Source of the DNA: a virus
Virus record (IMG/VR): IMGVR_UViG_3300033148_004732
Span: 1-25,631 of that record
Length of the DNA stretch: 25,631 bases
Reading direction: 5' to 3' (one strand)
In this document: piece by piece, positions 1-25,631 of the stretch
How positions within the stretch are numbered: position 1 is the stretch's first letter
Layout of the letters: each line of letters begins with the position of its first letter
The notes under the pieces: generated by a model
Seen by the model: the letters and a program-made list of their open reading frames with translations, nothing else
Database searches by the model: none
Told to the model about the DNA's origin: nothing
Translations under genes and position numbers: made by a program

Positions 1-2
1 AG

Positions 3-842
3 TGGATCAAGGATTTCTGGCCCGCCGTGCAAGAAGCATATAGCGACGAGGGGCTGGTGGGCGTCGCGAAACTGATTGCCACGGAAATACGAGAGGCCCT
101 CGCCGCTCGTCTGGGTATGGGCGATGAGGCCGGTTGGAGCGACATAGGGCGACAGATTCTACAGCGAATCGCAGATTCTCTGGTAATAGCGATGGGGCTA
201 GAGGGCGGTGCAGGCAACGTCTGGATGGTCATAGGGCGACACGTTCTAACCCAAATCGGCCAGGGGATTCTCGGCGCGAGCGCGAAATTGGTCGACGTAT
301 CGGCAGTGTTCGCAGATTGGGCGGCGAGTAAAAACACACAGATTTGGCTGCGAGACACAGGCGCCATAATTGTCAGTACACTCGTCGATGAGATTCGGGC
401 GTTTCTTGGCGACTCCTCGGTTGGCGATAGCATTATTTTAACACTTGCCGACAACCTGGCGCAGGCCGCGATTAATTTCCGACATGGTTTCGCCGCAATT
501 GGCGTCGCCATGGGCTCTGCGATTTGGGAGGGGCTCACAGGAGAGGAGGTGTCTACGGAGCAAATGACCGAAATGACAGATATGATAAACCGCGCCTTGG
601 ATGCCGCTAATAGAGCGCGCTATGGCATGTTTGGCGGTTGGACACCAGGACCAACGGCCGAATTCCCCATCACGCCGGGTGGTTTAGCGGGGCTAGAGCA
701 GAATATGACAGCAAACTACAACAATGAGATTACCGTCGGTCCCATCTATGCCCCAGGCGGTGACACGGCGGCGGTAGAGACGGCTGCGCGCGAGGGTGCG
801 ATGACGGCATTGCAAGCCGCGCGTGCACAGGGGTGGCAGTAG
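3..842 (+). CDS. Tail tape measure protein, C-terminal part (5' truncated by window edge)
   Basis: The reading frame is open from base 3 leftwards, so the GTG at 27 is not a credible start. About 279 residues are visible. They contain long alanine-rich amphipathic helices, spaced tryptophans and a C-terminal tail rich in Asn, Gly and Ala, as in the ends of siphovirus tape measure proteins. These proteins set tail length inside the tube and help DNA ejection. The placement directly before a distal-tail protein and a tail hub gene is the classic siphovirus order and is the main support. The catalytic or transmembrane parts, if any, lie outside the window. The family call rests on composition and position, not on a signature motif. 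Confidence 0.72.
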   Translation, partial: WIKDFWPAVQEAYSDEGLVGVAKLIATEIREALAARLGMGDEAGWSDIGRQILQRIADSLVIAMGLEGGAGNVWMVIGRHVLTQIGQGILGASAKLVDVSAVFADWAASKNTQIWLRDTGAIIVSTLVDEIRAFLGDSSVGDSIILTLADNLAQAAINFRHGFAAIGVAMGSAIWEGLTGEEVSTEQMTEMTDMINRALDAANRARYGMFGGWTPGPTAEFPITPGGLAGLEQNMTANYNNEITVGPIYAPGGDTAAVETAAREGAMTALQAARAQGWQ

Positions 843-843
843 C

Positions 844-1641
844 ATGGCGCGATATACGTACACGGCGTTCGATGGCCTCACGTTGCCCACCGATAACCCA
901 CAACACGACATCGGCACAGATGAGAGCGTAACGCCCGAGCTGGTGATGCTGCCAGGCGGGGGCACGTTCGACCCGCTCGGGTCCGCGCGTGCACGAGGGC
1001 GACCGCGCATCATCATCGTGAAATTCGATATTCGCGAATCCTCATACAGCGCTGTGGGCACTACGTTCGCCACCTGGCGCGCCAAACGTGGTGTACGTGG
1101 CACGCTCACGCGCACCCTGCCCGACGGGTCCACACAGACGCGTACGGCGCGTTGCATTCGCGTTGATGCACAGGGAGTCGGGGGGCAGGCGCTCACATTG
1201 CCGGTGAGTGTATTCTTTCAGGCGCTCGGCGATTCCTGGCATGGCGCATCCAACAGCGACACAATCACGCTAGACGCTACACCCAAATCCGCCGAAATCA
1301 ACAATGCTGGCAACGAGATTTGCCGCGACATCACCATCACCGTGACGGCTAAGGGGAGCGATATCACACAATTAGATATTGAGAATGAGGAGACTGGGCA
1401 TATATCGAAAATCCGTTATTCTGACACAATCGCTACCGACAAGAGTCTCGTACTTACCTGTGGCGATATGACCTGCGAGAACGACGGTGTAGACGATAGC
1501 GACAACATATCATTTCTGAGCGGGCACACGATCCCCGGCTGGCTGCGGTTGAAACCAGGGGATAACACGATCAAAATCACCCGTACCGGCGGGGATAATA
1601 CCAGTACGGCTGTATTCGCATTCTACGATGAGTACGCATAA
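844..1641 (+). CDS. Distal tail (Dit)-like protein
   Basis: 265 residues from ATG 844, which lies one base after the tape measure stop. The in-frame GTG at 823 would overlap that gene and is less likely. Residues 1-130 look like the tail-tube-like ring domain of Dit/Sipho_tail proteins: a short N-terminal strand segment, a mid-domain RPRIIIVKF strand, then a segment on how values are carried onto a lattice of strands ending LTLPVSVFFQAL. Residues 150-265 form a beta-rich, galectin-like C-terminal domain. Dit proteins form the hexameric ring that joins the tail tube to the tip. Gene order (tape measure, Dit, hub) supports the call. Sequence similarity alone is suggestive rather than decisive. 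Confidence 0.68.
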   Translation: MARYTYTAFDGLTLPTDNPQHDIGTDESVTPELVMLPGGGTFDPLGSARARGRPRIIIVKFDIRESSYSAVGTTFATWRAKRGVRGTLTRTLPDGSTQTRTARCIRVDAQGVGGQALTLPVSVFFQALGDSWHGASNSDTITLDATPKSAEINNAGNEICRDITITVTAKGSDITQLDIENEETGHISKIRYSDTIATDKSLVLTCGDMTCENDGVDDSDNISFLSGHTIPGWLRLKPGDNTIKITRTGGDNTSTAVFAFYDEYA

Positions 1642-1654
1642 GGAGAAATGATAG

Positions 1655-2647
1655 ATGGATTTCGTACCTGACGGACATTGCTTGTGGAAGTGCGGCGCGA
1701 TACCGACGCGGGCGGGGATAATCAGTATTGGAGGGTCTGGTGGCGGTAGCGCTACTGTTAGTGACGAAGTAGCGCATAGCGGGGCATATGCTCTGCATTT
1801 ACAGTCATACTATTATCGACGCTCGTTACCTACTCCCCGTGCAGGTATCTATTCGGCGCAGTGGCTCTACCCATATGAAACCGAGTGGGGTATCGATAAT
1901 GTTCGCGTCGAGTTTCGTGCCAACGACAGTACCCTAATTGATATCAGATATGACGGTGTTTACTGGGATGCATATATCAATGACATCAAAGTGGCTGATG
2001 GGAACGTCGCAACTTCACCCGCGACATGGCAGCAATTAGCATGTTATATTGTGATAGGCGATGCCGGGAGTATTACAACATATGTGGACGGCATACTAGA
2101 TATATCCTATGCAGGGGATACCAAACCAGGCGCTGAAAGTGCTATTGACCAGCTTGGATTTCAGGCGCCCTGGTTGCGCTCATTTCGAGTCGATGATTGG
2201 GTTTTCGGGACTGGTGGTTGGCCCGGCGATTATGGCGTGGAATTCATCCCCGTTATCAGCGATGTATCCGCCTCGTGGATACCCAGCGCAGGCAGCGACA
2301 ATTATGCGCTCGTGGACGAGCGCCCGCCGAGCGACGACGACTATGTGAGCACCACGGCAGACGCGACCGACATCTATGGTATGGCGGACTGGGATAATGA
2401 CCTGGGTGCGAAAGCACCCCTCATGGTAACCGGTATCGTGCGCGTGAAAAAATCTGATCCGGGTAGCGATGACAAAATCACGCTCGGCTTCGGTGACGGT
2501 GTAAATACGGCGGACGGCAGCGCTGTCAGCGTGCTAACGTCCTACGAATATCGCTGGCACAGTACCAATACCGCACCGGATGGGGGCGCATGGACTGACG
2601 ATGACGTGGACAATCTGCAATTGCGTGTGATTGGAGATATCGTCTAG
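1655..2647 (+). CDS. Tail-tip protein with LamG/concanavalin-like domain
   Basis: 330 residues. ATG 1655 has AAGGAG nine bases upstream. The ATG at 1648 is out of frame and too close to the ribosome site. Residues about 30-190 alternate strands with Gly/Ser turns and carry the YVDGILDISY-type strand typical of LamG/jelly-roll domains. Residues about 205-330 form a second beta-rich module with a DERPPSDDDYV segment often seen in phage tail accessory proteins. The likely role is in the adhesion tip, perhaps binding host surface glycan. It ends in TAGTG, overlapping the start of the hub gene by one base, so the two are translationally coupled. The glycan-binding role is inferred from fold type only. 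Confidence 0.55.
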   Translation: MDFVPDGHCLWKCGAIPTRAGIISIGGSGGGSATVSDEVAHSGAYALHLQSYYYRRSLPTPRAGIYSAQWLYPYETEWGIDNVRVEFRANDSTLIDIRYDGVYWDAYINDIKVADGNVATSPATWQQLACYIVIGDAGSITTYVDGILDISYAGDTKPGAESAIDQLGFQAPWLRSFRVDDWVFGTGGWPGDYGVEFIPVISDVSASWIPSAGSDNYALVDERPPSDDDYVSTTADATDIYGMADWDNDLGAKAPLMVTGIVRVKKSDPGSDDKITLGFGDGVNTADGSAVSVLTSYEYRWHSTNTAPDGGAWTDDDVDNLQLRVIGDIV

Positions 2648-5600
2648 TGGGCACGCTCACAGCATCACAGGCGGGCGCGTCTGTATCATACGAGCGCACC
2701 GCGGATCAGGTACTGACCGTACCGTTCGTGGGCGCATTCGTGGTGTGGGGACGACCTGACCGTGGGCCAGGCGGCGAGCCATACGCGTATACTGGCACCA
2801 GCAGCCCCGCGCGTCCCGCGAGCGAACGACCGGCTAGAGCGGTAGCGGCGGCAGCTAAACCGACTGCGGCCCCACAACCGACGGCCGCGCGGGCGACCAC
2901 GTTCGTCGATTACGAGGCCATGGCCGGGTCCATCTGGATTTATGTGACCGATAGCGCCGGTACGAAATATGGCCCGCCTATTCTCACGGCAACGGATTGG
3001 CAGAGCACGCGACGCCTCGATCGTGCAGGTTCGTTCGCATTCAATATGCCTGCTGGGGATTGGCGCGCACAGTATCTCGGCCTCAAACGAGAGGTACACG
3101 CCTACGCGATCGTTAACGACGCGGTTACAGAGATTGGCGCGGGCATTATCGATCGCATCGAGACAATTGCTGGCGATCCGCCCATGTTGCACATCTCGGG
3201 CGATGACCTGCTACGCGAGCTCACCTATCGCACTGTCGCCGACCTGGAATTGTACGGCCAGACCTGGACGACGGCGGACATGGTCGGTCACCTGTACGAC
3301 TCCACCAGCAATGACATGGAAGAGGCGCACGACGGCGATACGGGCACGGCGTATACGCTGAGCACAGGATTGCACACCGACCAATATCTCTACGTGGGCA
3401 ATGCGTGCAAATTCGCGGGTGTCCGGTTCAATTTCGACTCATTCAACAGCACGGCTAGCGTCCTCAGCTGTAAATACTACAGCGCGACTGACGGCTGGAC
3501 GGATCTCAGCATCACCGACGGCACTGACGTGGGCGGTGCGACGTGGGGACAGGACGGCGATGTAACCTGGACGCGCGGCGATGTGGACGATTGGCAGGCC
3601 ACGCCCCATACCGTGAATGCGGGCGGTACGGATACGACGTATAACTACTATTGGGTGCGATTCACGGTCAGTGCGCAAACCGACCAACAGGATTTCGCAG
3701 AGGTCGATGTTTACGAGGACGGCCCTACGGCCACGGGCCTCGCGAGCATTATGGCTCTAGCACCCGCCGGATGGACGGTGGACGATAGCGGCGATGGGTA
3801 TGCCACAACACAAAATACGGCCTATCTCGGATTCAATGGCGAGAGCGTACTAGAGGCACTGACTATTCTCGCTGAGGCCACCGGCGAGCATTTTAGATTG
3901 GGTGCCACGGGCAAAAAACTCGAATGGTTGCAGGACGATCCGGATATGTCCGGCTCGCCGACTGACAGTGGCATTCGCGCCATTGTGCCCCCGGTCGGGT
4001 CCGCAGCAGAGGACGACGCGACGATCTGCCTCCTTCTCGACCTGCGGAAAACAGAGGACGGGTACGAGCAGATATCGCGCATTTATCCCTATGGCGCGGG
4101 GATCGCATCTCGGCGGGTTACCCTCGCCAAGACGAACAAATCAGCGGCGGCCGGATATACGCTCGATAAGGCAGGCAATTATCTCGAATATGACGCAGGT
4201 GATCCACGTATCGATCGTGTGATGACCTGGTCCGAGATTGGCGCGGTAGATGACAACGCCACACATGACGGCCTCGCAGCGGATCAGTTGTATGACGTGG
4301 CCTACGATTATCTGCGTCGGCGCGTAAGTGCGCAGAACGCCTATAGTCTGCGCGTGGCCAATCTGAATACGACGCTCGAAGTCGGCGAGACCATCCACGT
4401 CAGTTATCACGAGTACACCGACACATATCACGCGGTGGATATCGACACCGACCTGCTGATTCTAGAGGTGACCAGCCGCGTTGACGGCGATGGATTGCAT
4501 ACGAGCAATCTCACCGTGTCCAGTATCGACGCCTGGCCGACATCCGAGGCCGAATGGATGGTTGGCGAACTGGCCAACGCGCGCCGTACGACGGGGAGTG
4601 GATCGAGCAACGCGGTAGTCTCCTCCGGCACAGCCTCCGGTGGCAGCGCAACGGCGGCGAGTTATATCACGGTCGAGAACGAGACTGTGCTGACCGGCGA
4701 GCGCGCTCTGACTGCTGGCAATAACGTCACGCTCACCGACGACGGTCCGGGCAGCATTGTGACTGTAGATGTCGATACGGTGCCCAACCACGACCATACC
4801 GGCGACACTGGAGATGGCGGTACAGTACCTAGTATTGCTGTCGATATGCCACAGGTTGGATCACCAACCTATGAGGACCTACACGATTGGGTAAACACCA
4901 CGCAATCTGCTGGTCTCATCTCAGGCGGGGCGATCACTGCGACGGCGTATGCGATTAAAGAGGCCGACGACGTTGCGGACACGTTCACGATTGCTGGCGA
5001 CGTTAGCGCCTATTTCACAGATGGCACAGAATTCGCGGTGTACGGCAGCACGGGTAATGATGGTGATTATACCGTCGTTGGCGACGCGACATATAGCGGT
5101 GGCAACGACGAAACCACGATCACCGTGGCCGACGTGCCCGACGGTACCAACGACGGCAATATCAGGGACGGCAGAATAGACGTCGCCGCTGTGACCGGTA
5201 TGATCAAAACTACGGACGACAGCATCGACGGGGTGACCGCGTTCGTGGACATACCGGCAAAAACGCACATCGCCCTCACGGACGCTACGACGAATTGGGT
5301 ATATGCGTCCTACGGTGGCGGTACGCCCGTGATTGAGACGACTGATACGTTCTCAGACATAGATTTCAATACCGAGGTCATGGTCGGACGCGTGTTCCGC
5401 GAGGGGACCGAAACGCACATCCTAGAGGCCAGCACACGCATCTCGAATGCATTTCGTCGGATATACCAGCGGATATTCGAACTCAGAGCGGTCGAGCGCG
5501 CGTCAGGTGCGATAGTCACCGACGAGGGCACGCGGCATTTCTCTGTAACTGCAGGCGTGCTCTACTCTGGCGTCGACCGATTCGAGACGGACGCATTCGA

Positions 5601-6234
5601 TTCATCGGGGGCCGATCGGTTCCGGTACTGGTATCACGACGGAGGCGGCAACTGGGTATCGACCGACCGCGATCAGGCGCAGATCGACAATGCGCAATAC
5701 GACACGGGCACGGGTCTGGCCGCGGTGGCCAACAACCGTTACGGCGTCCACTGGATTTTTCTGCACAACGATAGCCACATTGATGTAGTGTATGGACGTG
5801 GGAGTTACAAACTGGCCGAGGCCGAGGCCACGCTCGTGCCGCCGGTGCCCGATATCTGCAATAATTTCGCCACGCTGGTCGCGCGCGCGATCGTGCTCAA
5901 AAATGCGACTGAGTTGACGACCATCGAAACTGCGTTCGCCGAGCCATTTTTGCCCTCCGTGGCACCGAATCACGACGATCTGTCTGGAGTGACGGCGGAT
6001 CAGCACCACAATAGTTACGAGATCGTCAATTCGTCTGATGAGGGCGTCTCCGTCGACGCCGATGGCACCATCTCGGCGAAATTGGGCGATGCCGCTGGCA
6101 CGCAGAAACTGAGCGTCACGGATAGCGGCGACGCTGAGGTGGCGAGCGTTGATAGCAATGGCGATGCGGCATTTCATTCTCTGACATTGACGGAGCCGAC
6201 ATTAGCGACAATTCTGACTCTGATGAGGTGGTGA
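2647..6234 (+). CDS. Tail hub / tail fibre fusion protein (Tal-like baseplate protein)
   Basis: 1195 residues from GTG 2647. Residues 1-45 are strand-rich, and about 45-90 form an Ala/Pro linker. Residues about 90-430 resemble the gp27/Tal-like hub fold: a start of SIWIYVTDSAG, then AGIIDRIETI, the GDDLLRELTYR helix and an EALTILAEATGEHFRL segment. The hub part continues to about 660. Residues about 715-735 hold an HDHTGDTGDGGT loop common at shaft joins, followed by beta-repeat fibre modules to the C-terminus with a second NHDDLSG.TADQHH loop. The protein would cap the tail and present the receptor-binding part. No catalytic peptidase motif was recognised. An internal ATG at 2920 could start the hub core, but the upstream frame is continuous. 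Confidence 0.72.
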   Translation: MGTLTASQAGASVSYERTADQVLTVPFVGAFVVWGRPDRGPGGEPYAYTGTSSPARPASERPARAVAAAAKPTAAPQPTAARATTFVDYEAMAGSIWIYVTDSAGTKYGPPILTATDWQSTRRLDRAGSFAFNMPAGDWRAQYLGLKREVHAYAIVNDAVTEIGAGIIDRIETIAGDPPMLHISGDDLLRELTYRTVADLELYGQTWTTADMVGHLYDSTSNDMEEAHDGDTGTAYTLSTGLHTDQYLYVGNACKFAGVRFNFDSFNSTASVLSCKYYSATDGWTDLSITDGTDVGGATWGQDGDVTWTRGDVDDWQATPHTVNAGGTDTTYNYYWVRFTVSAQTDQQDFAEVDVYEDGPTATGLASIMALAPAGWTVDDSGDGYATTQNTAYLGFNGESVLEALTILAEATGEHFRLGATGKKLEWLQDDPDMSGSPTDSGIRAIVPPVGSAAEDDATICLLLDLRKTEDGYEQISRIYPYGAGIASRRVTLAKTNKSAAAGYTLDKAGNYLEYDAGDPRIDRVMTWSEIGAVDDNATHDGLAADQLYDVAYDYLRRRVSAQNAYSLRVANLNTTLEVGETIHVSYHEYTDTYHAVDIDTDLLILEVTSRVDGDGLHTSNLTVSSIDAWPTSEAEWMVGELANARRTTGSGSSNAVVSSGTASGGSATAASYITVENETVLTGERALTAGNNVTLTDDGPGSIVTVDVDTVPNHDHTGDTGDGGTVPSIAVDMPQVGSPTYEDLHDWVNTTQSAGLISGGAITATAYAIKEADDVADTFTIAGDVSAYFTDGTEFAVYGSTGNDGDYTVVGDATYSGGNDETTITVADVPDGTNDGNIRDGRIDVAAVTGMIKTTDDSIDGVTAFVDIPAKTHIALTDATTNWVYASYGGGTPVIETTDTFSDIDFNTEVMVGRVFREGTETHILEASTRISNAFRRIYQRIFELRAVERASGAIVTDEGTRHFSVTAGVLYSGVDRFETDAFDSSGADRFRYWYHDGGGNWVSTDRDQAQIDNAQYDTGTGLAAVANNRYGVHWIFLHNDSHIDVVYGRGSYKLAEAEATLVPPVPDICNNFATLVARAIVLKNATELTTIETAFAEPFLPSVAPNHDDLSGVTADQHHNSYEIVNSSDEGVSVDADGTISAKLGDAAGTQKLSVTDSGDAEVASVDSNGDAAFHSLTLTEPTLATILTLMRW

Positions 6235-6235
6235 T

Positions 6236-6556
6236 ATGTCGATTTCTGGCAAGCAACTCGCAGACGGCCAATTAGCGGCTTCCGAAGCCGATATGTACAC
6301 AGTCCCAGCCAGTACGCGCACATTTCTAAGTAGCATTGTCTGCAACAACACTGGCGCGGGGGATAATACGGTGGTGTTCTATCTGACTCCATCTGGGGGT
6401 ACATCGCGCTGCATCGCGTACATGAACCTGGGTACACATCAGACGATGTATTTTGACGAGCGGTTGATTCTGGACGCAGCCGATAAAATCAGAGGATATG
6501 CCACTAATGCGGCTCAGGTTGATTATGTTATCTGTGGCGCAGAGGAGACGACATAA
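6236..6556 (+). CDS. Small tail-tip protein, beta-rich
   Basis: 106 residues. ATG 6236 lies one base after the hub stop. The sequence is a run of short strands (NTVVFYLTPSGG, DERLILDAADKIRGYA) with the pattern of small phage tail accessory proteins that form beta-sandwiches. No signal peptide or membrane segment is seen. The stop TAATG overlaps the next ATG by one base. It most likely belongs to the tail-tip assembly because it sits between the hub and the lysin. The exact role is unknown. Confidence 0.6.
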   Translation: MSISGKQLADGQLAASEADMYTVPASTRTFLSSIVCNNTGAGDNTVVFYLTPSGGTSRCIAYMNLGTHQTMYFDERLILDAADKIRGYATNAAQVDYVICGAEETT

Positions 6557-6963
6557 TGACACAGAAACTTGGTGCCAGCGGCGGGCTCATCGTGCGGGGC
6601 GAGGACCAACTCTACTCGTACAAGGGCCCGCTACACTATTACGTTACTCAGACCATCTCGGGTGCTGATGGGTATATCCAAAGCGCCACACCACCTGCCA
6701 ACGAAGTTTGGCACGTTACCAATATCGGCTCTGTTGACGTTACGTCGCCTACCACGCGGCATTTCTACATATGCAGTTATTCCGGAACATTAAATCAGCT
6801 TGGGAAGGTCGAGGGCGATATCCCCGCAGACTCAACAGAGTTCTGGCACGGGCACTATTGGCTCGAAAACGGCGATGTAATCCGCGTCTACTTCAGGGGA
6901 GGCCTGGTTGGTGACAGAGTGGACCTTCACATGTCCGGCACGATCATGACCAAGGAGACGTGA
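6556..6963 (+). CDS. Small tail-tip protein, beta-rich
   Basis: 135 residues, coupled to the gene before it through TAATG. The protein is strand-rich (ADGYIQSATPPANEVWHVTN, then NGDVIRVYFRGG), like the family of small phage proteins that begin with a statement of solvent or volume change at a tail surface. It shares the pattern PANEVWHVTNIGSVD / PASTRTFLSSIVCNN with its upstream neighbour, so the two may be diverged copies of one fold. No catalytic motif is visible. Function beyond a tail-tip role is unknown. Confidence 0.58.
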   Translation: MTQKLGASGGLIVRGEDQLYSYKGPLHYYVTQTISGADGYIQSATPPANEVWHVTNIGSVDVTSPTTRHFYICSYSGTLNQLGKVEGDIPADSTEFWHGHYWLENGDVIRVYFRGGLVGDRVDLHMSGTIMTKET

Positions 6964-6972
6964 GATAGAACG

Positions 6973-7011
6973 ATGCCACACGGACTTCCCGGTTGGGAAC
7001 TAAGAACGTGA
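6973..7011 (+). CDS. Possible 12-residue leader ORF before the lysin
   Basis: ATG 6973 opens a 12-codon frame (MPHGLPGWELRT) whose TGA at 7009-7011 overlaps the lysin GTG at 7008 as GTGA. The same four-base coupling is used all over this genome. It may be a translated leader that sets lysin output, or chance. Its ribosome site (GAG at 6962-6964) is weak. Confidence 0.25.
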   Translation: MPHGLPGWELRT

Positions 7012-8519
7012 TTGTTCAACTTCGCCCGCCCATCTGTGGTGCGCGCATCTCGCAGCGTTTTGGCGAGCATCCCGAGTGGTATCCGGGCTATGACGGTCAT
7101 ATGGGCGTTGACTATGCCGCGCCAGAGGGCACCTGCGTCTACGCTGCACACGCGGGCGAGTGCGTCACGGGCTACGACAGCGACGGTTTCGGCTGGTACG
7201 TGATGGTGCGAGCGGCAGAATACGAGACGCTATACGCACATCTACAGACACCGGACGTTGCGGCGGGCGAGCGAGTCGAGGCGGGAGCGCATATTGGCTA
7301 CGTCGGCATGAGTGGGCGCACCACGGGCGCACATCTGCATTTTGGGCTGCGCCCGCTGCCCGCAGACCGTGAGAATGGCTATCGCGGATATGTTGATCCA
7401 GAGCCGTATCTAGTAGAGGAGGAATACGTGAGCAAACTCAGTTGGCACATCCAAGACCCATGCGTGTGGCGCTGGCCGTCGTGGCTGCAAGGGCATATCA
7501 CAGAGAGTGGCACACAATGGGTGAAGATCATGGACCCAGACCAGACGGGCAGCTACCCATTCCCGGGCATACGTACCGTAGGTCGATTATATTTCCGCGA
7601 GGATAGTGACAAGCGGCTCATCCCCCAGGGCGCGGTTGGGGCGCGACAATATGTCGAGGCGTCTCTGCCACGAATTCGTGCCGCGCAATGGGTGCACGCC
7701 TGGGAGGGCCCTAACGAGCCGGATACGTCCACCCTCGCAGCCGTCGAGCAGTGGGCGGAATTCGAGCAGGCGCGCGTCCGCATCATGCATGACTATGGCT
7801 ATCGCACCGTGTCGGGGCAGTTTGGCACCGGTAGACCAGAGGGCGACGCGGCTCAAGAGGAAACGGCCTGGCGTATCATCGGTCCTGCCCTCGCCGAGAC
7901 GGACTACCTGGGCCTGCATGAATACGGGATGCACCGCATGGCTCCGCCCGACGGCTGGCATTTGCTACGATACCGACGCGCTATGGGCTTCCTGCGCAAA
8001 TACGGCTATCGCGTGCCTCCTATCCTCATCACCGAGACGGGTATCGACTATGCCGGTGGCGCAGATACCGATGGCTGGCGTGTTGCGCTCAATGGCGACG
8101 CGGCAGAATACATGCGTCAATTGGCCTGGTATGACAGTGAGTTAGCGCGTGACAACGAGGTGCTGGCCGCAATGGTATTCACCGCTGCGCCACACGCGGG
8201 GCAATGGCGTTCGTTCGAGTTGACTGAGGACATTTCGGCCCTGCTGCGTGACCAGATTCGAGCACACGCACCCGTCGAGCAACCGCCACCCGAGTCACCG
8301 CCTATCACCCTGCTCTACGACGACGTGACCGACGCGCGCGAGGCGTTGGCCGATTATCCCGCTACCATGAAATATTGCAACGCGCACGGGTATACCTGGT
8401 GCAGCGAATGGCGTAGCAGCGACGGGGGCATATGCTGCCTCGCGTATAACGCGGGACGGTATATCGTGCTGAAACTAGATCCGCATACGTGGACGGTGGT
8501 GGGCGAGGGCGTGCTGTAG
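7008..8519 (+). CDS. Bifunctional lysin: M23 peptidase + clan-A glycoside hydrolase
   Basis: 503 residues from GTG 7008; a TTG at 6993 would add five. Residues about 10-135 are an M23/LytM zinc endopeptidase: GHMGVDY gives the His and Asp ligands, YAHL the catalytic His, and GAHLHFG the third ligand. After a short linker, residues about 145-415 look like a TIM-barrel clan-A glycosidase: WEGPNEP supplies the acid/base Glu (about 237), LHEYG follows, and ILITETGID supplies the nucleophile Glu (about 343). A Pro-rich linker near 425 leads to a 65-residue Cys-containing end domain that may bind the wall. The enzyme should cut both peptide and glycan bonds of the host envelope. No signal peptide is seen, so release would need a holin, or the protein is tail-bound. 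Confidence 0.85.
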   Translation: MIVQLRPPICGARISQRFGEHPEWYPGYDGHMGVDYAAPEGTCVYAAHAGECVTGYDSDGFGWYVMVRAAEYETLYAHLQTPDVAAGERVEAGAHIGYVGMSGRTTGAHLHFGLRPLPADRENGYRGYVDPEPYLVEEEYVSKLSWHIQDPCVWRWPSWLQGHITESGTQWVKIMDPDQTGSYPFPGIRTVGRLYFREDSDKRLIPQGAVGARQYVEASLPRIRAAQWVHAWEGPNEPDTSTLAAVEQWAEFEQARVRIMHDYGYRTVSGQFGTGRPEGDAAQEETAWRIIGPALAETDYLGLHEYGMHRMAPPDGWHLLRYRRAMGFLRKYGYRVPPILITETGIDYAGGADTDGWRVALNGDAAEYMRQLAWYDSELARDNEVLAAMVFTAAPHAGQWRSFELTEDISALLRDQIRAHAPVEQPPPESPPITLLYDDVTDAREALADYPATMKYCNAHGYTWCSEWRSSDGGICCLAYNAGRYIVLKLDPHTWTVVGEGVL

Positions 8520-9433
8520 TGGCGGCACGACAACCATGGACGCCAGCGGAGGATGCGCTTCTCACGCTGCTAGTGACAGACCAGCATCTGGACAGCGCAG
8601 AGATAGCGGCACAATTTGCTGAGCGCAACATACACCGCACGCAGAAGGCGATACAACGCAGACGCGAGCGGTTGGGCCTACACGCGCAGATACAGCCGAG
8701 CGATACGCCGCGATGGAATAGGCCGTTGCATATCGAGGCTGACCGCGTGCTCATTATGGCCGATCCGCATGTCCCGTTTCACGACGCCGATTGGTGCAAC
8801 CGCGTGATCGACGTTGCGCTGGCGGCGGGCTGTGACACTGTGGCGGTGCCCGGCGACTTGGTGGATTTCACCGCGTTTGCGAAATGGGGCCGTCAAGAGC
8901 GCGTCGAGGCTGAGGACGAGATTCGCGCGGCCCGCTCATTTCTACGAGCATTGGCACGGTCGTTCAGTCGCGTGGTGTACACGGGCGGGAACCATGAAAT
9001 GCGGCTGCCGCGCATCACAGGCAATCTGCTCGAACTGCGCGACGTGATGGACATGTTCATTCGTGACGCCAATGTGCTCACCAGCGATTACCATTGGTTT
9101 GAGTTGACCAGCGGCGGCCAGAAATATCACGTGGAGCATCCGCGAAACGCGAGCGTGATCCCCGCGCGGATACCAACCCGGTTGGCGAGTAAATATTTAT
9201 GCCACATCATCGGGGCGCATGGCCACCAGTGGGGCCAATGCCGCGACGTATCGGGTACGTTCTGGTGCATCGACTCGGGCGAATGTGCCGATCCCGCCAA
9301 ACTCGCCTATATCAGCAAAGTGCATAGCACGCGACCACGAGTCTACCAGGGGGCGGTGCTGGTGCTCGATGGTGTGCCTATACTGCTCTCACCGGATAAT
9401 ATCGCAGTATATGAAACGAGGTTAGCCGCATGA
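8519..9433 (+). CDS. Metallophosphoesterase with N-terminal Myb/SANT-like domain
   Basis: 304 residues from GTG 8519, which overlaps the lysin stop by one base (TAGTG). The upstream in-frame start at 8489 lies inside the lysin. Residues about 5-55 (WTPAEDALL start, AIQRRRERLGL end) resemble a Myb/SANT-type helix-turn-helix. Residues about 80-300 carry the calcineurin-like phosphoesterase motifs in order: ADPH, PGDLVD, GGNHE and a late AHGHQWG. These bind two metal ions and hydrolyse phosphate esters, often in nucleic acids. The DNA-binding front end suggests DNA as target. It could be a nuclease or phosphatase used in recombination or host takeover; the substrate is not shown by the sequence. 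Confidence 0.85.
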   Translation: MAARQPWTPAEDALLTLLVTDQHLDSAEIAAQFAERNIHRTQKAIQRRRERLGLHAQIQPSDTPRWNRPLHIEADRVLIMADPHVPFHDADWCNRVIDVALAAGCDTVAVPGDLVDFTAFAKWGRQERVEAEDEIRAARSFLRALARSFSRVVYTGGNHEMRLPRITGNLLELRDVMDMFIRDANVLTSDYHWFELTSGGQKYHVEHPRNASVIPARIPTRLASKYLCHIIGAHGHQWGQCRDVSGTFWCIDSGECADPAKLAYISKVHSTRPRVYQGAVLVLDGVPILLSPDNIAVYETRLAA

Positions 9434-9585
9434 CGACAATCAACATCGGCAAGGTACAAATACAGTTGAGCGGTCCCCACTGGCGTGAGTGGCATTTCGG
9501 TGTCAGTTGGTACAGCGATCTAGAGTGCATCATTTTTTATGTTGGGCCATTCATGCTGGATATCGACTGGGCGACAATTACCTAA
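9430..9585 (+). CDS. Small hypothetical protein
   Basis: 51 residues. ATG 9430 overlaps the phosphoesterase TGA (ATGA). Rich in Trp, Tyr and Phe with a predicted beta pattern (WREWHFGVSWYSDLECIIFYVG). No family recognised. It is the last gene of the late-type block, since a hairpin region and a new promoter follow. Confidence 0.6.
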   Translation: MTTINIGKVQIQLSGPHWREWHFGVSWYSDLECIIFYVGPFMLDIDWATIT

Positions 9586-9605
9586 CCTGCTCTGGCGGCC
9601 CTCCT

Positions 9606-9665
9606 CCCGCTGGGGCGGGTCCTCCTCTCACCCGGATTGGTCGGCGGCGTAAAACCCGCCGGCTG
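9606..9665 (+). terminator. Paired GC hairpins after the tail/lysis operon
   Basis: The first hairpin is CCCGC-TGGG-GCGGG (9606-9619). The second is a 6-bp GC core CGGCGG/CCGCCG (9642-9647 with 9656-9661), extendable to nine pairs with wobbles. There is no clear U-run, so intrinsic termination is uncertain. The place, between one operon and a strong promoter, fits an insulator or terminator. The gap 9586-9696 holds no gene. Confidence 0.4.
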
Positions 9666-9696
9666 ATTCGGGGATGGATATATTCTGTAAAATCCC

Positions 9697-9725
9697 TTGA
9701 CAGCATGAAACATCTATGGTATACT
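9697..9725 (+). promoter_or_regulatory. Consensus sigma70-type promoter of the early operon
   Basis: TTGACA at 9697-9702, a 17-base spacer, then TATACT at 9720-9725. The -35 box is a full match and the -10 box is a near match. AAGGAGGTGAG follows at 9732-9742 and ATG 9743. The promoter would drive the small genes, recT, the clamp and the replication module. Expected start is near 9732, so the leader is very short. Confidence 0.85.
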
Positions 9726-9742
9726 GGCCATAAGGAGGTGAG

Positions 9743-9904
9743 ATGGAACAGAAGCAGCACATCAAGTATGTGCGACTGACAGATCGACAGTTGCGAGCGC
9801 TGGAATTGTTGATGGAGCGGGAGGACCGTACGGTTTGCGATACGCTACGACAATGCGTCAAACGGGAAGCGCAACGACAAGGGCTATGGGAGGAGGCACT
9901 ATGA
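9743..9904 (+). CDS. Small ribbon-helix-helix-like protein, first gene of early operon
   Basis: 53 residues with an excellent ribosome site (AAGGAGGTG). The layout, a short strand HIKYVRLTD, then helix RQLRALELLME and helix TVCDTLRQCVKREAQ, fits an Arc/CopG-type ribbon-helix-helix DNA-binding protein. As first gene after the strong promoter it may control its own operon. No operator could be confirmed. The fold is inferred from pattern only. Confidence 0.65.
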   Translation: MEQKQHIKYVRLTDRQLRALELLMEREDRTVCDTLRQCVKREAQRQGLWEEAL

Positions 9905-10077
9905 CAGACCGCGAGTTGACGCGGGAGCGGCTGCTACACGCATTGCAGCACGCGGCATTGCTCGCTGAGCGATTGATGCGAGACGACGATCTGCCGGAGC
10001 GCTCACGGCTTACGCTCGGCCACGTTCGACGCGAGAGCATTGCAATACGCGAAACGACACGCGCATTGGAGATGTGA
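9901..10077 (+). CDS. Small helical protein of unknown function
   Basis: 58 residues. ATG 9901 overlaps the previous stop (ATGA); the longer frame from 9835 runs inside that gene. The sequence is almost all charged helix (RERLLHALQHAALLAERLMR). It may form a coiled coil. No family recognised. Confidence 0.6.
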   Translation: MTDRELTRERLLHALQHAALLAERLMRDDDLPERSRLTLGHVRRESIAIRETTRALEM

Positions 10078-10078
10078 G

Positions 10079-10276
10079 ATGAGGATGAGGCCAAAAGGAA
10101 AACAGATCACAGACACGGTGTCCGTCCACATTGGCCCCACATGCAGTGGCAAGGCCTATCTAAATATCTACAACAGGCGTATATGTGACGCTGTGGTGGC
10201 CACACTAGATGCGTCCCAGTTGAGAGAGTTGGCGGCGTTTCTGCATGCTCAAGCCAAGGCCATGGAGGAGGACTGA
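10079..10276 (+). CDS. Small hypothetical protein
   Basis: 65 residues from ATG 10079, one base after the previous stop; ATG 10085 is an alternative. Strands in the first half (TDTVSVHIGPT, KAYLNIYN) lead to a C-terminal helix (SQLRELAAFLHAQAKAM). No family recognised. Tight spacing with its neighbours marks it as a member of the early operon. Confidence 0.58.
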   Translation: MRMRPKGKQITDTVSVHIGPTCSGKAYLNIYNRRICDAVVATLDASQLRELAAFLHAQAKAMEED

Positions 10277-10277
10277 T

Positions 10278-10433
10278 ATGTTCCTGCGACGCTGTGCCTG
10301 GTGTGGCCGATGGCTGGGCGTACGATTCTGCTGGCCCCCGCGCTGGGGCATAACGCACGGGATATGCCCGAAATGCGCTGAGGAGCAATGGCGACGATAC
10401 TGGCAAGACATCTGCGAGGAGGCGGCGCGATGA
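10278..10433 (+). CDS. Small zinc-ribbon protein
   Basis: 51 residues, ATG one base after the previous stop. Two Cys pairs are visible: CAWCGRW near the start and HGICPKC near residue 33. The second has the HGICPxC knuckle common in small bacterial and phage zinc ribbons. The protein is rich in Trp and Arg and probably folds around one zinc ion. It overlaps the next gene by ATGA. The role is unknown; nucleic-acid or protein binding is likely. Confidence 0.65.
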   Translation: MFLRRCAWCGRWLGVRFCWPPRWGITHGICPKCAEEQWRRYWQDICEEAAR

Positions 10434-10651
10434 GCGATCTACAGTATCTCTCGGACCACGAAATCAACGCAATGGCCAAATGGGACATCGTTGAGGAGCG
10501 CGAATATGGGCGGCAGAAGGAGGAGCGCCGCAAAACCAGAATGCAGCGGCAGATTGACCGCCTCATGGAGCGCAATGCAGAATTGTGCGTGCGAGTGCAG
10601 CGGCTAGAGGAGCGACTCGCCTGGTACGAGCGCGAGAGGAGCACAACGTGA
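10430..10651 (+). CDS. Small coiled-coil protein
   Basis: 73 residues. ATG 10430 is in ATGA overlap with the previous gene. From residue 20 onward it is a continuous charged helix with heptad leucines (RQIDRLMERNAELCVRVQRL), a clear coiled coil. It lies directly before recT and is coupled to it by GTGA. It could be a partner or regulator of the recombinase, but no family is recognised. Confidence 0.62.
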   Translation: MSDLQYLSDHEINAMAKWDIVEEREYGRQKEERRKTRMQRQIDRLMERNAELCVRVQRLEERLAWYERERSTT

Positions 10652-11688
10652 CGAACCTACCGGTAACGAGAGATGAAGCATTATTGCCCACAACATTCGA
10701 GGGCATGCTGGAACAGGCTGAGGTATTGGTCACATCGGGCCTATTGCCGCGCACGGTGAAAACACCCGCAGCAGCAGTGGCAATCATGCTCACCGGTCGC
10801 GAGCTGGGCATTCCGCCCATGCAGTCATTTCGGTCGATCTACGTGGTTGACGGCAGACCGACGATTAGCACCGAGCTAATGGCGGCGCTTCTGCTACAGG
10901 CGGGCGTGACCTATAATATCGACAAACTCACTGAGGCCGGCTGTCAGGTAACGTTTCAGCGGTCTAATGGGATGCGCTATACCAGCGTATTCACGGCAGA
11001 GGACGCTAAGCGTGCAGGACTCACGGCCAAAGACAATTGGCGGCAATATCCACGCGATATGCTATATAACCGAGCATTTGCGACAGGCGCGCGCAAAATC
11101 GCGCCCGACGTACTAGCCAAGATGTATACGCCAGACGAGGCGGGGGCGGTCGAGGTACTAGATGATAATGGACACCTAGTAACAGTCAAAACAATAGAGG
11201 ATGGTGGACCGTTAGCACCCGCCAATAGCACAGCGCAAGCTTGGGTGCATGAGATCTCCACACCAGAGGTCAAGTCCGAATCGCCGCCCGCCAACGGCAA
11301 ACAGCGATGGACAGAGGCCGACCGGCCATATCCGGCTAACGTCATTGCTAGGGCCCTACGGAAAGCGGCCGACCGCGACACGCGCCCCTCATCCGAAAAA
11401 CAACAGCAGGCGGTTCGCATCGCACTGAACTCGCTGTTCGACGGCGATGACGAAACCACGGCGGACCAGAAGCGGCATAGCCTGACAAAGATGCTATGGG
11501 GCATCGAGAGCAGCAAGGAGCTGACCGCCGGCATGTGCAGCGCATTGCTGGATTGGTCGCGGTTGGCTGAGGACGGGCCCGATGGCCAGCGCTACTATAC
11601 AGTGACGGAACATGCGCCCGCAGAGGCGGCGGCTATCGTGAGCGCCGCGCTAGAGCAGGCGGGGCAGCAGAAACTGGAGGGCGTGTGA
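10648..11688 (+). CDS. recT: RecT-family single-strand annealing recombinase
   Basis: 346 residues from GTG 10648 (GTGA overlap with the gene before). The earlier in-frame start at 10585 lies wholly inside that gene. Residues about 45-165 show the phage RecT/recombinase pattern: LGIPPMQSFRSIYVVDGRPTI, then YTSVFTAEDAKRAGL, DNWRQYPRDML and ARKIAPDVLAKMYTPDE. RecT proteins pair complementary single strands during phage recombination. A C-terminal extension (about 210-346) carries RKAADRDTRPSSEK and LWGIESSKELTAG.CSALLDW, a domain also seen at the end of other phage recombination proteins. No RecE-type exonuclease is in the window. The partner may be the metallophosphoesterase or lie elsewhere. 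Confidence 0.82.
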   Translation: MTNLPVTRDEALLPTTFEGMLEQAEVLVTSGLLPRTVKTPAAAVAIMLTGRELGIPPMQSFRSIYVVDGRPTISTELMAALLLQAGVTYNIDKLTEAGCQVTFQRSNGMRYTSVFTAEDAKRAGLTAKDNWRQYPRDMLYNRAFATGARKIAPDVLAKMYTPDEAGAVEVLDDNGHLVTVKTIEDGGPLAPANSTAQAWVHEISTPEVKSESPPANGKQRWTEADRPYPANVIARALRKAADRDTRPSSEKQQQAVRIALNSLFDGDDETTADQKRHSLTKMLWGIESSKELTAGMCSALLDWSRLAEDGPDGQRYYTVTEHAPAEAAAIVSAALEQAGQQKLEGV

Positions 11689-11891
11689 TGTGGAATGCAG
11701 AAGCGGCGCTGGAGAAAGAGCAATCGCGGCTAGAGGGCGCCGTGGTGGACGCAGCCTGTAAATATGCGGCCGAACACGCATGGTACATGGCATCGGACGG
11801 CTCAGCAGAGCCATATTGCCGAATGCTCTCGGCACAACACACATTGCTAGAGGCCGTTCATAATCTCCAGCAGCATATCGGAGGCGAATGA
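11688..11891 (+). CDS. Small helical protein downstream of recT
   Basis: 67 residues. ATG 11688 overlaps the recT stop by one base (TGATG). Mostly helix, with LEKEQSRLEGAVVDAACKYA and LSAQHTLLEAVHNLQQH, suggesting a helical hairpin. Coupling to recT suggests a role in recombination, but nothing in the sequence proves it. Confidence 0.58.
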   Translation: MWNAEAALEKEQSRLEGAVVDAACKYAAEHAWYMASDGSAEPYCRMLSAQHTLLEAVHNLQQHIGGE

Positions 11892-12076
11892 TGTGCGAAC
11901 TCTGTAACGACACCGGCTGGCGGCAGGTGCTGGTACGGGACCCTGTGACCGACACAGGCGAGGGGCCAGAGTATTGGTGCGAACTGCCCTGCCCATGCCA
12001 GCAGGAACCGGAGACGCCTGAGATTGACGCGAACGAGAAGCCACCTGGATGGTTGCTACATTCGCAGGAGGACTGA
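11888..12076 (+). CDS. Small zinc-finger protein, DnaJ-type Cys motif
   Basis: 62 residues; either ATG 11888 (ATGA overlap) or ATG 11891. CELCNDTGW near the start is the CxxCxxTG knuckle of DnaJ-type zinc fingers. A second pair, CELPCPC, lies near residue 32. The C-terminal third is acidic and Pro-rich. The protein should bind one zinc ion. Similar short phage proteins have no known function. Confidence 0.63.
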   Translation: MMCELCNDTGWRQVLVRDPVTDTGEGPEYWCELPCPCQQEPETPEIDANEKPPGWLLHSQED

Positions 12077-12077
12077 C

Positions 12078-12254
12078 ATGGACGAGCAAACCCTGCGCGA
12101 GGCCTGCGAGGCAGCGCTCGACTATATCGGCAGACGAACACGCACGGCAAACGTGAACAACGCGACGCTACGGCGAATGTGCCGCGACATTCCAAACATG
12201 GAGCAGTGGCAGATAGTACTGCAATTGCGGGAGGTGTTAGGTATAGAACAATAA
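12078..12254 (+). CDS. Small hypothetical protein
   Basis: 58 residues. GGAGGACTGAC precedes ATG 12078, a good ribosome site. Helical throughout (LREACEAALDYIGRR, MEQWQIVLQLREVLG). No family recognised. It closes the recT cluster; a 45-base gap follows. Confidence 0.58.
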   Translation: MDEQTLREACEAALDYIGRRTRTANVNNATLRRMCRDIPNMEQWQIVLQLREVLGIEQ

Positions 12255-12299
12255 CTATCGGGTGATTAATGTACGACGGAAACCGAGAGGAGAAGCAAA

Positions 12300-12500
12300 G
12301 TGGTTGCTTACATGATGAGCGCGGAAGAAACTGTTATCCGACAGGCGCGCGCCGCTGCTAATGTCGTAGAGACGGCGATGGAATTCGTGAGCGCGGTGGA
12401 GGCTGAGCAGACGCATTGCAGTGAAGAGGAATACGATGAACTCTCCAAGTCGGTTCGGCAATTACTCGACGAGATCCGTCTAGCGCGCGAGCTAGCGTAA
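12300..12500 (+). CDS. Small acidic helical protein
   Basis: 66 residues from GTG 12300, preceded by AGAGGAG seven bases upstream; ATG 12312 is an alternative. Two long helices rich in Ala and Glu (AANVVETAMEFVSAVEAEQ, ELSKSVRQLLDEIRLAREL). No family recognised. A 30-codon frame from ATG 12269 overlaps it but has no support. Confidence 0.55.
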   Translation: MVAYMMSAEETVIRQARAAANVVETAMEFVSAVEAEQTHCSEEEYDELSKSVRQLLDEIRLARELA

Positions 12501-12502
12501 CG

Positions 12503-12569
12503 CCGGACTAGGGACTCCGGATTGCCCGTGCAGAGGATGGACAATGCGGCTCGCTACCGCCACGGGCAA
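12503..12569 (+). promoter_or_regulatory. Structured leader upstream of the sliding clamp gene
   Basis: A 9-bp perfect inverted repeat, TTGCCCGTG (12522-12530) with CACGGGCAA (12561-12569), encloses a smaller GCGG/CCGC pair that stacks on its right arm. A second hairpin, CCGGA/TCCGG (12503-12520), lies before it. The site sits 31 bases before the clamp ATG. It may be an attenuator, operator or clamp-level control. No gene is seen in 12501-12600. Confidence 0.45.
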
Positions 12570-12600
12570 ATGTGCGGCGAACTAAAGCAGAGGAGGAATC

Positions 12601-13716
12601 ATGGATGTACGCATAGTACAGTCGATGCTAGCCGACGCGCTGGCCACGGTGCGACCTGCCAGCCGCTGGCACGCAATTATGCCCGCATTGAACAGCGTGC
12701 TGCTATCGGCTACGGATGATCGCCTAACCGTGAGCGCGACGAATCTGGAGGTGTACATTCAGCGCACTTTGCTGATGGCCGACGTGACGCAGCCAGGTGC
12801 TATCAGCGTGCCGCTGCGGCTGCTCGGTGAATTCGTGCGCGGGTTGCCAGATGAGATGGTGCGACTCACCACGAACGAAAACACGATGACATTGCATATC
12901 GAGTGCAGCGCATTCGAGGCGAACATCAAGGGGCTTGCCGCAGAGGAATTCCCGCTCATTCCAGAACCAGCGGGCCTGGACTATATCACACTCGACGCCG
13001 ATACGTTCAGTGCCATGGTAGACAGCGTGGCGCCCGCGGCGGCGCGGGATCAGACGAGGCCGGTGCTCGCGAGTGTCTTAGTGACCATCGGCGAGGACGC
13101 GATACGCATGGACGCCGCCGATGGCTATCGGTTGCATCATCGGGTAGAGCCAAGCCATTCGGATCTGCGTCCTCTGAGTGCCATCATGCCGACCGACGCT
13201 CTCCGCCAGGTTGCCAAGAATGGCAATGAATCTGTGGACTTGACGCTAGACGGCTCGCGATTGTTCGCGCGCACTGACGACACGCGCATCATGGTGCAAT
13301 TGATCGAGGGTGAATATCCCGATATGAGCACGATCATTCCCGCGCAGCAGAACACCAGTGTTATCATAGCGAGGGACGAATTCGCGCAGGCCACACGGAT
13401 GGCGCACGTATTCGCCCGCGATGCAACAGGTGCGATGCGAGTCGGCGTGGTGCCACCAGATGCGGTTATCATCACGGCCCAGAGCGTTGAACATGGCGAT
13501 AACGTGAGCGAGTTGAGCGGCAACGTGGACGGTCCAGCGGTCGAGTTTCGGGCGAACACGGGTTATCTTCTCGACGCATTGAAAGCTATGGATACCGTGA
13601 GTGTGCGGCTCGGCGTGAATGACAGCAGGACGCCTATCACGTTGCGGCCAGAATATGGGCGCGATACCGGCGCGCGCGAGATGGTGACCGTCATAATGCC
13701 GATGTACGAGGGGTGA
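12601..13716 (+). CDS. dnaN: DNA polymerase III beta subunit (sliding clamp), phage-encoded
   Basis: 371 residues, close to the usual 365-375 for bacterial DnaN. GAGGAGG precedes the ATG. Three repeats of the clamp fold can be followed: LLSATDDRLTVSATNLEV (domain 1), RPVLASVLVTI.DAIRMDAADGYRLHHR (domain 2), then IEGEYPDMSTIIP and FRANTGYLLDALKAM (domain 3). The protein ends VTVIMPMYEG, matching the conserved C-terminal MPM strand of clamps. Two copies form a ring on DNA that holds the polymerase. A phage copy upstream of an initiator gene suggests the phage loads its own clamp for host polymerase, or competes with the host clamp. No clamp loader is seen. Confidence 0.95.
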   Translation: MDVRIVQSMLADALATVRPASRWHAIMPALNSVLLSATDDRLTVSATNLEVYIQRTLLMADVTQPGAISVPLRLLGEFVRGLPDEMVRLTTNENTMTLHIECSAFEANIKGLAAEEFPLIPEPAGLDYITLDADTFSAMVDSVAPAAARDQTRPVLASVLVTIGEDAIRMDAADGYRLHHRVEPSHSDLRPLSAIMPTDALRQVAKNGNESVDLTLDGSRLFARTDDTRIMVQLIEGEYPDMSTIIPAQQNTSVIIARDEFAQATRMAHVFARDATGAMRVGVVPPDAVIITAQSVEHGDNVSELSGNVDGPAVEFRANTGYLLDALKAMDTVSVRLGVNDSRTPITLRPEYGRDTGAREMVTVIMPMYEG

Positions 13717-13727
13717 TAGGGGATGCA

Positions 13728-13889
13728 ATGAGCATAGAGCGAGCGCGTCTGCTGCTGGACGGGTTTCGCGCATTAGCGCAACGTCCTGAGGGGCGGCGGA
13801 TCTGGATATCTAGACAGGAACTGCGAGATGTGTTAGAATATATCGAGCAGTTGGAGCGGGGCCAAAAGGAGATGCGACGAGATGATTGA
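13728..13889 (+). CDS. Small helical protein, paralogue of its downstream neighbour
   Basis: 53 residues from ATG 13728, with GGGGATGC upstream; ATG 13723 is out of frame. The pattern LLLDGFRALAQRPEGRRIWIS then ELRDVLEYIEQLE matches the next gene (LRLLVDRPDAGRISMA, WRELLAYIGRLE). Function unknown. Placed between the clamp and the initiator. Confidence 0.6.
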   Translation: MSIERARLLLDGFRALAQRPEGRRIWISRQELRDVLEYIEQLERGQKEMRRDD

Positions 13890-14031
13890 GCGCATTATCG
13901 AGGCACTACGGCTGCTGGTCGATCGACCTGATGCGGGGCGCATTAGCATGGCCCCAGAACATTGGCGTGAACTGCTGGCATATATTGGGCGGTTGGAGGA
14001 GGAGCAATGCCAAAAACAGGTCTGCGAATGA
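13882..14031 (+). CDS. Small helical protein, paralogue of its upstream neighbour
   Basis: 49 residues; ATG 13882 overlaps the end of the previous gene by eight bases, with GGAG upstream. It shares the pattern RPxxGRI...W/L-RELLxYIxxLE with the gene before it, so the pair looks like a tandem duplication. The last 25 bases overlap the next gene. Function unknown. Confidence 0.55.
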   Translation: MIERIIEALRLLVDRPDAGRISMAPEHWRELLAYIGRLEEEQCQKQVCE

Positions 14032-14228
14032 TGTGCGGGCATACTGACCCGTATATCTGGTATGACAAGCAGGGTCGGCCGTATTGCGTACTCTGCCATA
14101 ATATGCCTCGCACACATGACGCGAGTATGACGGTGGACGAGCGGCTGCCATTCGACGAGCCGCCAGACGCGGAGGCAGCGGAGGCGCAGATGAGGGAATT
14201 GTATGGAGATGATGATACAAATACGTGA
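14007..14228 (+). CDS. Small zinc-binding protein
   Basis: 73 residues from ATG 14007, preceded by GGAGGAGGAG. ATG 14028 would give an ATGA overlap but has no ribosome site. CGHTDPYIWYDKQGRPYCVLC supplies Cys, His and a CxxC pair for one zinc ion. The C-terminal half is acidic. It overlaps the initiator start by 26 bases. Many small phage proteins of this shape sit next to replication genes; role unknown. Confidence 0.6.
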   Translation: MPKTGLRMMCGHTDPYIWYDKQGRPYCVLCHNMPRTHDASMTVDERLPFDEPPDAEAAEAQMRELYGDDDTNT

Positions 14229-15045
14229 CCTGAGAACAGAGAAGCGATTTTTCGTCGACAACGCGATTATAGCGGACTATGGCGCAGAGCTGAAACCTAT
14301 CGGTATCGCCGTCTATTGCGCGCTATGTCTCCACGCACGCCTAGCAACGCAGCAATGTTACCCCAGCCAGCAGACTCTGGCTGAGGAACTGGGCACCAGC
14401 CTCGCCAGCGTGAAGCGCGGACTTGCCAAGCTGACCGAACTTCAGTTGATCGCCGTCGAGCATCGATACAATGAGAACGGCGGCAAGACATCCAATCTCT
14501 ACACGCTAGTTAATCCGCCGATAGCTCAGACAGAGCTATCCCATAGCTCAGACAGAGCTATACCCATAGCTCACAGAGAGCTATCCCATAGCTCACAGAG
14601 AGCTATAAACAATCCGAAATCTAACAATCCGAATCTTGAACAATCCGAAGAGAACGGACGTGAATCTGGCGGACCAGATTCACAGCGCAAGCGCCGCGTC
14701 TCTCCTGAGCAGCGACAACGGCGTGCTATTCAGACTGCGGCCCGCGAGCATTTTGAGCGCGTTACAGGGATCCGTATCCCCGAGAAGGGTAGGTCTTCCG
14801 CGCTCGGTCGGCTGTGGTGGAATCCGATACGCGAGATATGCGGCCTAGCCGATTACGATATGGAGCAGGTGAACAAACTCATCAGTGAGAGCGTGACGCG
14901 GTTACAGGGGTTGACGGTGAGCGATCCGAACAGCATACTGAAAACCGCGCGCGCTATTGCAGGCGAATGGAAACGAGGTATCTCACGCTCACCACGCGGA
15001 CGTGACGCAATCGCGGCATGGTTAGCACAGACGCAGGAGATCTGA
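14203..15045 (+). CDS. Phage replication initiator, lambda-O-like, winged-helix N-terminus
   Basis: 280 residues from ATG 14203 (GAGGG six bases upstream). Residues about 15-100 form a helix-turn-helix/winged-helix domain: IGIAVYCALCLHA, CYPSQQTLAEELG, SLASVKRGLAKLTELQLI, then a wing with NENGGKTSNLYTLV. This is the pattern of phage replication proteins of the O N-terminal type. Residues about 107-150 are a low-complexity linker encoded by the iteron repeats. Residues about 160-280 form a basic helical C-terminal domain (RRVSPEQRQRR, LGRLWWNPIREICG, SDPNSILKTARAIA) that may bind the helicase loader. The protein should bind the iterons inside its own gene and open the origin. The next gene overlaps by one base and encodes the likely loader. 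Confidence 0.82.
   Translation: MEMMIQIRDLRTEKRFFVDNAIIADYGAELKPIGIAVYCALCLHARLATQQCYPSQQTLAEELGTSLASVKRGLAKLTELQLIAVEHRYNENGGKTSNLYTLVNPPIAQTELSHSSDRAIPIAHRELSHSSQRAINNPKSNNPNLEQSEENGRESGGPDSQRKRRVSPEQRQRRAIQTAAREHFERVTGIRIPEKGRSSALGRLWWNPIREICGLADYDMEQVNKLISESVTRLQGLTVSDPNSILKTARAIAGEWKRGISRSPRGRDAIAAWLAQTQEI
14521..14606 (+). repeat. Origin iterons: four 19-bp palindromic repeats inside the initiator gene
   Basis: Copies at 14521-14539, 14543-14561, 14566-14584 and 14588-14606. Each has arms ATAGCTC and GAGCTAT around a 5-base centre: AGACA in copies 1-2 and ACAGA in copies 3-4. Spacing is 22, 23 and 22 bases, about two helical turns. The unit of two copies is 45 bp and keeps the reading frame, giving the protein repeats IAQTELSHSSDRAIP and IAHRELSHSSQRAIN. 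Lambda ori likewise has four palindromic iterons inside gene O. The role as replication origin is inferred from this match. Confidence 0.85.
14608..14649 (+). repeat. Three direct 11-bp repeats, putative DNA-unwinding element
   Basis: AACAATCCGAA occurs at 14608-14618, 14623-14633 and 14639-14649, spaced 15 and 16 bases, directly after the last iteron. The stretch 14601-14650 has 18 G/C of 50, lower than the flanking genes. In lambda an AT-rich strand-opening region lies in the same place next to the iterons. The role is inferred. Confidence 0.7.
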
Positions 15046-15590
15046 TGGCGAGTGAAGAGACGATCGCGCGGATGTTCGATGGGTTTGTCCAGGTGTGGCC
15101 GCGTGATGGCGATCGCGTATCACCCGAGACGATCCAGATATACCATCGTTGTCTCGCCGACATACCTGACGATCTATTGCAAGCGGCGGTAGTGAAAGTG
15201 GTGAGCGAGGCGACGTTCTGGCCGAAGCCTGCCGAGATACGTGCGGCGGCGCTCGCCCTCGTGGAGCCGGAGGATCTATCGGCCGGCGAGGCCTGGGCGA
15301 TGGTGCAGCGATATATCCGTCATTGTCCACCTGGACGATGGTGGGTGGCGGGTAAATCATATCACGCCAAACCGTTGCCCGAGCGCGTGCAGAAATGCGT
15401 CGACGCAGTCGGCGGCATGGCGTATCTGCGACTGTCCGAGAATACCATGAGCGACAGAGCGCGGTTCGCTACCGCATACGATGCGATAACGCGCCGCGAG
15501 CGAGAGCGAGCTCGAATGCTACCAGAGGTGCGGGCGGTTGTAGAGCGACTGGCAGAGCAGCGCGTGGGGCAATTGGAGACGGGAACATGA
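15045..15590 (+). CDS. Replicative helicase loader, G39P-like
   Basis: 181 residues from ATG 15045, overlapping the initiator stop by one base (TGATG). Residues about 5-70 match the pattern of SPP1 G39P-type loaders: a segment FVQVWP, then IYHRCLADIPDDLLQAAVVKVV and FWPKPAEIRAAAL. G39P binds the replicative helicase and brings it to the initiator-origin complex. Residues 75-181 are a longer C-terminal part than in G39P, rich in Arg and Glu helices. Position straight after the initiator is the lambda O/P and SPP1 38/39 order. With no phage helicase in view, host DnaB is the probable cargo. The family match is by pattern and should be confirmed with a profile. Confidence 0.68.
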   Translation: MASEETIARMFDGFVQVWPRDGDRVSPETIQIYHRCLADIPDDLLQAAVVKVVSEATFWPKPAEIRAAALALVEPEDLSAGEAWAMVQRYIRHCPPGRWWVAGKSYHAKPLPERVQKCVDAVGGMAYLRLSENTMSDRARFATAYDAITRRERERARMLPEVRAVVERLAEQRVGQLETGT

Positions 15591-15808
15591 ATGGTTATGA
15601 TTTGCATTTGGTATATCCGCAGATTGTGCCAATCCGGGGTCTGATTTGGCTAGCCAGGGCGGGTGTATACGATACAGCACAGGTCCACGAGCATATTCGG
15701 AACGGCAGACTAGAGACGTTGCCTGGTATAGGGCCCAAACGTGCCCGCAGAATCATGCTCTGGTATACGGATGGGCCTGATTGGGACAGAGCAGAGGCGG
15801 GCTCATGA
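15587..15808 (+). CDS. Small helix-hairpin-helix protein
   Basis: 73 residues from ATG 15587 (ATGA overlap with the loader). Residues about 44-60, RLETLPGIGPKRARRIM, are a clear helix-hairpin-helix motif that binds the DNA backbone without sequence preference. The N-terminal half is beta/helical with no known family. Location after the loader suggests a DNA-replication or repair accessory role. Confidence 0.7.
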   Translation: MNGYDLHLVYPQIVPIRGLIWLARAGVYDTAQVHEHIRNGRLETLPGIGPKRARRIMLWYTDGPDWDRAEAGS

Positions 15809-16113
15809 TCGACGCTTTGCGTATTATGCTGGCCATCATCTGTGTCGGCACTGGCGTTTCGCCCGCATACGCTGCCTGCATTATCGAGCATGAGAGTGAC
15901 TGGCAGCCTGATGCCGTAGGCGCGGCGGGCGAAATTGGGCTAACGCAAATTCTGCCCGACACCGGCGAATGGCTGGCCGGGCTGGCGGCTATACCGTGGG
16001 ATGAGCAGCGGCTGTATGAACCAGTGTATTCGATGAGGTTGCTGGTGACGGGGCTGGAGCGTGACCTGGATTGGCTCTGGCATACCGAACATTTGTGTCG
16101 CGAGTGCGAGTGA
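15805..16113 (+). CDS. Small lytic transglycosylase (SLT-type) with N-terminal signal segment
   Basis: 102 residues from ATG 15805 (ATGA overlap). Residues 1-23 are a hydrophobic segment ending PAYA, like a signal peptide. From residue 25 the SLT motifs appear in order: IIEHESDWQPDAVG, with catalytic Glu about 30, then AAGEIGLTQILPDTGEW. SLT enzymes cut the glycan backbone of peptidoglycan and leave anhydromuramic ends. The domain is shorter than the usual 120-150 residues, so it is a minimal form. The catalytic helix follows the signal directly, so a signal-arrest-release mechanism is possible. It sits in the early operon, far from the main lysin. Confidence 0.75.
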   Translation: MIDALRIMLAIICVGTGVSPAYAACIIEHESDWQPDAVGAAGEIGLTQILPDTGEWLAGLAAIPWDEQRLYEPVYSMRLLVTGLERDLDWLWHTEHLCRECE

Positions 16114-16123
16114 GGAGGGTGAG

Positions 16124-16279
16124 ATGATACTAGGCGGATATGTTCTGCACGCGCCGACTGGCCGTTGGTTTCGCGTCACGGGCTGGCTCACACAGGATGG
16201 CGCACCGTACATATGCGGTGTGACAGACGATGGTATGTGGGCGCGGTGGCCAGCGGAGGAATGCGCGGGGGTGGCATGA
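16124..16279 (+). CDS. Small hypothetical protein
   Basis: 51 residues, with GAGGAGGGTGAG before ATG 16124. Beta-rich with many Trp (RWFRVTGWLT, GMWARWPAEE). No family recognised. Stop overlaps the next start (ATGA), so it is expressed with the PAPS-reductase-like gene. Confidence 0.58.
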   Translation: MILGGYVLHAPTGRWFRVTGWLTQDGAPYICGVTDDGMWARWPAEECAGVA

Positions 16280-16998
16280 GCGACTGCATCAGTTTTGGTG
16301 GTGGGGTGAACAGCGTAGCGATGACCGTGCTCATGGTCAATGAGGGATGGCGCGGGCCTGTCGTTTTCGCGGAGACCGGGTCCGAGTGGCCTGAAACGGA
16401 CGCATACGTCGCAGCGTTTGACCGCGATTGGCTGCAACCGCGCGGGCTGCGAATTGAACATGTGGGGGCGGAGTGGCGGGCGAACTCGCTGCGCGATACG
16501 TTGGATGTTTACTGCGAGACGCATAGGGTCATACCAGGGTCATTCAAACGTTGGTGTACGTCTGAGTACAAATGGCGCCCCATCCACAAATGGGCTGATG
16601 CGCACAACATCACAGTCCAGCATCTCGGTATCGCCGCTGACGAATCGCACCGCAAACCCGATGCCAGTCGTCCACTCTGCGAACGGGGCATCACGCGGGC
16701 AGGCTGCATCGACATCATTCGCGCAGAGAGGCTGCCCGTGCCGCGCAAAAGTGGCTGTTGGCTGTGCCCATTTCAGCGACGGGCGCAGTGGCGTGAATTG
16801 TGGGAGCGTCACCCAGATCTATATGAGCGAGCCGCCGCATTAGAGGATGCGGCAACAGAACGGCGCGGAGTGTACACGACGCTGGACCCGTCGGGACGAT
16901 ACACGCTGCGTGACCTGGCAGCAGAATTCGAGCGACAGCCGCGCCTAATGGGCGAGCAGGTTTGGTGTGCGGCGAATGTGACGGGGGTGAGATGTTAA
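16276..16998 (+). CDS. Phage PAPS reductase-like / ATP-pyrophosphatase protein
   Basis: 240 residues from ATG 16276 (ATGA overlap); the GTG start at 16165 runs inside the preceding gene. The N-terminus CISFGGGVNSVAM is the PP-loop of the adenine nucleotide alpha-hydrolase fold. PVVFAETGSEWPET is the next conserved strand-loop. Cys residues in FKRWCTSEYKW and SGCWLCPFQ may bind a metal or Fe-S cluster, as in DndC/IbrA-type relatives. The family activates a substrate with ATP and often acts in sulfur transfer or nucleic-acid modification. In a phage, DNA or tRNA modification is more likely than sulfate assimilation. The substrate cannot be read from the sequence. Confidence 0.85.
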   Translation: MSDCISFGGGVNSVAMTVLMVNEGWRGPVVFAETGSEWPETDAYVAAFDRDWLQPRGLRIEHVGAEWRANSLRDTLDVYCETHRVIPGSFKRWCTSEYKWRPIHKWADAHNITVQHLGIAADESHRKPDASRPLCERGITRAGCIDIIRAERLPVPRKSGCWLCPFQRRAQWRELWERHPDLYERAAALEDAATERRGVYTTLDPSGRYTLRDLAAEFERQPRLMGEQVWCAANVTGVRC

Positions 16999-17099
16999 GC
17001 GCGTATGCGACGGTGGCCACGATCATTGCGCTGCTGTGCGTCATAGGGCTATATGAGGCGCTGAGGGCGCTGGCGATGTGGCTGTGGGGGAGGTGGTAA
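16992..17099 (+). CDS. One-helix membrane peptide
   Basis: 35 residues; ATG 16992 overlaps the end of the PAPS gene by seven bases, with GGGGGTGAG upstream. Residues 5-20 (ATVATIIALLCVIGL) are a membrane helix, followed by a Trp/Arg tail. A small inner-membrane protein of unknown role. Confidence 0.5.
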   Translation: MLSAYATVATIIALLCVIGLYEALRALAMWLWGRW

Positions 17100-17101
17100 G
17101 A

Positions 17102-17621
17102 ATGGATGAAACGACTAGAGATATACAGAGACTGCTCGCGCTCCGTCATCTGTTCGCGCTAGAGGTACCGACGACGACAGGGTTCGCGACGCGAGCGCGA
17201 ACGTCGGCCATTGATCCGATTCGGAGTCTGCGTCGCATTGATGCATTTGCCATGAATATGTATCCGTCCAGAGGATTCAAGCGGATTGCATATGAGATAA
17301 AGACCTGTCGCAGTGACTGGCTCTCTGAGTGCGCGAATTGGGCGAAAATGACGCAGGCGCGCGAATTGGGCGAAAATGACGCAGGCGCGATTCCTGGCAG
17401 ACGAGATGTGGGTGGTTACGCCAGAGGGCGTCGCCGTTCGAGATGACTGGCGGCAACATGAGCATCTGAGGCCAATAGGGCATCTGGTCCTGAAGAGTGG
17501 CCACCTTGTCAAACGGACTGGCGCAATGTCGTGCGACGCGTGGCCTATGCCAGAAGGGTTTATCGCAGGATTTTTACGCGCCGCTATTGCCACGGCACGC
17601 ATGTTCGAGGCTGATGCATGA
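17102..17621 (+). pseudogene. PD-(D/E)xK-type nuclease (MmcB-like), frameshifted by a 28-bp tandem duplication
   Basis: Frame one runs from ATG 17102 to a TGA at 17444-17446. It contains RRIDAFAMNMYPSRGF and IAYEIKTCRSDWL, the D and ExK catalytic signature of a restriction-fold nuclease of the MmcB-like kind. The rest of the protein, FLADEMWVVTPEGV to the C-terminus, continues in a different frame up to TGA 17619-17621. Taking out one copy of the 28-bp repeat at 17331-17386 joins both parts into one 163-residue protein with a natural WAKMTQARFLADEM junction. As written, the gene would make a 114-residue chimeric-ended product. It may be a recent mutation, an on/off switch by repeat slippage, or an assembly error. 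Confidence 0.8.
17331..17386 (+). repeat. Perfect 28-bp tandem duplication
   Basis: Two identical copies at 17331-17358 and 17359-17386, starting GCGCGAATTGGGCG and ending GACGCAGGC. Because 28 is not a multiple of three, the repeat shifts the frame of the nuclease gene. Identity runs on for three bases past copy two, as expected from slippage. Confidence 0.95.
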
Positions 17622-17731
17622 CCCGCAACATTCGCAAATCGCGCGGGTACCGTGCAGAACGAGCGATCTGCGACTATCTCGGCATTGAACGCATTGCGGG
17701 TGTCGGGCGCAGGGATGGCGATGGCGGCTGA
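17618..17731 (+). CDS. Small protein, possible remnant of a resolvase-like nuclease
   Basis: 37 residues; ATG 17618 overlaps the stop of the broken nuclease (ATGA). The start SRGYRAERAICDYLGIERI recalls the first helix and strand of Holliday-junction-resolvase-like nucleases, which need about 100 residues more. Here it stops after RRDGDGG. It could be a truncated gene or an unrelated small protein. Confidence 0.35.
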   Translation: MTRNIRKSRGYRAERAICDYLGIERIAGVGRRDGDGG

Positions 17732-17861
17732 GCGGTTATCGCGCCCTGACCAGCTCGCGATTGTGGTGTTGCATGGCAATGGAATGCGGCATGACGACGA
17801 CCTGGTGGTGATGCGACTGCGGGAGTTTCGCGATAGGTTTGTGGAGGGGGAGGAGGAATAA
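17715..17861 (+). CDS. Small hypothetical protein
   Basis: 48 residues from ATG 17715, or ATG 17721; 17 bases overlap the gene before. Sequence SRPDQLAIVVLHGNGMRHDDDLVVMRLREFRDRF has a strand-helix pattern with an acidic end. No family recognised. Ribosome site weak. Confidence 0.45.
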   Translation: MAMAAERLSRPDQLAIVVLHGNGMRHDDDLVVMRLREFRDRFVEGEEE

Positions 17862-17862
17862 C

Positions 17863-18066
17863 GTGGAGCGTCTGGTGTTCGAGGATGACGCGCAGTTAGT
17901 AACATCGCTGTATGGTCCCATAAGTTATGTGCGAATAGGAGGCTTGCCTCTGGCAGATTGGCTGCGTGCTAAGGTGGAGCCAAAATTCGGTTTCGAGGTT
18001 AATCTCGGTTGCGTGCGCATCACGATTGAGCGGGTAGAGGAGGCGCAGCATGTGGGCGACGATTGA
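17863..18066 (+). CDS. Small hypothetical protein
   Basis: 67 residues from GTG 17863, with GGAGGAGGAATAAC upstream (strong). Beta-rich with two-strand units (GPISYVRIGGLPLADWLRAK, NLGCVRITIERV). No family recognised. The end overlaps the next gene by 17 bases. Confidence 0.55.
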   Translation: MERLVFEDDAQLVTSLYGPISYVRIGGLPLADWLRAKVEPKFGFEVNLGCVRITIERVEEAQHVGDD

Positions 18067-18154
18067 CGCGACGCCGGGGGTAGGGCTGGCGCTAGTGGTG
18101 GTGAGCATAGCAGCATTGGGCCTGCTAGAATGGTGGGAGAGGAGAGGACGATGA
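18050..18154 (+). CDS. One-helix membrane peptide
   Basis: 34 residues. GTAGAGGAGG lies before ATG 18050. Residues 10-26 (GVGLALVVVSIAALGLL) form a membrane helix, followed by EWWERRGR. Stop overlaps the next start (ATGA). May be a small holin-like or membrane-associated protein. Confidence 0.5.
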   Translation: MWATIDATPGVGLALVVVSIAALGLLEWWERRGR

Positions 18155-18246
18155 TTTCCTGGTGCTGGCTGCTGGTTGCGTTATTCGGTGGCGCGGCGTT
18201 GGGTGTATTCGCGCTGGCGCTGTTTGTGGCGGGAGGTGACGACTGA
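18151..18246 (+). CDS. One-helix membrane peptide
   Basis: 31 residues, ATGA-coupled to the gene before, with GGAGAGGACG upstream. Nearly all hydrophobic (WLLVALFGGAALGVFALALFVAGG). Together with the peptide before it, it forms a two-gene membrane pair. No family recognised. Confidence 0.5.
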   Translation: MISWCWLLVALFGGAALGVFALALFVAGGDD

Positions 18247-18461
18247 GTAGCACTGAGCGTATAGCGTTGGCCCGAGTCGAGGCAGAGCGGCGAGCGCAAC
18301 GGTTGACGCGCAAGCAGCTAATCGCCATGGTGCTGTGTGGACTCGGGCTGACGCATGAAGAAGTGGCGAGTTTGTTGGGGATATGTAGAACTGCCGTTAC
18401 TCATCGGATATCGCGCGCAAAATATAACATTTCAGTGGGGAACAAGCGTATGAGGAACTAG
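18243..18461 (+). CDS. Helix-turn-helix DNA-binding protein, probable CTG start
   Basis: 72 residues if CTG 18243 is the start: GGGAGGTGA lies just upstream and CTGA overlaps the stop of the gene before. TTG 18267 would give 64 residues without a ribosome site. Residues about 38-65, GLTHEEVASLLGICRTAVTHRISRA, are a sigma70-region-4/LuxR-type HTH. It could be a regulator of late genes or a sigma-like factor. The N-terminus is a basic helix. The CTG start is inferred from position. Confidence 0.68.
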   Translation: MSSTERIALARVEAERRAQRLTRKQLIAMVLCGLGLTHEEVASLLGICRTAVTHRISRAKYNISVGNKRMRN

Positions 18462-18469
18462 GAGATTGT

Positions 18470-18721
18470 ATGGCTGCACGTTGCTGTATCTGTGAATGCT
18501 GGCTGGATGGTACGGATTGGCTATGTCACGAGTGCGCGCATGGCCATGGCCTAAATGGATCTTTGGAAGAGTGGCCGGAATGGGCGCGGTATCTGAAACA
18601 GCAAGAGCAGAACAGACGGCGGCGAGAGCAGCGAGAATCGGGTTTGGTGGTGTCGATTGAAGAATGCGCCGAGGCCGAGATGCTGGTCTACGGCGAGCTG
18701 AATAGCGATAGGTTTGACTAA
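18470..18721 (+). CDS. Small zinc-finger protein with charged helical tail
   Basis: 83 residues, GGAG before ATG 18470. CCICECWLDGTDWLCHECAHG holds two CxxC pairs for one zinc ion. The middle is a strongly basic helix (QEQNRRRREQRE) and the end is acidic. Probably a nucleic-acid- or protein-binding adaptor. Stop overlaps the next ATG (TAATG). Confidence 0.6.
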   Translation: MAARCCICECWLDGTDWLCHECAHGHGLNGSLEEWPEWARYLKQQEQNRRRREQRESGLVVSIEECAEAEMLVYGELNSDRFD

Positions 18722-18930
18722 TGCCCGACGAAACAGCTGTACAGATAGCACGCATTGACGAACGCACAGAGCGCATGGAGTCGCAGATAACCGACATGGA
18801 TGCTCGGCTGCGCGAGGTGTGCGTGACACACGGTGAGCGTATCGCGCGGCTAGAGACGCGCACGGGGTTGCTGGCGGGGCTGATTGCGGTGCTGAGCACA
18901 TTGGCGGGCTGGCTGGGCGTGACGAACTAG
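18721..18930 (+). CDS. Coiled-coil membrane protein, XhlA-like
   Basis: 69 residues. Residues 5-45 are a coiled coil (RIDERTERMESQITDMDARL), and residues 48-66 (LLAGLIAVLSTLAGWLG) a membrane helix at the C-terminus. This is the plan of XhlA-type proteins that work with phage holins. It lies two genes before a multi-helix membrane protein, so the pair may be a lysis membrane unit. Pattern only. Confidence 0.62.
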   Translation: MPDETAVQIARIDERTERMESQITDMDARLREVCVTHGERIARLETRTGLLAGLIAVLSTLAGWLGVTN

Positions 18931-18941
18931 AGGAGGGCGAT

Positions 18942-19133
18942 ATGGATGAGCGATACGAGATAATACCGTTAGCGGCGAGCACGATAGAGCGCATCTATTG
19001 GACGCAGCCAGGAGAGACGCCGGCAGATCCCATGGTATGGTGGCCGGTTGTGTTCGATGGAGTGTGGCAGCACGTGCCTCTGCGGTGGGGCGAACGGTAT
19101 CTATGTTGTCGTACAGAGGAGGTGAATGCATGA
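18942..19133 (+). CDS. Small hypothetical protein
   Basis: 63 residues, GAGGAGGGCGAT before ATG 18942. Trp-rich and beta-like (VWWPVVFDGVWQHVPLRW). No family recognised. ATGA overlap with the membrane protein that follows. Confidence 0.55.
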   Translation: MDERYEIIPLAASTIERIYWTQPGETPADPMVWWPVVFDGVWQHVPLRWGERYLCCRTEEVNA

Positions 19134-19444
19134 CTTGGTCTGAGGCGTTGACGTACGCGAGCGGTCCCGGTGTGGCCGCTGTGATTGGCGTGGCATTATC
19201 GTTCCTGATCGAATATTGGGATGGCTATGGCGCGCTCGTGCCGCGCATGAAGCGGCTCGTATTCATGGCGTTGTGTCTCGTGGTGCCTGTGGCGGCGGCA
19301 TTCCTGCGTGTAGTGTGGGGGTACGTTGTGCTATCCTGGGATCCGTTGATGTGGCGGGCGATATTGGCGGGCGGGACAGCGTTTCTCACAGGGCAGATTA
19401 CACATATCCGTAAATTGCCAAGCGCGCCGAGAGAAGAAGAATAA
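19130..19444 (+). CDS. Putative holin (three membrane helices)
   Basis: 104 residues from ATG 19130, with AGAGGAGGTGAATGC upstream. Three hydrophobic segments are visible: about 12-26 (GVAAVIGVALSFLIE), 41-60 (LVFMALCLVVPVAAAFL) and 75-92 (WRAILAGGTAFLTGQI), with a charged C-terminus (KLPSAPREEE). Size and topology fit a phage holin that makes the membrane lesion through which lysins pass. It is 11 kb from the lysin gene, unlike compact lysis cassettes, so another membrane role is possible. Confidence 0.6.
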   Translation: MTWSEALTYASGPGVAAVIGVALSFLIEYWDGYGALVPRMKRLVFMALCLVVPVAAAFLRVVWGYVVLSWDPLMWRAILAGGTAFLTGQITHIRKLPSAPREEE

Positions 19445-19680
19445 TGTTGCACGGTTGGCTCGATGAGCAGGAGCGGGATCCGTGGTTCTGGCGGGCCAGA
19501 TGGAGCAGGCGGGCATATTGGCGCTGGATGGCGAACCGACACAAGCGCGGTGAACGGGACGAAGCTTGCCAGAGGGCATACGATCGTACCTATGGGAATC
19601 TGACGCGCCTACAGCGGCTATGGATCAGATTGGACGAATGGCTCTGGCCTGTGCAGGTGCGATGGGAGAGACGATGGTAG
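19444..19680 (+). CDS. Small Arg/Trp-rich protein
   Basis: 78 residues, TAATG-coupled to the holin-like gene. About one residue in three is Arg or Trp (WRARWSRRAYWRWMANRHKR). The C-terminal part LTRLQRLWIRLDEWLWPVQ matches the next gene. A strongly basic amphipathic protein like this could sit on membranes or nucleic acid. No family recognised. Confidence 0.5.
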   Translation: MLHGWLDEQERDPWFWRARWSRRAYWRWMANRHKRGERDEACQRAYDRTYGNLTRLQRLWIRLDEWLWPVQVRWERRW

Positions 19681-19787
19681 GCGTGACGCGATTGCTCTAC
19701 CGGCTGCTGACCTGGCTGCGCGAGCGACTATGTCCAGTGCAGGCGCGGCTGGATAGATATGTGAGGAGAGAAGATGAATCTGGTTGA
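19674..19787 (+). CDS. Small basic protein, partial copy of its upstream neighbour
   Basis: 37 residues from ATG 19674, seven bases inside the gene before. VTRLLYRLLTWLRERLCPVQARLDRY aligns with the end of that gene, including the shared CPVQ/WPVQ. It looks like a tandem partial duplication. Overlaps the next start by 14 bases. Confidence 0.42.
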   Translation: MVGVTRLLYRLLTWLRERLCPVQARLDRYVRREDESG

Positions 19788-20037
19788 TCTCATTGAGGTT
19801 CTAAATCACCTACCGTTGGGTACGATTGTATCGTATCAACGGGCCGGTCTGTTGAAGGATGAACAGGGTCAATTGTATGACCCATTGTTCGATACCGTAG
19901 TGGTGCAAAGAGAGGACCGGGCGGTTTCTATCCCCGTGTGCTTTCGAGGTGATCCGCCAGACGAGACAGTTTTAGCGCAGGCCATTCTGGACGGCCTTAG
20001 TCAGCTGGAGAATGAGGAGGGTCAGCATAATGAGTAA
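19774..20037 (+). CDS. Small hypothetical protein
   Basis: 87 residues, GAGGAGAGAAG before ATG 19774. Helical start (LVDLIEVLNHLPLGTIVSY), then strands and an acidic C-terminal helix. No family recognised. Overlaps the next gene by eight bases. Confidence 0.58.
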   Translation: MNLVDLIEVLNHLPLGTIVSYQRAGLLKDEQGQLYDPLFDTVVVQREDRAVSIPVCFRGDPPDETVLAQAILDGLSQLENEEGQHNE

Positions 20038-20494
20038 AGAGACTGCGTATCATGAACGAGATATGCTAGTAGCGGCACTATCTGCTATCTATCCCTCGCA
20101 TTTGTGTCGGCATCCCGATGCGGATGCAGATTGGGATGATGATTGGAGGTGGATTGTGTGTATACATCTGCCCACGGGCCAGGCGACCTGGCACATACAT
20201 GCCAGCGAATTGCCACTGTTTAGTCATCTCGTGCGAGACGAAAATCATTGGGATGGCCATACGACAGAGGAGAAATATCGACGTCTGCTCGAATTGCGCA
20301 GTTGGCATAATCAAGCGCGAGACGAGGACTCCCTCTTGGCCAACGCAATCCGAATGATGCCAGAGGGGACAGAATTGCGACGAGTCAGAGTTTCTGAGGG
20401 CCACGAGCATTGGATCCATTGTCGCATTGGACCATCACACTGTGATGACGTATGTGTTGCACACGATCCGTATAGAGCGCTGAGTAGAGGGTAA
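20030..20494 (+). CDS. Conserved-looking phage protein, WDGHTTEEKYRR type
   Basis: 154 residues from ATG 20030, with GAGGAGGG upstream; the earlier start at 20012 is inside the gene before. Residues about 40-90 (WRWIVCIHLPTGQATWHIH, then LFSHLVRD, then WDGHTTEEKYRRLLEL) have a pattern that occurs in many phage proteins of unknown role. Several His and Asp residues in this part could bind a metal. The C-terminal half looks like a separate small beta domain. No function assigned. Confidence 0.68.
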   Translation: MSKETAYHERDMLVAALSAIYPSHLCRHPDADADWDDDWRWIVCIHLPTGQATWHIHASELPLFSHLVRDENHWDGHTTEEKYRRLLELRSWHNQARDEDSLLANAIRMMPEGTELRRVRVSEGHEHWIHCRIGPSHCDDVCVAHDPYRALSRG

Positions 20495-20499
20495 ATCAT

Positions 20500-20553
20500 T
20501 TGCGGGCGCGGCTGGATAAGTACGGGGAACGTGAGAGGAGAGATAAACGCTGA
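20500..20553 (+). other. Remnant copy of the Arg-rich gene end
   Basis: GCGCGGCTGGATA is shared exactly with 19743-19755, followed by a related GTGAG/GAGAGA stretch. The frame from TTG 20500 reads RARLDKYGERERRDKR, like the RLDRYVRRE end of the gene at 19674. It ends in the TGA that overlaps the next CTG start. Probably a duplicated coupling leader, perhaps not a gene. Confidence 0.35.
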
Positions 20554-20870
20554 CTATCCCATTGCCTGATAGCGTGAACATTCTCGGCATTCAGTACGCG
20601 ATTGAGTATTGCGATAATCCAGCCGAGGTAGATCTCCACAAGCGGAAGAGCCTCTGGGGACAGATCGACTACTGGACGCGCACGATTCGAGTGTATAACA
20701 ATGGCAGGCCAATGCCGGATGTCTGGCAGACGATATTTCACGAGGTGATTCATGGTATCGTGACTGCGTTGCATATGGAGGTCCTTGCGGACAAAGAAGA
20801 CGATGTAGATCTGCTTGCGCTGGCGCTAATGGATGTGCTAGAGCGTAACGAGTGGATGCGGTTATCGTGA
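20550..20870 (+). CDS. Small HExxH zinc metallopeptidase, probable CTG start
   Basis: 106 residues if CTG 20550 is the start (AGGAG eight bases upstream, CTGA overlap). TTG 20562 gives 102 residues. Residues about 64-74, QTIFHEVIHGI, hold HExxH, the zinc-binding catalytic motif, with a helical acidic segment after it (EDDVDLLALALMDVL) that may give the third ligand. The N-terminal part (ILGIQYAIEY, WGQIDYWTRTIRVYNNG) is strand-rich, like phage ImmA/SprT-like metallopeptidases. It may cut a phage or host regulator. Substrate unknown. Confidence 0.72.
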   Translation: MTIPLPDSVNILGIQYAIEYCDNPAEVDLHKRKSLWGQIDYWTRTIRVYNNGRPMPDVWQTIFHEVIHGIVTALHMEVLADKEDDVDLLALALMDVLERNEWMRLS

Positions 20871-20953
20871 GAGCGCGCCGTTGAGGAGGAGTGAATATGT
20901 GATGCCTTCAGATCGCTGGGCGAATAATGTGGCAGTAACAGAGGAGTGTAGCC

Positions 20954-21196
20954 GTGGAACAAACATATAAGTATCTTCCGTTGCGTGACGTTGTTGTGGA
21001 CATAGTAAATCGGGTCGTAAACTTGGAATGTGCACTTTGCTTGGAATCATCCGCTGCACAGATTCCACCCGAAACGATGTTGAACGCTGATTTTGATGGC
21101 ATGCTTGTGGCGCTTATAGCTACGCTCGTGGATGCACGGAACAGGCTAGAGGCCTGTAATCGTCGCATAGGAGAAATAAAAGAGCGAATCGCTTAA
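20954..21196 (+). CDS. Small helical protein
   Basis: 80 residues from GTG 20954, with AGAGGAG ten bases upstream. Helix-rich (VVDIVNRVVNLECALCL, MLVALIATLVDARNRLEACNRRI) with four Cys and a coiled-coil end. No family recognised. It is the last plus-strand gene before the structured noncoding region. The gap 20871-20953 holds no supported gene. Confidence 0.55.
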   Translation: MEQTYKYLPLRDVVVDIVNRVVNLECALCLESSAAQIPPETMLNADFDGMLVALIATLVDARNRLEACNRRIGEIKERIA

Positions 21197-21575
21197 GTGG
21201 GAGTTCTGTCGCCGTCTGCGCGTGGGGGTACGCGAGACGAAACATAGCCGGTTCGAGTCCGGCGCGGTGGCTTGCGGGTTGACGAATCCGTGGACGTGCG
21301 GCGCGTCCCTAAATAATGCGCGTGGCCACCAGCAGGCGGACAGTGACGCCGCTCTCAACACGGGGCGAAAGACCACCGCTCCAAATTAATAGTTGAGAGG
21401 CTACTATCGGTCAGTGGGGGCAGCACCCACCTGGTGGCTTGGTAGACTGGCGCGTGACGTAGCGGGCGCGTCGTGAAAGAAGGCCCGCAGCCCAGGCCCT
21501 AGACGGTCGTGTTGGCCATGGTGTGTGGCTGGGCATAGCGCCGCCGAACACGGGACTAAGGCGGCGCATAGCAAA
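21197..21575 (+). ncRNA. Putative structured noncoding RNA with a tRNA-like T-arm
   Basis: No supported gene lies in this 380-base stretch, yet it holds many hairpins. GCCGG-TTCGAGT-CCGGC (21247-21263) is a perfect 5-bp T-arm with a 7-base loop. CTCTCAAC (21352-21359) pairs with GTTGAGAG (21392-21399). GTGGG/CCCAC (21414-21430) has a 7-base loop. GCGCCGCC (21538-21545) pairs with GGCGGCGC (21560-21567). Smaller ones are CGCGT/ACGCG, CGGGTT/AATCCG and GGACG/CGTCC before 21310. A complete tRNA or tmRNA could not be drawn. It may be a phage regulatory RNA, a processed RNA, or a DNA site (packaging or attachment). The plus strand is favoured by the T-loop. Confidence 0.42.
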
Positions 21576-21596
21576 GCCCCCGCGCGGGGCGGGGGC
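21576..21596 (-). terminator. Strong GC hairpin between convergent operons
   Basis: GCCCCCGC and GCGGGGGC form an 8-bp stem with a 5-base loop. Read on the minus strand it lies 17 bases after the ribbon-helix-helix gene stop and is followed by TTT, as expected for a minus-strand terminator. On the plus strand the U-run is absent, but it may still stop transcription there. Confidence 0.72.
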
Positions 21597-21613
21597 GTGG
21601 ACTTTAACAGCGG

Positions 21614-22030
21614 TCAGTCAGGTTGGTAATTGTCGAAAAAGAGATCGGCAATCCAGGCGACCATCTCATCGGTCAGCTCGTTCTCTTCGTCGCGCTCTAG
21701 TTCGCAATCGTATCCCGCGATGTCGTGTGGGTCGGTGAGTTCGAGGATGGTATCGATCACATCATCTCTGAGAGGGGGCAGGTTGGGCACAGCTTCGATA
21801 GTACCATCGGTGCAGCGGATGACGGCAGCGCCGTTCATCCAATGTTCGCATTCACGAATGGCCTCCTCGACGGCGGAGCGTAAATTCTCGGTCATGTTTG
21901 TCTCCTGTTCGCGGTAGATGCGGTCTACCGCAATGGTCATGACATCGCGCAGGCTATACGAGCGGTGCTCGCGCAACCAGCGGATCTGGCGATACGTCTC
22001 ATCTGAAATCTTGGTGTTGATCTGTGGCAT
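21614..22030 (-). CDS. Ribbon-helix-helix protein with a C-terminal acidic domain
   Basis: 138 residues; GGAGGGCACA precedes the ATG at 22030. Residues 1-42 (INTKISDETYRQIRWLREH, then SLRDVMTIAVDRIYREQ) are a ribbon-helix-helix DNA-binding domain. Residues 48-138 are acidic and helical, with no known family. At residue about 46 a second ATG has its own AGGAG site six bases upstream, so the acidic domain could also be made alone. It is likely a regulator of this minus-strand pair or of the neighbouring operons. Confidence 0.68.
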   Translation of the reverse strand: MPQINTKISDETYRQIRWLREHRSYSLRDVMTIAVDRIYREQETNMTENLRSAVEEAIRECEHWMNGAAVIRCTDGTIEAVPNLPPLRDDVIDTILELTDPHDIAGYDCELERDEENELTDEMVAWIADLFFDNYQPD

Positions 22031-22039
22031 TGTGCCCTC

Positions 22040-22378
22040 CTAGTGGATGTCGATCCCGTACTCATTGCGGACTGTTGGCGAGAGATAGTGGCCGATCACG
22101 TAGACGATTGCGTCATCCCAGATGCTGTATTGCATCTCGTCGACCATGAGAGCGTCATAGTCCAGGCCCTCGGCGGCGAATATGTCTCTGATGTCAATTA
22201 TAGGGATATCGGCCTCGTCGTTATCGAGCAGGCGAGTCCATGCGTAGTGGCGGTGTGTGCCGGTGATGAGCTGCTCACCGTCAGCCACGAGAGGCGAGCC
22301 GGTCCATCCGTCGTGCGCCATAGCCTCGGCGAGGGTCTGGGCCTTGGTGTCATCGGTGATCTCGTGGAGAGGGATCAT
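22040..22378 (-). CDS. ParB/sulfiredoxin-like nuclease-domain protein
   Basis: 112 residues; GGGAGGACAAA precedes the ATG at 22378. The N-terminus IPLHEITDD...LAEAMAHDGWTG.PLVADGEQLITGTHRHYA carries the ParB-like pattern, in which the GTHR segment matches the conserved GxHR/GERR nucleotide-binding box. Such phage proteins bind DNA or hydrolyse NTPs and often pair with modification enzymes. No helix-turn-helix of a true partition ParB is present. It is the first gene after the minus-strand promoter. Confidence 0.75.
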   Translation of the reverse strand: MIPLHEITDDTKAQTLAEAMAHDGWTGSPLVADGEQLITGTHRHYAWTRLLDNDEADIPIIDIRDIFAAEGLDYDALMVDEMQYSIWDDAIVYVIGHYLSPTVRNEYGIDIH

Positions 22379-22413
22379 TTTGTCCTCCCGTCTCTCTCAT
22401 CTCATCTAGCCGC

Positions 22414-22442
22414 AGTATAGCACATGTATAGCCGCATGTCAA
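22414..22442 (-). promoter_or_regulatory. Consensus promoter of the minus-strand operon
   Basis: Read on the minus strand: TTGACA (22442-22437), 17 bases, TATACT (22419-22414). Both boxes and the spacer are the same as in the promoter at 9697, and the bases before the -35 box (AAATCCC) are shared too. It would drive the ParB-like and ribbon-helix-helix genes. Confidence 0.85.
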
Positions 22443-22460
22443 GGGATTTGGGCACGAGTT

Positions 22461-22489
22461 TTGGGCATATTCAAGAACCTGCATATAAG
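22461..22489 (+). promoter_or_regulatory. Possible promoter of the packaging operon
   Basis: TTGGGC (22461-22466), 17 bases, TATAAG (22484-22489). The -10 box is good and the -35 box weak. The start would lie near 22496, only a few bases before GTG 22501 and after the AAGG ribosome site at 22490. The transcript would be leaderless, so this call is tentative. Confidence 0.35.
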
Positions 22490-22500
22490 AAAGGCATTAC

Positions 22501-22704
22501 GTGACTGATAGCATAACATTCGAGGCCGTGATCCCGTCCACCGTGAGCGCGATACGCATTCATGGCGACGAGGGTATGCGGCTGACGCTGGACGTAGACG
22601 AGACGAACCTGCCAGAGGCGCTGCAGATTGTATGCTGGCGTGGCGGGCCTTTGCGCGTGACGATTGAGCCGAGTCAAGCCACTAGGCGTCAAGATGGCAG
22701 ATAG
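22501..22704 (+). CDS. Small conserved-type phage protein before the terminase
   Basis: 67 residues from GTG 22501. Beta-rich: ITFEAVIPSTVSAIRIHGDEG then MRLTLDVDETNLPEAL and LRVTIEPS. This pattern (SAIKI.GdGgMRi.LDV) is one I associate with small phage proteins of unknown function. It overlaps the small terminase by 11 bases. Confidence 0.6.
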   Translation: MTDSITFEAVIPSTVSAIRIHGDEGMRLTLDVDETNLPEALQIVCWRGGPLRVTIEPSQATRRQDGR

Positions 22705-23122
22705 CAGGGCGAGTCAACAGATCCTGCGGGGGCGCGCGCGCGAAGCCGCATGTCTCGAATTGCGCAAAGCGGGACTGACGTACGCTGCCATTGGCGAGCG
22801 GCTGGGCATGAGCGAGTCGGGTGCATGGCGAGCCGTGATGCGCGCATTGAAGCGGCTCATGGAGAGGATCAACGAGCAGGCTGAGGATGTGCGCACGCTA
22901 GAGGTGCAACGGCTCGATGACTTGTTGGAGACGCTATGGCCATATCGGCACAAACCAGCGTATGTGGACCGCATTCTGCGCGTGATGGAGCGACGCGCGC
23001 GATTGCTGGGACTCGATGCGCCCGAGAGACGCGAGATAAGTGGCGGCATGGAGATAGAGATTGGCTGGGGTGATGAAGCTACGCCTGCCAGGCCTACACG
23101 CAGCACAGGCGGAGATACGTGA
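22694..23122 (+). CDS. terS: Terminase small subunit
   Basis: 142 residues from ATG 22694; the earlier start at 22664 lies in the gene before. Residues about 10-55 hold a helix-turn-helix (LELRKAGLTYAAIGERLGMSESGAWRAVMRAL), the DNA-binding part that finds the packaging site. The middle is a coiled coil (LMERINEQAEDVRTLEV.RLDDLLETLW), which drives ring assembly. VDRILRVMERRARLLGLDAP is a typical closing segment of this family. It overlaps the large subunit by 50 bases, so the two are made together. Confidence 0.85.
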   Translation: MADSRASQQILRGRAREAACLELRKAGLTYAAIGERLGMSESGAWRAVMRALKRLMERINEQAEDVRTLEVQRLDDLLETLWPYRHKPAYVDRILRVMERRARLLGLDAPERREISGGMEIEIGWGDEATPARPTRSTGGDT

Positions 23123-24263
23123 TAGCGAGGCGCGGTTTCGTGTCGTGGCGGCAGGAAGACGGTTCGGGAAGACATTGCTCGGTTCCGCGCTCTGTATCGC
23201 CGTGGCTGCGCGGGGTGGCCGCGCTTGGTGGACAGCTCCGTCCTACAAAATGGCGGCGGTGGGCTGGCGAGGGATCCGGCAATTGGCCGCGCAAATACCG
23301 CTCACGCAGGTGCATAAGGTTCGAATGTTGGTGACTCTTCCCAGCGGCGGCACAGTTCAGGTTCGCAGTGCAGATGATCCGCAGAGTCTGCGCGGCGAGG
23401 GACTCGATTTCTGCGTCCTCGACGAATGTGCGTTCATGCGCGAAGAGGCGTGGGCTGAGGCATTGCGACCGGCGCTGAGCGATCGGCAGGGTGGCGCAAT
23501 GTTCATCAGCACGCCGAAAGGTCGCAATTGGTTCTGGCGTTTGTGGCAACGAGGGCAGGACGAACACGAGCCGGACTGGGCCTCATGGCAGAGGCCGACA
23601 GCCGAGAATCCGTACATTGCCGCGAGTGAGATTGCCGATGCCAAACATGACCTGCCTGAACGCATATTCGCGCAGGAATACGAGGCGCAATTTCTGGACG
23701 ATGCAGGCGGAGTATTCCGGCATGTGATGGCAGCAGCGACGGCACAGGAGAGCGATGCAGAGAATGACCACAGCTACATCATGGGCGTCGACTGGGGCAA
23801 ACATAAGGATTTCACCGTATTATCCGTATTCGATGCCGACGAGCGGCGAATGGTATCCATTGATAGATTCAACCAGATTGACTATCGTATCCAGCGGCAA
23901 CGACTCGGCGCCCTCGCAGAACAATATCACGTCAGCGCAATCATCGCCGAGACTAATGCAATGGGCGAGCCAATCATCGAGCAATTGCAACGAGACGGCC
24001 TGCCAGTGCGTGGGTTCACGACGACGCAGGCGACAAAGGCAGAGGCAATTGAGGCGCTGGCGCTGGCATTCGAGCGGGGGGACATCACGATATTGAACGA
24101 TCCGACGCTGGTGGGTGAATTGCAGGCGTACGAGATGGAGCGACTGCCATCGGGTCGTGTGCGATATAACGCGCCTCAAGGAATGCACGACGATTGTGTG
24201 ATGTCGCTCGCGCTTGCATGGCAGGCGATTGGCGATAGCGGGCCACTGTTATTGTGGGGATAG
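23073..24263 (+). CDS. terL: Terminase large subunit
   Basis: 396 residues from ATG 23073; TTG 23061 would add four. The ATPase part carries Walker A AAGRRFGKT (residues 26-34) and Walker B FCVLDE (about 113-118), with a coupling motif STPKGRNWFW near 150. The nuclease part carries GVDWG (Asp about 240), IIAETN (Glu about 293) and HDDCVMSLA (Asp about 373), the three acidic residues of the RNase-H-like headful or cos nuclease. The enzyme cuts concatemers and pumps DNA into the head. Length is a little short for the family (400-500), though all motifs are present. Confidence 0.95.
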   Translation: MKLRLPGLHAAQAEIRDSEARFRVVAAGRRFGKTLLGSALCIAVAARGGRAWWTAPSYKMAAVGWRGIRQLAAQIPLTQVHKVRMLVTLPSGGTVQVRSADDPQSLRGEGLDFCVLDECAFMREEAWAEALRPALSDRQGGAMFISTPKGRNWFWRLWQRGQDEHEPDWASWQRPTAENPYIAASEIADAKHDLPERIFAQEYEAQFLDDAGGVFRHVMAAATAQESDAENDHSYIMGVDWGKHKDFTVLSVFDADERRMVSIDRFNQIDYRIQRQRLGALAEQYHVSAIIAETNAMGEPIIEQLQRDGLPVRGFTTTQATKAEAIEALALAFERGDITILNDPTLVGELQAYEMERLPSGRVRYNAPQGMHDDCVMSLALAWQAIGDSGPLLLWG

Positions 24264-24266
24264 TAG

Positions 24267-25631
24267 ATGCCAAAAGATTTTATCTATAACGTACGTCCGG
24301 CGGTCAAATCGGGCGCAATCGCGATGTCCAGTCTCGATTGGAACATCATGTTTGGCGGCCTCGATAGCGACAAACTCAACGAGCATGGGGCGTACAGTGC
24401 GGTAGCCTGGGTGCGACGATGCATCGAATTGCGATGCAATGCGTTGGCGACCATACCGGTGGTGATATATCGCGGCGAGAGTGTGGTCGAGGACTGGGAA
24501 TTCGCCGATCTACTACCTCATATGCTATGGATGACTGAGGCGGCTCTGCAACTCTATGGCGCGGCGTATTGGCTGCGTGAGCGGAATCGCATTAAGACGC
24601 TGGGATATCGCTGGCTGGCGCCGAGTACGATCAAGCCAAAATACAACGCAGAGCGCGGCCTCGTCCATTTCGAGCGCCATGTCCCTGGTATTGCAGCGCC
24701 CATAGAATTGGCGCTCGATGAGATATTATACTCGTGGGAGCCCAACCTGTTACACGAGACAGGGCCAGGCCAGGGCTGGGTGAGCACGGTGCTCACAGAG
24801 GCGAATCAGAGCAACTATGCGAATCAGTTTGCCAGCGAATTCTTTGAACGCGGCGCAATGCCCGCCACGGTGCTATCCGTTGAGGGCAATCCGCCTGCGA
24901 GCGAACTCGACCGGCTCCAGGAGTGGTGGCGACGCCTGATAAGCGGCGTGAAAAGAGCGTTCGAAACGGTGGCGGTGAAAGCGACGGTGAAACCCATCGT
25001 CGTGGGCTACCCGACGAAAGACTTGGCCATGCCCGAACTCATGGCCATAGTACGTCAGCAAATCGCCGTAGCCGCCGGTGTGCCTCAGACGATGCTGGAG
25101 GACGCGGCCAATTACGCGACTGCCGTAGAACATCGCCAATCGTTTTACACCGAAACCGTGGTGCCAGAGGCGATCAAAATACAGGCTGCATGGCAGGAGC
25201 AACTATTCGAGCCGCTGGGCCTCCGCCTCGACCTGGACTATCAGAGCATGGATATATTCCAGAAGGACGAGGCTGAGCGCGCGCAATCGTTGGCCTACCT
25301 GGTCAATGCCGGTGTGCCGCTCGACCTGGCCATGCAGATGCTGGGTATGGAATTGCCCGGCGATATGAGTTATAATGATCTGGAAAAGCGTCTCGGCGAC
25401 GGCACGACTGCACGAGCGCCGACCGTGCAGCGGCCGCAGGACCAGCTGCGCGAACAGCGCGAGGAGCTACGTCGATGGCAGCGAAAAGCGAGTCGTGCGC
25501 TGCGGGACGGCAAATCGGCTGATGTCGAATTTGATACTGACGTCATAGATGACGCAGACCAGGCGGTGTTACACGAGCGGTTGAGCATGGCCACAACTGA
25601 CGAGGAGGTGAAGAGCGCGTTCGTGCTCCCC
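24267..25631 (+). CDS. Portal protein, HK97-like, 3' end outside window
   Basis: 455 codons open to the window end, starting at ATG 24267, just after an in-frame TAG. The N-terminal part (AYSAVAWVRRCIELRCNALATIPVVIYR) is the common portal start with many short helices. The middle gives LQLYGAAYWLRERN and WLAPSTIKPKYN, and later AVAAGVPQTMLEDAANYATA. This is the pattern of phage portal proteins of the HK97/SPP1 type. The dodecameric portal holds the terminase and passes DNA. From about 395 on, a charged coiled-coil region (QLREQREELRRWQRKASRAL) may belong to a fused C-terminal domain that continues beyond the window. Confidence 0.9.
   Translation, partial: MPKDFIYNVRPAVKSGAIAMSSLDWNIMFGGLDSDKLNEHGAYSAVAWVRRCIELRCNALATIPVVIYRGESVVEDWEFADLLPHMLWMTEAALQLYGAAYWLRERNRIKTLGYRWLAPSTIKPKYNAERGLVHFERHVPGIAAPIELALDEILYSWEPNLLHETGPGQGWVSTVLTEANQSNYANQFASEFFERGAMPATVLSVEGNPPASELDRLQEWWRRLISGVKRAFETVAVKATVKPIVVGYPTKDLAMPELMAIVRQQIAVAAGVPQTMLEDAANYATAVEHRQSFYTETVVPEAIKIQAAWQEQLFEPLGLRLDLDYQSMDIFQKDEAERAQSLAYLVNAGVPLDLAMQMLGMELPGDMSYNDLEKRLGDGTTARAPTVQRPQDQLREQREELRRWQRKASRALRDGKSADVEFDTDVIDDADQAVLHERLSMATTDEEVKSAFVLP

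Follow-up and report, generated by a model that had tools for sequence, protein, structure and literature searches.

The origin of bacteriophage lambda, situated in gene O, and those of phi80 (gene 15) and P22 (gene 18) comprise four iterons, each a palindrome of about 19 bp, which lie in the central part of the initiator gene, spaced by 20-24 bp and adjoined by an A-rich repeat region, with the gene for a helicase loader or a helicase coming next. Iteron 1 of lambda is built of 4-5-4 half-sites with CTC-N5-GAG, and a hairpin, GTCAGAGAATTC-tggc-GAATCCTCTGAC (p=0.003), is found downstream. Repeated motifs had already been noted in the AT-rich part of lambda ori (PMC4081077), and the in-frame 12- and 15-bp deletions, which are origin mutants in that region, leave an O protein that still complements in trans (PMC6022878). 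The oriL of bacteriophage SPP1 is situated in the initiator gene 38, where initiator-binding direct repeats are accompanied by an AT-rich unwinding element, and the SPP1 system (G38P/G39P/G40P) includes a small loader gene, gp39 (PMC6316719). Outside the phages, the 13-mers of RK2 are bound as single strands by the initiator (PMC4081077).

The window (the whole stretch of viral DNA that was analysed, 25,631 bases) contains an initiator gene that resembles those of lambda, phi80 and P22 in several respects: four palindromic iterons of about the same length in the middle of the gene, an adjoining A-rich repeat region, and a downstream hairpin (Table 1). The slot of a loader or helicase is occupied by a gene of a family without assigned function. 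The predicted protein consists of an N-terminal winged helix, a disordered linker whose coding sequence bears the putative origin, and a C-terminal helical domain. The Pfam search assigned residues 29-83 to HTH_36 (PF13730; E-value 8e-12), the only family above the cut-off, while PHROG profiles of replication initiation proteins were matched with E-values of 1e-13 (phrog_270), 9e-13 (phrog_428) and 7e-10 (the O-like phrog_678). No match was found to Phage_rep_O (PF04492), the Pfam family matched by lambda O and P22 gp18. The single-sequence structure model was poor (mean pLDDT 48; linker below 40), with a helical C-terminal part at 60-77. No close relative of the initiator was found in the viral contigs or the genome contigs, nor was a DNA match in phages; this phage is without a close sequenced relative. 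The closest protein match is the initiator of Parageobacillus phage JGon-2020a (locus L070), 41% identical over the winged helix, where four GNTC-N5-GANC iterons spaced by 21/22/22 are followed at once by 14-nt AACTATACTCATTT repeats, an arrangement comparable to that of the window in a record that carries no annotation and in which the origin is unmarked. JGon-2020a and the HTH_36/DnaD-type initiators of Bacillales phages differ from the window in having a C-terminal DnaD/DnaB_2 domain and an overlapping gene for a DnaC-like ATPase, neither of which was seen in the window.

Table 1. Features of the putative origin region, numbered by position in the window
Feature	Coordinates	Strand	Description and basis
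Promoter-like site	13811..13839	+	10/12 consensus matches plus TG; weak candidate for driving transcription across the putative origin
Initiator gene (280 aa)	14203..15045	+	HTH_36 and PHROG replication-initiation matches
Predicted recognition-helix segment SLASVKRGL (residues 66-74)	14398..14424	+	Alignment of initiators
Iteron 1	14521..14539	.	ATAGCTC-AGACA-GAGCTAT; palindrome search, recoding test
Iteron 2	14543..14561	.	19-mer identical to iteron 1, different frame; palindrome search, codon phase
Iteron 3	14566..14584	.	ATAGCTC-ACAGA-GAGCTAT; palindrome search, recoding test
Iteron 4	14588..14606	.	19-mer identical to iteron 3, different frame; palindrome search, codon phase
Second array	14608..14649	+	Exact 11-mer AACAATCCGAA, three copies, at 14608, 14623 and 14639
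Hairpin, 3' of second array	14660..14683	+	Perfect 10-bp stem, GTGAATCTGG-CGGA-CCAGATTCAC
Next gene (190 aa)	15018..15590	+	28-nt overlap with the initiator gene; helicase/helicase-loader slot

The iterons are four hyphenated palindromes of 19 bp each (14521-14606), the starts of which are spaced by 22/23/22 nt. Their arms (ATAGCTC/GAGCTAT) are perfect in all four copies, 16 of the 19 positions are self-complementary, and the 5-nt centre changes from AGACA in the first two copies to ACAGA in the last two. A first-pass annotation had described these palindromes, with their arms and spacing, as lying within a winged-helix initiator gene, in its linker, and all its coordinates were reproduced exactly to the base; its comparison with lambda ori is also borne out, as the position, number, spacing and palindromy of the iterons agree (gene nt 319-404 of 843 in the window, 349-433 of 900 in lambda O) and unstable, repeat-bearing DNA adjoins them. 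No further site of this form was found in the rest of the 25,631-base record. Inverted repeats with 7-nt arms and a 5-nt gap, of which the gene contains 4, reached a mean of 0.12 and a maximum of 2 in 2,000 synonymous recodings drawn with the codon usage of the window. The codon phase alternates along the array, with phase 0 for iterons 1 and 3 and phase 1 for iterons 2 and 4, and the iteron DNA is consequently translated in two ways, as IAQTEL and as HSSDRAI. Since identical iteron DNA is read in two frames, the selection would be on the DNA and not on a repeated peptide, and the sequence thus points to selection at the DNA level.

Directly 3' of iteron 4 we found a second repeat array, followed by a hairpin, both absent from the first-pass annotation. 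The copies of the 11-mer follow each other at steps of 15 and 16 nt, the third one is read in a different frame, and no copy occurs elsewhere in the record. When the 60-nt stretch holding the array was subjected to dinucleotide shuffling, any 8-mer present three times was obtained in 95 of 20,000 shuffles. The ungapped test, which cannot join 15- and 16-nt steps, for this reason returned p=0.043 when anchored and p=0.19 when unanchored, with the whole linker scanned. According to the nearest-neighbour profile, 14604..14643 is the least stable 40-bp segment of the gene and belongs to the least stable stretches of the record, with an AT content of the second-array region of 59%, compared with 71% in lambda. 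The hairpin is significant against shuffles (p=0.007; single-strand DNA fold z -2.6). We propose that the second array represents putative unwinding or single-strand capture repeats. That such repeats act as DNA is supported by the lambda deletion mutants (PMC6022878), one deletion size of which, 15 bp, is also the repeat offset that came out best in lambda, and by the binding of the RK2 13-mers (PMC4081077). In oriC and RK2, direct repeats of similar length likewise lie in the opened region beside the initiator sites; however, the initiators there are unrelated, and the repeats of the window are coding, with 11 exact bases and steps of 15/16 nt.

The segment from 14521 to about 14683 is very probably the replication origin of this phage, of the lambda type and placed inside the initiator gene linker. 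The features on which this prediction is based can all be read from the sequence (palindromes, second array, hairpin, low stability, DNA-level selection, assignment to a gene family, and a layout that recurs in many phages), and from them we infer how it may work. In the light of published work (PMC7466680), it is probable that the initiator binds to the four palindromes, melts the DNA at the repeats of 14608-14649 and recruits a helicase. Initiator dimers would bind the four iterons via the winged helix, with the SLASVKRGL helix reading each GCTC half-site, and, with sites about two helical turns apart, they would form a wrapped complex. This complex would strain the adjoining A-rich repeats, where the DNA would open; the initiator would hold one strand via the repeated AACAATCCGAA, and the replicative helicase of the host would be recruited by the C-terminal domain of the initiator, acting with the protein that the next gene encodes.

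The next gene is a member of phrog_9804 (unknown function; E-value 4e-21), and its product shares 36% identity with a phage protein that carries the annotation "replisome organizer". Pfam and PDB searches reported no matches, the structure model was weak, and no close relatives were found in the viral contigs. Its slot corresponds to that of lambda P, of P22 gene 12 (a helicase) and of the DnaC-like loaders of other phages, and from this position we regard its product as a candidate helicase loader. In contrast to lambda, it is not recognisably P, and no sequence relationship to SPP1 G39P was found; kinship to G39P/lambda P had been suspected from a FWPKPAEIR motif, and sequence searches gave no confirmation.

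To the first-pass annotation the locus looked like an independent version of the lambda design, with an iteron sequence apparently unrelated to that of lambda; neither view is supported. The winged-helix domain aligns with the DNA-binding domain of lambda O/phi80/P22 (hhalign E-value 1.7e-5, 79%), and the PHROG O-like families 678, 345 and 391 are matched by the window initiator as well as by lambda O, although the stretches of the phrog_391 profile that they match are not the same. The iteron cores, GCTC-N5-GAGC in the window and CCTC-N5-GAGG in lambda iteron 1, have in common the 4-5-4 half-site geometry and CTC-N5-GAG. It is simpler to assume that the two initiators diverged from a common ancestor. 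An origin type reached by convergence, with no link of descent to lambda O, would be compatible with the proposed function, and it would account for the assignment to HTH_36 instead of Phage_rep_O and for the differing outer iteron bases, which leave the iteron overall unlike that of lambda. Nonetheless, we consider it unlikely in view of the profile alignment of the two winged-helix groups, the O-like matches common to both proteins, and a half-site geometry, core and gene position that are all as in lambda.

The window initiator was compared with initiators collected by protein similarity, together with those of lambda, phi80, P22 and TP901-1, whose linker regions were read, and with held-out initiators picked by homology ahead of reading the linkers. 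Lambda O as a query retrieved near-identical copies only, and a consensus HTH_36 query retrieved one locus. Iteron-like periodicity of 19-25 nt was significant in 11/15 initiators of the first set and 8/10 of the held-out set (3.6% of 56 control ORFs), and short-repeat periodicity of 11-17 nt in 6/15 and 9/10, respectively (1.8% of control ORFs). The anchored test of the region directly 3' of the last iteron gave p<0.05 in 8/14 cases, versus 2.9% of 140 shifted windows. The short repeats following the iterons include AACTATACTCATTT in JGon-2020a and ACAAAAGACAATA in P22 (two copies each), GAACCGTCC in Abidatro and RedFox (three copies plus a fourth, with one base changed in Abidatro), a AAACCAGTAA-type repeat in Pavtok (three copies) and GAACCAGTCA in mEp460 (three copies plus a fourth, partial one). 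For TP901-1, Abidatro and MPV1 the automatic search set its iteron window at another place, so that this window and the short-repeat window do not follow each other as expected. The layout of palindromic iterons at about 22 bp, then direct repeats of 11-16 nt, is found also in lambda, P22 and many unrelated phages; the annotated origin sites of lambda, phi80 and P22 are at the same gene position as the iterons of the window, and the linker peptides are wholly different between phages with this common DNA layout.

A hairpin after the second array was present in 11/22 cases of the first comparison and in 2/30 of the blind set described below. It is significant, 20-80 nt past the iterons, in phi80, P22, Gingerbug, PaD14B, JNU_P1, TMW 1.706 P2 and 80alpha (hairpin-bearing phage loci L077, L079, L088, L177, L179, L181, L184), as it is in the window and lambda. 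We do not regard the hairpin as a general origin element; it is either specific to a subgroup or unrelated to the origin.

Variations of the arrangement were observed in a few phages. In three loci from Bacillus and Sporosarcina phages (L071:2468-3040, L072:2483-3110, L087:1459-2020) the winged helix forms a separate small ORF of 109-125 aa, and AACTAAACTCATTT-like repeats are found 3' of the stop codon, with the origin apparently beside and not inside the gene. In the initiator of Marinitoga phage MPV1 (L182:748-1515), 11-nt repeats of the GCAACAGCAAC type (d=11, 21 of 22) form an array where obvious palindromic iterons would be.

When iterons were aligned by their centres, GCTC-N5-GAGC of the window was found to correspond to GTTC-N5-GA[AG]C in JGon-2020a, Pavtok and LASTA (with GGTC or GACC variants) and to GGTC-N5-GACC in Gingerbug and MT835840. 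A GNTC-N5-GANC site is present in the linker of 9/9 initiators with a [ST][VL][KR]R recognition segment versus 1/22 others (Fisher 5e-7; 5e-5 counting lineages), and non-KR helices (HF5, PaD14B, Morganella, mEp460) go with TGCA-N5-TGCA iterons. This correspondence of helix and iteron suggests that the window initiator binds the iterons. The rule was stated from the same homologues in which it was first seen, and a blind scan served as the independent test.

The scan covered 2.9 million viral contigs and looked, at the DNA level alone, for three GNTC-N5-GANC sites spaced by 22 bp. Among the 56 loci obtained, a winged-helix profile derived from known initiators was matched by an ORF in 32 (E-value <1e-4), and in 31 of these the array lies within that ORF. 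The same ORF search at 65 random control loci, single and apparently chance matches from a single-site iteron search of the viral contigs, gave 1 match (6e-13). Inspection of the remaining loci added 12 winged-helix proteins, which brings the number of arrays in or beside a winged-helix gene to 44/56 and leaves 12/56 not so placed; two further arrays, at contig edges, are in an apparent initiator linker. The aligned helix position is occupied by [KR]R in 38/44 loci, a count that was read in part by eye and includes several related loci. Within the 60 nt after the last site, 20/30 non-redundant loci contain an 11-17-nt repeat with p<0.05, versus 3.3% of control windows (Fisher 4e-23), and the coding strand has 39% A against 20% T. 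In four loci from the scan (L185, L213, L220, L232), GGTCACTGTGAGC/GTTCACAGTGACC arrays with CTAGGGGGTAG or CTACCCCCTAG as the separating sequence are crossed by no ORF of at least 70 aa; these may be origins of other elements.

Transcription regulators, too, have dimeric palindromic sites and HTH_36 domains, and Crp-, GntR- and MarR-type models match the initiator weakly, as would be expected if the palindromes were operators of an autoregulatory repressor or a partition factor and replication started elsewhere. However, the sites are within the gene and not at a promoter, and the record holds no other such cluster; no terminator-like site was found, and the promoter-like sites of the region (5 found versus 1.5 expected) are clear of the iteron array. 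A second array and unstable DNA directly 3' of the iterons, and similar arrays in the initiators of many phages, three of them with annotated origin sites, also argue against operators, and we have rejected this interpretation as highly improbable. Still less credible is that the repeats represent a 15-residue linker motif at the protein level, with the palindromes as its by-product. The first-pass annotation had described the 45-bp double unit as translated into a 15-residue repeat, and the part of this claim that stands is that the unit is in frame and yields a 15-residue near-repeat; neighbouring identical iterons nevertheless give different peptides. Together with the change of frame in the third copy of AACAATCCGAA, the loss of the palindromes on synonymous recoding and linker peptides that are entirely unlike between phages with the same DNA layout, this led us to dismiss the protein-repeat explanation and to retain that of a replication origin.

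The window alone would be one more lambda-type origin, and the wider comparison matters more. It is conceivable, although we would stop somewhat short of calling it likely, that these loci represent a very widespread, undescribed class of in-gene origins, in which a [ST][VLI][KR]R recognition helix is matched to GNTC-N5-GANC iterons spaced by about 22 bp, and in which the abutting 11-16-nt repeats are a sequence-specific opening or strand-capture element. The AT-rich repeats of lambda themselves are already known; what appears to be new is the generality of the second array and the rule from helix to iteron. No description of that generality, or of how the second array is tied to the iterons throughout the HTH_36 initiators, was found in the literature searched, a body that lies apart from the review of Weigel and Seitz (2006). 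With a signature defined at the DNA level, a blind search brought out dozens of in-gene origins; a candidate rule ties the recognition helix of the initiator to the iteron half-site; and there is evidence that the "AT-rich region" beside the iterons usually has its own array of short direct repeats, across phages of unrelated hosts. If the proposal is true, phage origins and incompatibility groups would be predictable from sequence alone. How initiators of the lambda type open the DNA is an old question, and it can now be addressed by mutagenesis of named bases and residues.

Analysis of the rest of the record revealed a tail gene (Dit-like, 823-1641) near its start and a large terminase gene (23061-24263) near its end, the latter nearest to proteins of the Thermus phage P23-45 type and of a Tunturiibacter phage (about 33%). 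As these two genes are at the ends and no capsid or portal gene was recognised among the ORFs tested, the record is probably a fragment, i.e., an incomplete virus contig, and an additional origin could therefore lie elsewhere. In SPP1, a point of difference from the window, a further origin (oriR) is present at a distance of about 13 kb. Just upstream of the initiator gene, 12601-13716 encodes a complete phage DNA polymerase sliding clamp (beta-clamp) with three Pfam domains, which together with a gene for a RecT-like annealing protein (10585-11688) and the putative origin makes up a compact replication/recombination block. A phosphoadenosine phosphosulfate reductase-like gene (16165-16998) is found near the origin region, and 17331-17389 consists of 2.1 tandem copies of the 28-nt unit GCGCGAATTGGGCGAAAATGACGCAGGC, which are 100% identical.
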